Shown here piece by piece: positions 1 through 64,000 of a stretch of 64,000 nucleotides of DNA. Position numbers and translations under genes: made by a program. The stretch's first letter is position 1; the number at the start of each line of letters is the position of its first letter. The notes under the pieces are model-generated. The model was given only the letters and a program-made list of their open reading frames with translations. It searched no databases and was not told where the DNA came from. Source of the DNA: Polynucleobacter parvulilacunae (GTDB taxonomy: Bacteria > Pseudomonadota > Gammaproteobacteria > Burkholderiales > Burkholderiaceae). The stretch covers positions 1-64,000 of the forward strand of contig NZ_JACVPW010000001.1 in NCBI RefSeq assembly GCF_018881715.1, read 5' to 3'.

Positions 1-2
1 GA

Positions 3-140
3 AGTTTGGAGGCAAAAATCACAGCCTATAGCGCCAAGGCAGCTGCAGTTGAGATACGAATAGGCATTGCAGGGATTGTTTTATTGGTCTTTGCTGTTAT
101 TCATGATTTTCAAGACGTCTTTGCTACAGTCTTTCGATGA
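3..140 (+). CDS. C-terminal fragment of an unidentified protein (truncated by window start)
   Basis: Open frame from the window edge (SLEAKITAYSAKAAAVEIRIGIAGIVLLVFAVIHDFQDVFATVFR*) ending TGA at 138-140; too short to assign a family. Confidence 0.35.
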   Translation, partial: SLEAKITAYSAKAAAVEIRIGIAGIVLLVFAVIHDFQDVFATVFR

Positions 141-559
141 GTAAATTTCGCACTAAAAGATTTAACGGTCTTACTCATCAATTCCCCCATCTCAACTCTA
201 TGAGAATTGAGGTCGAGCTAAAAATTCATATACCTCAGAAACTCTTACTGCCTGTATTGACATCAGCTTTAGCCACCATTGCTTCACCGTTGAATTTATA
301 AATGGAGCCCATCAAGATCATCACGCCTACTCTCACGCGGTTGAAAAAATGGCTTTCAGTGTAGATCGATCACACTGTCGCTTCTGCTAATGCTACCGAA
401 TCACCAATAGGTTCATCAAACTCGATGATAATTCTTTGGAACCAGTCATGACGGCTTCGAGCTCCGCGATGTTTGACCACGATGCCTACACAGAAATGAG
501 TTTCGCAAAGATGGCTTTGCAGGTTTATCGTAAAAAATATTAACGCGCCCACTAAGGAA

Positions 560-775
560 ATGATCATGAATGACAACACATCTAGAGATATGAACTTTAC
601 CTTAAAGAGAATTCCTCTAATTTTGAAAATGATGCCGATTTCTAAATCTAAGTTTAGGTTCATGGTGCAAAAAGGTGAATTTCCAAAACCGATCAAAATT
701 GGTAGGTCATCCTTCTGGACTATTGAGCAAGTTCAGACCTTTATTGGAGGTAGGGCAAGGCAATCCATTAATTGA
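560..775 (+). CDS. AlpA-family / MerR-like excisionase-type DNA-binding regulator
   Basis: 71 aa; 'ISKSKFRFMVQKGEFPKPIKIGRSSFWTIEQVQTFIGG' matches the AlpA winged-HTH pattern (helix, 'G-FP-P-KIG-R---W'). Confidence 0.8.
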   Translation: MIMNDNTSRDMNFTLKRIPLILKMMPISKSKFRFMVQKGEFPKPIKIGRSSFWTIEQVQTFIGGRARQSIN

Positions 776-831
776 AAAATGGACATCTCCTGAGGATATG
801 CTGGTAACCCAAATTAACTCTGGAGATAAAT

Positions 832-995
832 ATGCAATCAACTAATTTACCCGCTCAATTTACCGTAGGTGTTTTTAATGATCCTAGCTCACCCAGTGTA
901 AGCCCTTGGTCATGTATTAGGGTTTTGCCAGCCTGAATGAAGCCCTCAGTGCCCGTAAGAAGATAGCGGACGAATTTTTAATATTCACCGTTTAA
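832..995 (+). pseudogene. Frameshifted small ORF downstream of the AlpA-like gene
   Basis: ATG frame MQSTNLPAQFTVGVFNDPSSPSVSPWSCIRVLPA* stops at 934-936, while the neighbouring frame continues as GFASLNEALSARKKIADEFLIFTV*; looks like one coding sequence with a 1-nt indel. Confidence 0.4.
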
Positions 996-1121
996 CCTCA
1001 TCAAGCGCTGAAGCGCCGGCTTTCCACTATCAAAGCTATCGGCCAGTACCCTCTATAAATGGTGTCGCAAATCTCGGCTCATTTGATGTTTATAGGTTCT
1101 TGGATCAGCGCTGCTTAGAAC

Positions 1122-1358
1122 TCATTCAATAAAGGGCTCTCGAGTCCAATGATCCCGCCCTTCTACCCCGCCTGTGGAGATCTTGGTTTTGCGGTGTGAC
1201 TGCTCTGACCTTATTGCCTTCTCAAAAGCATCTTGTTTAGCCGCTTCTGCAGCCTTATTTTTTGCCAACTGAGAAGCGGGCACCACGTCCCTGCTCTCAA
1301 TCATTTGCTAGAGAGTCTTCATACCCTTTATTTTTCCAACAAATTCGAGTTCAGCCAT
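1122..1358 (-). pseudogene. Small hypothetical gene with in-frame amber stop
   Basis: MAELEFVGKIKGMKTL*QMIESRDVVPASQLAKNKAAEAAKQDAFEKAIRSEQSHRKTKISTGGVEGRDHWTREPFIE*; TAG at 1310-1308 interrupts an otherwise continuous frame, and the supplied 60-aa ORF is only the part after the stop. Confidence 0.5.
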
Positions 1359-1404
1359 GACTTAATATTAAGGCATGAGCCCGCCGATTGAAGGCAATAA
1401 ATCT

Positions 1405-1423
1405 GGGGGTATTTTTGGGGGTA
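1405..1423 (+). repeat. Two direct GGGGGTA repeats with 12-bp period; possible integrase arm-type sites
   Basis: gggggtatttttgggggta at 1405-1423, about 60 bp from a tRNA-3'-end-like sequence. Confidence 0.35.
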
Positions 1424-1480
1424 CTCTTGGAAATTTGTACCTTTTTGGTAGCGCGTAACCATATGATTTTGAGCTAGAAA

Positions 1481-1513
1481 GTGGCGTTTAGTTCGATCTC
1501 CGCCGACCCACCA
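1481..1513 (+). other. tRNA 3'-end-like sequence (T-arm, acceptor and CCA), probable attachment-site remnant
   Basis: gtggcgtttagttcgatctccgccgacccacca: TTCGATC T-loop-like motif followed by ...CGACCCACCA; no matching 5' half of a tRNA found upstream; followed by a terminator. Confidence 0.4.
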
Positions 1514-1533
1514 TTTTGAAGTATGTAACAGTC

Positions 1534-1564
1534 AAACGCCACCTACTAAGGTGGCGTTTTTCTT
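1534..1564 (+). terminator. Rho-independent terminator
   Basis: AAACGCCACC-TACTAA-GGTGGCGTTT followed by T run. Confidence 0.8.
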
Positions 1565-1574
1565 TGTTCACACC

Positions 1575-3653
1575 TTAATTAAATTGATAACTCATCCCTG
1601 CTTGAAAATTGAGTGGGGCACCAGCAAAAATTCCATCTGGACTCCGGCTGGAGATATATCTCTTATCAAGGAGGTTATTAATGACCCCAAATAATTTCCA
1701 GTCTTTATTGATCGCATAGTTCGCACTCCAATTGATCGTTGTAAATGCGGGTACCTCACCTAAAGTTCCGATCGCATTCTGCGCGACTGTGTTTGCTGAA
1801 TCTGCATATTGAGTCGATACGTAATTAAGACTAACCAAAGTATTGAAGTTATTCTTTTCATAGCTAACGCCCAAATTAGAGGTGAGTTTAGGCGTATAGG
1901 GAATGCGATTGCCATCGCGCCCTAAAGAATTCGTGCCGACAAATTTTGCTACCGGGATATATGTTGCATTGCCATTAATACCCCAGCCACGCCCAATCTC
2001 ATAAGCTAAGGCCAATTCCGCACCCTGGTGCAAACTTTTCCCACCGTTCGCTTTAGAGATGCCCGCAGCCAAACTTTGATTCACGATTTGATTACTAAAG
2101 TTCATACTGAAAACTGCAGAGTCATAAGAAAATGCGCCTGATTTACCCCTCAAACCAAGTTCCATATTGGTTGAGCGCTCTGGCGCTAGCTGCTGATCAA
2201 CCCCCTTGTCATCAATTGCAGTTGCCAATTGCGCCGGTGCAAACCCCTTATAGATGCTGCCGTAGACCTGAGCCTGTTGCATGAGTTGCCAGGTTGCGCC
2301 GATCTGAGGAATAGTCTCGACATTTTTTGCGCTGCCCGCTTTTCCAGTAATCACGTTTGAACGAGTTTGGTTATAGCTTTCTACTCGCACGCCAGGTATC
2401 AGAGCAAAATCTTTTGTTAACAATAAGCGGTTTTGAGCATACATCGCAAGCGAGTTCGCTTTATTTTCCTCATGAGAAGAGATTCGACCGGAATAAGCTA
2501 ATGTTTTGGAGCTTACCAATTGATTAATTTGAGATTCAGTATGCAAACGAACTCCGAACTCCGCTTCGTTAGAAATCCCAAATGCTTTATATGCATGATT
2601 GATTCGAGAATCTAAACCTAGCATCTGAAACTCACGATTGCGGCCAACCAAACAATCAGAGCCAACATTACAAGCCTTAAAAATGGTGGAATCCTGGGTT
2701 CGCTTCAAAATACTTTGCCGCCAATAATCTCGATTTAACCTACTCCAATACATCAAAGTATTGATTTTGGTATCAGGACTAATTTCAACAGAGTGATTTA
2801 GATCAACCGCATTTCTTTGGGTGATAAAGCGATCATTTGGGGCTGGATTGTCTTTTATTCGATTACCGTATTGGGTGGGACGCAGCCCTACATAAGAAGT
2901 GTTGATATTGTTATCGTAGTGGGTGTATTTCAGGCTTAGCCACTGGTTCTGGGCAATCTCAATTCCACCCTTCATCAGGATGTCATACATCTTGAAACCA
3001 TTACCTTGATATCCATTAGATTGGGATTGAATGACATTGATTCCTCCGATCGCACCATTTGAGGAAGATTTACCTCCCGCCTCTATCTCCGCCAAGTGAT
3101 AACCGTAATTACCCACCTTACCCGTGAGCTTAAAGCCCTGGGTGGGCGTCTTACTGAGGTAATTAACCACCCCACCTATATTGGAGGGGCCGTACTTCAA
3201 GCCTGAGGCACCTTTCAGTACCTCAATTCCGCCAATGCGTTCAACCGGTGGGCTGTAATAAGAGGCATTTGAAATAAATAGACTTGGCTGGATGGGAGCA
3301 CCATCCTCTAGGAGTAGAACTTTTGAGCTGCGGCTCGGGTTTAAGCCACGTATCCCAATATTCGGAATCGACCCTAGGCCACCTTCATCCCCACGAATAT
3401 TGACGCCGGGAATTGTCTTTAAAACATCTTGGAGTGACTGAGGCTGTAGCTCCTCCATCTTTTTCTGATTGATCACATCGACGGTTCCCGGAATTTTATT
3501 GAGCGCATTTTCCTCGCGACCAACAATATCAATTCTAGGCAACACAATGTCTTGAGCTTTAACCCAGCTTGAAAATGAACCCCCATACAACAATGCCAGC
3601 GATGAGATCCAGGCAAGCCTATTTCGAGAACAAAAAACTTCTTGATGCTTCAT
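1575..3653 (-). CDS. TonB-dependent outer-membrane receptor (FecA/siderophore/haem type)
   Basis: 692 aa with signal peptide, plug domain (GTVDVINQKKMEELQPQSLQDVLKTIPGVNIRG...IEVLKGASGLKYGPSNIGGVVNYLSKTP) and a C-terminal aromatic residue followed by N (YQFN). Confidence 0.93.
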   Translation of the reverse strand: MKHQEVFCSRNRLAWISSLALLYGGSFSSWVKAQDIVLPRIDIVGREENALNKIPGTVDVINQKKMEELQPQSLQDVLKTIPGVNIRGDEGGLGSIPNIGIRGLNPSRSSKVLLLEDGAPIQPSLFISNASYYSPPVERIGGIEVLKGASGLKYGPSNIGGVVNYLSKTPTQGFKLTGKVGNYGYHLAEIEAGGKSSSNGAIGGINVIQSQSNGYQGNGFKMYDILMKGGIEIAQNQWLSLKYTHYDNNINTSYVGLRPTQYGNRIKDNPAPNDRFITQRNAVDLNHSVEISPDTKINTLMYWSRLNRDYWRQSILKRTQDSTIFKACNVGSDCLVGRNREFQMLGLDSRINHAYKAFGISNEAEFGVRLHTESQINQLVSSKTLAYSGRISSHEENKANSLAMYAQNRLLLTKDFALIPGVRVESYNQTRSNVITGKAGSAKNVETIPQIGATWQLMQQAQVYGSIYKGFAPAQLATAIDDKGVDQQLAPERSTNMELGLRGKSGAFSYDSAVFSMNFSNQIVNQSLAAGISKANGGKSLHQGAELALAYEIGRGWGINGNATYIPVAKFVGTNSLGRDGNRIPYTPKLTSNLGVSYEKNNFNTLVSLNYVSTQYADSANTVAQNAIGTLGEVPAFTTINWSANYAINKDWKLFGVINNLLDKRYISSRSPDGIFAGAPLNFQAGMSYQFN

Positions 3654-3737
3654 ATACTATCTCCAGTGATAAAAACAAAAAATCGCTGGCTATATGCATA
3701 TGAAAATGCTCTTGCTGGCTAGTAACTTAGTTGATGC

Positions 3738-3917
3738 TTACTTTGTCAAAATGAGTTTTCCCAACTTAGTAATACGCAATTGATATGAGTGCCCATCGTG
3801 CAGAATGAAAATCTGCTTCAGATGCCCCAACAAAACTTCACTAGCAATCGTCTTTGGCAATGTATGAAGGGGGCGAATGCGAGTCAACTCTGAATGCACA
3901 GTATTTTTCTTACTCAA
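3738..3917 (-). CDS. hemP: Hemin uptake protein HemP (59 aa, TTG start)
   Basis: Not in ORF track (under 60 aa). Translation MSKKNTVHSELTRIRPLHTLPKTIASEVLLGHLKQIFILHDGHSYQLRITKLGKLILTK*; the C-terminal 'HDGHSYQLRITKLGKLILTK' is the HemP signature; GAGGG ribosome-binding site upstream. Confidence 0.85.
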   Translation of the reverse strand: MSKKNTVHSELTRIRPLHTLPKTIASEVLLGHLKQIFILHDGHSYQLRITKLGKLILTK

Positions 3918-3920
3918 GCA

Positions 3921-4487
3921 CTAGCCCTCTAATCTAAATTGCACGGGCATTTGAAAGCACTGCGAAAAGAAATTGGTGGAATTGGAAGTAATTGGGGTAA
4001 ATCTCCACTGTGACAGCGCCTTGAGGGCAGATTGATCTAGACTCTGGAAACCTGAGCCTTTAGACACGGCAATCTCTCCCACAATGCCTTCTTCATTCAC
4101 GCAGAGCTTCACAAGCACCAAACCTTGCTCCCTTAACCTCCTGCTTGCCAACGGATAATGTGGTTTGGGGTTATGCACGGCCTGCCTTGCTTTGCCAGCC
4201 GCCATTTCACTCACGCCCTCCACTCCAGTTAGCGAAGAATCTCCCTCGGCCTGCATTAAGTTTGGGCTTTCTTTATTTGAGGATGAATTTATTTGGATGG
4301 TAGCCATGGATTTTTTCAGTGAGGGCAGGCCTGCACCATCACCCAGCAAATTCACTATGAGAGACTCCTGCGTAGACGATTCTTCGCCGCCCAGAGGCGC
4401 TAATAAAAGCCCTAACAAAATCAATAGATGAGAGATTGCTACGCCTGAAATAAGTAAAATATTTCTAGGCAACGCACTACAGAGCAA
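3921..4487 (-). CDS. tonB: TonB family energy transducer
   Basis: N-terminal TM; C-terminal 'PHYPLASRRLREQGLVLVKLCVNEEGIVGEIAVSKGSGFQSLDQSALKALSQWRFTP' is a TonB C-terminal domain. Confidence 0.88.
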   Translation of the reverse strand: MLCSALPRNILLISGVAISHLLILLGLLLAPLGGEESSTQESLIVNLLGDGAGLPSLKKSMATIQINSSSNKESPNLMQAEGDSSLTGVEGVSEMAAGKARQAVHNPKPHYPLASRRLREQGLVLVKLCVNEEGIVGEIAVSKGSGFQSLDQSALKALSQWRFTPITSNSTNFFSQCFQMPVQFRLEG

Positions 4488-4646
4488 ATGACTTCCTTAT
4501 GAAATAAACGATAGAGAATCATGTCCGCTTACCGCTAAACCTTGTAGTAAGTTAACTATTGTTCCCAATGATTTTAAGGACGGTGCTGTAGATAAACAAC
4601 CATGAGCCCAATAAGGGCGGCACTTGTAGGGCTATTAAATGTGCTA

Positions 4647-5819
4647 CTACTTTATTGCCAAACGCAAAAGCGATGTAACTTCTTTTGATCTCGCCGCATG
4701 CAATGCATCTGTCTTATCAAATGCTTTTTGATGTGTGGGCTTGGTATCCAACCGTGCGATCACCTTCAGTCCAGCTTGCTCAATCCAATCAAGCAACTCT
4801 TGTCTAGATCGCAAACCTAAATGTTCTGCCAAGTCAGAGAGAATTAACCAGCCTTCACCACCTGGAAGTAGATGATCCTTTAAGCTACTCAAGAAACCTT
4901 TCAGCATCTGACTCTCAGGGTCATATACCGCATGCTCTAGAGAGGAGCTTGGTCTTGCAGGTAGCCATGGTGGATTGCAAAGAATGAGCGCGGCCTTTGC
5001 TTCAGGAAAAAGATTGGCTTTCTGAATTTCAATCTGCGCATTGAGGCCCAATTGATGTATGTTGTCTTGAGCACAAGCAAGAGCTCGGTCGCTTAGGTCG
5101 GTTGCAACAATCTTCTGAATGTCTCGCAGAGCTAAAACAACGGCTAAAACACCGGTACCCGTACCTATATCAAAAGCTATAGAGTTTTGTTTTATTACCT
5201 CTGGCAGAGGGGCATTCAGCACCAACTTAATATATTCACTACGCACTGGAGAGAAAACGCCGTAGTGGGGATGAATCCGAACCTCTTCATCATCCCTAGT
5301 CAGGACTTGCACACCAGTCTTACGCCATTCATGGGCGCTAATGACACCGAGCAGTTCTCGCAGAGAGATGACATAAGGCGCCACTTGTTTTCCGTAAGCC
5401 TCTTCGCAGGCTTGAGCAACGTCTGGGGCTCTTCTCAGCAAAATACTGTGATCTGCATTTACCTCTATCAAAATCATCCCCAGAATACGTGCACGCTGAG
5501 ACTGTGCAAGGCGATGAAGATTGAATGTATCTAGTGGGCTTTTGACCTTATCCTTTGCAACCCTATCGACTCTTGCGGATTTCTTAGAAGGTTTATCTAC
5601 CCGACGAACTAAAGCCTGTAACAGTTGTCGTGCATTCTGAAAGTCGCCCTTGTAAAGCATTGCCGTGCCTTGACACGCCAGTCGATACGCAATATCGGCA
5701 GTTAGCGTGTCGTCAGCGATCTGAATCTTTTTGTGCGGTGCAATCCCATTTTCGGAATGCCAATTAGCCGAGCGTTCTTGCTCGCTCTCCACCCATTGAA
5801 GCGTTGTAAGCGGACTCAC
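4647..5819 (-). CDS. Class I SAM-dependent methyltransferase (small-domain/PrmC-like)
   Basis: Motif I 'AFDIGTGTGVLAVVLA', motif 'LILCNPPWLP'. Confidence 0.85.
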   Translation of the reverse strand: MSPLTTLQWVESEQERSANWHSENGIAPHKKIQIADDTLTADIAYRLACQGTAMLYKGDFQNARQLLQALVRRVDKPSKKSARVDRVAKDKVKSPLDTFNLHRLAQSQRARILGMILIEVNADHSILLRRAPDVAQACEEAYGKQVAPYVISLRELLGVISAHEWRKTGVQVLTRDDEEVRIHPHYGVFSPVRSEYIKLVLNAPLPEVIKQNSIAFDIGTGTGVLAVVLALRDIQKIVATDLSDRALACAQDNIHQLGLNAQIEIQKANLFPEAKAALILCNPPWLPARPSSSLEHAVYDPESQMLKGFLSSLKDHLLPGGEGWLILSDLAEHLGLRSRQELLDWIEQAGLKVIARLDTKPTHQKAFDKTDALHAARSKEVTSLLRLAIK

Positions 5820-6674
5820 CTAGGCAATCACAAACCGATTATTTTGATAATCATCAATTGCTTGCTCAATCTCAGCGCGAGTGTTCATCACAAAGGGGCC
5901 GTATTGAACAATCGGCTCATGGAGCGGTAAAGCGGCTAGAACAATAAATTGCGCACCAGCTGATCCTGCCTTCACTTTTAAACGATCGCCATCCCCAAGC
6001 ACAATGGCAGCTTGCTTTGGTGCCGGCATCATTGGTCCACCTATTTCTAGCCCACCTTCATATACATAAACAAATGCATTGAGCTCTTTAGGAATGCGAT
6101 GTTCGAATTCAGCATTAGGCGTCAAGTGCACATCTAAAAATAAAGGCGAAGTAGTGATTCCCTGAATCGGGCCTTGCACTTCTTTATCATTCTGCTGATA
6201 GGTACCGGCAATCACTTTTACCGAGCCGCCATTACTTAATACAATCTTTGGGATGTCATCAACCTGGATATCTTTATACCCAGCAGGTTTCATCTTTTCT
6301 TTTGCGGGTAAGTTAATCCACAACTGAAATCCACGCATGGCACCGCTTACTTGCTGAGGCATCTCCGAATGAATAATGCCTCGTCCTGCGGTCATCCATT
6401 GCACGCCACCAGTCTTCAGGTGTCCCTGATTACCTAAATGATCTTCATGCAACATATGGCCTTCGAGCATATAGGTCACCGTCTCAAAACCCCGATGGGG
6501 ATGAGCAGGAAAGCCGGCTACGTAATCATTAGGATCGTTAGAAGAAAACTCATCGAGCATTAAGAAAGGATCTAATCTAACTTGATTTTGACCACCAAGA
6601 CTACGGCGCAATTTCACACCCGCGCCATCAGAGGTGGCAATGCCAGGAATGATGGTTTGAATATTGCGGATCAT
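5820..6674 (-). CDS. Pirin family protein
   Basis: 'DPFLMLDEFSSNDPNDYVAGFPAHPHRGFETVTYMLEGHMLHEDHLGNQG...GGVQWMTAGRGIIHSEMP' is characteristic of pirin. Confidence 0.95.
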   Translation of the reverse strand: MIRNIQTIIPGIATSDGAGVKLRRSLGGQNQVRLDPFLMLDEFSSNDPNDYVAGFPAHPHRGFETVTYMLEGHMLHEDHLGNQGHLKTGGVQWMTAGRGIIHSEMPQQVSGAMRGFQLWINLPAKEKMKPAGYKDIQVDDIPKIVLSNGGSVKVIAGTYQQNDKEVQGPIQGITTSPLFLDVHLTPNAEFEHRIPKELNAFVYVYEGGLEIGGPMMPAPKQAAIVLGDGDRLKVKAGSAGAQFIVLAALPLHEPIVQYGPFVMNTRAEIEQAIDDYQNNRFVIA

Positions 6675-6695
6675 CTTGCTTAAATCATTCGTCCG

Positions 6696-7247
6696 TTAAG
6701 CCGGAGGATGGTCTTCAGGATTAACGTCAAGCGCAATCAAAAAGCGAGACACCATGTTGTAAGCAGCAATTACGGTTACTAACTCGACCGTATCCGTACT
6801 GCCTAGCGCCTTTTGCAAACGCTTCATCAAGTCAGGGTCGACTTTGATATTACGCGTCATCTGAAAAGTGAGCTCAGCTGCGTCGTTTTCTACCGGAGAG
6901 TACAAATCTTTTGGGAAATTTGGCTGACCGATCAAACGTAAGCCCTGAACCTGCTCTTCTGTGCCGCCCGCCTTTTTAAACGGAGGCGCATGATGGAAAA
7001 ATTCATACTCAGCGCCATTGAGAACAGCTACGCCGCACATTGCCAACTCACGCAATTTAGGATCCAAAGACAAGTTATTACGAATCTCGCCAATGAAATG
7101 ATTCCAACCCTCTGCAATTGGAACGCTATGCAAAAGCATGCGGTCTAAATTAATGAACTGACCACCACGTCTTTTACGAATAGCGGCCACCAACTCTGCT
7201 GGCTCGGCCAAATCCATTGGCTGATAGGGAATTAAACGTTCTGACAT
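6696..7247 (-). CDS. Carboxymuconolactone decarboxylase (AhpD-like) family protein
   Basis: 183 aa; AhpD/CMD-type fold pattern (RELAMCGVAVLNGAEYEFFHHAPPFKKAG); contextual. Confidence 0.8.
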   Translation of the reverse strand: MSERLIPYQPMDLAEPAELVAAIRKRRGGQFINLDRMLLHSVPIAEGWNHFIGEIRNNLSLDPKLRELAMCGVAVLNGAEYEFFHHAPPFKKAGGTEEQVQGLRLIGQPNFPKDLYSPVENDAAELTFQMTRNIKVDPDLMKRLQKALGSTDTVELVTVIAAYNMVSRFLIALDVNPEDHPPA

Positions 7248-7294
7248 AAATATCTCTTGTGAATGCTTCTTAACAATACTGATTACTGAGCTGA

Positions 7295-8308
7295 TTACTG
7301 AGCAGTTTCTTTAATGTTGTTTTCAATGACGAACTTGCCCCAGATACCAATTTGTTTGCCAATAAAATCTTGAGCAGCTGCTGGTGTTCCGCCAACAATT
7401 TGAATGCCTTGCGCCTTAAACTTTTCAGCAACTGCCGGCGTTTTTAAAGCTTTATTCAAAGCCTTATTCATTGCATCTACAACTGCTGTCGGTGTTTTGC
7501 CTGGTGCCAATACTGCCCACCATGCTGGCGCGCTAAAGCCTGGGAAACCGCTCTCCGAAATCGTTGGCACATTAGGCAATGATGGTGAACGCTTAGCAGT
7601 AGTAATTACCAATGGGATAACGCCGCCGCTATCAATGTGAGGTTTTACCAAAAACTCTGAACCAACCGCCAACTCAACCTGACCTCCTAAAGCATCCTGC
7701 ATTAAGGGGCCGCCGCCACGATAAGGAATGTGATTCCAATCAAAACCAGCTTGTTTTGCAAGGCGAGCCATCGCTAAGTGACCGAGACTTCCAATACCGA
7801 TAGAGCCGTAACTAAATTGCTTACCTGTCTTAGAAAGGTCGACCAATTGCTTAAAACTGGTAATGCCAGATTTTTTGCTAGCAACCAAAACCATTGGAGA
7901 TGTGCCCACCAAAATTACGGGAGCAATATCCTTAATAGAGTCATAGGGAAGTTTTTCTTTGAGACTGGGATTCACGCCATGGGTATCAAACACCACCGCG
8001 AAGGTATAACCATCAGGGTCAGAGCGCGTCATCGCTGAAGTGCCAATCACACCAGAGGCGCCACCGACGTTCTCCACGATCACGTTTTGCTTTAATTCCG
8101 ACTGCAGAGCGGGGGCTAATACACGAGCTACCTGATCAACTGAACCGCCTGGCGGGAATACGGCAATTAAGCGAATTGGCTTTTGGGTAGGCCATGTGCC
8201 CGTACCCGCATTTTGTGCCAAGGCAAAACCACTCACCCCTAAGGCCATCAAAGTAGCTAATATACTGTTTTTAAAGACTTTTTTGGCTATTTTTGCTAAA
8301 TCCTGCAT
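7295..8308 (-). CDS. Tripartite tricarboxylate transporter (Bug family) substrate-binding protein
   Basis: Signal peptide; 'WPTQKPIRLIAVFPPGGSVDQVARVLAPALQSEL...VIVENVGGASGVIGTSAM'. Confidence 0.95.
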   Translation of the reverse strand: MQDLAKIAKKVFKNSILATLMALGVSGFALAQNAGTGTWPTQKPIRLIAVFPPGGSVDQVARVLAPALQSELKQNVIVENVGGASGVIGTSAMTRSDPDGYTFAVVFDTHGVNPSLKEKLPYDSIKDIAPVILVGTSPMVLVASKKSGITSFKQLVDLSKTGKQFSYGSIGIGSLGHLAMARLAKQAGFDWNHIPYRGGGPLMQDALGGQVELAVGSEFLVKPHIDSGGVIPLVITTAKRSPSLPNVPTISESGFPGFSAPAWWAVLAPGKTPTAVVDAMNKALNKALKTPAVAEKFKAQGIQIVGGTPAAAQDFIGKQIGIWGKFVIENNIKETAQ

Positions 8309-8396
8309 GGATTTGTCTCCTATAGATAAGGACTCAAGATTAACACTCCCCCAGCCTATTTGCTCGATAATGGTGGTGTAGCCCAGTGAGAGAAAA

Positions 8397-9173
8397 ATGA
8401 AGTCGATTCTAAATATTGCCGCCTATTTATTTGTCAGCCTTGATGACCTGCCAGAGCTGCGCGCCAAAATGCTGGATGAATGCAATGCGCGCCAACTCAA
8501 GGGCACCATCTTATTGACTGGCGAAGGCATCAATATGTTTCTCGCTGGTAAAACGGATGAGTTACGTGGCTTCCTGGACTGGCTTCGTACAGACCCCCGT
8601 TTCACACCGCTTACGGCGAAGGAAAGCTGGTCGGAAGATCAACCTTTCAAAAAAATGCTGATCAAGCTGAAAAATGAAATCATTCGCATGAATCACCCAG
8701 CGATTCGTCCAGAGGAAGGCCGCGCTAATTTCATCAGCCCTAAAAAATTGCAGGAGTGGTTAGATCGCGGTACCGATGACCTCGGTCGGCCCGTGGTGAT
8801 GGTAGATACACGCAACGCCTTTGAAGTTGACTACGGCACCTTTGAAAACGCTCTACATTTCAATATCGAAAAGTTCACAGAATTTCCAGAGGCAATATCT
8901 TCACACAAAGATGAGTTAGCGGATAAGACGTTGGTGAGCTTTTGCACTGGCGGCATCCGCTGCGAAAAATCAGGCTTATATATGCGTGAGATTGGGATGC
9001 AACACAGCTATCAACTAGAGGGCGGTATTTTGAAGTACTTTGAGGAAGTTGGTTCTGCGCATTACCAAGGCAGCTGCTTTGTCTTTGATGAGCGCGAAGC
9101 CCTCGAGCCAAACCTCGATTCCATCCCCGTAGAGCGCTCTATTCGGAAAAAGCTTAAGGCCAGTTCAGTCTGA
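8397..9173 (+). CDS. trhO: Rhodanese-domain tRNA uridine-34 hydroxylase (TrhO/YceA, UPF0176)
   Basis: 'LKGTILLTGEGINMFLAG' plus rhodanese loop 'VSFCTGGIRCEKSGLYM'. Confidence 0.9.
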   Translation: MKSILNIAAYLFVSLDDLPELRAKMLDECNARQLKGTILLTGEGINMFLAGKTDELRGFLDWLRTDPRFTPLTAKESWSEDQPFKKMLIKLKNEIIRMNHPAIRPEEGRANFISPKKLQEWLDRGTDDLGRPVVMVDTRNAFEVDYGTFENALHFNIEKFTEFPEAISSHKDELADKTLVSFCTGGIRCEKSGLYMREIGMQHSYQLEGGILKYFEEVGSAHYQGSCFVFDEREALEPNLDSIPVERSIRKKLKASSV

Positions 9174-9258
9174 GCCAATTTAGAGGCAAAAATAGTAGAA
9201 TTACAAAGTAGTAACTAAGCAGCACAAAATTAATAAAACAATAATTCGGACTCGAGAC

Positions 9259-10263
9259 ATGTCTAAAACGATTAATCGGCAAAAGCCGATTTTTTTATCC
9301 TCCATTCTCTGTGCATTTCTGGGGGTGGTAATGAATTTCAATGTGCAAGCGCAAAGTGCAGCGCCAGCTTATCCAGTTAAACCCATCAAACTCATTGCAC
9401 CAGTGGCTGCTGGTGGCGGTCTAGATAATATTGCGCGCGCTGTTGCAGAGAAACTCTCTCGCTCTATCGGACAACCCGTCATTGTTGAAAATATGGGTGG
9501 CGGTGGTGGAGCTATAGCATCTCAAGCAACAGCCAAAGCAGCGCCAGATGGGTACACGTTGATGGTGGCTTATGTAGGAACACATGGCACTAATCCAGCA
9601 GTGCGTAAATTACCGTATGACGCTATAAAAGATTTCACACCTATTGGCATGATTGGCGCAACACCAAATGTGCTCATCATCAATCCTGAATTACCCATCA
9701 AAAACTTAAAAGAGTTTGTCGATTACGCCAAAAAGAATCCAGCCAAATTAAGTTACGGCTCTGCTGGACCTGGCACACTAACTCATCTCGGTATGGAGCA
9801 ATTTAAGTTGGCAGCCGGGATATTCATGGTGCATGTGCCTTATCGTGGCGTTGGTCCTGCTTACACAGACTTGTTGGCCGGCCAAACTCAGGCCATGTTT
9901 CCAACTTTGTTTGCAGGGCTTCCTTATATCAACAGTAATCGTGTCCGAGGTCTTGCTGTTACAGGCTCTAAGCGCAGCTCGGCAGCCCCCAATATTCCGA
10001 CCTTTAAAGAGCTTGGCTACAACGGCTTTGATGGTCAGCAATGGTACGGCTTAGTAGGGCCCGCAAATTTACCGCCCGCTACGGTTGCTAAGCTCAATGC
10101 AGAGCTGAACAAAGTCTTAGCATTGCCTGAGTTCTCTGAAAAGATGACTAGCGAAGCAATGACGCTGATGCCAATGACCCCGTCTCAATTTGCGAACTAC
10201 ATCAAAGAAGATATTGCACGCTGGGCGAAGGTAGCCAAAGATCGCAATATTGAAATTGAATAA
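9259..10263 (+). CDS. Bug family (TTT) substrate-binding protein
   Basis: 'YPVKPIKLIAPVAAGGGLDNIARAVAEKL...PVIVENMGGGGGAIASQ'. Confidence 0.95.
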   Translation: MSKTINRQKPIFLSSILCAFLGVVMNFNVQAQSAAPAYPVKPIKLIAPVAAGGGLDNIARAVAEKLSRSIGQPVIVENMGGGGGAIASQATAKAAPDGYTLMVAYVGTHGTNPAVRKLPYDAIKDFTPIGMIGATPNVLIINPELPIKNLKEFVDYAKKNPAKLSYGSAGPGTLTHLGMEQFKLAAGIFMVHVPYRGVGPAYTDLLAGQTQAMFPTLFAGLPYINSNRVRGLAVTGSKRSSAAPNIPTFKELGYNGFDGQQWYGLVGPANLPPATVAKLNAELNKVLALPEFSEKMTSEAMTLMPMTPSQFANYIKEDIARWAKVAKDRNIEIE

Positions 10264-10315
10264 TTTATTTAAAAAATACTGTACTTAAATTCATTAAATT
10301 AATAGGAACTTTTAT

Positions 10316-11689
10316 ATGTCAAACGCTATTGCCGCAGCAGCGGATCTCAATGCACCACCAGTCACTAAAATTTTGGCTGAGTTTGTAAATACTCATCCAA
10401 GCCAAGGCTGGACTCCTGAGGTCGATCATGAAGCGCATCGTACATTCTTAAACTGGCTGGGCTGCGCTATCGGTGCTGCCAACCATGAGAGCGTTGAATC
10501 CTCCTTGGCTGCCATTCGCGAATTTCAACCTGCGCCACAAGCTAGCATTCTTGGCCGTAAAGACAAAGTCGATATGGGTGGCGCTGCACTCATTAATGGC
10601 ATCAGCTCACATACATTTGACTTTGATGACACCCACCTCAAGACCGTGATTCATCCAGCAGGTCCAGTAGCATCCGCAATCCTAGCCTTGGGCGAACACA
10701 TTGGCGCGAATGGTCGTCAAATGATTGACTCTCTTGTTTTGGGTATTGATGTTGCCTGTCGCGTTGGTAATGCAATGTATCCAGACCACTACCATCGTGG
10801 CTGGCATATCACTGGATCCACTGGCATGCTGGGATCTGCTGCAGCATGTTCACGCTTGATGGGCCTTGATTTACAAAAGACAACGATGGCTTTGGGTATT
10901 GCTGCCTCACAACCGGTAGGTATGCGTGAGCAATTTGGCACGATGACTAAACCATTTCATCCAGGTGGGGCTGCGCGTGCCGGTCAACTTTCTGCATTGT
11001 TAGCAAAGCATGGCTTTACTGCAAGCCCTAAAGCACTAGAAGCAGGCCGTGGATATATGCAGACCGTTTCTACCAAATGTGATTGGTCAGAAATTGATCG
11101 CGCTCTAGGCAAGTCTTTTGAAATCTCCTTAAACACCTATAAGCCTTTTGCTTGTGGCATTGTGATTCACCCAGCCATTGATGCTTGTGCCCAGTTACGC
11201 GCCCAAGGCGTTAAGGCAGAAGACGTTGAGCGCATCGAATTACGAGTTCATCCACTTGTGCTTGAGCTCACTGGCAAGAAAACACCTAAAGATGGTTTAG
11301 AAGGTAAGTTCAGCGTGTATCACGGCTGTGCTGTTGGCTTAATTTTCGGCCAAGCAGGTGAAGGTGAATATGCTGATGATATCGTGAACCGCCCTGATGT
11401 CGTAGCCTTGCGTGCCAAAGTAAACGCCACTACCGATACCTCCATTAGCGAAGCCTCTGTTGACGTTAAGGCATTCCTCAAGGATGGCAAAGAAGTTCAC
11501 ATCTTCGTGAAGAATGCGATCGGCTCAGTAGAAAATCCAATGACTGATACCAACTTGGAACAAAAGTTTACGAGTTTGACCGAACCAGTAATCGGCAAGG
11601 AAAAAACCCACAAACTCATTGCCGCACTCTGGAAATTGGGACAAGCGCCTGATCTCAAGCAAATCCTCAATCTTTGTACTCCAGACTAA
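10316..11689 (+). CDS. MmgE/PrpD family protein (2-methylcitrate dehydratase-like)
   Basis: 'ALINGISSHTFDFDDTHLKTVIHPAGPVASAILALGE' and 'GTMTKPFHPGGAARAGQLSALLA'. Confidence 0.92.
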   Translation: MSNAIAAAADLNAPPVTKILAEFVNTHPSQGWTPEVDHEAHRTFLNWLGCAIGAANHESVESSLAAIREFQPAPQASILGRKDKVDMGGAALINGISSHTFDFDDTHLKTVIHPAGPVASAILALGEHIGANGRQMIDSLVLGIDVACRVGNAMYPDHYHRGWHITGSTGMLGSAAACSRLMGLDLQKTTMALGIAASQPVGMREQFGTMTKPFHPGGAARAGQLSALLAKHGFTASPKALEAGRGYMQTVSTKCDWSEIDRALGKSFEISLNTYKPFACGIVIHPAIDACAQLRAQGVKAEDVERIELRVHPLVLELTGKKTPKDGLEGKFSVYHGCAVGLIFGQAGEGEYADDIVNRPDVVALRAKVNATTDTSISEASVDVKAFLKDGKEVHIFVKNAIGSVENPMTDTNLEQKFTSLTEPVIGKEKTHKLIAALWKLGQAPDLKQILNLCTPD

Positions 11690-11711
11690 TTTACTGAAAG
11701 TTTTTTCATCT

Positions 11712-12689
11712 ATGGCTTTATTACCTAATATCGTTGTTCTTGGAGACTATGAGCGTGCGCTTCGCCGGTTCTCCAACTGGGATAAGTTAGATCAACAAGC
11801 AAATCTCACGATTCATCACGAGCCTTTGCGTGATGAAGCCCTATATGAAGCAGTCAAAGACGCTGATGCTATTGCGATAGTGAGGGACCGCTCTCCTTTT
11901 AATGAAGCAATGATTGCGCGTTTACCCAAACTGAAGTTTCTCATGTTTACGGGTGAGCGCAATGGCACGCTTGAGGCATCCGCTTTAGTTTCCAGAAATA
12001 TTCCCATGGGCTGCACACCTGGCGGCCCCTCCAAAGAAACAACTGCAGAACTCACTTGGGCTTTAATTTTGGGCGCTTCGAAACGCCTCATAGAGGAAAA
12101 TAAACTCATTGCCTCAGGCGGCTGGCGCGATGCCATGTCGCTTTTACCCATGCTCTCCGGCGAACGTTTGGGCATCATGGGTCTTGGCGCTATTGGCAGT
12201 CGAGTAGCACGTGTAGGCGCTGCATTTGGTATGGAAGTGGTTGCATGGAGCCCTCGTATGACCCCTGAACGCGCTGCCGCTGAGAATGCAAAAGCAGTCA
12301 GTCTTGATGAGCTATTAAAAACCTCCAAGGTAGTATCCATGCACTTGGTGGCTGGTCCTGGAACAAAAGGTTTAATTAGCGCAGATCAGTTGGCACTGAT
12401 GCGTCCTGACTCTATCTTGATCAATACCTCCCGTGCAGCACTTATTAATATGCCTGACTTGCAAAAAGCATTGGCTGCAGGTAGACCGGGACAAGCTGCA
12501 GTAGACGTCTTTGATGTGGAGCCTCTTCCAGAAAAAGACGCGCTTCGTAACACCCCAAATCTTTTGGTAACACCGCATCTTGGATTTATTGCTGAACCTA
12601 TTTTTGCAACCTTCTCCCAAGGTATTGCTGAAACACTGGAAGCCTGGTTAGAAGATAAACCTGTACCGCACCCCTTCAAACCACAGTAA
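11712..12689 (+). CDS. D-2-hydroxyacid dehydrogenase family protein
   Basis: Rossmann 'GERLGIMGLGAIGSRVARVGAAFGMEVVAWSP', 'LINTSRAALINMPDLQKAL'; start reassigned to ATG 11712 because the ORF-track start lies inside the upstream gene. Confidence 0.9.
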   Translation: MALLPNIVVLGDYERALRRFSNWDKLDQQANLTIHHEPLRDEALYEAVKDADAIAIVRDRSPFNEAMIARLPKLKFLMFTGERNGTLEASALVSRNIPMGCTPGGPSKETTAELTWALILGASKRLIEENKLIASGGWRDAMSLLPMLSGERLGIMGLGAIGSRVARVGAAFGMEVVAWSPRMTPERAAAENAKAVSLDELLKTSKVVSMHLVAGPGTKGLISADQLALMRPDSILINTSRAALINMPDLQKALAAGRPGQAAVDVFDVEPLPEKDALRNTPNLLVTPHLGFIAEPIFATFSQGIAETLEAWLEDKPVPHPFKPQ

Positions 12690-12711
12690 GCCTTTTATTT
12701 AATAAGCCAAC

Positions 12712-13254
12712 ATGCCGCCTAAGACACTCACTCCTAAGCAGCTCTTTATTGGGTTTAGCAAAATCGGGATGTCTGGGTTTGGTGGCGTACTACCTTGGGC
12801 ACGACGCACTATTGTTGAGCAAGAGAAATGGCTCACTTCCGAAGAATTTAGCGCCATGCTTGGCATCTGCCAAATTGTTCCAGGCCCTAATATTGTGAAC
12901 CTCGGAGTCTGCGTAGGCAGTCGCTTTGCTGGTGTATCAGGAGCTTTTGCGGCAGTCATGGGTCTGATGCTTGGCCCTGTGGCCATCGTCATCCTACTAG
13001 GCATCCTTTACGAACATTACAGCTATATGCCGATTGTTCAAGGATTGCTCAGAGGCATCTCTGCGGTAGGAGTAGGCCTCATTGCCAGCACTGGTTTTAA
13101 GATGATGCGTACCGAACTGAAGTACCCACCCATGCTCTCAGTGATTTTCTTAACAATCTTGGCTGCAACATATTTTCATTTGGGTTTAGGCTGGGTGGTA
13201 TTGCTTGCTTCTCCACTGGCATTTTATTTGGCATGGAAGAAGGTTAAAAAATGA
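12712..13254 (+). CDS. Chromate transporter half-size subunit (ChrA family)
   Basis: 'FSKIGMSGFGGVLPWARRTIVEQEKWLTSEEFSAMLGICQIVPGPNIVNLGVCVGSRFAG'. Confidence 0.9.
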   Translation: MPPKTLTPKQLFIGFSKIGMSGFGGVLPWARRTIVEQEKWLTSEEFSAMLGICQIVPGPNIVNLGVCVGSRFAGVSGAFAAVMGLMLGPVAIVILLGILYEHYSYMPIVQGLLRGISAVGVGLIASTGFKMMRTELKYPPMLSVIFLTILAATYFHLGLGWVVLLASPLAFYLAWKKVKK

Positions 13255-13775
13255 TGAGCACTCTCATTAGCCTCTTTCTAAAACTCTCCGCTTTTTCCTT
13301 GGTGGCATTTGGGGGTATTAATGCTCTCCTTCCTACGCTTTATGATCTGTCTGTAAATCAAGAGCATTGGATTAATAGTCAAACTTTTGCGGATTACTTT
13401 GCAATTGCGCAAGCTGCGCCCGGCCCTAATCTAATGACGGTTACGCTCATCGGCTGGAAAGTGGGTGGGGTCATCGGTGCCGCTGTTGCTACCTTAGCAA
13501 TTGCATGGCCATCCTCCATCATGATTTATTTCTTGCAACGCTCAATTATGAGAATGCAAGATATACAAAAACAGAAAATGATTCAAGCAGCAGCTGGTGC
13601 CCTGGCAGTTGGCCTAGTTTTATCAGCCGCCTGGGGCATCGCACTCCAAATTAACAATGGTATTGCCGCTTATTTATTGACGGTTGGCACAATAGCGATT
13701 ACCTTATTTACACGCTGGCACCCACTCTATCTAATTGCAATTGGTGGTGTCTTGGGTGTTCTAGGATTTATCTAA
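13251..13775 (+). CDS. Chromate transporter half-size subunit (ChrA family)
   Basis: 'FSLVAFGGINALLPTLYDLSVNQEHWINSQTFADYFAIAQAAPGPNLMTVTLIGWKVGG'; ATGA overlap with the preceding gene. Confidence 0.9.
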   Translation: MMSTLISLFLKLSAFSLVAFGGINALLPTLYDLSVNQEHWINSQTFADYFAIAQAAPGPNLMTVTLIGWKVGGVIGAAVATLAIAWPSSIMIYFLQRSIMRMQDIQKQKMIQAAAGALAVGLVLSAAWGIALQINNGIAAYLLTVGTIAITLFTRWHPLYLIAIGGVLGVLGFI

Positions 13776-13806
13776 ACGTATAACGAATAACGGATAGCGA
13801 AAAAAT

Positions 13807-14784
13807 ATGCGACTCATTAAATACTTCACCATGTTGTTTATTGGCCTACTCTCTGTTTTCTGCAACACATCTTTTGCACAGAGCAACTATCCAACTAAAC
13901 CCATTAACTTCATCGTGCCTTATGGCGCTGGTGGTAGCGCTGACTCTAGAAGCCGTCAGATTGCCCAGAAGATGAGCGTAATTCTCAAGCAGCCGATCGT
14001 GGTTGATAACAAGCCAGGAGCAGGCGGCAATATTGGTACCGAAGCGATTGTCCGAGCTGCGCCCGATGGTTACACCATAGGCATGGGCAACTTTGCCCCA
14101 ATGGCCGTTAATAAAACTCTCTTTGGCAATTTACGTTACGACCCAGAGACCGATTTAACGCCGATCATCTTGATTGAAAAAGGGCCCTTGGTCTTGGTTG
14201 TCAACCCCAATTCTCCTTTTAAAACTGTTCAAGACATTGTTGCAGCAGCAAAAGCAAAGCCCGGTGTACTTACTTTTTCATCCGGAGGTATTGGCGGTAG
14301 CCACCAACTCTCCGCTGAACTCTTTGAACAGAATGCAGGCATTCAGATGATTCACGTGCCGTATAAAAGTGGCTCTGCGGCACTGACCGACTTGATGGGT
14401 GGAAACGTAGATCTCATGTTTGATCAAATGTACTCAGCAGTTCCGAGTATTAAGGCCGATAAGATTCGTCCCATTGCTATCACCAGCAAAAAACGCTCAC
14501 CTCTTCTACCCAATGTTCCCAGCTTTGCAGAGTTAGGCTATCCAAAAGTAGAGGTTCTTAATTGGCAAGGTTTAATCGCGCCTAAGGGCACGCCTAAGGC
14601 CATTATTGATAAATTGAATGCCGCTGCAAATGTGGCGCTCAAAGACCCTCAGTTGCGCGAGCTAATGCTTTCTCAAGGCAATGAGATTGGTGGTGGAAGT
14701 CCTGCTGAATTTGCCGCCCTGATTAAGGCTGAGGCTACTAAATGGAGTGCTGTTGTTAAAACAGCCAATATCAAGCCGGAGTAA
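13807..14784 (+). CDS. Bug family (TTT) substrate-binding protein
   Basis: 'YPTKPINFIVPYGAGGSADSRSRQIAQKMS...IVVDNKPGAGGNIGTEAIVRAAPDGYT'. Confidence 0.95.
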   Translation: MRLIKYFTMLFIGLLSVFCNTSFAQSNYPTKPINFIVPYGAGGSADSRSRQIAQKMSVILKQPIVVDNKPGAGGNIGTEAIVRAAPDGYTIGMGNFAPMAVNKTLFGNLRYDPETDLTPIILIEKGPLVLVVNPNSPFKTVQDIVAAAKAKPGVLTFSSGGIGGSHQLSAELFEQNAGIQMIHVPYKSGSAALTDLMGGNVDLMFDQMYSAVPSIKADKIRPIAITSKKRSPLLPNVPSFAELGYPKVEVLNWQGLIAPKGTPKAIIDKLNAAANVALKDPQLRELMLSQGNEIGGGSPAEFAALIKAEATKWSAVVKTANIKPE

Positions 14785-14817
14785 GAAAGCCTTAGGTTGT
14801 TACTGAATTGCTTCAGC

Positions 14818-14853
14818 AATAAATAAGGGGGGCTTTTAGCCCCCTTATTTATT
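14818..14853. terminator. Bidirectional rho-independent terminator
   Basis: AATAAATAAGGGGGGCTTTTAGCCCCCTTATTTATT between convergent genes. Confidence 0.88.
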
Positions 14854-14883
14854 CTTTATTATTCTCTTAAGTTATCGCTTAAT

Positions 14884-15261
14884 TTATTTAAGCGCTTGGT
14901 AAGTCAAGATACCCAAGAAGGTCAGCACCAGCGAACCCACTAGGTTAAGCAAGGCTGTGCCCAAAGCCCAAGTAAATTCACCGCGCTGCATAAAGCCAAC
15001 TACCTCAGCTGAAAAGCTAGAGAAAGTTGTCAAGCCGCCCAAGAAACCAGTAACAATTAATAACTTCCACTCCGGAGAAAGGTCTGGATTATTACCAAAG
15101 AACGCAACCGCAATACCTATCAGGTAACCGCCCACCATATTAGATATAAACGTTCCCAGAGGCAGTGACGAGGCAACCCCTACAGTGAGGAAGTTAAACC
15201 CAGCCCTGAGTAAGGCGCCAAAGCCTGCTCCAAAAAAGATTGCGAAGATAGGTAGCCACAT
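14884..15261 (-). CDS. crcB: Fluoride ion channel/exporter CrcB
   Basis: 'GAGFGALLRAGFN...LPLGTFISNMVGGYLIGI...GFLGGLTTFSSFSAEV'. Confidence 0.95.
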   Translation of the reverse strand: MWLPIFAIFFGAGFGALLRAGFNFLTVGVASSLPLGTFISNMVGGYLIGIAVAFFGNNPDLSPEWKLLIVTGFLGGLTTFSSFSAEVVGFMQRGEFTWALGTALLNLVGSLVLTFLGILTYQALK

Positions 15262-15271
15262 AATCTGTTCT

Positions 15272-16051
15272 TTATTGAATTGAAAAACCCAACATACTAA
15301 TTGAGCTCATCTCGATTCCATCGGTATAGACTTTAGCTTGCTCACCCTCTTGCTGTAAAGCTAAGGTATATAAAGCGGGCCAATAGTGTTCCGCAGTCGG
15401 AATAGCCAGATGTGCTACGTCACCATATTGCTCCCAATCAATTAAAGGATCATGGTGGTTGGCGCGTATTTCGGAAGCAAAAAAATCATTGAATTCTTTT
15501 GCCCATGGGTATGGCTCAGCACCCTCTTGCCAATGGATAGTGCGCAAGTTATGCACTACGTTGCCACTGGACAGAATAAGAATATTTTCATCACGCAAAG
15601 GGCGTAATTGCTTGGCAAGCTCATAGTGCTCTCGTGCAGACATAGAGCCATCGAGACTTAATTGCACCACCGGCACATCCGCATCTGGATATAGGTATTT
15701 AAGAACTGACCAAGCACCGTGATCGATACCCCACTCGTTTTCTTCGAGGACCACAGGGATGTTTAGTAATTCTTGCACGCGATCCGCTAATGCTGGACTG
15801 CCAGGCGCGGGATATTGAATATCGAAAAGTGCTTGTGGGAATCCGCCAAAGTCGTGAATTGTTTTTGGCTTAGCCATCGCAGTAACCCAAGTACCTCGAG
15901 TTACCCAATGCGCTGAGATTACCAGTACAGCGTCAGGACGCTTTAAAGATTTTCCAAGAGCAGACCATGCCGCTGTATAGCGATTGGGCTCTATGGCGTA
16001 CATCGGACTGCCATGGCCAGCAAATACTGCAGGTTGGCGATGGCTAGTCAT
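15272..16051 (-). CDS. ygiD: DODA-type extradiol ring-cleavage dioxygenase (4,5-DOPA dioxygenase family)
   Basis: 'AVFAGHGSPMYAIEPN...VISAHWVTRG...WGIDHGAWSVLKYLYPDADVPVVQLSLD...SSGNVVHNLR'. Confidence 0.9.
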   Translation of the reverse strand: MTSHRQPAVFAGHGSPMYAIEPNRYTAAWSALGKSLKRPDAVLVISAHWVTRGTWVTAMAKPKTIHDFGGFPQALFDIQYPAPGSPALADRVQELLNIPVVLEENEWGIDHGAWSVLKYLYPDADVPVVQLSLDGSMSAREHYELAKQLRPLRDENILILSSGNVVHNLRTIHWQEGAEPYPWAKEFNDFFASEIRANHHDPLIDWEQYGDVAHLAIPTAEHYWPALYTLALQQEGEQAKVYTDGIEMSSISMLGFSIQ

Positions 16052-16060
16052 TAATGCCGA

Positions 16061-16198
16061 TTAACCGAATACGTAACCTGTGTGAGCCGCAACCAATGCA
16101 AACAAAATAGCCAAGCTAGTAGCTGCTGCCAACATCACGATCAATGTAATGATCTTTTTGTTGATTTCTTCTTTAGATTCGTTATGCCATTCGTTCAT
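16061..16198 (-). CDS. Small single-TM membrane protein (45 aa), unannotated
   Basis: Not in ORF track; MNEWHNESKEEINKKIITLIVMLAAATSLAILFALVAAHTGYVFG*; charged N-terminus plus one TM helix. Confidence 0.55.
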   Translation of the reverse strand: MNEWHNESKEEINKKIITLIVMLAAATSLAILFALVAAHTGYVFG

Positions 16199-16242
16199 GC
16201 TAAATCCTCTGTAAACACATTAATCAATGGGGTAATTATCCA

Positions 16243-16410
16243 CTATCGCCCGCGTCCGGCCTTGCGCATCATGCCTTTTCCCCCGCCAAAGCCTGCCTGA
16301 GGCCTTCCGGCTGGGCCAGAGGGTCCTTTTGGGACGGGTGGACGTGCTGGCGGCTTAGCTACCACCGCTTTTGCTGGGGTTTTTGAATCGGGTTTCTTTT
16401 CGTCAGTCAC
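16243..16410 (-). CDS. Small basic Pro/Gly-rich protein (55 aa, GTG start), unannotated
   Basis: Not in ORF track; MTDEKKPDSKTPAKAVVAKPPARPPVPKGPSGPAGRPQAGFGGGKGMMRKAGRGR*; AGGAG RBS 7 nt before GTG. Confidence 0.55.
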   Translation of the reverse strand: MTDEKKPDSKTPAKAVVAKPPARPPVPKGPSGPAGRPQAGFGGGKGMMRKAGRGR

Positions 16411-16438
16411 TTTGAGCTCCTATGGATATCATATTGCC

Positions 16439-17101
16439 ATGATTACTGACTATTCTATCCAAGCTGTCGCAATTAATGCGATTCCCTTGATTTTTGCGAT
16501 CACCATCCACGAAGCAGCCCATGGCTTTGCTGCCCGCAAGTTTGGCGATAACACCGCCTACATGCTGGGTCGGGTCAGCCTGAACCCAGCCAAACATATA
16601 GACCCTGTTGGCACCATCTTGATTCCTCTGGTTTTAATACTGACAGGATCACCATTCTTAGTGGGCTATGCGAAGCCTGTCCCCGTCAATTTTGGTCGCC
16701 TCAGAAACCCCAGAATTGACTCGATTTGGGTTGCCCTGGCAGGGCCCGGGTCTAATTTCATCCAGGCGCTGGTCTGGCTCACCCTCTTAATCGTCCTGGT
16801 GGGATTTGGAGTCAATGAGAAATTTCTAATCTCCATGTCTCAAGCGGGTATCACTTGGAATTTAGGTTTATTGGTATTTAATCTCTTTCCATTGCCCCCA
16901 TTAGATGGTGGACGCATTCTTGCTGGTCTACTGCCAGCGCGTCAATCCATCGCGCTTGGGCGACTAGAGCCCTGGGGATTCTTCATCGTCCTTGGCTTGG
17001 TATTTACCGGAATCATTGGCAACCTCTGGATGGCGCCCTTAATAAGCTTCTTTGAGTGGCTCATCCTCTTGCTGACCAGCCCGCTCAGGATGCTATTTTA
17101 A
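16439..17101 (+). CDS. Site-2 protease family (M50) membrane metalloprotease
   Basis: 'ITIHEAAHGFAARKFGD' (HExxH) and 'FNLFPLPPLDGGRIL'; start set at ATG 16439. Confidence 0.92.
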   Translation: MITDYSIQAVAINAIPLIFAITIHEAAHGFAARKFGDNTAYMLGRVSLNPAKHIDPVGTILIPLVLILTGSPFLVGYAKPVPVNFGRLRNPRIDSIWVALAGPGSNFIQALVWLTLLIVLVGFGVNEKFLISMSQAGITWNLGLLVFNLFPLPPLDGGRILAGLLPARQSIALGRLEPWGFFIVLGLVFTGIIGNLWMAPLISFFEWLILLLTSPLRMLF

Positions 17102-17170
17102 ATCGAGCAAAAAATACTTTTCTGGGATATGCTGAAGTCACGCAGCTCACCTGATTAACGGAGAACCATC

Positions 17171-17623
17171 ATGAAACCACAAAAATTAATTCTTGCGACT
17201 ACCGCAACTGTTTTGGCGATTGGCGCAGGTGCGGCATATGCTCAATTTCAAAGCGCAGAAAAAGCAGTTGACTATCGCGAGAGTGTTTTTACAGTAATGG
17301 GCACCCACTTTGGCCGCATTGGTGCAGTTGTCAAAGGCGAGCAACCTTACAACAAAGATGAGGTTGCAAAAAATGCTGCCATCGTAACTATGATGTCCAC
17401 ACTCCCTTGGCAAGCTTTTGGTCCTGGAACTGAAGGTGGTAAAGCAAAACCTGAGGTGTGGTCAGACAACGCTAAGTTCAAAGCTGCTGCAGACAAAATG
17501 CAATTAGCTGTTGTTGATCTCAATAAGGCTACTCAATCAGGCGACTTAGAAAGCATTAAAAAATCTTTTGGTGCAGCAGGCGCAACCTGCAAAGGCTGCC
17601 ATGACGATTTCAAAAAGAAATAA
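17171..17623 (+). CDS. Cytochrome c' / c-556 family protein
   Basis: Signal peptide; C-terminal haem motif 'CKGCHDDFKKK'. Confidence 0.9.
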   Translation: MKPQKLILATTATVLAIGAGAAYAQFQSAEKAVDYRESVFTVMGTHFGRIGAVVKGEQPYNKDEVAKNAAIVTMMSTLPWQAFGPGTEGGKAKPEVWSDNAKFKAAADKMQLAVVDLNKATQSGDLESIKKSFGAAGATCKGCHDDFKKK

Positions 17624-17640
17624 GCGATCTTTATTGATCG

Positions 17641-18321
17641 TTATTTCGTAATCAAGTAACCCACTACTAACGCGATCACACTTAAAAGCAGCAAAGCGAA
17701 ACCGCGCTGTAGCACTCCATCCTTGGAGGCACGACCCAAGTCAGCAGGCAAGTACTTAGCCTCTTCACTTGGGTTGATTTCTTTATCCCCATTGATCATT
17801 GGCTTAATCAGATTTTCACCTTTGAATTTCTTGTAATACCAAATCGCTGCGATATGAATTGCAATCAGGGTATAAATCACCACTTGATTGCCTTCGTGAA
17901 TCTCCGATAAAAATGAAGATATCGAACCAGATACATATTTTGCTAAGGGCCCCTGAAAGGAGACCTCATCATCAACGAATAAGCCAGTGAGTACTTGAAC
18001 GCTTAAAACAAAAATGAGGGCAAATACAGAAATTGCACCAATGGGGTTGTGTCCAAGAACGCGAGGTGAACTGCCACTTAAGTAATCAAAAATCGCTTTC
18101 TTGGTTGGCAAAAAAGAGGTGAAGCGCGCATGGGTAGACCCAACAAAACCCCAGATGATTCTGAAGATCAATAAAATCAAAATGCTGTAACCGAAATAGG
18201 CGTGCCATTGAATAAATTCATCACCTAAATTGATAGTTACAAAGCTACCAGTGATACACAGCACCAACAACCAGTGAAATACACGGATTGGCAAATCCCA
18301 TACGCGAATAATTTTCTTCAT
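17641..18321 (-). CDS. Cytochrome b (Ni/Fe-hydrogenase/b561-type) integral membrane protein
   Basis: 'VWDLPIRVFHWLLVLCITGSF...WHAYFGYSILILLIFRIIWGFVGS...HEGNQVVIYTLIAIHIAAIWYY'. Confidence 0.9.
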   Translation of the reverse strand: MKKIIRVWDLPIRVFHWLLVLCITGSFVTINLGDEFIQWHAYFGYSILILLIFRIIWGFVGSTHARFTSFLPTKKAIFDYLSGSSPRVLGHNPIGAISVFALIFVLSVQVLTGLFVDDEVSFQGPLAKYVSGSISSFLSEIHEGNQVVIYTLIAIHIAAIWYYKKFKGENLIKPMINGDKEINPSEEAKYLPADLGRASKDGVLQRGFALLLLSVIALVVGYLITK

Positions 18322-18364
18322 ACCTTAAGGATAATCCTCTTCTCCTCTAAAATGGAGGCAACTC

Positions 18365-19570
18365 ATGAATCCTGGAAAAGCCTTTAGAACCCTACTGCTG
18401 TATCGCGTTGGCGCAACCCTAAGCTACCAAATTACGATGGTGGCGGTAGGTTGGCATCTTTACGAAATCACTAACAGCGTAGTTTCACTTGGGCTGATTG
18501 GTCTCGCGGAGCTTGTTCCCTACTTTGCACTAGCCCTATATTCAGGTCACGCGGTTGATCACTACTCCCGTAAATGGATTGCTGCAATCGCCTGCCTCAT
18601 TCATATTGCGGTCGGGTTATTTTTAACGGTCGTCGCATTGGGCTGGCTTACACCACCGATACCGCTGATTTACACCGCAGTGGCATTTATTGGCATTGCG
18701 AGAGCTTTACTAAGGCCCTCTTATCAAGCGCTTTTCGGGCAGATTATTCCGAGAGATCAACTGCCGCGTTACACAGCGTATGCATCTTCGGCTTTTCAGA
18801 TTTGCGTAGTGGCCGGCCCAGGATTAGGCGGACTGATGATTGGTTTCGCTGGTCTTGAATGGACTTATTTGCTCGCCGCCTTCTGCGGAGCGCTTGGTTT
18901 ATATGGGATCACTTTCATTACTGCCATCCAAGAGAAATCGAGCATCCTATCTAAACACTTTCTAAAAAGCTTTTTGGAAGGCTTTCATTACGTCAGAAAG
19001 CATGAGCTTATTTTGAGCATCATGGCACTTGATATGTTTGCCGTCCTTTTTGGTGGCGCAGTTTCTATTCTTCCAGCTTTTGTTAAAGAAGTCCTGAATG
19101 CGGGACCAGAAACCCTAGGGATTCTGCGCGCTGCGCCTGCAGCTGGAGCTGTCATTACTGGCATCTACTTGGCACGGCGCCCAATACTGAATGACTCAGG
19201 AAAGCACCTACTTATTTCCGTTGCAGGTTTTGGAGCAGCGATCATTGCCTTTGGCATCTCCAATAATTTATGGATATGCGCTTTCTTTTTATTTGTCTCT
19301 GGTTGCTTTGACTCAATATCAGTGGTAATTCGGGGCAGCATCATGCAACTCACCACACCAGATCATATGCGCGGCAGAATTAGCGCCATTAACGGCATCT
19401 TCATTGGCTCATCTAATGAATTGGGTGCATTGGAATCCGGTATTGCAGCTAGCATGATGGGCTTAGTGCCATCAATTGCTTTTGGCGGGGCTGCAACGAT
19501 TTTGATTGTTTTAATTACCTATCGCCTTGCCCCGCACCTTAGAAAACTTCATCTCAAGGATATTTCTTAA
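18365..19570 (+). CDS. MFS transporter (EntS-like)
   Basis: About 12 TM; MFS pattern 'SGHAVDHYSRKWI', 'PDHMRGRISAINGIFIGSSNELG'. Confidence 0.88.
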   Translation: MNPGKAFRTLLLYRVGATLSYQITMVAVGWHLYEITNSVVSLGLIGLAELVPYFALALYSGHAVDHYSRKWIAAIACLIHIAVGLFLTVVALGWLTPPIPLIYTAVAFIGIARALLRPSYQALFGQIIPRDQLPRYTAYASSAFQICVVAGPGLGGLMIGFAGLEWTYLLAAFCGALGLYGITFITAIQEKSSILSKHFLKSFLEGFHYVRKHELILSIMALDMFAVLFGGAVSILPAFVKEVLNAGPETLGILRAAPAAGAVITGIYLARRPILNDSGKHLLISVAGFGAAIIAFGISNNLWICAFFLFVSGCFDSISVVIRGSIMQLTTPDHMRGRISAINGIFIGSSNELGALESGIAASMMGLVPSIAFGGAATILIVLITYRLAPHLRKLHLKDIS

Positions 19571-19582
19571 GGCTACCTACTG

Positions 19583-20524
19583 CTATTTAATCTCAGGCAA
19601 ATCTTTCTGAATAATTTTTAGACCAGCACGCAAAGCTTTTTGATAGCGCTCACGTTCGGCCTTGATAGTTTCAGCAGTCCACTTAAAGAAACCTTCACCA
19701 GTCTTCATGCCAAACTTGCCACTGGCAATACGATCACTCAAACACTTCGCAATCGTTGGAGAATTATTTAAAGTCGGATAAATGGTAGCGCCACCAGCAC
19801 CATGAACCTCCAGACCAGCATGATCTCTCTGCATAGCTGGGCCAGCGGCAATATAGCGAAAGCCAAAGCCAAAGCGAACTGCCTTGTCGATATCCTCTGG
19901 CGTACAGATACCTTCATCCACCATGGCAAAAGCCTCACGCGATAAAGCATGTTGTAGGCGATTCGCCAAAAATCCCGGGAGATCTTTCTTAACGGTTACT
20001 GGCACCATGCCACATGCAGTCATTAAGCGCGAGAGGCTTTCACCAACCATAGGTGAAGTCTTCGCTCCATAAACTACTTCTACACAAGGGACCAAGTGTG
20101 CGGGCATAAAAAAATGTAGACCAATCATGCGCGCTGCTGTTTTAAGTCCGTTTGCAATCTCGCTAATCGGAAAGCTCGTACTATTGCTCGCCAAAACGGC
20201 TTCAGGCTTTGCGTATTGCTCTAGCTTTGTAAATAGTTCGCGCTTAATATCCAGCCGCTCTGGGACACACTCAATCGCCAAGTCAATATCAGACCAATCC
20301 ACTTCTTCCAGCGTACCGGCAACTGTGAGTAAATGAATACGATGCTCGTAACCAAGCTCAGTCATAGTATTAGCGAAGTAATCAGGTAGGAGGGCACGTC
20401 GTTCAGTAGTAGGCTCAACTACCTGCACTGCACAGCCACCGCGCGCACAAACGGCTGCAACGTCAGCACCCATAGTGCCGCCACCGACAATGACTACCTT
20501 GGTTTCGGCTGGGGTAAATAACAT
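19583..20524 (-). CDS. 3-hydroxyacyl-CoA dehydrogenase / L-gulonate-dehydrogenase-like NAD-binding protein
   Basis: 'VVIVGGGTMGADVAAVCARGG', 'ASNSTSFPISEIANGL', 'HFFMPAHLVPCVEVV', 'PGFLANRLQHAL'. Confidence 0.88.
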   Translation of the reverse strand: MLFTPAETKVVIVGGGTMGADVAAVCARGGCAVQVVEPTTERRALLPDYFANTMTELGYEHRIHLLTVAGTLEEVDWSDIDLAIECVPERLDIKRELFTKLEQYAKPEAVLASNSTSFPISEIANGLKTAARMIGLHFFMPAHLVPCVEVVYGAKTSPMVGESLSRLMTACGMVPVTVKKDLPGFLANRLQHALSREAFAMVDEGICTPEDIDKAVRFGFGFRYIAAGPAMQRDHAGLEVHGAGGATIYPTLNNSPTIAKCLSDRIASGKFGMKTGEGFFKWTAETIKAERERYQKALRAGLKIIQKDLPEIK

Positions 20525-20609
20525 GAATTCTCTCCTAAATGGTGTGGGACTTTTTCTGAAAAATCCTCTTACAATGGGCTCATTATTTCAATAAAAAAGT
20601 TAGTGAGAC

Positions 20610-21539
20610 ATGATCCCCGTCAATTCGGTGCTACAGGTCGGCCATTTCCCTGAAATTATGCAGGCAGAAATAGATCGACGCCTTACCCCTATTCACCATC
20701 TCGATCCACAAGCACCCGCTCCTGCCGGAAACTTTCAGGCAATTTTGATCCGCTCTAATACCAAGCTGCCCGAGGCCCTGGTTAAACAGATCCCCAGCAT
20801 TCGGATGGTTGCTACCTGTGGAGTTGGCTATGACAACCTGCCATTAAGCTTTCTAAAAGAGCAAGGCATCAAGGCAAGCAATACACCTGGAGTCCTTAAC
20901 GATGCCGTATGCGAACTGGCAATCGGCATGATGCTCGCCCTACTGCGCCAGCTTCCAGAGGCTCAGGAATACGTCAAAAGCACTGCCTGGTCAAAAGCAC
21001 CCTTCAGACTCACCACTACTTTGGCTGGTAAACGAGTGGGTATCGCTGGTATGGGTCGCATTGGGCAAGATCTGGCTAAACGTTTAGAGCCCTTTAAAGT
21101 AGAAATTGCTTATTCAGGGCCCAATAAAAAATCTCTCCCTTATACCTATTACCCTGATGTTGAAGCGCTGGCGAAGGCCTGCGATATTTTGTTTTTGGCC
21201 TGCCCTGCAACTCCAGATACAGACAAAATGATCAATGCCAATGTATTAGAAGCCCTGGGACCATCGGGTTACTTAATTAATATTGCTCGCGGAAGCGTTG
21301 TAGATGAGCCTGCCCTTTTATATGCACTGCAGCATAAAAAGATTGCTGGTGCCGCTTTAGATGTTTTTGAGAGCGAACCTAACCCAAGTCATGAATTTTT
21401 AACACTCGATAATGTATTGTTAACACCACATATTGGGAGTGCTACCGCGGAAACACGGATAGCCATGACCAATTTAGCTGTGGATAATTTAGAAGCATTC
21501 TTTAAGCAACAAATACTTCCATCGGAAGTAAATAACTAA
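20610..21539 (+). CDS. 2-hydroxyacid dehydrogenase
   Basis: 'GKRVGIAGMGRIGQDLAKRLEPF', 'YLINIARGSVVDEPALLYAL', 'LLTPHIGSATAETR'. Confidence 0.92.
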   Translation: MIPVNSVLQVGHFPEIMQAEIDRRLTPIHHLDPQAPAPAGNFQAILIRSNTKLPEALVKQIPSIRMVATCGVGYDNLPLSFLKEQGIKASNTPGVLNDAVCELAIGMMLALLRQLPEAQEYVKSTAWSKAPFRLTTTLAGKRVGIAGMGRIGQDLAKRLEPFKVEIAYSGPNKKSLPYTYYPDVEALAKACDILFLACPATPDTDKMINANVLEALGPSGYLINIARGSVVDEPALLYALQHKKIAGAALDVFESEPNPSHEFLTLDNVLLTPHIGSATAETRIAMTNLAVDNLEAFFKQQILPSEVNN

Positions 21540-21556
21540 AAAATAACGGAGCCAGT

Positions 21557-22483
21557 ATGACGATTTCCTTGCACCCATCCACCTTACCTGCGGTGTTATC
21601 ACCAGTAATCACACCATTCAAGGCAGACGGCAGCCCAGACGCTCCTAAATTACTAAAACAATGTCAATGGTTAGAAGCCAATGGTGTTGGACAAGCCATC
21701 TTTGGCACGAATTCCGAAGCAAACTCGATGTCTGCTCCACAGAAGATGAGCACCTTAACCGCATTAATTGAAGGTGGCTTGAATCCAGATCACTTGATGC
21801 CAGGCACTGGTGCAACTTCTATCGACGCAACCGTCAACATGACACGTCATGCGGTAAATCATCAGTGCGCAGGGGTGCTCATGTTGCCGCCTTTCTATTA
21901 CAAAGACGTTACCGATGATGGCTTATTTGCTTATTTTTCTGAAGTGATTCAAAAAGTCGGCAGTGCCGCACTACAGATCTATATCTACAACATTCCACCA
22001 GTTACCAAAATCAATTTAAGTCTATCTTTGCTTGAGCGTTTAGCAAAAGAGTATCCAAAAACTGTTGTGGGCATGAAAGATAGCTCCGGTGATTGGGCTT
22101 ATACAGAATCTGTGATCAAGTTGTTAGCCCCTTCAGGCTTCCGCGTATATGCAGGTAGTGAAGTATTCCTCATGCGTGCTTTACGTGCTGGCGGCGTTGG
22201 CTGCATCTCTGCTACCGCCAATGTGAACCCAAAAGCGATTGCCGATTTAGCGGCTCATTGGAGGGAATCCAATGCCGATGAACGTCAAGCTAGCCTGGAC
22301 CAAGTGCGCGGCATTTTTGCCAAGTACCAAATGATTGCTGGCATGAAAACGGCAGTAGCCCATTACACCAAAGATTCTGAGTGGCTCCGCGTACGTCCAC
22401 CACTGGTGCAGTTAAGTGCCGATCAACAAGCTCAACTACTTGCCGAGTTGAAAGCCATCAACTTCAGTATGCCCGGCCTGTAA
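21557..22483 (+). CDS. Dihydrodipicolinate synthase/N-acetylneuraminate lyase family protein
   Basis: TIM-barrel DHDPS pattern, 'LPPFYYKDVTDDGL', 'YIYNIPPVTKINL', Schiff-base Lys in 'VVGMKDSSGDW'. Confidence 0.92.
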   Translation: MTISLHPSTLPAVLSPVITPFKADGSPDAPKLLKQCQWLEANGVGQAIFGTNSEANSMSAPQKMSTLTALIEGGLNPDHLMPGTGATSIDATVNMTRHAVNHQCAGVLMLPPFYYKDVTDDGLFAYFSEVIQKVGSAALQIYIYNIPPVTKINLSLSLLERLAKEYPKTVVGMKDSSGDWAYTESVIKLLAPSGFRVYAGSEVFLMRALRAGGVGCISATANVNPKAIADLAAHWRESNADERQASLDQVRGIFAKYQMIAGMKTAVAHYTKDSEWLRVRPPLVQLSADQQAQLLAELKAINFSMPGL

Positions 22484-22517
22484 TCTATAAAACATAAAAA
22501 ATCATTAGGAGAGAACA

Positions 22518-23468
22518 ATGAAACTACTTAAAGTCATTGCCTTATCACTCAGCTTTCTTTGCGCCAGCGTAAGTGCACAGAATATTTCTATCGCAACTGG
22601 TGGTACAGGCGGTGTTTACTACCCTATGGGCGGTGGCCTAGCCTCAGTTCTCTCCAGCAAGGTTCCTGGCATGTCTGCAACAGCAGAAGTAACAGGTGGT
22701 TCAGTAGACAACTTGAATCTCATTGGCACAGGTAAGCCATATGTTGGCTTCTCCATGGCTGACGCTGCTAAAGATGCTCAGATTGGCGAAGGTAAGTTTG
22801 CTGGCAAAAAAGTAGATCTACGTACTTTAGTTGTTCTGTATCCAAACCTCATGCACGTGGTAACAGTCGATTCCACAGGCATTAAGTCCATGAAAGACCT
22901 CAAGGGCAAGCGCATTAGTACTGGCGCCCCTGGTAGCGCAACGGAAGTCATGGCATTTCGCCTACTGGAAGCTGCTGGGATTGATAAAGACAAGGATGTG
23001 AAGCGTGAGCGATTGAGCGTTGCCGAATCCGTTAATGCCATTAAAGACCGCAAAATTGATGCATTCTTCTGGGTGGGTGGATTACCAACAGCAGCCGTAA
23101 CTGACTTAGCCAATACGCCAGGAACCAAGATTGTGATGGTCGACACCGGCGAAGAGGTGGCTGCCATGAATAAAAAATATGGCAACCTTTACTTTGTAAC
23201 TACTATTCCAAAGGCCACTTATAGCGGCATGGCTAGAGACAATAAAGTCGCAGCAGTTGCCAATATTTTGGTAGTTAATGCCAATATGCCTGATGATCAG
23301 GCTTATAAGATTGTTAAGGCAATCTTTGATAACAAATTGGAATTGGTGCGTACTCATCAAGAATTTATGAGCGTCAGCCTAGAAAACCAAAAAACAAAAT
23401 CAACCCCTGTTGATTTTCATCCAGGCGCACTCAAGTACTTCAAAGAAAAGAACGTCAAACTCAATTAA
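22518..23468 (+). CDS. TAXI family TRAP transporter solute-binding protein
   Basis: 'ISIATGGTGGVYYPMGGGLASVLS', 'GKRISTGAPGSATEVMAFRLLEAAGI'. Confidence 0.95.
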   Translation: MKLLKVIALSLSFLCASVSAQNISIATGGTGGVYYPMGGGLASVLSSKVPGMSATAEVTGGSVDNLNLIGTGKPYVGFSMADAAKDAQIGEGKFAGKKVDLRTLVVLYPNLMHVVTVDSTGIKSMKDLKGKRISTGAPGSATEVMAFRLLEAAGIDKDKDVKRERLSVAESVNAIKDRKIDAFFWVGGLPTAAVTDLANTPGTKIVMVDTGEEVAAMNKKYGNLYFVTTIPKATYSGMARDNKVAAVANILVVNANMPDDQAYKIVKAIFDNKLELVRTHQEFMSVSLENQKTKSTPVDFHPGALKYFKEKNVKLN

Positions 23469-23483
23469 TTTGATACTCTATCG

Positions 23484-23511
23484 GGGGTGAGCCAGTCTCA
23501 CCCCTTTCGTT
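23484..23511 (+). terminator. Stem-loop with T-rich tail, possible (attenuating) terminator
   Basis: GGGGTGAG-CCAGT-CTCACCCC followed by TTTCGTTTT, between TAXI SBP and fused permease genes. Confidence 0.65.
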
Positions 23512-23565
23512 TTACGGTAGTGAATACATAAAGTAGTGCATAAAAATAATTACAGAGGTTGAGAC

Positions 23566-25578
23566 ATGAATCAAAACGTTATCGATAACGAAACCCAAGA
23601 AAAATTAGACGCCTTTATCAAGCAAGAGGAAGGCGACTCCAATGACTACAAGGGACTGCTAGCGAAGTTCATCACCCTAGTGGCGGTAGGCATGTCACTC
23701 TTTCATTTATATGCCGCGTATTCAATCGTTCCCACACAAGAGTTGCGGGTCATTCACGTTGCTCTGGTTTTATTTCTAGTATTTCTAAGCTTCCCCATTG
23801 CGGCTCGCTTTAAAAACAGGCTCATGCCTTGGGATATTGTCTGCGCACTTATCTCGGTAGCTATTGCGTATTACATTCTGAGTGGTGGCGATGACTTTAT
23901 GGACCGTAATACTGCGCCTAACTCTACCGATGTCATGGTGGGTATCGCATTAATTGCCCTCATCTTAGAAAGTGTTCGAAGAACCAATGGCATGATCTTG
24001 GTTACAGTAACAGCCCTGTTTCTGCTCTATGCATTATTTGGCAACTACTTACCAGCACCTTGGACTCACAAGGGTTACGATCTTGATCGTCTGGTAGGCT
24101 ATATGTATATGACACTTGAGGGCATCTATGGCACAGCGGTAGATGTATCTGCAACCCTCATTATTCTCTTCACTATTTTTGGCGCCTTCTTACAATTTAC
24201 AGGCGCTGGAAAATTCTTCATCGACTTCTCATTTGCTGCCATGGGCGGCAAATCCTCTGGAGTAGGCAGAACGATTGTGATGTCTTCATTCTTATTGGGC
24301 GGCCCTTCAGGCTCCGGTGTAGCTACCACCGTTACGGTTGGCTCAGTTGCAGCCCCCATGTTGAATAAAGTAGGTTACGAGAAAAATGCGGCTGGCGGAC
24401 TGTTGGCAGCGGGTGGTCTTGGCGCCATCATCTCACCTCCTGTGCTGGGCGCAGCTGCATTCTTAATTGCGGATTTTCTCAAGATCTCCTATTTAGATGT
24501 GCTGCTCATGGCCACTATCCCAACCATCCTTTTTTATCTTGGCTTATTTGTGATGGTCGAAATTGATGTACGCAAATATGGCATGAAAAATATTCACTTT
24601 GAGTCCTCCGAAACAGCTTGGCAGCTCACTAAGAAATATTGGTTTCACTTCTTTTCACTCATCTCCATTGTGGTGTTCATGTTGATGGGCTTCTCTCCGG
24701 TGATGTCAGTCTTTTGGGCGACGGTAGTTTCCGCCTTATCTAGCATGTTGCGTGAAGACACTGCCATCATTCCTTGGGCATGGTTCAAGGGCAAAGAACC
24801 GATTATTTCTGGTCTCTACAACTCCAACCTCACTAAAGCCCTTGCCTCTGGCTCAACCGGGGTCTTGGCAATCGCCGCCACCTGTGCTGGGGCAGGTCTG
24901 ATTGTGGGCACAGTCACGCTTACTGGCCTTGGTCTGAAATTTAGTTCGATTGTGATTCAGTATGCTGGCGGATCACTCTTGTTAACAACCATTTTTACAG
25001 CGCTAGTAGTTTGGGTTGTTGGTCTCGCTGTTCCAGTAACAGCCTCTTATATTATTTGTGCCGTGATTGCTGCTCCTGCACTGATTAATTTGGGTGTACC
25101 TGCTTTTGCTGCGCACATGTTCATTTTCTATTACGCAGTACTTTCTGAAGTATCGCCACCAACCGCGCTGTCTCCATTTGCAGCGGCGGCGATCTGTAAA
25201 GGTAACCCCTATAAGACGACGCTACAAACCTGGAAGTATGTGGCTCCAGCAATTCTGGTTCCATTCATGTTTGTTTTAGACAAGTCAGGCGTTAGCTTGT
25301 TATTAATGGGCTCAACTAGCGCCCTTGAGCAAGCAGACTGGATGCAAATTGCATGGGTGTCCTTCACAGCTGTTGTTGGCATCATCTGCTTGGCTGGCGG
25401 ACTACAAGGCTGGTTCATTGAGAAAACCAAGGTATTTGAACGCGTCATCATGGTGATCTCTGGGGTTGCTCTTGCCTATCCCTCCACAGAGGCAGACTTA
25501 GTTGGCTTTATTGGTTTTGGACTTGTTCTGGTGACCCAAACTATTGCGCACTTCAAACTTAACCCTAGGTCATCTTAA
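23566..25578 (+). CDS. TRAP transporter fused permease (4TM/12TM)
   Basis: 'GGPSGSGVATTVTVGSVAAPMLNKVGYEKNAAGGLLAAGGLGAIISPPVLGAAAFLIADFLKISY', 'LSEVSPPTALSPFAAAAIC'. Confidence 0.95.
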   Translation: MNQNVIDNETQEKLDAFIKQEEGDSNDYKGLLAKFITLVAVGMSLFHLYAAYSIVPTQELRVIHVALVLFLVFLSFPIAARFKNRLMPWDIVCALISVAIAYYILSGGDDFMDRNTAPNSTDVMVGIALIALILESVRRTNGMILVTVTALFLLYALFGNYLPAPWTHKGYDLDRLVGYMYMTLEGIYGTAVDVSATLIILFTIFGAFLQFTGAGKFFIDFSFAAMGGKSSGVGRTIVMSSFLLGGPSGSGVATTVTVGSVAAPMLNKVGYEKNAAGGLLAAGGLGAIISPPVLGAAAFLIADFLKISYLDVLLMATIPTILFYLGLFVMVEIDVRKYGMKNIHFESSETAWQLTKKYWFHFFSLISIVVFMLMGFSPVMSVFWATVVSALSSMLREDTAIIPWAWFKGKEPIISGLYNSNLTKALASGSTGVLAIAATCAGAGLIVGTVTLTGLGLKFSSIVIQYAGGSLLLTTIFTALVVWVVGLAVPVTASYIICAVIAAPALINLGVPAFAAHMFIFYYAVLSEVSPPTALSPFAAAAICKGNPYKTTLQTWKYVAPAILVPFMFVLDKSGVSLLLMGSTSALEQADWMQIAWVSFTAVVGIICLAGGLQGWFIEKTKVFERVIMVISGVALAYPSTEADLVGFIGFGLVLVTQTIAHFKLNPRSS

Positions 25579-25610
25579 GGCACGTCTAATAAGAGAGTGT
25601 CTCATCCTCA

Positions 25611-25646
25611 AAACAATAAGGCCCGCTCAAGCGGGCCTTATTGTTT
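25611..25646. terminator. Bidirectional rho-independent terminator
   Basis: AAACAATAAGGCCCGC-TCAA-GCGGGCCTTATTGTTT between convergent genes. Confidence 0.9.
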
Positions 25647-25662
25647 CCAGTGATTGCTTATC

Positions 25663-26799
25663 TCAAGAGATTTTAGTCCAAGCGGCTTTACCTGCATAAT
25701 TCTTCACTGCAGCTTCATCGAATTCGAAACCTAAGCCAGGGGTTTTATGCAAAATCAAATCCCCATTTTTAAAGGTGAGTTGTTTATTGATTAGTCTGCG
25801 GAAGTTCAGCACTTGATCATCCAGGAAGAACTCAACAAAACGTGCGTTAGGTGTGGCAGCTACCAGTGGAGCATGTAAGTCATGCATCCAATGTGGGCAG
25901 ACTGTAACGCCTTTCACATCAGCATAAGCAGAAATTCTGCGCCACTCGGTAATGCCACCACAAACTGCAGCATCCGATTGCAGAATGGCAGCGCCACCGG
26001 CATCGATTAACTCTCTAAAGCGCCAGCGCCCCGCTTCCATTTCACCGGTAGCCACATTGATCTTGGTTTGCCGCGCTAATGCTGCATGTAAATCAATTGC
26101 ATCTGGTGAGAAAGGCTCTTCAATCCAGTAAGGGTTATAAGCCTCGAAGCGTCGCACATACTCTAGTGCTGTTGGCAAATCACGCCAGGCGTTATTGGCA
26201 TCCAGAGTTAGTAGCACATCATCGCCAACCGCTTTGCGAGCAGCCTTCACGCGCGCTTCTTCCTCAGATGGAGATAAACGCCCCACCTTCATCTTGACTG
26301 CTTTAAAGCCTTGCTTTACATAGGACTCCATTTCTTTACCAAGCTTGGCTGGAGTTTTACCCTCCAAATAGTAGCCGCCACTGGCATAAGCAGGCACACG
26401 ATCATCTACGACTGAGCCTAGGTATTGATGCAGGGGTAAGCCAACTGAGCGGGCATTTAAATCCCAAAGGGCCGTATCGAGAATGGAAATGCCGCGCATT
26501 ACCGCACCAGAACGCCCCTGGAGAATGGATTCGTTGTACATCTCCATCCAGAGACCTTCACTGCGATGACTATTTTGGCCAATCAACTTCGGCGCTAGTA
26601 ATTGCTCCACAGCAATCTTGGCGATGTCTCCGCCAGCGCTACCAACATAGCAAAAACCGATACCCTCATTGCCATCCTTACCGCGAACTTTCACCAAACA
26701 ATAGTGGCGTTCAGAAACAGTACGAGTAGAAAATGACGTCACCTTATCTAAAGGCACTGCCACAGAAGCAACTTGGATGGATTCAATAATCGGCATCAA
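25663..26799 (-). CDS. Mandelate racemase/muconate lactonizing enzyme family protein (enolase superfamily)
   Basis: 'GFKAVKMKVGRLS' (KxK), 'LTLDANNAW', 'WIEEPFSPD', 'ATGEMEAGRW'. Confidence 0.92.
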   Translation of the reverse strand: MMPIIESIQVASVAVPLDKVTSFSTRTVSERHYCLVKVRGKDGNEGIGFCYVGSAGGDIAKIAVEQLLAPKLIGQNSHRSEGLWMEMYNESILQGRSGAVMRGISILDTALWDLNARSVGLPLHQYLGSVVDDRVPAYASGGYYLEGKTPAKLGKEMESYVKQGFKAVKMKVGRLSPSEEEARVKAARKAVGDDVLLTLDANNAWRDLPTALEYVRRFEAYNPYWIEEPFSPDAIDLHAALARQTKINVATGEMEAGRWRFRELIDAGGAAILQSDAAVCGGITEWRRISAYADVKGVTVCPHWMHDLHAPLVAATPNARFVEFFLDDQVLNFRRLINKQLTFKNGDLILHKTPGLGFEFDEAAVKNYAGKAAWTKIS

Positions 26800-26901
26800 A
26801 ACTCCTTAATCAAAAAATGATTGTATCTAGAATTTAAATTACCAGCAGGAGCTCGAATAAGGAATAATTCATCTATTCAATCACGTATACACAGGTTAAA
26901 T

Positions 26902-27828
26902 ATGAGTAAAGTTGTCGTTATCGGAACTGGCATGATGGGCGTCGGAATTGCTGCCAGTTTTTTAGCTAGCGGCGCTAATACCATCATCCTGGGGCGCAGC
27001 GCTGAAAAGGCTATCAGTTGCCTTGATGCCATTCGGTTGTGTGCGGATTCGATCAACCCAGTGTGGGCCAAACAGAATCCAGCACTACAAAGCGGGAGTA
27101 TTGAAGAATGGCAAGACTGGGATGCCGTAAATTTAGTCATTGAAACGGTTTCGGAACAGCTCGAACTTAAAAGGGCAATCTTTGCATTGCTAGACCTGCG
27201 AGTACCCACTCATATTCCCATTGGCAGCAATAGCTCTGGCTTTCCAATTAGCGAAATAGCAAAAGATCTATCTACAGCACACCGCATGTTTAACACACAC
27301 TACTTTATGCCTGCGCATATCGTGCCACTTGTAGAGATTGTTGCTGGGAAACAATCCGATCTCACATTGGCAGAAAAACTCTGTAAGTTTTATCGCGCCC
27401 ACGGTAAGAAGCCCGTGCTTGTAAGAAAAGATATTCCAGGATTTTTAGCCAATCGCATTCAGCATGCGCTAATGCGTGAAGCGCTTTCACTAGTTGAGGA
27501 AGGAATTGCTACGCCTGACGATATCGATACTGCTGTGCGCTTTAGCTTTGGATTTAGATATGCGGCTGTAGGCCCGATGACCCAGAAAGAAATTTCAGGC
27601 TGGGAAGGAATGACACTGGCAGCAGAGTTAATTTACCCTTCCCTATCCAATATCACCGCACCGCCAAGTTGCGTGACAAATTTAGTAAAAAGTGGCAAAA
27701 CTGGCATAGCTAAGGGCGCTGGATTTAAGACTTGGTCTGCTGATGAGGGGGCGACCATGAAGCAAAACTACGAAGAAAGACTGAAAGCAGCCTTTGAAGT
27801 TCTTAAGATAGCCCCAGATCTAAACTAA
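26902..27828 (+). CDS. 3-hydroxyacyl-CoA dehydrogenase / L-gulonate-dehydrogenase-like protein (paralogue of 19583-20524)
   Basis: 'MSKVVVIGTGMMGVGIAASFLASG', 'GSNSSGFPISEIAKDL', 'HYFMPAHIVPLVEIV', 'PGFLANRIQHAL'; start set at ATG 26902. Confidence 0.88.
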   Translation: MSKVVVIGTGMMGVGIAASFLASGANTIILGRSAEKAISCLDAIRLCADSINPVWAKQNPALQSGSIEEWQDWDAVNLVIETVSEQLELKRAIFALLDLRVPTHIPIGSNSSGFPISEIAKDLSTAHRMFNTHYFMPAHIVPLVEIVAGKQSDLTLAEKLCKFYRAHGKKPVLVRKDIPGFLANRIQHALMREALSLVEEGIATPDDIDTAVRFSFGFRYAAVGPMTQKEISGWEGMTLAAELIYPSLSNITAPPSCVTNLVKSGKTGIAKGAGFKTWSADEGATMKQNYEERLKAAFEVLKIAPDLN

Positions 27829-27909
27829 ATTTCTAAATCCTTAATTTCATTTTGTTGCGGCACAGCATATTTATTCGGATTCGCCCTCACATTATTAGAT
27901 AATTGAGGG

Positions 27910-29358
27910 GTGAATAAAAAAGCATCTATTGGCTCCCTTTTTACTAAGGGGGTAATCATTTTGTCTGGCTGCGCCTTTCTGAGCTCAACATCTGGCTTAG
28001 CTTATGCAGCACAACCTCAAAATAATAACCAAAGCCGTCAGAAAGTGATTGTCCAAGCCCCTAAACAAATTGGCTTCAAAGATAAATCTGCTGGCGCCGG
28101 TTCAAAAACCAACAGCATGAGCCTAAATCCCTCTCTATTTCAGCGCAAAGCCCCAGACGAGCTCATGCTTGATAGTGACGCCAATCTAGACTATCGAGTT
28201 GCTCAAGGTTGTTTACAACGCAACTTCAACGAAGATAAGCTACCCGCTAGCATTGGCATCGATAATCGTCAGTTTTCTGAGTTCTTCAAGAATCAAACCA
28301 AAACATTTTTTGAGCATATGCGTGGCGACTGCATCCCCTATGCGGTGGCCTTTGGTAGTCGTAATCGCTTCGATTCCTTAAGCATCATGAATGGCCCCAT
28401 TCAAGATAGCAAAACGGAAGTATGGACATTCACGCCTTCAGCTGTTGGCGGATTTTTGATTCAGCAAGACTATCTCAAGGATGAATCCAAACGCTTAACT
28501 GAGATTCGCATCCCGCTAAGAGAGGTCTTATATGACCAACGTAAAGTAAGCGATCAATTACCGGTTGAGCTCGTTTGGGAATTGAACTCTCTGATCAAGC
28601 AGATTTATCCAGAAGAAAATAACTCCCTCGAAAATACTAATAGCATTGTGCGCATGATTGTGGACTTTGGCGATCGAGAAAGATGGGCGCAAATCTGGGC
28701 AGTGGAAATTATTGATCCCGCAAGCAAAGAGGTGTACGCCAATGCCTTTTGGATGGAGCGCAACGACATCCCTGGCGGATTCTTTACAAGCACAGGAGAA
28801 TCCCTTGAGCGCTCCTTCTGGACCAATCCATTAAGCTATCGCCGCATTTCTCGAGGAGTTGGCATGGTAAGAGCAACTTCAGGCAAGCGCAGCAAAAATT
28901 CAGCCTCCTCACCCAAAGCCTCTACTCCGAATACAGCGCCAGCAAAGGGGCAGCGCTATCGCGCCCATATGGGTATTGATTACGCCGCCCCAATTGGCAC
29001 ACCCGTGTTTAGCGTTGCCAATGGTCGAGTGGCTCATATTGGCTATAGCGGGGCATTTGGCAATTTGATTGTTCTAGAGCACCCTGGCGGATATCACACC
29101 TACTACGCTCACTTAAGTAATTACAACGTAGAGCTTGAATTAGGCAATGAAGTGCGGCGTGGTTTGGAAATTGGCTATGTAGGCTCAACCGGCAGATCAA
29201 CCGGCCCACATCTGCACTTTGAGTTGAGAAAGAATGGCATTTACGTAGATCCTTATGGCTCCAGGACTCAACTAGATTTATGGTCCATGCGCGATAACGA
29301 AAGCGGTCAACTGACTAGAGAGATGCTTCTGCTAGGCAGTCCCATCAAACACAATTAG
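27910..29358 (+). CDS. M23 family metallopeptidase (LytM domain)
   Basis: 'GQRYRAHMGIDYAAPIGTPVFSVANGRVAHIGYSGAFGNLIVLEHPGGYHTYYAHLS...GRSTGPHLHFEL'; GTG start. Confidence 0.93.
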   Translation: MNKKASIGSLFTKGVIILSGCAFLSSTSGLAYAAQPQNNNQSRQKVIVQAPKQIGFKDKSAGAGSKTNSMSLNPSLFQRKAPDELMLDSDANLDYRVAQGCLQRNFNEDKLPASIGIDNRQFSEFFKNQTKTFFEHMRGDCIPYAVAFGSRNRFDSLSIMNGPIQDSKTEVWTFTPSAVGGFLIQQDYLKDESKRLTEIRIPLREVLYDQRKVSDQLPVELVWELNSLIKQIYPEENNSLENTNSIVRMIVDFGDRERWAQIWAVEIIDPASKEVYANAFWMERNDIPGGFFTSTGESLERSFWTNPLSYRRISRGVGMVRATSGKRSKNSASSPKASTPNTAPAKGQRYRAHMGIDYAAPIGTPVFSVANGRVAHIGYSGAFGNLIVLEHPGGYHTYYAHLSNYNVELELGNEVRRGLEIGYVGSTGRSTGPHLHFELRKNGIYVDPYGSRTQLDLWSMRDNESGQLTREMLLLGSPIKHN

Positions 29359-29416
29359 GCAATGATTTAAATATTGCAAGACGTCCATCAAGAATCTAAC
29401 TTCTTCTTACAGAAAT

Positions 29417-29445
29417 AAAAAAGGGTCCCGTTGGACCCTTTTTCT
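29417..29445. terminator. Bidirectional rho-independent terminator
   Basis: AAAAAAGGGTCC-CGTT-GGACCCTTTTT. Confidence 0.88.
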
Positions 29446-29458
29446 TGGTATCGGATAA

Positions 29459-29899
29459 TTACCCCAGCACTAATACTGGTAATGTGGAATGCACAATAAC
29501 CTCATGAGTTTCGCTACCCAACAAAATCCCCTTGATACCTGTGCGCTTATGTGACGCCATCACAATCACATCCGCTTTAGCCTTTTTTGCGCCAGCCAAA
29601 ATACCTTCAGATAGATTACTATTTTCAATATGAAGACTTTTTACTTTAGCGCCAGCTCCCAACGCAGTCGTTGACTTCTTAAGGACATCCCGCGCATAAG
29701 CAGCGCAAGCCTCTGTGTGCTGTTTCTTCGAAATCCCATAGCCCATAGTGCTATCTGAGTAAACCATCGGAGGCGTAGGATCAGATACATATACAAGGGT
29801 AACTGCAGCGCCATCCGATTTGGCTAGTGCGGCAACTTTCTTCAAGGATTTTTTGCTGACATCCGAACCATCTACCGGTACCAATAAATGCTTAAACAT
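29459..29899 (-). CDS. Universal stress protein (UspA family)
   Basis: 'MFKHLLVPVDGSDVSKKSLKK...ADVIVMASHKRTGIKGILLGSETHEVIVHSTLPVLVL'. Confidence 0.95.
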   Translation of the reverse strand: MFKHLLVPVDGSDVSKKSLKKVAALAKSDGAAVTLVYVSDPTPPMVYSDSTMGYGISKKQHTEACAAYARDVLKKSTTALGAGAKVKSLHIENSNLSEGILAGAKKAKADVIVMASHKRTGIKGILLGSETHEVIVHSTLPVLVLG

Positions 29900-29955
29900 G
29901 TTGACTCCCTTTAAATTGAACTACTAATCTACTCTTTCCATCATAATGCTTATTA

Positions 29956-30387
29956 TTGGCCTATAAAACCATAAAGGTAACTAAATTGCTCAAGAATTTT
30001 GCTATCTACCTCACATTTTTAATCGCCCTCATCGCAATCGATCTGGTATGGCTATTGGGTATTGCGAAAAACCTCTACCGCAACGAGATGGGCGACTTAA
30101 TGGCCAGCGAACCCAAACTACTTGCTGGGCTCGCGTTTTATCTCCTTTATGCCTTGGGTGTCTGTATTTTCGTAATTGCACCAGCGCTATCAAAACAGTC
30201 TTGGCTATATGCACTGCAATATGGAGCTTTGTTTGGCTTTTTTTGCTACATGACGTACGACCTGACCAATTTAGCAGTTATCAGAAACTTTCCAACGCAA
30301 CTGGCTTTTGTCGATATTGCGTGGGGTAGTTTTGTTACTGCTTTGTGCGCAGGATTTGCTTACTGGGTTGGAGATCGCATCTCTTAA
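29956..30387 (+). CDS. DUF2177 family membrane protein
   Basis: 'LIALIAIDLVWLLGIAKNLYRNEMGDLM...GFFCYMTYDLTNLAVIRNFPTQLAFVDIAWGSFVTA'; likely start TTG at 29986. Confidence 0.85.
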   Translation: MAYKTIKVTKLLKNFAIYLTFLIALIAIDLVWLLGIAKNLYRNEMGDLMASEPKLLAGLAFYLLYALGVCIFVIAPALSKQSWLYALQYGALFGFFCYMTYDLTNLAVIRNFPTQLAFVDIAWGSFVTALCAGFAYWVGDRIS

Positions 30388-30422
30388 GATTGTCACTCTC
30401 ACATCATTAAAACAGATCACTG

Positions 30423-32048
30423 ATGTTTTTTCGTCCTCGACTACTAGACTCATTTACAGGCTATAACCGCACCCTTTTCACTAGGGATGTTTTGGCGGGT
30501 CTCACGGTTGGCGTAGTTGCACTACCTCTAGCGATGGCTTTTGCAATAGCCAGTGGATTAAAGCCCGAAGCCGGAATCTTCACCGCCATTATTGCTGGCG
30601 GATTGATCTCGCTGCTTGGTGGTAGCAAGGTACAGATTGGTGGCCCAGCAGGTGCGTTCATCGTCATTGTCTACGGCATCGTCGAGCGTTATGGCGTTCC
30701 CAACCTATTGCTTGCCACTGCCATGTCGGGTGTATTTTTATTTCTGATGGGCGTGTTTCGCCTTGGAACATTAGTGCGCTTTATTCCAATCGCCGTCATT
30801 ATTGGCTTTACCAATGGCATTGCCTTTCTGATTGGCCTATCTCAAATCAAAGATTTCTTTGGCCTCCAAATTGAAAAAATGCCGGCTCAATTTTTTCAAC
30901 AAGTGCATATGCTCTATTTAGCGGCAGATACCTTTAATCCAATTGCACTAGGCTTAGCTTGCGGCCGTCTGGCCTTATTGATTCTCTGGAAGCTATTTCA
31001 GAATCGCCTAGGCTGGCTCTCGCACTTACCTGGCACAGTGGTAGCTATGGTGGTGGCAACGATTATTACTAGCGCTCTCAACTTGCCGGTAGATACCATT
31101 GGAAGCCGCTTTGGCGGTATCCCATTTGGGCTCCCCTCTTTTGAATGGATTCATATCAGCTGGGATAGCGCTCAATACATGGTGGCACCTGCATTAACGC
31201 TTGCCCTCTTAGGTGCAATCGAATCCTTGCTCTGCGCACGTATTGCCGATGGTCTTATTCATGATCGCCATGAATCCAATCAAGAGCTTATGGCTCAAGG
31301 TATTGCCAATTTCACGATTCCATTTTTTGGTGGCATGCCCGCTACTGGGACAATTGCCCGCACCGTTACGAACATAGAGAGTGGTGGAACTACACCCATT
31401 GCCGGACTTGTGCATGCGGCGACTTTATTGATCATCGTATTGTTTGCAGCGCCCCTTGCTAAAAATATTCCTCTGGCTAGTCTGGCTGCTATCTTGATGT
31501 ATGTTGCCTGGAATATGGGTGAGTGGCAAAAGTTTATTGACCTCAAGCAGTTCCGCCTACCCTATCGCATCACTATCTTAAGCGTCTTTATTCTGACTGT
31601 TGTATTGGATCTCACTATTGCCGTTGAGGTAGGTTTATTGCTTGCCTTTATCACCTTCATTTATCGTATCTCCAGTCTGTCACGTTGTGAACCAGCTTCA
31701 GCTAGTGATTTTCCTGGGTTAAGCAATCAACAAGGTCGTATTGATGCCTATCGCATTCATGGCGCTATCTTCTTTGGCGCAGTAAAACTCCTAGAAAAGA
31801 TTGAGGCGAACCTACCGTCACAAACTCTCTTACTCGATTTGAAGAATGTAATTTATATCGATACTTCAGGCATGGATACCATCATGGAGCTGGCCCACTT
31901 ATGCAAGATTCGTAATATTCGCCTGATTATTTGCGGCTTAGCGCATCAACCATTAGAGATGGCAGAGCGCAGTGAGTTTATTGTTTCACTACCGCAAAAC
32001 TCTCTATATCCAGATCTCATTTCTGGAATAGAAGCTGCAGTAGCTTAA
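30423..32048 (+). CDS. SulP family inorganic anion transporter with STAS domain
   Basis: 'LAGLTVGVVALPLAMAFAIASGLKPEAGIFTAIIAGGLISLLGGSKVQIGGPAGAF', C-terminal STAS 'LLDLKNVIYIDTSGMDTI'. Confidence 0.95.
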   Translation: MFFRPRLLDSFTGYNRTLFTRDVLAGLTVGVVALPLAMAFAIASGLKPEAGIFTAIIAGGLISLLGGSKVQIGGPAGAFIVIVYGIVERYGVPNLLLATAMSGVFLFLMGVFRLGTLVRFIPIAVIIGFTNGIAFLIGLSQIKDFFGLQIEKMPAQFFQQVHMLYLAADTFNPIALGLACGRLALLILWKLFQNRLGWLSHLPGTVVAMVVATIITSALNLPVDTIGSRFGGIPFGLPSFEWIHISWDSAQYMVAPALTLALLGAIESLLCARIADGLIHDRHESNQELMAQGIANFTIPFFGGMPATGTIARTVTNIESGGTTPIAGLVHAATLLIIVLFAAPLAKNIPLASLAAILMYVAWNMGEWQKFIDLKQFRLPYRITILSVFILTVVLDLTIAVEVGLLLAFITFIYRISSLSRCEPASASDFPGLSNQQGRIDAYRIHGAIFFGAVKLLEKIEANLPSQTLLLDLKNVIYIDTSGMDTIMELAHLCKIRNIRLIICGLAHQPLEMAERSEFIVSLPQNSLYPDLISGIEAAVA

Positions 32049-32055
32049 AGGCTAC

Positions 32056-32775
32056 CTAAGAAATACAGAAGCCGCCTTTTAATAAGGCTTCTGGCAAAAC
32101 CCAAGCGCGATACAAACCAAAGCCACCTGCAATCAACAGCAGGGAGGCCGCCAAATACCGCACCCAAATATATTGTCCAAATTGAGTAAGCACTGCAGAA
32201 AATTTGGAGATCAGTAAGAGATTTGGCAATGTTCCTAAACCAAACGCCAACATCAGAGCAGCGCCAGTGAGTACATCACCAGATAAAAATGCGAGCGGCA
32301 AAACGCTGTAAACCAATCCACAAGGCACCAAACCCCACAGCATGCCGCTAAACCAACGTGATGGACCGCTAGCCATACGACCCAAATATTTAGCCCAGTA
32401 AGCTGCAATTTTGGAGCTCAGCCATTTACCGCCAAGCAAACCTTCCGACTTACCAAGCCTGAGTAGTCGCATACCCATCAGAATCAAGATCAAGGATGTC
32501 AAAGCAAACAGGGGGCGCTGAATAGGAACGAGATTTTGCTGCCAAACTACTACCCCCACGGCTGCAGCTAAGGCGCCCAATAAAACATAGGTAGTTATGC
32601 GACCCAAATGCATGATCAATTGCAGGTAAAAAAGCTCAGATCTGGCTCTTAAAGGGGTCTCCAAGGCGACGGGTCGCTCAATGGCAGCAGCTATCCCGCC
32701 GCACATCAAAGCGCAGTGCCAGCCGCTCACCAGGGCCCCCAGAAAGACTGCCAGGAGTAGACTTGTTGTTAGCAT
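32056..32775 (-). CDS. Sulfite exporter TauE/SafE-family (DsbD-like) membrane protein
   Basis: 'FLGALVSGWHCALMCGGIAAAI', 'GLVPCGLVYSVLPLAFLSGDVLTGAALMLAFGLGTLPNLL'. Confidence 0.88.
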   Translation of the reverse strand: MLTTSLLLAVFLGALVSGWHCALMCGGIAAAIERPVALETPLRARSELFYLQLIMHLGRITTYVLLGALAAAVGVVVWQQNLVPIQRPLFALTSLILILMGMRLLRLGKSEGLLGGKWLSSKIAAYWAKYLGRMASGPSRWFSGMLWGLVPCGLVYSVLPLAFLSGDVLTGAALMLAFGLGTLPNLLLISKFSAVLTQFGQYIWVRYLAASLLLIAGGFGLYRAWVLPEALLKGGFCIS

Positions 32776-32851
32776 GAAATCGACAAAAAATAGGTGAAAG
32801 CGATAATTTTCATATTAATAGAATAAACTCCTCTTATAGATCCACTCAAAT

Positions 32852-33622
32852 ATGAATTACAAGCCAACCGACACCTCAACCAGCAAATGCTCAGTCTGCG
32901 TACTGGGCCAGTTTTGCCTTCCGGTAGGCCTTAATAGTAGTGAAGTTTCCAAAATAGACACCTTAGTCAAAGAGCGTGTTCACTTACAAAAAGGTGAGAG
33001 CCTCTACCGCCATGGTGACCAACTTAGCTCTGTCTATAGTGTTCGCTTTGGCACCCTCAAAACAGAGTTCTGCCTTCAAGATGGCCGCCAACAAGTGATC
33101 GGCTTTCATCTTCCCGGTGAAATCTTGGGTCTCGATGGCATTGGCGAAGGCCACTATCAATCCGATGCAATTGCGCTTGAAGAAAGTGAAGTCTGCATTA
33201 TTCGTTACGATGCATTTGAAGATTTGGCACGCCAGATTCCAGTTCTACAAAATCAGTTCCATAAAATCATGAGTCGTGAACTGACTCAAGATCAACGCCA
33301 CCTACTCTCTCTTGGCACAATGCGTGCGGAAGAAAGATTGGCTGCATTTTTATTAAGTCTTTCACAACGCTTAGCAGCACGTGGCTACCTCAATAATGAA
33401 TTTGATCTGCGGATGAGCCGCAACGACATCGGCAGTTATCTCGGCATCCAAATTGAAACTGTGAGTCGCATGCTGTCACGTTTCGCAGAATCAGGTCTCA
33501 TTCAAATCAAACAACGTCATATCAAACTCATTGATATGAATGGCTTATACGAACTAGCCGGCATCCCCAATCCAGATAGATCGGCCTGCGTCAGTGCAGA
33601 CATCCCTGTAAAACACGCCTAA
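32852..33622 (+). CDS. fnr: FNR-type Crp/Fnr family transcriptional regulator
   Basis: N-terminal Cys cluster 'CSVCVLGQFCLPVGL', cNMP-binding-like domain, HTH 'MSRNDIGSYLGIQIETVSRMLSRF' (ExxSR recognition helix). Confidence 0.93.
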   Translation: MNYKPTDTSTSKCSVCVLGQFCLPVGLNSSEVSKIDTLVKERVHLQKGESLYRHGDQLSSVYSVRFGTLKTEFCLQDGRQQVIGFHLPGEILGLDGIGEGHYQSDAIALEESEVCIIRYDAFEDLARQIPVLQNQFHKIMSRELTQDQRHLLSLGTMRAEERLAAFLLSLSQRLAARGYLNNEFDLRMSRNDIGSYLGIQIETVSRMLSRFAESGLIQIKQRHIKLIDMNGLYELAGIPNPDRSACVSADIPVKHA

Positions 33623-33879
33623 AGTAAGCCGCGGTCGATTTCTTTGCTGTCTGGCGACTCAATACCAGGCAGGATATAGGCTGTAAGTGCACTAGAGATC
33701 GCACAAAAAGTCCAAATTGCAAAGAATCCAATAGTGTAGATACCCTCATCAGCAATGTCAGGATGATGGCCAAAAAATAAGAGATCTTGAGGATGAATTA
33801 CAGTAAACAGCAAGCCTTCTGCCATGCCAGCCACCAAAAAGGAAGGCCACAATATCCAGATCAGCAGGCGGTACTTCAT
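33619..33879 (-). CDS. Small membrane protein at the 3' end of the cco operon, unknown function
   Basis: 86 aa with two predicted TM; stop codon overlaps the convergent fnr stop. Confidence 0.7.
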   Translation of the reverse strand: MKYRLLIWILWPSFLVAGMAEGLLFTVIHPQDLLFFGHHPDIADEGIYTIGFFAIWTFCAISSALTAYILPGIESPDSKEIDRGLL

Positions 33880-34109
33880 TTTTGCGCCTGTGTATCTGAT
33901 TGTGCATCTTTAATCTGCTCAACTTTTAAACCCTGCTTCACAACACCATCACGCAATGGTTTATCGGCATATAGATTAATAGCCAAGTAAATCGTAATAG
34001 CGCAGCCAATCATCGCAACCGCAGGGCCGCTGATTAATAACCATGGCCACAATTGCTTGAACCAAGGTTTGGTAGTTTGCTGTTCTGTCATATGCATTCT
34101 CTCCATTGC
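33876..34109 (-). CDS. ccoH: FixH/CcoH-like cbb3 oxidase assembly protein
   Basis: Single TM, 'AITIYLAINLYADKPLRDGVVKQGLKVEQ'; position after ccoG; start near 34091-34109 rather than the ORF-track start, which lies inside ccoG. Confidence 0.75.
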   Translation of the reverse strand, partial: AMERMHMTEQQTTKPWFKQLWPWLLISGPAVAMIGCAITIYLAINLYADKPLRDGVVKQGLKVEQIKDAQSDTQAQK

Positions 34110-34116
34110 TCCTTGT

Positions 34117-35574
34117 TTAACGAGGAATAATAAAAGTCGATTTCTCATCGCGGGATCTCGTAATTAACTCGTCACCTGCCATCTCATGGGCAACTACATC
34201 AAAATGAATTGGGTAGTTACCAGCCTCATTCGCTCCAACATCGGCGCTCACCTTGATCGGCATCAGAAGATTGCTAGCTGGCCCAACCTCAATCTCGGTA
34301 ACAATCTGCCCTTGTGAATTAAGCACTTTTAATCCATCCAAACCAAGCGCCTTCACTTGCACATTCATATTATTTTCAGATGCATTCATGATCTGGATTC
34401 GATAAATATTCTCGATACGGACGCCCTCAACTTCACGAGCCAAGGCGCCGCGATCGCGCATTACATCCACCCGCAATGGGTTACGCGTTGCTAAGGAAAA
34501 GAGGAAAGCTGAAGTAAGAACAGTAATAAAAGCGGTGTAAATCAGCACTCGCGGACGCAAGATATGGCGAATCGCACTTTGATTAGACTCCTTATCCTCA
34601 ATAGCACGCTCTGTCGTATAGCGAATCAATCCCTTTGGATAATCGACTTTCTCCATCACCTGATCACAGGCGTCAATACAAGCGCCACATCCAATACACA
34701 TGTATTGCAAGCCATCACGAATATCAATTCCAGTTGGGCAAACCTGCACACAAATACTGCAATCAACGCAATCACCTAAACCTAATGAAGCATGATCCGT
34801 AGACTTACTACGACTACCTCTTGGCTCACCACGCACTTTGTCGTATGTAACCAAGAATGTATCTTTATCTACCATCGCACTTTGGAAGCGTGCATAGGGA
34901 CACATATATTTACAAACCTGCTCACGCATAAAGCCTGCGTTACCCCAAGTTGCAAAACTATAGAAGCACAACCAGAAGGTTTGCCATGGGCCCAGCGAGA
35001 GATGTAATAAGGATGCGCCTAAGGTCTCAATTGGCGTGAAGTAACCAATAAAAGTAAATCCCGTCCAGAAGGCGATCAATAACCATAGGAAATGCTTCGT
35101 GATCTTGAGGCGCCATTTTCTAAAGCCCCAAGGCCACTCTTCACCATCTAAACGAATACGAGCAAAACGGTCACCCTCTACCTTGCGCTCAATCCACATG
35201 AAGATTTCGGTATAGACGGTCTGCGGACAGGCATACCCACAAAATAAACGCCCGGCAACTGCAGTAAATAGAAATAAAGCGAGCGCGGAAAGAATCAATA
35301 ACAGGGTAAGATAAATCACGTCTTGTGGCCATAACACGAGGCCAAAGATGTAAAACTTACGCTGAATTAAATCAAAAAGAACTGCTTGACGACCATTCCA
35401 GCTCACCCATGGCAAACCATAAAATAGTAACTGGGTTGCAAATACCAAGATGAAGCGCCAGCGGGCAAAGAGCCCTGATACTGAACGCGGATAAATCTTT
35501 CGCCGAACCTCGTAAAGAGACTCCTCAATAACTTCTATCGGAACAGGTTTCCCACCCGGCGAAATATATGGCAC
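34117..35574 (-). CDS. ccoG: Cytochrome c oxidase accessory protein CcoG
   Basis: 'LFCGYACPQTVYTEIFMWIERKVEG', ferredoxin motifs 'CVDCSICVQVCPTGIDIRDGLQYMCIGCGACIDACD'. Confidence 0.96.
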   Translation of the reverse strand: MPYISPGGKPVPIEVIEESLYEVRRKIYPRSVSGLFARWRFILVFATQLLFYGLPWVSWNGRQAVLFDLIQRKFYIFGLVLWPQDVIYLTLLLILSALALFLFTAVAGRLFCGYACPQTVYTEIFMWIERKVEGDRFARIRLDGEEWPWGFRKWRLKITKHFLWLLIAFWTGFTFIGYFTPIETLGASLLHLSLGPWQTFWLCFYSFATWGNAGFMREQVCKYMCPYARFQSAMVDKDTFLVTYDKVRGEPRGSRSKSTDHASLGLGDCVDCSICVQVCPTGIDIRDGLQYMCIGCGACIDACDQVMEKVDYPKGLIRYTTERAIEDKESNQSAIRHILRPRVLIYTAFITVLTSAFLFSLATRNPLRVDVMRDRGALAREVEGVRIENIYRIQIMNASENNMNVQVKALGLDGLKVLNSQGQIVTEIEVGPASNLLMPIKVSADVGANEAGNYPIHFDVVAHEMAGDELITRSRDEKSTFIIPR

Positions 35575-35586
35575 TAATTGCTATTC

Positions 35587-36513
35587 TTACTTAGCTGTTG
35601 CTGGTTGTTTATTGTTAGATAAACCCCAGACATAAGCTGCTAACAAATGAATCTTCTCAGGACTCAATACCTTATCTTGAGCAGGCATCATAGCCATACG
35701 ACCCTTAGTTACCGTTTCAATAATCGTCGCTTCTGAGCCACCATATAACCAAGTTTTATCGGTTAAATTTGGTGCGCCAATAGCAATATTTCCTTTGGCA
35801 TCAGGACCATGACAGGCTACGCAGTTTGCAGCGAATACTTGTGCGCCACGGGCTGCTTTAGCATCATCTGCTGATAAACCTGAGAGGCTACGTACATAGT
35901 TAGCGACATCCGCAATTTGATTGCTATCCAGTTGTGGGAATGGAGGCATCACACCGCCACGACCATAGGTAATGGATGCCTTGATATTTTCTGGTGAACC
36001 TCCATAGAGCCAGTCACCATCAGTCAAATTAGGGAAGCCTTTAGCACCTCCAGCATCAGAGCCATGACACTGCGCACAAGAATTCAGGAAGAGGCGTTGC
36101 CCCATTTCGCGGGCCTTAGGATCGGCCGCCACTTGCTCAATGTCCATCTTGACGTATTTCGCATAAACAGGCTTTAGCTCATCATTTGCTTCAGTCATAG
36201 AGCTCATCAAAGCACCATCAGTGGTGTAGCCCATAATCCCCGGAAATGATCCCAAACCTGGAAATAACACTAAGTAGACCAATGCAAAGATGCAAGAGAG
36301 CAAGAACATCCACATCCACCAACGTGGCAATGGATTGTTCAGCTCACGTAAATCACCATCCCAAACATGGCCAGTATCAGCAACTGCACCATCTGCCGTA
36401 TGCACAACCTTAGCTTTCCTTTGGGAGAACAAAAGCCAGATACACCAGAAAATTCCAACTAATGCAACTAAGGCGATGTAAGCACTCCAACCGCTGCTAA
36501 AAAAGTCACTCAT
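35587..36513 (-). CDS. ccoP: cbb3-type cytochrome c oxidase subunit III (di-haem)
   Basis: Two CxxCH motifs (CAQCH, CVACH), 'WDGDLRELNNPLPRWWMWMFLLSCIFALVYLVLFPGLG'. Confidence 0.96.
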   Translation of the reverse strand: MSDFFSSGWSAYIALVALVGIFWCIWLLFSQRKAKVVHTADGAVADTGHVWDGDLRELNNPLPRWWMWMFLLSCIFALVYLVLFPGLGSFPGIMGYTTDGALMSSMTEANDELKPVYAKYVKMDIEQVAADPKAREMGQRLFLNSCAQCHGSDAGGAKGFPNLTDGDWLYGGSPENIKASITYGRGGVMPPFPQLDSNQIADVANYVRSLSGLSADDAKAARGAQVFAANCVACHGPDAKGNIAIGAPNLTDKTWLYGGSEATIIETVTKGRMAMMPAQDKVLSPEKIHLLAAYVWGLSNNKQPATAK

Positions 36514-36677
36514 GATTTGTCCTTACTAAATTCATCCGGAAGATCAAATGGAAGTTCTGCTGATTCCTGATTTGCTTTCTTGCGACCAGGAGACCAAGCC
36601 CACAAAACAATTCCTACAAAAAAGACAAGGCCTATTACTGTAGAAAATGCCGAGAGGTAGGGAGTAATCTGTTCCAT
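36510..36677 (-). CDS. ccoQ: cbb3-type oxidase subunit CcoQ (55 aa)
   Basis: Not in ORF track; MEQITPYLSAFSTVIGLVFFVGIVLWAWSPGRKKANQESAELPFDLPDEFSKDKS*; ATGA overlap with ccoP. Confidence 0.9.
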   Translation of the reverse strand: MEQITPYLSAFSTVIGLVFFVGIVLWAWSPGRKKANQESAELPFDLPDEFSKDKS

Positions 36678-36712
36678 TTGATTTAGGTAGTTTTAATTAA
36701 TAACCTTGTTAA

Positions 36713-37363
36713 TTACTTCGCTACAACTTCTTCGACAGTAATATAGCGACGCGTAATACCTAAGCCTTGCAGGTAAGAAACTAATGCATCTAACTCAGTC
36801 TTGCCCTCTAATTCCTTAGGTGCGTTAGCGATATCCTCATCGGTATAAGGGACACCTAAGCGGCGCATGGCAACCATATGCGATTGAATAGATCCTGCGT
36901 CAGCAGCATTTTTTGCTAACCAAGGATATGCAGGCATATTGGACTCAGGCACAACATCACGAGGATTATTCAAGTGAATTTGATGCCAAGCATCTGAATA
37001 GCGCCCACCTACACGAGCTAAGTCTGGTCCAGTTCGCTTACTACCCCAGAGAAATGGATGATCAAAAACAGATTCACCAGCCAAAGAGTAAGGGCCATAA
37101 CGCTCCACTTCAGAACGTAGTGTACGAATCTGTTGAGAATGACAGCCAACGCATCCTTCGCGCTGATAGATATCGCGACCAGCTAAACGCAAAGCTGTGT
37201 ATGGAACAACGCCAGGACTAGGTTCAGTCGTAGTGTGTTGGAAAAAGAGCGGAACGATTTGAACTAAACCTGCAATCGACACAACTACGATCGTTGCAAT
37301 AATTAACCAACCAACGTTTTTCTCAAGCGTTCCGTGGGAAAAGAATTTATTTTCGCTAGACAT
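36713..37363 (-). CDS. ccoO: cbb3-type cytochrome c oxidase subunit II (mono-haem)
   Basis: '[70 protein letters not shown]'. Confidence 0.97.
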
Positions 37364-37375
37364 TTTCTTCTCCTT

Positions 37376-38815
37376 TTAGTGTTCAGCAACGGCCATTGGA
37401 ATAGGCGCATTTACAAAAGTTTTACCTTGTACAGTTTTGAAGACGTTGAACGCCATCAAGAACATGCCACTCAGGTAGCACAAGCCGCCCATTAAACGAA
37501 TGACATAAAAAGGATAGGTTGCTTTAACAGACTCAACAAAGCTATATGTCAATGTTCCATCCGGCTCAAAAGCTCTCCACATCAAGCCTTGCATTACACC
37601 GGCAATCCACATTGCGGCAATGTATAAAACCACGCCGATAGTAGCAATCCAGAAATGCAATTCAATCCACTTAGTGCTGTACATTTCTTTTTGACCAACC
37701 AAACGCGGGATCAAGTAGTAGAGGGAGCCAATAGTAATCATGGCAACCCAACCCAAAGCACCAGAGTGAACGTGTCCAATGGTCCAGTCAGTGTAGTGAG
37801 ACAAGCTATTCACCGTCTTAATGGACATCATGGAACCTTCAAAGGTAGACATACCGTAGAAGGACAAAGCCACTACCAAGAATTTCAAGATTGGGTCACG
37901 GCGCAATTTATGCCATGCACCAGACAAAGTCATGATGCCGTTGATCATGCCGCCCCATGAAGGCGCTAACAAGATTAAAGAAAATACCGTACCAAGAGAC
38001 TGTGTCCAGTCTGGCAAAGAAGTGTGTTGCAAGTGGTGAGGACCCGCCCACATATAAGTAAAGTTCAAAGCCCAGAAGTGAACGATAGACAAACGATATG
38101 AGTAAATTGGGCGCTCAGCTTGCTTTGGAATGAAGTAGTACATCATGCCTAAGAAGCTGGTTGTCAAGAAGAAGCCAACAGCATTATGGCCATACCACCA
38201 CTGCACCATCGCATCTTGAACACCAGCATATGCAGAGTAAGACTTCCACATTGATGCAGGCATTTCCAAGTTATTAAAAATATGCAGAATAGCAATTGTC
38301 AGAATATATGCACCGAAAAACCAGTTAGAAACATAAATATGTTTCGTTTTACGCTTCATGATGGTTCCGAAGAACACCACTGCATAAGCTACCCAAACTA
38401 CAGTAATCAACAAATCGATTGGCCACTCTAGCTCGGCGTACTCTTTAGAAGTAGAGATGCCTAATGGCAAAGTCACAGCCGCCAAAACAATTACTGCTTG
38501 CCAACCCCAAAAGGTAAAGGCTGCTAGCTTGTCACAAAATAAGCGTGCTTGGCATGTGCGCTGCACAATGTAGTACGAAGTCGCAAATAGCGCAGACCCG
38601 CCAAAAGCAAAAATCACCGCATTGGTATGCAAGGGACGCAAACGACCATAGCTAAGCCAAGGAATATTAAAAGTGATTTCAGGCCAGATCAGCTGGGCTG
38701 CGAGGATAACTCCCACGAGCATGCCAACAATTCCCCAAAGCACAGTAACGATGGCAAATTGGCTGACAACCTTGTAATTGAAGGTATCTTGATTACTCCC
38801 CACGGTAAGTCCCAT
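37376..38815 (-). CDS. ccoN: cbb3-type cytochrome c oxidase subunit I
   Basis: Haem-copper oxidase motifs '[16 protein letters not shown]', '[27 protein letters not shown]', '[29 protein letters not shown]'; start MGLTVG at 38815 preferred (AGGAG RBS), ORF track gives 38848. Confidence 0.96.
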
Positions 38816-38868
38816 GGTTTCTCCTTTTTTGTGACCAAACAGCGACATAATCCAAATAGACTGGATTG

Positions 38869-38874
38869 ATTATC
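38869..38874 (-). promoter_or_regulatory. Putative -10 element (GATAAT) of the ccoN promoter
   Basis: Reverse complement reads tactttGATAATcaatcc; spacing to the FNR box fits a class II FNR promoter. Confidence 0.55.
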
Positions 38875-38896
38875 AAAGTAAGACTGACAAGGCAGT

Positions 38897-38910
38897 TTGA
38901 TCTACATCAA
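38897..38910 (-). promoter_or_regulatory. FNR box upstream of ccoN
   Basis: TTGAT-CTAC-ATCAA, perfect match to TTGAT-N4-ATCAA. Confidence 0.88.
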
Positions 38911-39005
38911 AAAGGGTGGGGCAAATTCAGGCTGTACTTTTAAGGTAAACCCTGGATTTCAATAGCCATTTAGATATCAGGCTAATATTGATAGTGTTTA
39001 CTAAC

Positions 39006-39161
39006 TTATTTGGGTTCTGGGGTGTCATCATCCATCAAAATCGCGTGACCAGGACCATCCAAATCATCAAATTGGCCACTTTTAATGGACCAACGCAAAA
39101 TCCAGACTAAGACGCCAACTAGGACCAGCGATAAAGGGATGAGAAGAAATAGACTTTCCAT
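39006..39161 (-). CDS. ccoS: cbb3 oxidase assembly protein CcoS (51 aa)
   Basis: Not in ORF track; MESLFLLIPLSLVLVGVLVWILRWSIKSGQFDDLDGPGHAILMDDDTPEPK*; 'SGQFDDLDGPGHAILMDDD' is the CcoS signature. Confidence 0.93.
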   Translation of the reverse strand: MESLFLLIPLSLVLVGVLVWILRWSIKSGQFDDLDGPGHAILMDDDTPEPK

Positions 39162-39170
39162 CCCTATAGT

Positions 39171-41612
39171 CTAAGCTTTTCGCAAACGCCAAGCATTCAA
39201 AGTGACGGCAAGCGAAGAAAGTGACATGCCAATACCAGCAACCCAAGGATTTACTAAACCCATCATTGCAGCAGGTATAGCCAATAAGTTATATGCCAAG
39301 GCCCACCATAAATTTTCCTTAATGATGGTTTGAGTCTTATCTGCTAAGCGTAAAGTTTTAGCCAGTGGTTCTAGCGAGACAGCCGTCAAAATTGCATCAG
39401 CTCCTGCAGCAGCCAGGGGTGCACCCGCACCAACGGCGATCGAGATATCGGCACGAGCAAGCAAAGGCGCATCATTCACGCCATCACCTATTGCCCAGAC
39501 AAAACGATTTTCTTTTTGCAGGCGCTCGATGTAATCATATTTTTCTTCAGGCGTGCATCCGCCTTGATAGTGGTCGATACCAACATGCTTAGCCCACCAT
39601 GCAACAGTGGCAAGATCATCGCCAGAAACTAAATGCACAGCAATGTTTCTGGACTTCACCACTTTTAAAAACTGCTCTAGTCCTGGCCTCGGAGTATCCA
39701 AGAAAACAAAACTGGCTATTAACCCTTGTGCATCTGCTAAATGCACTTGACCGTATTGCCCCAACTGAGCGCCCCGCTCTATACCCAGCCATGAGGCACT
39801 TCCCAAGCGATACGCGCCTGAACTTAAGCCTTTTCCCAACTGATTAATCACTGGCTCACTTAATAAGGGCAATGAAATATTCTCTACTTCAGCCGCCCGC
39901 ATCAAAGAAAGTGCAAGAGGATGTCTTTGCCCCGCCTCCAAGGCTGCAGCTAAAGCCAACGCATCTTCACGACGATAGCCTGCGCGTAAATTGATGATCT
40001 CTTGTAGCTCAGGCTGGCCCATGGTTAATGTGCCAGTTTTATCGAGCACTAAGTCGGTAGCTTTAACCAAGCCCTCCATCACATGACCACGGACGATGAG
40101 CAAACCCAATTTAGTGACGGCACCTTGTGCAGCTGCCATCGCAGTAGGAACTGCTAACGATAAAGCGCACGGGCAACTAGCAACCAATACAGAAACTAAA
40201 ACAGTCCAAGCACGGCCGGGGTCGAAGTATAACCAAAGAGCCGAAGAAGCAAACGCACCCAACAATAAGAAAGCAACAAAGTACGCCGTCCACTTTTCTG
40301 CAAGACCCACCATTACCGGCTTAGCTAGCAAGGCTTGATCTAATAAGGAGGCGATACCAGCAATACGCGTTGACTGACCTACTGCTTCAATTCTCATGAA
40401 TAATGGATTGAGAATGTTGTGTGTTCCCGCGTAAATGCGATCGCCAATCTTTTTTTCGACAGGCTTCGATTCACCGGTTAACAGGGACTCATCTAAAGCG
40501 CTAGCGTTCTCAATCAAGAACCCATCGGCCGGCACTACTTCACCAGGGGAAACGCGCAATACCTGACCTGGGTTGCAATTAACTACAGGCACGACTTCAA
40601 CCTCTTGTGAGGCCGGGTAGTTCAATGCGCGCTCACACGTTGCAGGCAATTGCTTTGCCAGAGCTTCTGCGCCACCTTGCGCATCTTGCCTTGCCAATAG
40701 CTCTACATATCTCGCCGCCAAGATAAACGCGACAAACATCGTGATGGAATCAAAATAACTATGGCCTGCGCCCGATATCAAATTGATGGTGCCTGCAATA
40801 AATGCCAAAGCAAGAGCCAAGGCAATGGGCACATCCATGCCCAACATATGCGTTTGCTTGAATGACTGAACGCTACGCCAAGCTGCCTGGAATATTGGTC
40901 CTGCTGAATACACCATCACTGGGACAGTCAAAGCCCAACTAGTCCATCCGAGAAGAATTTCAAACTCAGGAGTGATATCGGCACCGACATAAGTAGGCCA
41001 GGCATACATCATCACCTGCATCATGCCGAGCATAGCCACGCCTAGACGCAATAGAAGGCTACGTCTTTCCTTTTTAGCTAGATCTAAGGATTGAGATGGC
41101 TCAAATGGCCAGGCCTCATATCCAATACGCTCAATTTCAAAGAGCAATCTGGCTAGACTTGTTTTGTCTGGCGAAAAGCGCACCATCACTTTTTGGGTGA
41201 CATAGTTAATTTGTACATCTTGGACACCCGCGTTACGACGTAAGTGTTGTTCGCACAACCAAACACATGCCGCACATCGAATTTTCTCTAAACGTAGAGT
41301 TGTCTCAAGATCACCAGTCTCACCATGAGGACGAGTAAAGCGACCTCGTAATGATGGATCATCATAAGGCTTCAGTTTTTCAGGAATTTCATTACTAGCA
41401 AGATAGGCTGCAGGCTTGTCGCCAGTCTGTGAGCGTCTGGCATAAAAGACTTCTAGACCTTCACCATGAATTGTTTGCGCAATCGCCATACAGCCCGGAC
41501 AACAAAATGCTCGGGGCTCACCGCCTAATTTCGCCTCGATTAATTCACCCGGGAGAATCTTGCTCGAGCAGTGATAGCAAGCTAAAGAATGTTTCTGATC
41601 CATCTCATTCAT
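39171..41612 (-). CDS. ccoI: Heavy-metal translocating P1B-type ATPase (CcoI/FixI, Cu export for cbb3)
   Basis: 'CYHCSSKIL', 'CAACVWLCE', 'SCPCALSLAVPTA', 'DKTGTLT', 'GDGVNDAPLLARADISIAVG'. Confidence 0.95.
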   Translation of the reverse strand: MNEMDQKHSLACYHCSSKILPGELIEAKLGGEPRAFCCPGCMAIAQTIHGEGLEVFYARRSQTGDKPAAYLASNEIPEKLKPYDDPSLRGRFTRPHGETGDLETTLRLEKIRCAACVWLCEQHLRRNAGVQDVQINYVTQKVMVRFSPDKTSLARLLFEIERIGYEAWPFEPSQSLDLAKKERRSLLLRLGVAMLGMMQVMMYAWPTYVGADITPEFEILLGWTSWALTVPVMVYSAGPIFQAAWRSVQSFKQTHMLGMDVPIALALALAFIAGTINLISGAGHSYFDSITMFVAFILAARYVELLARQDAQGGAEALAKQLPATCERALNYPASQEVEVVPVVNCNPGQVLRVSPGEVVPADGFLIENASALDESLLTGESKPVEKKIGDRIYAGTHNILNPLFMRIEAVGQSTRIAGIASLLDQALLAKPVMVGLAEKWTAYFVAFLLLGAFASSALWLYFDPGRAWTVLVSVLVASCPCALSLAVPTAMAAAQGAVTKLGLLIVRGHVMEGLVKATDLVLDKTGTLTMGQPELQEIINLRAGYRREDALALAAALEAGQRHPLALSLMRAAEVENISLPLLSEPVINQLGKGLSSGAYRLGSASWLGIERGAQLGQYGQVHLADAQGLIASFVFLDTPRPGLEQFLKVVKSRNIAVHLVSGDDLATVAWWAKHVGIDHYQGGCTPEEKYDYIERLQKENRFVWAIGDGVNDAPLLARADISIAVGAGAPLAAAGADAILTAVSLEPLAKTLRLADKTQTIIKENLWWALAYNLLAIPAAMMGLVNPWVAGIGMSLSSLAVTLNAWRLRKA

Positions 41613-42854
41613 TTAATTACTAGCAGACACTTTACTGCCCCAGCCCCTGCGACGCTCGTAAATGACAAATAGCACTCCCCATACCACTATGGCGGCATAA
41701 GCCCATACCCATGCCACTCGTGAAGTTTGGGAACCTGAGATGTCCAAGACAAAACCAAAAATAGCTGGGCCCAATAATCCTCCACCAAACCCCATTAATG
41801 AGTGCAAGCCCATCGCTGCACCTTTGATATTTTCTTGCGCGCTTATCACCAAGCCTGCAGTGAGCGTTGAAGAATCTGCCATGATGAATATGGCATGTCC
41901 GATAGCTAGAGCAACAATCAGCCACCAAGAGTGGCCTGTTGAGCAAGCAAATGCAACACCTAAAACCGCGCTTGCCAACATCACAATACACACCCATTTT
42001 TGACGCCCAATTCTTAAAGCAATTTCATTACCCAAAATTGAAGAAGGTACGCCAAAGAAATTAATCACCCCAGCTAAAGTCGTAGCTGTTAGCAAAAAAT
42101 CTTCGCCGGAAGCAACTGCGCAAAAACCAAAGAAAGCAACAATCCAGCTTCTGGAGGCAAAGAGCTCTAGTGTGTGAGCGGTATATCCAAAAATAAATCC
42201 CGCGGCATTTTTGTCCTGCAAAACCAATTTCCACTTACCCACCGGGAAGATGTCATGCAGGCGAATATTGATTGGCCCCTTCCACTTCTCATGCCGTAAA
42301 GCCGGGATCAATAGCAAGACAATCAGAAATGCACAAAATGGCCCTAAGGCAATCAGACCAAATACATGCCGCCATCCAAACGCATTCAAAATCCAGCCAG
42401 AGCATAAGTAAGAAAAGCCCGTGCCGATGCCGAAAAAAGCGGTATAGAACGCAATGTGTCTTGTTAACTCACCAGACCGAATGCGATCAGACAAAATTTT
42501 GAGCCCAGGCATATAAGTCCCAGCAAGGCCAGCACCATTTAAAGCCATAAAGAAGAGCGCCGTCCAAAAGTTATAAGCCAATAAGCTCATACCCAAAAGA
42601 CCACATGTAGCAGTGAGGCCACCTATTAAATAGACTTTACGAGCATCAACTCGGTCAGTTAATGCAGTAGCTAAAGGCACAGCAAGCATGTAACCAAAGA
42701 AAAATGCGCTGGCGATCAAACCCGATTGCAAATTACTCAAATGCCACTCTTCTTGCAACGTAGTTAAGACAACTGCGTAACAAGCAAAGCCCAATAAAGC
42801 ACAGGTTTGTGCCATGAGCATGAGAGGGGTGTAGCCAACAGTACGAAAGCGCAT
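41613..42854 (-). CDS. MFS transporter
   Basis: About 12 TM; 'GYMLAVPLATALTDRVDARKVYLIGGL'; abuts ccoI with no gap. Confidence 0.9.
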   Translation of the reverse strand: MRFRTVGYTPLMLMAQTCALLGFACYAVVLTTLQEEWHLSNLQSGLIASAFFFGYMLAVPLATALTDRVDARKVYLIGGLTATCGLLGMSLLAYNFWTALFFMALNGAGLAGTYMPGLKILSDRIRSGELTRHIAFYTAFFGIGTGFSYLCSGWILNAFGWRHVFGLIALGPFCAFLIVLLLIPALRHEKWKGPINIRLHDIFPVGKWKLVLQDKNAAGFIFGYTAHTLELFASRSWIVAFFGFCAVASGEDFLLTATTLAGVINFFGVPSSILGNEIALRIGRQKWVCIVMLASAVLGVAFACSTGHSWWLIVALAIGHAIFIMADSSTLTAGLVISAQENIKGAAMGLHSLMGFGGGLLGPAIFGFVLDISGSQTSRVAWVWAYAAIVVWGVLFVIYERRRGWGSKVSASN

Positions 42855-42939
42855 AAGTAGTCAGTAGAAACGTGAATCCATTCTACTCGCCCAAAGGTGG
42901 TCAGACCCGCTACACTAATAGAAAAAAGACGGAGACACC

Positions 42940-43923
42940 ATGAAAAGCAATTCTTTGGCAGTTCACTTATTGCAGATCGGGGCTAGCCTATTCCTTGGCT
43001 TTGCAAGCCCCCTAGTTATTGCCGATAACTATCCCTCTAAACCCATCAAAGCAATTGTTCCCTTTGCCCCCGGAAGTACAACCGATCAAATTGGACGTGC
43101 TTTTGCAGCCAAAATGTCAGAGTCCTTGGGCCAACCCGTTGTTATCGAAAATCGCCCCGGAGCAAACGGCCTCATTGGCGCAGATTTTGTAGCTAAGGCC
43201 CCCGCAGATGGATACACGATTTTAATTGGCACAAACAGCACTAACGCTGCTCTAAAAAGCTTGGTCAAAAATTTGCCTTATAACCAAGATACCGCTTTTA
43301 CGCCGATTGGATTTTTTGGTTCAGCTCCATTAATCGTTGCTATTAATAATGATGTACCCGCCAAATCTCTGAATGGATTTGTATCTCTGGCAAAAGCCAA
43401 TCCAGGAAAAATGACGTTTGCTTATGCGAGTACGTCGCAACGCGTTTCTTCTGAAATGTTGGCAAGCTTTGCTGACATCAAAATGATTGGCGTTTCATAC
43501 AAGAGCGGACCCAATGCGATGACAGATTTGATTGGCGGACAAGTCAATATGTTTACGTCAGACTTTGGCGTTTCATTACCGCAGGTGCAGGCCGGTAAGA
43601 TTCGCGGCCTTGCCGTCACTTCATTGAAGCGCTCACCGGTTATTCCAGAATTGCCTACCGTGAATGAAGCTTTAGGCATCAAAGGCTACGAACTGATTGC
43701 CTTCTTTGCGGCGTTTGGACCTGCAGGCATGCCCAAAGATGCCATTCTTAAACTGAATCAAGCCATTAACAATGCTGCTAAATCAAAAGATTTGGTTGAA
43801 AGACTCTCTGCAAATGGTTTTGAAACTCAACCGGGAACGCCTGAGGCTCTTGGTCAAAAAATCAAACTAGAAACTGCTAAGTGGGCAAAAGCCATTAAAG
43901 AAGCGGGGATGGAGCCAGAATAA
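42940..43923 (+). CDS. Bug family (TTT) substrate-binding protein
   Basis: 'YPSKPIKAIVPFAPGSTTDQIGRAFAAKMSESLGQPVVIENRPGANGLIGADFVAKAPADGYT'. Confidence 0.95.
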   Translation: MKSNSLAVHLLQIGASLFLGFASPLVIADNYPSKPIKAIVPFAPGSTTDQIGRAFAAKMSESLGQPVVIENRPGANGLIGADFVAKAPADGYTILIGTNSTNAALKSLVKNLPYNQDTAFTPIGFFGSAPLIVAINNDVPAKSLNGFVSLAKANPGKMTFAYASTSQRVSSEMLASFADIKMIGVSYKSGPNAMTDLIGGQVNMFTSDFGVSLPQVQAGKIRGLAVTSLKRSPVIPELPTVNEALGIKGYELIAFFAAFGPAGMPKDAILKLNQAINNAAKSKDLVERLSANGFETQPGTPEALGQKIKLETAKWAKAIKEAGMEPE

Positions 43924-43933
43924 TTCAGCCGAC

Positions 43934-44689
43934 TTATTGCTGACTAATGTTGGGAGAATCTTGGAAACCACTAGAGCGGTAAGTGAGAACTAAAGTATCG
44001 CGATAGCCATACTTTGCCAAAGGTTGAATCGGCGTAGATTCATGAATCATGCGCTGATCATTCATCAGCAATAGTGACCAAGGTTGCGTAAGGGTAAAGC
44101 GCAGACCTGCAGAACCAGAAGCATCAAAAATTCTGGTCTCGCCACCCTTAATACCAGATCGATCCAATAAGAAGACTGCCACAAAATCAACGCCATCTCG
44201 ATGAGCGCCTTCAGGTGTGGGTCGTCCGATACCGTCAGTAGTATCTATCCGAAATTGATGGGCTTCCACAAACCAAGTATTGACAGGTTTAAGTCCATTC
44301 AAAATATGGGCAAGTCCAAGTAAGACAGATTGCCAGGCTGGATTGCTTAATAGCTCACCCTGAATAGGTTCAAACCAACGTTCAATACCACCATGCAGTG
44401 CGTTGTAATCCAGTGACTGCCAGTGGGCACGATGGGGAACCAAAGAAAGATCGTCGCCCTTGATCTGATAACTGGCATGACGACGGAAACGATAGCGACC
44501 GCCGTCCTTTAAATAAGGGTCACGCGGTAAATTACCCCAGAACTGATTGAGGTCCTGAAGGCTAGATAGCGCAACATGACTAAATTCTGCAACGGTTTCA
44601 GCAGAGACTACCGCATAACCATCATTACGCAAAGCCTCATCAATCTGCTTTAGGGGAGTCAGTGGAGGCGCAAGGCCGACAGTTGTCAT
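43934..44689 (-). CDS. 2OG-Fe dioxygenase family protein
   Basis: 'RPTPEGAHRDGVDFVAVFLLDRSGIKGGETRIFDASG...SLLLMNDQRMIHESTPI': HxD...H with ferritin-like spacing. Confidence 0.85.
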   Translation of the reverse strand: MTTVGLAPPLTPLKQIDEALRNDGYAVVSAETVAEFSHVALSSLQDLNQFWGNLPRDPYLKDGGRYRFRRHASYQIKGDDLSLVPHRAHWQSLDYNALHGGIERWFEPIQGELLSNPAWQSVLLGLAHILNGLKPVNTWFVEAHQFRIDTTDGIGRPTPEGAHRDGVDFVAVFLLDRSGIKGGETRIFDASGSAGLRFTLTQPWSLLLMNDQRMIHESTPIQPLAKYGYRDTLVLTYRSSGFQDSPNISQQ

Positions 44690-44747
44690 GAGTCTATTTT
44701 AGGCGATACCGCAGAACTTGGCTTACTCGTTGGTGTACTCGACCGAG

Positions 44748-45713
44748 TTAATCCAGCTGAGCACCAGACGCCTTCACAATCTTTGCCCACTTTGCTAGCT
44801 CATCTTTTAATAAAGAACCTAATTTATTTGTTGGTACCGGAGCAAGATCCAAACCTTGTGCAATTAACTTGTCTCGCACGTCCGCTTTAGACATGGTCTT
44901 ATCCATAGCCGTCTGAACCTTCTTCACAACTTCTGCATTGACACCAATGGGGGCAAAGATCGCTACCCAGACTTCACCCACACAATCAGGATAAGTTTCT
45001 GCAATAGTTGGAATTTCTGGGGCAGCGCTAGATCTCTTTGCAGAGCTAATGGCGATAGCCTGTAACTTTCCTGCCTTAATGTAATTCAGCGCCGATGGCA
45101 AGCTGGCAAATGCCAAAGGCACTTGACCACCCAAGACATCATTGATCGCCGGAGCTACGCCCTTATAGGGAATATGCTGCATATCAATGCCGGCACTAGC
45201 GTTTAGCATCGCGCCTAGTAAGTGACTGATAGTGCCATTACCAGCCGATGCATAAGACAGCTCACCTGGCTTCTTCTTGGCCGCTGCCACAACATCTGCG
45301 AGTGTTTTGTATGGTGAACCCGGCGGAGAAACGAATACATAAGGTGTGGCGCCAATGTAATACAAAGGCACAAAATCATTCACCGGATCAAAGCCAGGAT
45401 TTTTATACAGAGAAGGATTAATCGCTTGCGCACTATTAATCGTCAGCAATAAGGTGTACCCATCCTTTGATGAACGGGCAACGCTTTGTGTACCAATATT
45501 ACCGCCAGCTCCAGGCCTATTTTCCACCACAACGGAGGCGCCAATAGACTCGCCAAATGCAGGCGCAATGAGACGCCCAACAATGTCATTCGTGCCGCCT
45601 GCCGCTTGTGGAACCACTAGGGATATTGGCTTATTTGGATATGCTTGCGCCTGAACCCCGGCAGATAACATCAGACCCAAAGCTAGCAAGAGATGGTGCA
45701 TATGCCTGCTCAT
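44748..45713 (-). CDS. Bug family (TTT) substrate-binding protein
   Basis: 'YPNKPISLVVPQAAGGTNDIVGRLIAPAFGESIGASVVVENRPGAGGNIGTQSVARSSKDGYT'. Confidence 0.95.
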   Translation of the reverse strand: MSRHMHHLLLALGLMLSAGVQAQAYPNKPISLVVPQAAGGTNDIVGRLIAPAFGESIGASVVVENRPGAGGNIGTQSVARSSKDGYTLLLTINSAQAINPSLYKNPGFDPVNDFVPLYYIGATPYVFVSPPGSPYKTLADVVAAAKKKPGELSYASAGNGTISHLLGAMLNASAGIDMQHIPYKGVAPAINDVLGGQVPLAFASLPSALNYIKAGKLQAIAISSAKRSSAAPEIPTIAETYPDCVGEVWVAIFAPIGVNAEVVKKVQTAMDKTMSKADVRDKLIAQGLDLAPVPTNKLGSLLKDELAKWAKIVKASGAQLD

Positions 45714-45725
45714 ATATTGACCTTT

Positions 45726-47051
45726 TTAGCGAACCAGATTTAAACGGTGACGAACTTCGCCCACATGTCCCTTGAGGTCATATAGCTCCTTAGCATCCAA
45801 CATGGATACCTTAATGTTTCCAACTCGTCTTTCAATATCCTCAAGGTCTTTGAAGTTTCTCTCTTTTAGAGCGGGGTTTTGAGCATTTCTCTCGATCACT
45901 TTGAGCTCCTCATAAACCTGCGCCAACTTTAGCCGTAAGAAGAAATTCTTAGCCGATGGAATGTAGGTAAACAATGGGATCAAAATTACCAACAAAGGAA
46001 TCACAATCTTCACAAAACGTCCCGCCCAAACTGCAGTCCAGAATGGTAGGTGGCGATGTAAGAAGGAAGGACCATCTTTTAAATAGATTTCAGCATCAAC
46101 ATGCAAAGGAAAATCTAAGCCAGAACTAGAGGGAAACTCACCTACTTTTTGCAAGCGGGAATAAGATTTCAAGATATCGTACGAAGCACCGAGCAAGAGT
46201 GAGACCAATGCTGGACTTACATCGTCATGAGCTACCAAAGTAGCAGTAGCAGCCATTACTTGAATATCCTGACGTGGCTGATCATGTTGAATACTTAATA
46301 GACCCCTAGGTACGGTGACCTTAGATAAATAAGTCAGGTTTCGAGTGTATGCATCTGCCTGGCCAAAATCCATCAATCGAATGCCGGGAATAGAGTAAAA
46401 CTTTCTCAAAATAGGCGCCTCTGCGGCCGCAACAATAAATACCGCATCTAATTCACCATTACTTAACTTTGCTATGGCTTCATCAGGCTTTAACTTCTCC
46501 GCGCCAATCTCTTTGTCCGTAATGCCGCTAGTCTGCAATAAATTCTGAGCCAGAACTAATGTACCGCTCCCTTCATTACCAATAGATACACGTTTACCTT
46601 TTAACTGACTCAGTATCGTGAGTTGGCCAGCATTATTTTTGAAAGCACCATCTCGATACCAGACCCAAATCGGCTCATAAAACATTCCCGCTATTGATAC
46701 CAAATTTGGGTATTCGTCAACATTAGCAACCCCACCCTGCACCATTGCAAAACCTACCCCAGATTGAGGATCATTCAAAAGCTTCAAGTTATCCAAAGTT
46801 CCACCGGTAGAACGCACCTGAAGATCCACGCCATCCTTAGATACCTCCGCCTTTAACCGCTCTCCGAACTGGTAGTAAAGCCCGGTAGGAAAACCTGTGG
46901 CCATTTCTATTGACTTTGGAGGGGGTGGAACCAAAATCCATAGAACACCAAAGAGGATAGTTAACACGGCGAAAAAGGCCACAACCAAAGCAATGGGATT
47001 GTAAATTTGTTTTTTGATGAAGTTCATGAAAGTCTCTATTGTTTTTTGCAT
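45726..47051 (-). CDS. TAXI-family solute-binding protein tethered by N- and C-terminal TM helices
   Basis: '[25 protein letters not shown]...[21 protein letters not shown]' TAXI pattern; TM1 '[21 protein letters not shown]', TM2 '[15 protein letters not shown]', then a cytosolic charged helical tail. Confidence 0.88.
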
Positions 47052-47141
47052 TATGCCCCGAGCATAGCGTTTGGAAAAGGTTTCAAAACCAGACGTCTAA
47101 ATCGAGATAAGATGGGGCTTTTAGATGCCTCAAAGGTCATT

Positions 47142-47903
47142 ATGAATTCAACAAAAACCAAGGTAGCCCTAGTCACCGGCGCAGGAACCGGCATTGGCAA
47201 AGCTGCAGCTAAAGCCCTTCTTAAAGGTGGCTATCAAGTTGTCCTAACGGGTCGTAGCTTAGATAAGCTAGAAAAGGCCATTGCTGACATTGGTGGCACT
47301 AAAAATAACTGTCTTGCGGTAACTTGCGATGTAGGTAAACCTGATGAGGTAAAGAAGCTATTTGCAGCACTGAAGACTCAATTTGGTCGGATTGATGTGC
47401 TATTCAATAATGCTGGAATGGGCGCCCCCGCCATTCCGATGGAAGACCTCAGCTACGAACAATGGATGAATGTCGTCAATGCCAATCTCTGTGGCGCATT
47501 CTTATGCTCACAAGAAGCCATTCGTATGATGAAAGCGCAATCCCCGCAAGGCGGCAGAATTATTAATAATGGCTCAATTTCTGCACATGCTCCAAGACCA
47601 ATGTCGGCGCCCTATACCGCTACAAAGCATGCTATCAGCGGCCTGACCAAGACGATTGCATTAGATGGTCGTCCTTTTAACATTGCCTGCGGTCAAATCG
47701 ATATTGGCAATGCGGCTACAGAAATGACTGAACGAATGGCCGCTGGAATCATGCAAGCCGATCAATCGATCAAAGTAGAGCCACGCATGGATGTTGATCA
47801 TGTAGGAGAGGCCGTACTGCATATGGCGCAGCTCCCACTGGAAAGCAATATTCTCTCGATGACGATTATGGCAACGAATATGCCATTTGTGGGTAGAGGC
47901 TAA
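47142..47903 (+). CDS. Short-chain dehydrogenase/reductase (SDR)
   Basis: '[24 protein letters not shown]', 'LFNNAGMGA', '[13 protein letters not shown]'; start set at 47142. Confidence 0.93.
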
Positions 47904-47907
47904 AACC

Positions 47908-49113
47908 TTACTGATGCACCAGATTTACCAAAAGTCGAACATCTTTAGCGCCAACCTTAATGGTTTGCGCGGAAGAGATTAAATCTCCGGCTTCTGGCTT
48001 GGCCATGCCAGTCTTAGAGATCCGCACTTCGACACTGACCTCAGTTAATTGCGAGAGCGGCACACTTGGATTCATAGCCAAGGAATCATTCAGAGTAAAA
48101 CTCATCGGAAAATCACTTACAGGCACTTTCAAGACCGCTACCGGCATACGCTCCCCAGGCTTGCGAGCAATCACCATCACAATGTCGCCGGGCTTTATTT
48201 TGGAATTCAGCTCGGCAGATAACGCAATCTTGCCGCTGATGTCTTTTCCAGAGGAAGCGATAGGAGTTGGAGTGGCTGCAGCCAAACCACCTTTAGAACG
48301 CGCCTCAGCAATCGATCCCTGAATAGCTCGCGCCTCATCGGTATCCGGTGGTATTTGTTTTGCTAGCTTTTCCCAAGTTTGAACTGCTGCCTTGTAATTA
48401 TTTGCGTTATAAGAAGCAGTTCCAGATAGCCACAGCGCCATCAAGTTGTCAGGGTCTAGCTTTAAGGCTTGATTAATTAATTGCAGGGGCTTGCCAACAA
48501 AACTGCCATTTGCGTTTGTAGCCAAGACATCCGCGTAATCTGCTAATAACTGTGGATCAGAGTCAATAAAGTTGCCGGCGCGGGCATACGCCTTAGCAGC
48601 ATCTTCATTGCGACCCAAGATACGATAAGAGCGCGCGAGCATCGCCCAACCTTTTAAGTTGCTCGGATCTTTTTCCATTTTGATGGCAAATTCCGCCACC
48701 ATTTTTTCGACGCCCTCTTGCGTCACCGGCTTCTCAGAGCTTCTTTGGGCGATACGAACTACATCACCCAAAGAAAAATATAGTGCCGAGGAAAGCAAAA
48801 CGATGAAGATGCAAAGTCCGATTGCTGTTTTCTTTGTCGAACCTGCGACTTCTTGGTCATCCTCTTCAATCGTGTCTTGGAAAAGACGTTGACGCATTTC
48901 TGCATGAGAAATCTCATAATCAGTAGATGAAATAATGCCAGCTGTATGCTCAGCCTCCAATTTATCTAACTCTTCTCGGTAAATGACGGCATTCATCTGG
49001 CGACGCGATGTAGATTTACCCTTCGCCGGAAAAATAAAAGGACGTAGCAGCAATACTAAGACCAATACCAAGAGCAAGAAAGCAGGAATCAAGAAGCTAG
49101 TCACTAAATTCAT
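47908..49113 (-). CDS. ccmI: Cytochrome c-type biogenesis protein CcmI
   Basis: Two N-terminal TM, TPR region 'LARSYRILGRNEDAAKAYARAG', C-terminal 'VMVIARKPGERMPVAVLKVPVSDFPMSFTLNDSLAMNP'. Confidence 0.93.
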   Translation of the reverse strand: MNLVTSFLIPAFLLLVLVLVLLLRPFIFPAKGKSTSRRQMNAVIYREELDKLEAEHTAGIISSTDYEISHAEMRQRLFQDTIEEDDQEVAGSTKKTAIGLCIFIVLLSSALYFSLGDVVRIAQRSSEKPVTQEGVEKMVAEFAIKMEKDPSNLKGWAMLARSYRILGRNEDAAKAYARAGNFIDSDPQLLADYADVLATNANGSFVGKPLQLINQALKLDPDNLMALWLSGTASYNANNYKAAVQTWEKLAKQIPPDTDEARAIQGSIAEARSKGGLAAATPTPIASSGKDISGKIALSAELNSKIKPGDIVMVIARKPGERMPVAVLKVPVSDFPMSFTLNDSLAMNPSVPLSQLTEVSVEVRISKTGMAKPEAGDLISSAQTIKVGAKDVRLLVNLVHQ

Positions 49114-49580
49114 CCTTCTTTCTGATTGCTTGAGTTAAGTAATGCATCAATTTTCTGATTATCCGAATCAGTCAAGGTCACACTGGGAACACTATGATTT
49201 CTACGGCGCAAATAAGTTAATAGGCCTGCAATACCAATGCCCAAAATAACAAATGGCCCAATCCAAAGCAACCATGTTACTGGCTTGACTGGCGGACGAT
49301 AGAGCACAAAGTCACCGTAGCGCTCAACCATAAAGTTTCGAATCTGATCATCACTCTTACCCTCTTTAATCAGAATCCGAATTTCACGACGCAAATCATT
49401 TGCTAGATCTGAACGTGAGCCAGCTAAAGATTCGTTTTGACATACCAAGCAACGCATTTCTTCAGAAATACTAATCAGGCGCTGTTCTGTTACGGGATCA
49501 TCTGCCAAAGGAGCGGCCTCATTGGCAAAGGCGCCGCCAAGACTCAAAACACAAATAGTAGTTAAGAAAAGCTTTCTCAT
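49110..49580 (-). CDS. ccmH: Cytochrome c-type biogenesis protein CcmH
   Basis: 'EEMRCLVCQNESLAGSRSDLANDLRREIRILIKEGKSDDQIRNFMVERYGDFVLYRPPVKPVTWLLW'. Confidence 0.96.
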   Translation of the reverse strand: MRKLFLTTICVLSLGGAFANEAAPLADDPVTEQRLISISEEMRCLVCQNESLAGSRSDLANDLRREIRILIKEGKSDDQIRNFMVERYGDFVLYRPPVKPVTWLLWIGPFVILGIGIAGLLTYLRRRNHSVPSVTLTDSDNQKIDALLNSSNQKEG

Positions 49581-50107
49581 GATTTCTTCAGATCGCTCAA
49601 CATGGGATAAATTTTTTGATTCAATAAATCCATGGTTAGAGGACCAATATGCTTAAAGCGTATTACTCCTGCCTTATCAATAATGTAGGTCTCCGGCACA
49701 CCATAGACACCATAGTCGATACCTACTCGGCCATTGCCATCAAAAGCAGACAACATATAAGGATTGCCTTGTTTAGCCAACATCGCCAGTGCATCTTCAC
49801 GCTTATCTTTGTAGTCCAAACCAATCACTGGTGCCATTTGAGATTTAGCAAGCTCAACCAATACAGGATGCTCTTCACGGCATGCTACACACCAGGATGC
49901 CCAAACATTCAGAATCCATACCTGGCCCTTCATGCTTGCTGGTGAAAATGTTTTACCAGCTTCAGCCAATTGAGGAACTTCAAATGATGGTGCTGCTTTG
50001 TTAATCAATGGAGAAGGCACTTCATGCGGATCACGATTTAATCCGATAGCCAAGAAGACTACTAAGCCAATAAACAATGCCAGTGGAATTAAAAATTTGG
50101 CTTTCAT
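49577..50107 (-). CDS. ccmG: DsbE/CcmG thiol:disulfide interchange protein
   Basis: 'KGQVWILNVWASWCVACREEHPVLVELAK' (WCxxC), 'YGVYGVPETYIIDKAGVIRFKHIG'. Confidence 0.96.
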   Translation of the reverse strand: MKAKFLIPLALFIGLVVFLAIGLNRDPHEVPSPLINKAAPSFEVPQLAEAGKTFSPASMKGQVWILNVWASWCVACREEHPVLVELAKSQMAPVIGLDYKDKREDALAMLAKQGNPYMLSAFDGNGRVGIDYGVYGVPETYIIDKAGVIRFKHIGPLTMDLLNQKIYPMLSDLKKS

Positions 50108-52023
50108 GAGAATTTGCTCTTCAACTTCAAGCGATAACGCTTATCTGACATGGCCAATACGCCGCCTAAAGCCATTAACAAGCAACCACCCCAAATCCAA
50201 TCAACAAAAGGCTTGTAGTAAACACGTACAGCCCATGATTGGTCGCCCAATTCTTCGCCCAGAGAAACATAAATATCTCGTGTTAGGCCCGCATCAATCG
50301 CTGCCTCAGTCATGGGCATTGTTGATGAGAAGTAACTTCTCTTCTCGGGATAAAGGCTAATCTGATTGCTGCCATTTTTTGATAACAGGAATGTCCCGCG
50401 CATGGCTTGGTAGTTCGGGCCACGAGCAGCACTTACACCCTGCAGCTGAATTTGATAACCGCCAACACTGACCGTATCGCCCGCTGACATACGAACATCT
50501 TTTTCTTCTTGGTAAGCGCCCACCATCGTGACGCCAATAACAAATACTGCAATACCCAAATGCGCTACCTGCATGCCAATGAAAGAACGTGTTGGTTTGC
50601 CGGCTTTAGCCTGGCGAACGATTTGCATGCAACCAGAAGCGATCACCCAAAAAGCCAGCATGAAACCCATGCCTGCTAACCAGGTAAATTGACCCATAAC
50701 AAGTGGAATGGATACACCCGCAACCATGGCAACTAAGCCGGCAAGCCACAAGCGCTTGATGATGGCGAGTAAATTACTCTGTTTCCAGCTCGCCCATGGC
50801 CCGATCCCCATGAGCACTAATAGAGGAACCATGATGGGAACAAAGACGCTATTGAAGTAAGGGGGGCCTACAGAAATCTTACCTAGGTGAAGCGCATCGA
50901 TTAGCAACGGATAGAGCGTCCCTAACAAAACAGATCCAGCAGAGACAACGAGAAAGACATTGCCAAGCAAAATAAATGTTTCCCTTGAGCTTAAGCTGAA
51001 TTTTCCACCCATTGAACTCTTCGGTGCGCGCCATGCGTAAAGCAAGAGTGATGAACCAACCACCAGTGATAAGAAGATCAATATAAAAATGCCGCGTCGT
51101 GGGTCAGTTGCAAACGCATGCACTGATGTCAATACACCAGAGCGAACTAAAAAAGTTCCTAGTAATGATAAGGAGAATGCTGTAATCGCCAAAAGCACAG
51201 TCCAACTCTTAAAGCCGCCACGCTTCTCAGTGACTGCTAAAGAATGTAATAAAGCAGTGCCGACTAGCCAGGGAATGAATGAGGCGTTCTCGACAGGGTC
51301 CCAGAACCACCAACCACCCCAACCTAATTCGTAGTAGGCCCACCAAGAACCCAGTGCAATACCCAAAGTCAGGAAGACCCACGCTGCAGTAGTCCAAGGA
51401 CGCGACCAACGCGCCCAAGCAGCATCTAACCTACCAGACAATAGCGAGGCAATAGCAAAAGCGAATGCAACCGAGAAACCAACATAGCCCATGTACAGCA
51501 TCGGAGGATGAAACACCAAGCCTGGATCTTGCAGCAATGGATTTAAGGAACGGCCATCTTGCGCAGCAGGCAATAAACGCTCAAATGGATTGGAGGTTGT
51601 TAAAACAAATAACAACAAACCACTAGTAACCAATCCCAATATGCCAATGACTCGCGCAACCATGAAATCATCTAATGCCTTAGAGAGCTGAGCAACCAAA
51701 ATTGTCCAGGTTGCTAGCAAGAAAATCCATAACAAGAGTGAACCTTCGTGCCCACCCCATACAGCACCTAAGCGATAGATCATCGGCAGCTGTGAATTCG
51801 AGTGCTCGGCTACATAGAGCACAGAAAAATCATTGGCGTAAAAACTCCACGCCAATATCCCAAAGGCAATAGCAAGCAATAAGAAAACAGTTTGCGCAGC
51901 AGGCCGCGCCAAGACCAACCAGTCACGGCGACCGTAGTGTGCGCCCAACAAAGGCAATGCCCCTTGAATCAAAGCAATACAAAGTGCCAGAACTAATGCG
52001 TAATGCCCAAACTCAGGAATCAT
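50104..52023 (-). CDS. ccmF: Haem lyase CcmF
   Basis: '[12 protein letters not shown]', '[22 protein letters not shown]'. Confidence 0.97.
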
Positions 52024-52466
52024 TTAGCGCTTCCATTGTTGCTGCCATTTTTTTGAGCTTGATCTAAAGCATGTTTAGCCTCAGGAGGCATGTAATTCTC
52101 ATCATGTTTCGCAAGCACTTCACTAGCAATAAATTCGCCATTCGCATTCATGCGACCTTGAATCACTGCGCCCTTACCTTCTTTAAATAAATCAGGAAGA
52201 ATGCCGGTGTATGCAACCGGAATATCTTTAGCGAGATCGGTAATCACAAAATGGACTGTTAAACCATCGCGCTTTAAAGAGCCGTCTTTAACCATGCCCC
52301 CAATTCGAAAGGCCTGACCCTGAGGGGCCTTTCCTGCTACCACCTCGCTTGGGGTCACATATAAAGCAATATTGCTATTGAGCGCATTCAAAATTAAGAG
52401 TGCAGCCACCCCAATAGCGATGAGTGCGGCAACAATAATCAATGCGCGTTTATGTCTAGGCTTCAC
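52020..52466 (-). CDS. ccmE: Cytochrome c maturation protein CcmE (haem chaperone)
   Basis: '[25 protein letters not shown]...[17 protein letters not shown]' (HxxxY haem motif). Confidence 0.96.
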
Positions 52467-52651
52467 TTACTAATCTCTTTATCAAACTGCTCTGCCAATT
52501 GCTCTTGCTTTAATCTGCGCACGATTGCCTTGAAACGAGCGCGCACTAGCAATGGCTCCAATATCAAAACCAAGGCACAAATACCAAAACTACTCCACAC
52601 ATAGAGTGCGTAGCCACCCATGGCAAAAAACTCGGAAGGGCTATTCCACAT
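52463..52651 (-). CDS. ccmD: Haem exporter protein CcmD
   Basis: 62 aa; '[34 protein letters not shown]'. Confidence 0.93.
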
Positions 52652-53421
52652 CAGCTTTTCACCTCAATTGATTGTCTCACCCAATCAGCATGGGCCTCAC
52701 GCTCCAAAATAATTGCCCTTACTCGCATTAAGGTGACAGCAATGGTGTACATCCATAAGCACAAAGCCATCAAGAGCATTCCACAGAGCATGGTCTGAGC
52801 CATTGCCGGCGCTTTGGTCAATGAAACAGAAGCGCCTTGATGCAAGGTATTCCACCACTTCACTGAAAAATAAATAATGGGCACGTTCACAACACCTACC
52901 AAAGCCAAAATAGCGCTGGCTTTATCAGCACGGCGCGGATCATCAATAGAAGCCCTTAAAGCAATGAAACCCAAATACAGAAATAAGAGGATCAACTCTG
53001 AAGTGAGGCGCGCATCCCAAACCCACCAAGCACCCCACATTGGCTTGCCCCAGAATGCGCCAGTCCACAGAGATAAAAATGCCATCCATGCGCCGATTGG
53101 AGCAAGTGCTTGAGCCATCATGGCAGATAAGCGGGTATTAAAAATTAAACCCAGCCCTGCCCAAGTAGCCATCACCAAATAAATGAACATCGACATCCAA
53201 GAGGCGGGCACATGAATAAAGATAATGCGATAGCCCTGCCCTTGAACAGCATCTATAGGCGCAACAAAGAAGCTAACCCATAAACCAGCAGCGCCAAACA
53301 CAAAAGTAAGAACCCAGAAGAATGGGATGAGCTTACCCGCCACCGGATAAAAGGTGCTCGGGCTAGATAACTTAAACCAGTTAACTACGCGGTGATTAGA
53401 AAAATTATTTATCTGACTCAT
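52651..53421 (-). CDS. ccmC: Haem ABC transporter permease CcmC
   Basis: 'IIFIHVPASWMSMFIYLVMA...GAFWGKPMWGAWWVWDARLTSELILLFLYLG'. Confidence 0.97.
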   Translation of the reverse strand: MSQINNFSNHRVVNWFKLSSPSTFYPVAGKLIPFFWVLTFVFGAAGLWVSFFVAPIDAVQGQGYRIIFIHVPASWMSMFIYLVMATWAGLGLIFNTRLSAMMAQALAPIGAWMAFLSLWTGAFWGKPMWGAWWVWDARLTSELILLFLYLGFIALRASIDDPRRADKASAILALVGVVNVPIIYFSVKWWNTLHQGASVSLTKAPAMAQTMLCGMLLMALCLWMYTIAVTLMRVRAIILEREAHADWVRQSIEVKS

Positions 53422-54083
53422 TCAATTGCAATCTTTACAGCGGCACTACTTACCCAAGGGACAAATGCTAAAGCCAAAATCAATAATGCGCCAAGTAGTG
53501 AAAAATGACCTGATGCATCCAAGCCCACACTATTTGCATAAACAGCACCAGCACCAAAAATGAGTACGGGGATGTACAACGGCAGAATCAACAAGCTTAA
53601 CAACACGCTTCCGCCTCTCACCCCCAGGGTCAATGCTGCCCCTATAGAGCCTACCAAGGATAGCACTGGTGTACCCAATAAAAGGGTTCCTATCAACACA
53701 TACAAAGAGCTGATATCCAGATCAAACTGAATACCAATGATAGGAGCCAAAAGCACAAGGGGTAATCCGCACACAATCCAGTGAGCAATAATTTTTCCAG
53801 TAACAAGCAACACCATTGGCTGAGGCGATAAAGCAAGCTGCTCCAAAGAGCCATCTTGGTAGTCGGCAGCAAACATACGATGCAAGCCCAACAAAGTCGA
53901 TAACAAAGCTGCAACCCAAAGAACGCCTGGTGCAATTTTGCGCAGCAAAGCAGCATCTGCACCAATACCCAATGGAAATAGACTGGTCACCACCACAAAA
54001 AAGAAGAGGGCCGTAAGTACTTCGCTCTTGCGTCGCAAAACCAAGAGCAAGTCACGACGAATAATTGCTAGCAAGGCATTCAT
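53418..54083 (-). CDS. ccmB: Haem exporter permease CcmB
   Basis: 'IIRRDLLLVLRRKSEVLTALFFFVVVTSLFPLGIG', 'MFAADYQDGSLEQLALSPQP'. Confidence 0.95.
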   Translation of the reverse strand: MNALLAIIRRDLLLVLRRKSEVLTALFFFVVVTSLFPLGIGADAALLRKIAPGVLWVAALLSTLLGLHRMFAADYQDGSLEQLALSPQPMVLLVTGKIIAHWIVCGLPLVLLAPIIGIQFDLDISSLYVLIGTLLLGTPVLSLVGSIGAALTLGVRGGSVLLSLLILPLYIPVLIFGAGAVYANSVGLDASGHFSLLGALLILALAFVPWVSSAAVKIAIE

Positions 54084-54727
54084 AGATCTAGCACCCTTAC
54101 CTGCGGAAGACTTACTTCTTGATGGCTCGTTAAGACCACCAACCCACCTTGCTCTGCATGCTCTGCAATGAGTCCCTGCAAAGCTTGTACTGCATGAGTA
54201 TCCAGCGCATTGAATGGCTCATCCAAGATCCACAGTTTTGCTTGACGCGTCAGCATCCGGGCCATTAGTACGCGACGCTTTTGTCCGGCCGATAAGCAAC
54301 TAACCGGCAAGTGCTCGCGCCCACGCAAACCAAAACGCCAGAGAGCAGCTAAAGCTTTATCTTCAGGTAATTGAATATCATCCAAGGCTGCATAAAGCTG
54401 TAAATTTTCTAGCGCTGTTAAGTCTTCTTTCAAGGCATCGCGATGTCCCAGAAATAAAAGTTCGCGATGATAGTGAGCTGGCTCTCGAGAAATAGCTAAG
54501 CCATTCCAAAGCACCTCTCCTAACTCAGGCTTAGATAATCCAGTTAAGAGTCTCAATAAGCTAGTCTTGCCAACGCCATTTTGACCGCGTACATGCAAAC
54601 ACTCGCCAGCAGAGACCGCTAGATTTAACCCAAAAAACAACTGCTTTTCACCCCGAATACAAGTTAGCTCACGAGCTTCGAGTGTCAAGAGCGGCTTATT
54701 GAAGGAGGAGTAAGTATCAGCAGTCAT
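54080..54727 (-). CDS. ccmA: Haem exporter ATP-binding protein CcmA
   Basis: Walker A 'RGQNGVGKTSLLRLLTG', signature 'LSAGQKRRVLMARM', Walker B 'LWILDEPFNALD'. Confidence 0.96.
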   Translation of the reverse strand: MTADTYSSFNKPLLTLEARELTCIRGEKQLFFGLNLAVSAGECLHVRGQNGVGKTSLLRLLTGLSKPELGEVLWNGLAISREPAHYHRELLFLGHRDALKEDLTALENLQLYAALDDIQLPEDKALAALWRFGLRGREHLPVSCLSAGQKRRVLMARMLTRQAKLWILDEPFNALDTHAVQALQGLIAEHAEQGGLVVLTSHQEVSLPQVRVLDL

Positions 54728-54869
54728 GAGGGTTTGTGGCTTGAATCACCACCCCTGGCATTGTCCAAGAGCCCCTGTGAGCTGTCAAACTAGCTAAAGT
54801 GGAATTTTGGGAATATTCTCTTTTAATTCAATTACTTATGTGATTATAAACCGAGATGACCGACAAAGA

Positions 54870-54894
54870 AAAAACCACCCGTAGGTGGTTTTTC
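54870..54894. terminator. Rho-independent terminator
   Basis: AAAAACCACC-CGTA-GGTGGTTTTT. Confidence 0.85.
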
Positions 54895-54920
54895 AGACTA
54901 GATCGATCTAAGCGAGGGAT

Positions 54921-55493
54921 TTACTCCTTTTTAGATGCCTCAATGGCGATCAAGATGGTTACGTCGTCACCTACGTGTGGCGCGTATTTACCCATATTGA
55001 ATTCCGTACGCTTTACTTTAGTTTCTGCGTTAGCGCCGCAATAATCTACGCCAGACATTGGGTGTTTTTTGCACTCAAAGTTAGTAATTTTTAAAGTTAC
55101 TGGCTTGCTTACACCCTTCAGAGTCAACACACCCTTCAAAGCAACTGGCTTATCGCCTTTGAAAATCATGTCGTTAGATTGAAAGCTGGCAGTTGGAAAT
55201 TGTGTGGTTGATAAAAAATCTTCACCTTGGATATGCGTATTAAATAATGCAGATCCTGTATCAACAGATTTTGTATCAATCGTAATGTCCACACTACCTT
55301 TTTTAGCAGTTTGATCAATTGTTACGGTACCAGTAACGTTATTGAAACGGCTAGTTTGATTTGAAAAACCTAAGTGGTTGTATTCAAACTGTGCAAAAGT
55401 ATGATTTGCATCTGTTGTATAGGTAGCTGGAGCAGCGAGAGCAGAGCTCAAACCAATTGCTGCAAATAAAGCGATAAGTAATTTTGATTTCAT
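54921..55493 (-). CDS. YceI family periplasmic lipid/quinone-binding protein
   Basis: 'YTTDANHTFAQFEYNHLGFSNQTSRFNNVTGTVTIDQTAKKGSVDITIDTKSVDTGSALFNTHIQGEDFLSTTQFPTASF'. Confidence 0.95.
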   Translation of the reverse strand: MKSKLLIALFAAIGLSSALAAPATYTTDANHTFAQFEYNHLGFSNQTSRFNNVTGTVTIDQTAKKGSVDITIDTKSVDTGSALFNTHIQGEDFLSTTQFPTASFQSNDMIFKGDKPVALKGVLTLKGVSKPVTLKITNFECKKHPMSGVDYCGANAETKVKRTEFNMGKYAPHVGDDVTILIAIEASKKE

Positions 55494-55524
55494 GTAATTC
55501 TCCTAATTAAAAATTGAATAAGTA

Positions 55525-55543
55525 AGTTAAGTTAAGTTAAGTA
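55525..55543. repeat. Pentanucleotide tandem repeat (AGTTA)n
   Basis: agttaagttaagttaagta in the gap between the two yceI genes. Confidence 0.7.
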
Positions 55544-55564
55544 ATGCTAAATAAATTTGTAAAG

Positions 55565-56152
55565 CTATTTTTGATTTAAGACCAAATGCACATTGACCGG
55601 AACCTCATTAGCGACTGCAGAGGTATCGGCCCAATTTCCAGCGCCCAAGCCAAAATCTAATCTCAACATCTGAAAGCTCGCATCAAAAACCATCTGCTTA
55701 CCTTGAGACTGGTACTTCACGGCCATCAATAGCGGCACGGCTTTGCCTTTGATCGTCAGCGTTCCGCGGACATCTAGGCTATTCGGCCCAGTAGCCTTAA
55801 CGGTTTCTGTTACATAACTAGCCGTAGGGAAAAGTTTGGCGCTAAACCAGTCCTTACCCTTTGCCTCTTCTTGCAACTCGTCGCCACCAGCATTGAAACT
55901 AGAAATTTCAATAACAAGATTGGCTTTGGCTTTTTCTGGCTCTTCTGGATTAAATGAAATCTTTCCGGAGAATTTTCCAAAACCTCCAGAAATCTTCGAG
56001 CCCATCAACTTGCTTGTAAAAGTTATCTTACTTTTAGTGGCATCAATAGAAGAGTACTCTGTAGCATAGGAGGAACTAGCAACACTCATTACAAAAGCAA
56101 CAAACAGCACTCTTAATAGTGTTGGCATTTGAACCAAGGAATTATTTTTCAT
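55565..56152 (-). CDS. YceI family protein (second copy)
   Basis: 'YSSIDATKSKITFTSKLMGSKISGGFGKFSGKISFNPEEPEKAKANLVIEISSFNAGGDELQEEAKGKDWFSAKLFPTASY'; start at 56152, overlapping cytochrome b by 11 bp. Confidence 0.93.
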   Translation of the reverse strand: MKNNSLVQMPTLLRVLFVAFVMSVASSSYATEYSSIDATKSKITFTSKLMGSKISGGFGKFSGKISFNPEEPEKAKANLVIEISSFNAGGDELQEEAKGKDWFSAKLFPTASYVTETVKATGPNSLDVRGTLTIKGKAVPLLMAVKYQSQGKQMVFDASFQMLRLDFGLGAGNWADTSAVANEVPVNVHLVLNQK

Positions 56153-56690
56153 CAACAGAACCTCCAAATGTCATGCGACTCAACAAACCATCTTTATCGA
56201 TGAACTGATGTTTCAATGCAGCCAGGATATGAAGTCCAACCAATACCATCAGCCCATTTGCTAAAATCTCATGAATTTCCTTTAGTTGATGACCCAAGGC
56301 CTTATCTTTATCAACTAAATCTGGCAACTCAAATAAACCAAAGTAGTTCACCGTATACCCCTTTGCGGAACTCATTAACCAGCCCACTACGGGGATCGCC
56401 AGCATCAACAAATAAAGAGTGAGATGAGTTAGCTGCATAGCCTTTTCTTGCCATGCGGGCATTTGTAGCTTGAGAGGTGGCACAGAATGTGTAGCTCGCC
56501 ATAGCAAACGCAGTATCACCAAAAAGAAGATGGTGACGCCCAACCACTTATGCCAACTCAGCCCTGTGATTCTGGCGGGGCTCAAAGGCATGTCGTCGAT
56601 GGCAATTGCAATTGACCATGTTGTAAAGATCAAGAGCGCCATCACCCAGTGAAGGATGATGGCAATAAAGGTATATCTGACCTTACGCAT
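56142..56690 (-). CDS. Cytochrome b561-family membrane protein
   Basis: 'IILHWVMALLIFTTWSIAIAIDDMPLSPARITGLSWHKWLGVTIFFLVILRLLWRATHSVPP', 'EIHEILANGLMVLVGLHILAALKHQFIDKDGLLSRM'. Confidence 0.95.
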   Translation of the reverse strand: MRKVRYTFIAIILHWVMALLIFTTWSIAIAIDDMPLSPARITGLSWHKWLGVTIFFLVILRLLWRATHSVPPLKLQMPAWQEKAMQLTHLTLYLLMLAIPVVGWLMSSAKGYTVNYFGLFELPDLVDKDKALGHQLKEIHEILANGLMVLVGLHILAALKHQFIDKDGLLSRMTFGGSVDEK

Positions 56691-57244
56691 TAGCCGCGCA
56701 ATTGCTTAGTGATTTTTGCAATACGCTCCCCATAAAGACGCGCTGTCTCTAGGTCGCCTACATTAACTTCATCAGCACTTGCATCGGATGGGGTTTGCAT
56801 CATCGCACCGGCAAATGAACCAACATAGTTAACGTCGTCACGTTTAGCGGCTTTTGAATTTGAAGGCATCAACCCTGTACCAATCCATAATCCTGAATGC
56901 TGCATTGCCAGTGTAAAGAAGTAATGCAATGTGGAATGTTTATCGCCATTCATGGTTGCTGAATTCGTAAAACCTCCAAATACCTTGTCTTTCCATTGCT
57001 GCGAGAACCACTGTTTAGAGCTAGCATCCGCAAACTTCTTAAACTGCCAGCTCACAGTGCCCATGTAGGTTGGCGAGCCAAATACAATCGCATCCGCATC
57101 ATTTAAAGTCACCCATTGTGCATCGGTAATATTACCTTCAGCATCAATGGCCACCAGAGTGCCATTAGCGCCCTTAGCAACAGCTTCAGCCTGTTTTACA
57201 GTGTGGCCATAACCACTATGAAATACCACAGCTACTTTGCTCAT
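56690..57244 (-). CDS. Flavodoxin/NAD(P)H:quinone oxidoreductase (WrbA-like)
   Basis: 'VAVVFHSGYGHTVKQAEAVAKGA', 'DADAIVFGSPTYMGTVSWQFKKFADAS', 'KVFGGFTNSATMNGD'. Confidence 0.9.
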   Translation of the reverse strand: MSKVAVVFHSGYGHTVKQAEAVAKGANGTLVAIDAEGNITDAQWVTLNDADAIVFGSPTYMGTVSWQFKKFADASSKQWFSQQWKDKVFGGFTNSATMNGDKHSTLHYFFTLAMQHSGLWIGTGLMPSNSKAAKRDDVNYVGSFAGAMMQTPSDASADEVNVGDLETARLYGERIAKITKQLRG

Positions 57245-57272
57245 GTAATTCTCCTTGTCTTGCTCGGCTTGA

Positions 57273-57695
57273 TTAAAAGATGTCTTTCAATAACTTAAGA
57301 GATTTCTCAAGCTGTTGCAATTCATCTGATGATAATTTTTTAAATGCCTTATTTAAAAACTCCAAATGCTCAGGAAATACTTTTTCAAATACAGATTGAC
57401 CATCCGACGTTAATCCAATGAGCTGACTACGAGCATCCTCTGAATTCGCCTGTCTAAGAATGAGTCCTTTTGCTTCTAAGCGCTCCAATACACCTGTGAG
57501 CGTCCCTTTGGTAACCAAGGTCTTCTCCCCAAGCTCCTTACAGCTCATCGGCAACTGATTTCCCAAGGTTGCGATTACATCAAACTGTGTCATCGTCAGA
57601 CCCAAGGATTTAATGTGGGGTGCGGAATAACGATCAAACGCTTGATAGGAAGAAACCAGGTTTCTTAGGGTTGGTAAAAAGTTCATTTCTCTCAT
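57273..57695 (-). CDS. MarR family transcriptional regulator
   Basis: 'GLTMTQFDVIATLGNQLPMSCKELGEKTLVTKGTLTGVLERLEAKGLILRQANSEDARSQLIGLTSDG'. Confidence 0.95.
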   Translation of the reverse strand: MREMNFLPTLRNLVSSYQAFDRYSAPHIKSLGLTMTQFDVIATLGNQLPMSCKELGEKTLVTKGTLTGVLERLEAKGLILRQANSEDARSQLIGLTSDGQSVFEKVFPEHLEFLNKAFKKLSSDELQQLEKSLKLLKDIF

Positions 57696-57699
57696 TTAA

Positions 57700-57728
57700 A
57701 GTACTAATTAGGACTAGTTTAGTACTAA
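57700..57728. promoter_or_regulatory. Putative MarR operator (two palindromic half-repeats)
   Basis: AGTACTAATTAGGACT (near-perfect inverted repeat) plus TTAGTACTAA (perfect palindrome), immediately upstream of the marR gene. Confidence 0.65.
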
Positions 57729-57756
57729 CGCGAACTAAATGCAAGAACTACCAATA

Positions 57757-57784
57757 AAAAAACCCCACAGTTAATGTGGGGTTT
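57757..57784. terminator. Rho-independent terminator
   Basis: AACCCCACA-GTTAA-TGTGGGGTT with flanking A/T runs. Confidence 0.85.
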
Positions 57785-57805
57785 AGGCCAAATCTCGTGC
57801 ACACC

Positions 57806-58660
57806 TCAGAATTGGACCGTCTCACCTTCAGTCATAGGGATGATTTTGATATTGCTACCTTTCATTGCAGCCTGGAACTCTGCCAAGGTACCCTTAGTCA
57901 TTGGATTTGAGTTGTAGTGCATTGGAATCACCATCTTTGGCTTGATCCAAGTTTTTAATGCATATGCAGCATCATCTGGAGCCATTGTGAAATTTCCACC
58001 AATTGGAATCATGACCAAGTCTGGCTTGTAGTGCTCGCTAATAAATTTCATGTCGCTAAATAATCCGGTGTCGCCCATGTGCCAAATCTTGAATCCATTC
58101 TCAAGCTCGATGATGTACCCCATCGGCTCGCCAGCAGGATGTGATTCCATTTTCTCGGTGGCAGGATTTTTCCAAACCAACAAAGAAGAATGCTCAGCCT
58201 GTACGGCAGTAACTTTAACTCCAGGCAAAGGAGTCACGCGACCGGTCTTATTGAAGCGATGGCCTAAATCTGCAGGCAATATTCCCAGTGTCGTGAGCGG
58301 GGTCACCATATCGGCAGGGCCATACAACTTAATATTGTTAGTCTTAGCAACCGTAGGCGCATCACCAATGTGATCCACGTGTGCATGAGTGACTAAAAGT
58401 AAATCAATTGGTCCAATAGCCGCTAAATCATTTTTGTACATTGGGGGCGTCTTTGGACCACCAGTAATCCAGGGGTCGATCAAAATCATTTTTCCCTGAG
58501 GAGATTTGATCCTAAATCCCGCCTGCCCAAACCAGAGCGCCTCTGTCTTGCCCTGTGCGCTAGGTGCAGTTGAATTCTGCGCACCACTCAATGAGGGTGC
58601 AGAAGCAAGCGCCACTGCAATCAATAAACCTAAGCCGCTTTTAGATGCAAAGCTCTTCAT
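57806..58660 (-). CDS. Metal-dependent hydrolase, metallo-beta-lactamase fold (UlaG-like), secreted
   Basis: Signal peptide; 'LLLVTHAHVDHIGDA', 'WHMGDTGLFSDMKFI', 'VIPMHYNSNPMTKGT'. Confidence 0.92.
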   Translation of the reverse strand: MKSFASKSGLGLLIAVALASAPSLSGAQNSTAPSAQGKTEALWFGQAGFRIKSPQGKMILIDPWITGGPKTPPMYKNDLAAIGPIDLLLVTHAHVDHIGDAPTVAKTNNIKLYGPADMVTPLTTLGILPADLGHRFNKTGRVTPLPGVKVTAVQAEHSSLLVWKNPATEKMESHPAGEPMGYIIELENGFKIWHMGDTGLFSDMKFISEHYKPDLVMIPIGGNFTMAPDDAAYALKTWIKPKMVIPMHYNSNPMTKGTLAEFQAAMKGSNIKIIPMTEGETVQF

Positions 58661-58748
58661 GAATGTGTCTCCTGATATTTGTATTCATCAGGAAACTATA
58701 GACCAAATTGAACCTTTAGGCTTATGACGCATTGCGTCATTTAGCAAA

Positions 58749-59162
58749 CTACGACTTCCAGAAAAGAAAAATTTTTTGTGGTGAGTCAGACTTGATGGAG
58801 AAGGCCCTCTTCTGAACCACCCCCTGGTAGGCAGCCTCAATCACGTAATCCCCAGGCACAAGATTAACCAGCATGTAAGGTCCATCCGCTTGAGCATCAA
58901 AAATTACCCGCTTTTTTGCATCGATCATTTTGATAGTGGCCCCAAAGATCCAAACTCCTCTACCATTTTCAATTTGAGACATCTCCAGCAATAAGGGCCA
59001 TTGCTTTGCCTCGCCAAGTATTGCAACAGTCTCGCCCTCACCAACGCCACCAGTGATGTACGAAATGCCCTGAGAGTGCTGCGTCTCCGGAATTTGTGAC
59101 AAAGCCCAAGAACTCATTAAGAGTAATTGGATGGAGATAATCATTTTGAGAAGTGTTTTCAT
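58749..59162 (-). CDS. Secreted hypothetical protein (carboxypeptidase-regulatory-like beta domain)
   Basis: 137 aa, signal peptide, 'QADGPYMLVNLVPGDYVIEAAYQGVVQKRAFSI' resembles a CarbopepD-reg-like fold. Confidence 0.65.
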   Translation of the reverse strand: MKTLLKMIISIQLLLMSSWALSQIPETQHSQGISYITGGVGEGETVAILGEAKQWPLLLEMSQIENGRGVWIFGATIKMIDAKKRVIFDAQADGPYMLVNLVPGDYVIEAAYQGVVQKRAFSIKSDSPQKIFLFWKS

Positions 59163-59195
59163 ACTTTCATGTTACGACCGATTGAGATATAAAAA

Positions 59196-59223
59196 AAGCC
59201 CCGCTGCTAAAACAACGGGGCTT
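59196..59223. terminator. Rho-independent terminator
   Basis: AAGCCCCG-CTGCTAAAACAA-CGGGGCTT preceded by an A run. Confidence 0.75.
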
Positions 59224-59245
59224 ATGTTCGTCAGGACACTTAAAT

Positions 59246-60226
59246 CTAAGGTGTCATCACAATCGCGCCTGAAACTTTTCGACCCTCTGCAGCACGGTGG
59301 GCATCAGCAGCCTGCTCCAAAGAAAACTTAGCACCAATTTGTACTTTAACCTGCCCTTTGGCAATTGCATCAAATACTGCTTTGGCATTTTCTTTTAACA
59401 ATGCTGCAGTAGCGTTATGCGGGAACACAGAAGGTCTCGTTAAAAACAGGCAACCCTTCTTGTTTAGAATTTCTGGCTGAATCTCTGGAGCTGGTCCAGA
59501 AGCCGCACCAAACAAAGCGACCGTTCCAAAAGGGGCAGTGCAATCTAAGGAACCTAAGAAGGTAGTTTTAGCTACAGAGTCATAAACCACGTTAGCTTTT
59601 TTACCACCAGTGGCTTTAATTACCTCTTCAACCCAATTCGGCTGCGAGTAATCAACAACCGCATCGCAGCCAGCCTCTTTGGCTGCTGCAAACTTTGCTG
59701 GCGAACCCACGGTACCGACAACAAATGCGCCCAAGGCTTTTGCCCAGCCAGCCAAAATCTGCCCAACACCACCGGCTGCAGCATGCACTAGGACAACATC
59801 GCCTGCCTTAACCTTATATGTCTTCTGAACCAGATATTGCGCCGTCATCGCCTTAAAGAAAACAGCGGCAGCTACCTCATCAGAAATATTGCTCGGTATT
59901 AAAACCAATTTATCAGCAGCAACATTACGCGCACTTGCATACGCACCAATACCTGCATTCATATAGACGACGTGATCGCCAACCTTCAAATCAGCAACGC
60001 CATCACCAACTAACTCAACGACGCCGGCGGCCTCATGACCAAGGCCAGTAGGCATTTCCAAGGGATAAACACCAGAGCGTTGATACACATCAATGAAGTT
60101 GAATCCAATAGCAGTTTGACGAATCTGCACCTCACCTTTTGCCGGGGGTGGCAATTCTTTGTCGATTACTTTAATTACATCTGCGCTACCTAGCTCAGTA
60201 AGACTAACTACTCGTGCTTTTGTCAC
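59246..60226 (-). CDS. Quinone oxidoreductase (zinc-type MDR superfamily)
   Basis: 'YQRSGVYPLEMPTGLGHEAAGVVELVGDGVADLKVGDHV', 'VLVHAAAGGVGQILAGWAKALGAFVVGTVGS'. Confidence 0.94.
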   Translation of the reverse strand: MTKARVVSLTELGSADVIKVIDKELPPPAKGEVQIRQTAIGFNFIDVYQRSGVYPLEMPTGLGHEAAGVVELVGDGVADLKVGDHVVYMNAGIGAYASARNVAADKLVLIPSNISDEVAAAVFFKAMTAQYLVQKTYKVKAGDVVLVHAAAGGVGQILAGWAKALGAFVVGTVGSPAKFAAAKEAGCDAVVDYSQPNWVEEVIKATGGKKANVVYDSVAKTTFLGSLDCTAPFGTVALFGAASGPAPEIQPEILNKKGCLFLTRPSVFPHNATAALLKENAKAVFDAIAKGQVKVQIGAKFSLEQAADAHRAAEGRKVSGAIVMTP

Positions 60227-60258
60227 ATGTCACCTATATAGTTTTTATCAAAAAATAA

Positions 60259-60702
60259 TCATACAGTAAGGGCGCCTGAAGATTCCTCTTCAATTACTGC
60301 CCAAGTACTATCGCCCAATTTTTTTACCGCCATTGAATATGTCCAACCATCAGGAATGCCACAGCTCCATCCGCTTGGGCCATTCTGAATTAATACATTG
60401 ACGCTATTTCTACTGTCGTAATACAGGTGATAAATCTTTCCGTGGATTGGGTTAAAGCTGAACTTAGCGCTATGCACCATCTCTGTAGCATCTAGTCTTG
60501 CTTGCAGGGCTTTAGCTTGCTTCATTAAGACTTCGGCCTGCTCCATGATGCGGTCGTACTCCAGCTTGGCATTCTGACGCGCTACATTGACGGCCTTATC
60601 TTTTTCTTCAGTAACTTTAATGGGCGCAAATACAGGGGCGCCCACTTCCATTGGATATTCAATCCCTGCGTGACGCGCCGGATCGGTATCTTCGATTCTC
60701 AT
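60259..60702 (-). CDS. DUF2452 domain-containing protein
   Basis: 'FSFNPIHGKIYHLYYDSRNSVNVLIQNGPSGWSCGIPDGWTYSMAVKKLGDSTW'. Confidence 0.75.
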   Translation of the reverse strand: MRIEDTDPARHAGIEYPMEVGAPVFAPIKVTEEKDKAVNVARQNAKLEYDRIMEQAEVLMKQAKALQARLDATEMVHSAKFSFNPIHGKIYHLYYDSRNSVNVLIQNGPSGWSCGIPDGWTYSMAVKKLGDSTWAVIEEESSGALTV

Positions 60703-60737
60703 GTAATGCCCTGTATCTTTAAATGTATTGAAATAGA

Positions 60738-61271
60738 TTACTTAATCAAACCACATGCAATGCGTGGCCCAGAATTTCCAGCGGGCTGAGATTTGTAATC
60801 ATCCGGATCGCGATGCACTACCACTGAGCGGCCAATAATCCCAGTTGGTCCAGTGTTGACTGAAAATCCATGTAACTTTGCTGTGTAAGTAGCGTTACCA
60901 CTTGCATCAGATTTAATGTTGGGTAAATCACCAGCATGATTCATGCCGCTGTTAGGCATACCGTGGGATTTCGTTTCGGGATTAAAGTGGCCGCCTGCAC
61001 TAGTTGCATCTGGAGCCGAGCAATCACCTTTTTCATGAACATGAAATCCCTGCTCTGAATTTGGCTTTAATCCAGAAAACTTACCATTGATCAGAACGTC
61101 GTTACCTTGCCATACAAAGTTAACTTCACCTTTGGCTTGTGAGCCTGAACGAGAATCTAAACTTGCACTGGCTTTTTGCCCTGTACCCTGTTCCATCGAT
61201 TGACAGGCCACCAAAGATAAAATTCCTATGGTGGATAGAGCAATTGAAACCTGCTTAAATTTTAATTTCAT
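60738..61271 (-). CDS. sodC: Cu/Zn superoxide dismutase, lipoprotein-type signal
   Basis: 'GFHVHEKGDCSAPDATSAGGHFNPETKSHG', 'GPTGIIGRSVVVHRDPDDYKSQPAGNSGPRIACGLIK'; lipobox 'LVAC'. Confidence 0.95.
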   Translation of the reverse strand: MKLKFKQVSIALSTIGILSLVACQSMEQGTGQKASASLDSRSGSQAKGEVNFVWQGNDVLINGKFSGLKPNSEQGFHVHEKGDCSAPDATSAGGHFNPETKSHGMPNSGMNHAGDLPNIKSDASGNATYTAKLHGFSVNTGPTGIIGRSVVVHRDPDDYKSQPAGNSGPRIACGLIK

Positions 61272-61341
61272 TTAGATCTCCATGGGATGGGCGCTCAATG
61301 ACGCCCTCCAAGAAAGTGTGACACAAATCCAGTGCTTTTGC

Positions 61342-61890
61342 TCAGCGCTTGTAGAAGCTCAAGGTCACCTCACCCAATTCAATGCCAAACTTACTCATCT
61401 TGGCCTTATTGAGCATTACTTTAGGGGTTACTAAGTACATCCAATCGTTAAATTGAACGTGGTAAATCGTGCCATCAACCGGTAAAGCGAGGGTATAAGT
61501 CCAATTCAGAGCATTACCAGCCGATTGGCCTAGTGCATCTCCTACGACATCATCTGCCCTGCCAATGTAATTACCTGGAGACTGCTCAGTTAGGGTCCAG
61601 ATACGTTTTTGTTTTGTGCCATCAGAGTACTCAAAGCTTTCGTCCAATGTTCCTACTTTTTTCCCATCAACTACCGTCCAGTTTGATTTGATAAGAACGG
61701 TAAAGCGTTTCTTTACTTCGCCACTGCGATCCGTAAAGATGCCATAGGCATCAATCGTTCCAGAGAAATATTCACTCAGATCTAAGGTCGGTTTCTCAGC
61801 AGCATATTGAGAAACCTGAGGTGAGGCACAAGAAACTAAAAGTAATACACAAAATGCAATGGAGATGAAGCGAGTGAAGAGCGATTTCAT
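61342..61890 (-). CDS. DUF3833 family lipoprotein
   Basis: Lipobox 'LLVSC'; 'DLSEYFSGTIDAYGIFTDRSGEVKKRFTVLIKSNWTVVDGKKVGTLDESFEYSDGTKQKRIWTL'. Confidence 0.88.
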   Translation of the reverse strand: MKSLFTRFISIAFCVLLLVSCASPQVSQYAAEKPTLDLSEYFSGTIDAYGIFTDRSGEVKKRFTVLIKSNWTVVDGKKVGTLDESFEYSDGTKQKRIWTLTEQSPGNYIGRADDVVGDALGQSAGNALNWTYTLALPVDGTIYHVQFNDWMYLVTPKVMLNKAKMSKFGIELGEVTLSFYKR

Positions 61891-61893
61891 AAA

Positions 61894-62442
61894 TTAGCAA
61901 GTCTCATTAAAGAGCGGTGGTGGACAAGTTTGTCCTAGTAATTCTGTTCTGAGCTTTGGCGCGCTGGTTTTAGGGTCCAACCAGATGCCAAAAAATGCTT
62001 TAGAAAACTCGGCACCAGGAATTTGAGCGATCTGCTTACCTTCAAAATAAAAGGTTGTCCCTTGCTTTGGGGCGTAGATGGCAGTCAAAGTTTGTCCTGA
62101 CTCCACATTAGGCAAAAAGCCAGTTAATTCCTTACCCCAAAGTGTCGCCTGAGCATCAGGAACGCCGATACGCTTCATTTCTTCAACACTCCGATTGGCA
62201 ATGGAAGCCCCTGAGAAGGATTTCTGATAACGCATCTCCAACGCAAACTCAGGCGAAGATAGTGATCCGACTCGATAAAACGAGGCGTCATAAATATGCA
62301 AACCCCACCAAGTTAATCGTCCACTACCCTGAAGCTTGGCAGTGCTTAAATGCTGAGGTAGCTCTAAAGGCTCACGCGCAATGACAGCCGAAGTAGATAC
62401 ATTGAGCAGAACAAGCACGAGAAGATGACGCAGAATCTTCAT
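61894..62442 (-). CDS. Chalcone isomerase-like family protein, secreted
   Basis: 'LQGSGRLTWWGLHIYDASFYR...FALEMRYQKSFSGASIANRSVEEMKRIG...FFGIWLDPKTSAPKLRTELLG'. Confidence 0.88.
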   Translation of the reverse strand: MKILRHLLVLVLLNVSTSAVIAREPLELPQHLSTAKLQGSGRLTWWGLHIYDASFYRVGSLSSPEFALEMRYQKSFSGASIANRSVEEMKRIGVPDAQATLWGKELTGFLPNVESGQTLTAIYAPKQGTTFYFEGKQIAQIPGAEFSKAFFGIWLDPKTSAPKLRTELLGQTCPPPLFNETC

Positions 62443-62837
62443 TGTGATTTTGACTTTACCAAACGCAATGCCGCGGGCCCTAACAGACTTGAAATAGCGT
62501 GTCTATTCTTAGCGAAAAAGAGATAAGCCAGCTTCAAGAATGGTTGTAGCGGCTTTCTTGAGAAGAACCAAGCCATACGCGGCAAGTTTGCGCGCCGATA
62601 AGCCTCAGGAAATACCGAAACACCTTGAATTAATTTACCGCTAGCAAACTGTCCATACATTGCTGCCAATGCAGCCTCACATGAGACTCCCACTTTTTGC
62701 GGATCAAACTGTGCCGAGTTGATATCAACAAAGTCTAAAAGATTGGCCTGATTTCGCCCGGATAGGAAAAGAATCTCAGCCTGACACAAAGGGCAGGCGC
62801 CATCATAAAACAAGGTGAACTTTTCTAGCTGAGACAT
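62439..62837 (-). CDS. DUF393 (DCC) thiol-disulfide oxidoreductase-like protein
   Basis: 'FTLFYDGACPLCQAEILFL...DFVDI' DxxCPxC pattern; ATGA overlap with the preceding gene. Confidence 0.9.
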   Translation of the reverse strand: MSQLEKFTLFYDGACPLCQAEILFLSGRNQANLLDFVDINSAQFDPQKVGVSCEAALAAMYGQFASGKLIQGVSVFPEAYRRANLPRMAWFFSRKPLQPFLKLAYLFFAKNRHAISSLLGPAALRLVKSKSQ

Positions 62838-62897
62838 GGTTAAGCAAGTTTACGGCTTATTCAATAAACTGGCTGACACACGAACTTTAAGGTTGTT

Positions 62898-63272
62898 ATG
62901 CAAAAAGAGATTGCGTTAAATGTATTTGGAGAGCCATTAATTCCCTGCTCTTTTGACCCTCTAACAGGCTTTTTTAGGGATGGTTGCTGCAAAACCAATG
63001 AAGAGGATGTGGGCAGCCATTTGGTATGTGCGATTGTGACAAACGAGTTTTTGCAATTTAGCCTACAAAAAGGGAACGATCTCATTACCCCAAGGCCAGA
63101 ATATCAATTCCCAGGATTGGTAACAGGTGATCAATGGTGTTTATGCGTCAACCGCTGGGTAGAAGCATTCAACGCTAATTGCGCTCCATTCATCAAACTT
63201 GAAAGCACCCACATTAAGGCTCTAGAGACAGTACCCTTAAATATTCTTAAGGAATATGCGAGAGAGGTGTGA
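62898..63272 (+). CDS. DUF2237 family protein
   Basis: 'NVFGEPLIPCSFDPLTGFFRDGCCKTNEEDVGSHLVCAIVTNEFLQFSLQKGNDLITPRPEYQFPGLVTGDQWCLCVNRWVEA'. Confidence 0.92.
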   Translation: MQKEIALNVFGEPLIPCSFDPLTGFFRDGCCKTNEEDVGSHLVCAIVTNEFLQFSLQKGNDLITPRPEYQFPGLVTGDQWCLCVNRWVEAFNANCAPFIKLESTHIKALETVPLNILKEYAREV

Positions 63273-63279
63273 GTAAACC

Positions 63280-64000
63280 GTGAAGGCTTTTTACACAGAT
63301 CACTTTGTATTACCTCTTCCGTCGGGCCATCGCTTCCCGATGGAGAAGTATTCCCGCTTACGTGATTTAGTTGGTAATCTTTATGACCTGGAGCTTGTGG
63401 AGGCGCCACCTGTAACAGATACACAAATTCTATATGCGCATGATCCAAGTTATCTCATTAAGGTAATTGAAGGGAGACTTTCCCCACAGGAACAAAAAGA
63501 AATTGGCTTCCCGTGGAGCGAGCAAATGGTAGAGCGCTCCCGCCGCTCTGCTGGTGCTACAGTCGCTGCAGCTAAAACTGCTTTGCGAGAAGGCATTGCC
63601 GCTAATCTAGCTGGTGGTACACATCATGCCTATCGAGATACTGGCAGTGGATTTTGCGTGTTCAATGATTCGGCTATCGCTGCGCGAACCCTCCAAAAAG
63701 AGGTAAGTCAAAATCTTAAAATTGCTGTAATTGATTTAGATGTACATCAGGGTAACGGAACGGCATCTATTTTGCAAAATGATGATTCTATTTTTACGCT
63801 CTCCATTCATGGGGAAAATAACTTCCCATTTAAAAAAGAAGAAAGCGATCTTGATATAGGTCTAGCGGATGGATGTAATGATGAAACCTATTTACAGTCC
63901 CTGGAGAATTGTCTAGATCAACTCGATGCACGGTTTAAAGCAAACTGCCTGATCTTCTTAGCGGGCGCTGACCCCCATGAAGGCGATCGACTGGGAAGGT
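63280..64000 (+). CDS. Histone deacetylase / acetylpolyamine amidohydrolase family protein (truncated by window end)
   Basis: GTG start; 'FYTDHFVLPLPSGHRFPMEKYSRLRDLV', 'LAGGTHHAYRDTGSGFCVFNDSAIAAR', 'IAVIDLDVHQGNGTASIL'. Confidence 0.92.
   Translation, partial: MKAFYTDHFVLPLPSGHRFPMEKYSRLRDLVGNLYDLELVEAPPVTDTQILYAHDPSYLIKVIEGRLSPQEQKEIGFPWSEQMVERSRRSAGATVAAAKTALREGIAANLAGGTHHAYRDTGSGFCVFNDSAIAARTLQKEVSQNLKIAVIDLDVHQGNGTASILQNDDSIFTLSIHGENNFPFKKEESDLDIGLADGCNDETYLQSLENCLDQLDARFKANCLIFLAGADPHEGDRLGR

Follow-up and report, generated by a model that had tools for sequence, protein, structure and literature searches.

We analysed a 64-kb stretch of DNA (hereafter the window) from a 2.07-Mb Polynucleobacter genome, reading the open reading frames of the minus strand. 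In the order of transcription, this strand carries marR, a flavodoxin gene, a cytochrome b561 gene and two YceI genes (YceI-1 and YceI-2). The first encodes a MarR-family regulator of 140 residues (57273–57695, minus strand; Pfam MarR, 1.7e-15), whose translation more probably starts at Met4 (57686), the point where its homologues begin. After 28 bp follows a WrbA-like flavodoxin of 184 residues, a probable NAD(P)H:quinone reductase (56690–57244, minus strand; Pfam FMN_red and Flavodoxin_5). Its gene overlaps by 1 bp (TAATG) with that of the 182-residue cytochrome b561 (56142–56690, minus strand; Pfam PF01292 (Ni_hydr_CYTB), 3.7e-33), which in turn overlaps YceI-1 (55565–56152, minus strand; Pfam YceI, 2.7e-30) by 11 bp. 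The latter value presumes that YceI-1 starts at the ATG at 56152; an alternative TTG reading frame from 56167 is longer and less likely. YceI-2 (54921–55493, minus strand; Pfam YceI, 4.5e-39) is separated from YceI-1 by 71 bp in which no terminator was found, and both YceI proteins carry an apparent signal peptide. A hairpin with a U-tract 3' of YceI-2 (54866–54896, minus strand) is the probable terminator of the unit (−23.4 kcal/mol, z −5.1, equally stable in 0 of 200 shuffles), while the terminator of the preceding gene stands 5' of marR. The original prediction had described these five genes as tightly packed, and all five reading frames were recovered with their families upheld by Pfam and NCBIfam and both overlaps exact. 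It had, however, placed the second YceI within 55565–57695, an interval that ends 71 bp before that gene.

The window's genome encodes no YceI protein besides these two and no DoxX protein, and contains three further b561-family genes. A Qor-type NADPH:quinone reductase and a Cu/Zn superoxide dismutase are encoded 1.5–3.5 kb upstream on the same strand (59246–60226 and 60738–61271), so the locus lies in a redox-stress neighbourhood.

The three distal genes are the lcoA-bcnA-bcnB operon known from Burkholderia cenocepacia, as judged by sequence and structural relatives. The best solved relatives of YceI-1 and YceI-2 are PDB 5ixh (8e-33) and PDB 5ixg (1.5e-35), which are BcnA and BcnB of B. cenocepacia, respectively (PMC9113575). 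In line with this assignment, no cysteine occurs in YceI-1, in agreement with what is stated for BcnA, and the cysteine pair of BcnB recurs in YceI-2. In B. cenocepacia, lcoA (encoding a b561), bcnA and bcnB are cotranscribed in that order (PMC9113575; order also in PMC6291622), which is stated to be general among beta-proteobacteria (PMC9113575) and which we found in 22 of the 23 family loci read outside Polynucleobacter. The window has b561, BcnA and BcnB genes in the same order on one strand, and its b561 gene is thereby orthologous by position within BCAL3312–3310. A part of this operon in lipid-peroxidation defence and antibiotic resistance has been demonstrated (PMC9113575, PMC6291622, PMC5350466): loss of bcnA or lcoA leads to more membrane lipid peroxidation and less antibiotic resistance, whereas loss of bcnB leaves peroxidation unchanged (PMC9113575). 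Induction by bactericidal antibiotics or paraquat is a further mark of the Burkholderia operon. The original prediction had implied that the set lacks a characterised counterpart, which the match to lcoA-bcnA-bcnB rules out for its cytochrome b and YceI members. Two differences from Burkholderia are apparent. The 71-bp gap between bcnA and bcnB shows no strong RNA fold (z 0.88), unlike the 63-bp gap reported there, and an intergenic RNA structure of the Burkholderia type was accordingly rejected. Moreover, the Polynucleobacter genes stand at the far end of a five-gene unit that begins with marR and flavodoxin, neither of which is mentioned in the main text of PMC9113575.

The flavodoxin had been labelled WrbA-like, which is fair as a description: its best solved relative is PDB 3d7n, a 'Flavodoxin, WrbA-like protein' (1.1e-73). 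It is not WrbA (NQO type IV) proper, since it scores below both curated NCBIfam cut-offs (85.3 versus 141 bits and 75.7 versus 132.5 bits), and because of these scores we infer quinone reduction rather than assign it. It shares the family of flavodoxin-fold quinone reductases with WrbA and with the enzymes of Candida albicans, which guard membranes against lipid peroxidation, apparently via reduction of ubiquinone to ubiquinol (PMC4556627). In contrast to these relatives, it is encoded in an operon together with an envelope partner.

Upstream of marR we recognized a promoter with a −35 hexamer TTGCAT (57739–57744, minus strand), whose TTGCA block is conserved across the upstream regions of the genus, and a likewise conserved −10 hexamer TAAACT (57716–57721, minus strand) at a distance of 17 bp. 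These elements are covered by two inverted repeats of a form akin to TTAGT(A/T)CG-N4-TAGTACTAA. Candidate operator 1 (TTAGTTC-GCGTTA-GTACTAA; 57719–57738, minus strand), for which 0.05 occurrences are expected by chance in the window, lies between −35 and −10. Candidate operator 2 (CTAGTCCTAATTAGTACT; 57700–57717, minus strand) overlaps the −10 hexamer and extends downstream of it. Such an inverted repeat is present in 50 of the 53 distinct marR upstream regions, versus 0.6 expected from shuffles, and occurs alike upstream of bcn-type operons and of operons that carry DoxX. A MarR-family protein with predicted operators over its own promoter is the layout of MarR-autorepressed redox/electrophile operons. 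Strong comparative evidence thus argues that MarR autoregulates via these predicted operators, and that one promoter would serve whichever genes stand behind marR; lcoA or bcnB may also have a further promoter ahead of it. Genome-wide, the operator pattern matched the two marR-promoter sites and one site inside murE, with 2 and 2 matches for reversed-pattern controls, so that a wider MarR regulon was dismissed and the scan yielded no further genuine operator in this genome. The Qor-type reductase and superoxide dismutase genes have no operator match either.

The regulator has a single cysteine, residue 52 (Cys49 if Met4 is the start), located where the first HTH helix begins. Of 58 homologues, with identities as low as 47%, 56 share this residue, and one might guess that it senses electrophiles. 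A peroxide sensor of the OhrR type was rejected, as this sole cysteine does not lie in the N-terminal helix and the protein reaches 56.4 bits against an OhrR cut-off of 200. In Campylobacter jejuni, too, MarR-family proteins control a flavin quinone reductase during redox stress, RrpA and RrpB being linked to the quinone reductase MdaB. There, however, RrpA is a positive regulator of mdaB, and the abstract of that report names no b561 or YceI partner (PMC8765430).

We then compared the locus across 151 Polynucleobacter genomes, among which the flavodoxin gene was found in 72, marR in 71 and bcnA in 28. marR and the flavodoxin gene are neighbours in 62 of the 64 genomes that have both. bcnA and the flavodoxin gene are adjacent in all 20 genomes with both, in the order flavodoxin-lcoA-bcnA-bcnB, and since the five-gene arrangement recurs in 20 of the 28 congeneric genomes with bcnA, it is far from chance. 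At the boundary between flavodoxin and lcoA the TAATG overlap is present in 17 of 22 distinct loci (the window counted once), and the remainder lie within 12 nt. Outside Polynucleobacter, no proximity of flavodoxin and bcn genes was seen in a 150-genome family sample, in which coordinates were compared by eye. Given the constant adjacency, the conserved overlap and the lack of close pairs in the family beyond the genus, we regard the junction as a Polynucleobacter arrangement that is maintained there. What is new is therefore this junction, by which lcoA-bcnA-bcnB is built into a MarR-flavodoxin operon. The co-occurrence beyond yceI and cytochrome b on which the original prediction had staked itself is thus seen at the level of the genus; conservation of the whole five-gene set holds inside Polynucleobacter and fails in the wider family sample. 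With the set confined to one genus, the case for shared function over chance fixation rests on one lineage and on a looser one in Methylococcales (see below). A flavodoxin tree within Polynucleobacter was resolved too poorly to count the origins of the junction. One isolate that carries the five genes is UK-Kesae-W10 (locus L121). One congeneric genome has a flavodoxin frame broken by two TGA and one TAA codons beside an intact marR. Among plasmids, 86 records with relatives were found, with identities of at most 64% among the matches listed.

The same comparison bears on the idea that two independent units merely stand side by side at the ccmA locus, with lcoA-bcnA-bcnB transcribed from its own promoter next to a MarR-flavodoxin pair and no functional coupling between the two. 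Both MarR-DoxX-flavodoxin-ccmA without bcn genes and lcoA-bcnAB-ccmA without MarR or flavodoxin occur at the same or a nearby site, and outside Polynucleobacter the modules are unlinked. But with the prevalent TAATG overlap, a separate lcoA promoter would have to lie within the flavodoxin gene, and the invariable adjacency in genomes with both modules speaks against independence, which we consider improbable. In one genome, lcoA-bcnA-bcnB lies by ccmA without MarR or flavodoxin and behind an unrelated lipoprotein-like gene (locus L057, 2067–3284), so the ccmA-side site takes either module.

The MarR-flavodoxin core also associates with other genes. In 28 of the 62 genomes with neighbouring marR and flavodoxin, the stretch between the two is longer and mostly gene-sized, with DoxX in the loci read; the 20 bcn-type genomes all lack it. 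In a sister lineage within Polynucleobacter, pirin and an RND efflux system (OEP, HlyD, AcrB-type) come after the core, in a MarR-DoxX-flavodoxin-pirin-RND operon whose MarR operator region is conserved (locus L140, 5114–12548, and likewise L142). At two further loci (L134, 6001–6767, and L101), marR and flavodoxin are directly followed by a BcnB-type YceI gene of 62% identity that runs off the contig, with neither lcoA nor bcnA between. In other beta-proteobacteria the flavodoxin gene usually follows pirin; DoxX and a divergently oriented LysR gene often accompany the two. Compared with such MarR (or LysR)-DoxX-quinone reductase-pirin stress operons of Proteobacteria, the window shares the MarR-flavodoxin core and operators with the DoxX-type Polynucleobacter operons, whereas lcoA-bcnA-bcnB takes the place of DoxX, pirin and RND genes, in a genome that is free of DoxX.

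Methylococcales, among them the isolate Methylobacter psychrophilus, have a BcnB-type YceI gene immediately before the flavodoxin gene; pirin comes next, and some loci also have a LigB-type dioxygenase after it. A BcnB-type YceI beside flavodoxin was recorded at six loci, from Methylococcales and one other proteobacterium. The Methylococcales flavodoxins are 81–88% identical to that of the window, which across orders suggests horizontal transfer of the flavodoxin gene, but their YceIs reach only 55–60% identity and branch separately from Polynucleobacter BcnB in a tree limited by long branches. The YceI-flavodoxin link therefore looks independently made in the methanotrophs, and on the same grounds a joint transfer of both genes between them and Polynucleobacter was not favoured.

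The core's other partners, DoxX, pirin/quercetinase, LigB and RND efflux, lend weight to the quinone or electrophile theme first proposed for the operon. Genes for pirin, LigB, azoreductase and DoxX co-respond in Pseudomonas fluorescens facing a fungus (PMC5557065), and the phenolic methyl gallate induces a yceI gene of Ralstonia (PMC8472277). The partners pirin/quercetinase, LigB-type ring-cleaving dioxygenase and RND efflux, together with the methyl gallate response, would also fit an operon for detoxification of phenolics and aromatics, in which the flavodoxin reduces xenobiotic or humic quinones, YceI and LcoA handle hydrophobic phenolics at the envelope and lipid peroxidation is secondary. 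We judge this unlikely, as the role of LcoA and BcnA against lipid peroxidation has been demonstrated in Burkholderia (PMC9113575) and the bcn-type operons that we read showed no pirin, LigB or RND genes.

Another reading concerns LcoA itself, whose closest solved relative is the superoxide:ubiquinone oxidase CybB of Escherichia coli (PDB 5oc0, 1e-17). In CybB, H87, H158 and D164 form the quinone site and R30, R35, R38, R108 and K134 the superoxide antenna (PMC11869295). Alignment to CybB and to other LcoA sequences places the heme histidines of this four-helix b561 at His14, His47, His140 and His154, and the quinone-site residues are kept as His89, His161 and Asp167. Since paraquat induces B. 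cenocepacia lcoA and bcnA (PMC9113575), LcoA might be a superoxide:ubiquinone oxidase of the CybB type in a superoxide-defence operon. However, only two of the five antenna positions are basic in LcoA (K110 and K137), those of R30, R35 and R38 being I31, L36 and A39. That is, LcoA largely lacks the superoxide-collecting arginines, and its gene shares an operon with lipocalins. We rejected LcoA as a superoxide oxidase by the antenna criterion and regard superoxide defence as very unlikely. Still less plausible is antibiotic capture as the main role, with BcnA acting as an extracellular antibiotic-binding lipocalin: B. cenocepacia BcnA is secreted and raises MICs (PMC5350466, PMC6291622), but its authors argue that antibiotic binding is not its primary function (PMC9113575), and capture would gain nothing from the MarR and quinone-reductase context.

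We therefore favour, as rather likely, a MarR-derepressed quinone/electrophile operon in which flavodoxin in the cytosol, LcoA in the membrane and BcnA/BcnB in the periplasm would keep ubiquinone reduced against lipid peroxidation. A MarR-controlled unit across these three compartments had been proposed from the outset, and it gains support from the conserved operator pairs over the marR promoter and the consistent co-occurrence in the genus. The operon would join two modules, marR-flavodoxin as a quinone/electrophile-response core and lcoA-bcnA-bcnB as an envelope defence against lipid radicals. MarR very probably represses the operon via the two predicted operators that cover the marR promoter. 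A reactive phenolic, quinone or oxidant may free MarR, possibly through Cys52; this inducer class is suggested by the core's partners, the co-response in P. fluorescens (PMC5557065) and the Ralstonia yceI response to methyl gallate (PMC8472277). Flavodoxin would then reduce quinones in two-electron steps at the cytosolic face, and LcoA, to judge from its residues and from PMC9113575, may pass electrons between membrane quinone and the cargo of BcnA/BcnB. In the periplasm, BcnA would carry a quinone or a hydrophobic antioxidant and quench lipid radicals. With the modules joined, a single signal could raise the carrier along with the ubiquinol on which it draws.

In a stronger, speculative form that we hold to be doubtful, a quinone- or electrophile-sensing MarR would directly run a trans-envelope ubiquinol relay of flavodoxin, LcoA and BcnA/BcnB that quenches lipid radicals, DoxX, found within this operon in sister species, would do the equivalent job in the membrane, and BcnB would be a quinone-linked lipocalin. 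The latter is proposed because of the separate pairing of a BcnB-type YceI with this flavodoxin in methanotrophs.

The work on Burkholderia left open what reduces LcoA and BcnA and which further proteins take part. The operon described here puts forward a particular quinone reductase of the cytosol and a regulator as candidates for this defence, and suggests that an electrophile signal controls protection against lipid peroxidation. Two further proteins gain a lead that can be tested: BcnB, for which no phenotype is known, and DoxX, which takes turns with lcoA-bcnAB behind one promoter. Polynucleobacter abounds in freshwater rich in humic matter, a setting in which photo-oxidants and compounds resembling quinones are to be expected, so a testable tie of electrophile sensing to quinone reduction and to lipid protection at the envelope would make ecological sense. 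If the signal is indeed a quinone or electrophile, defences on both sides of the cell membrane and within it would probably come on together.
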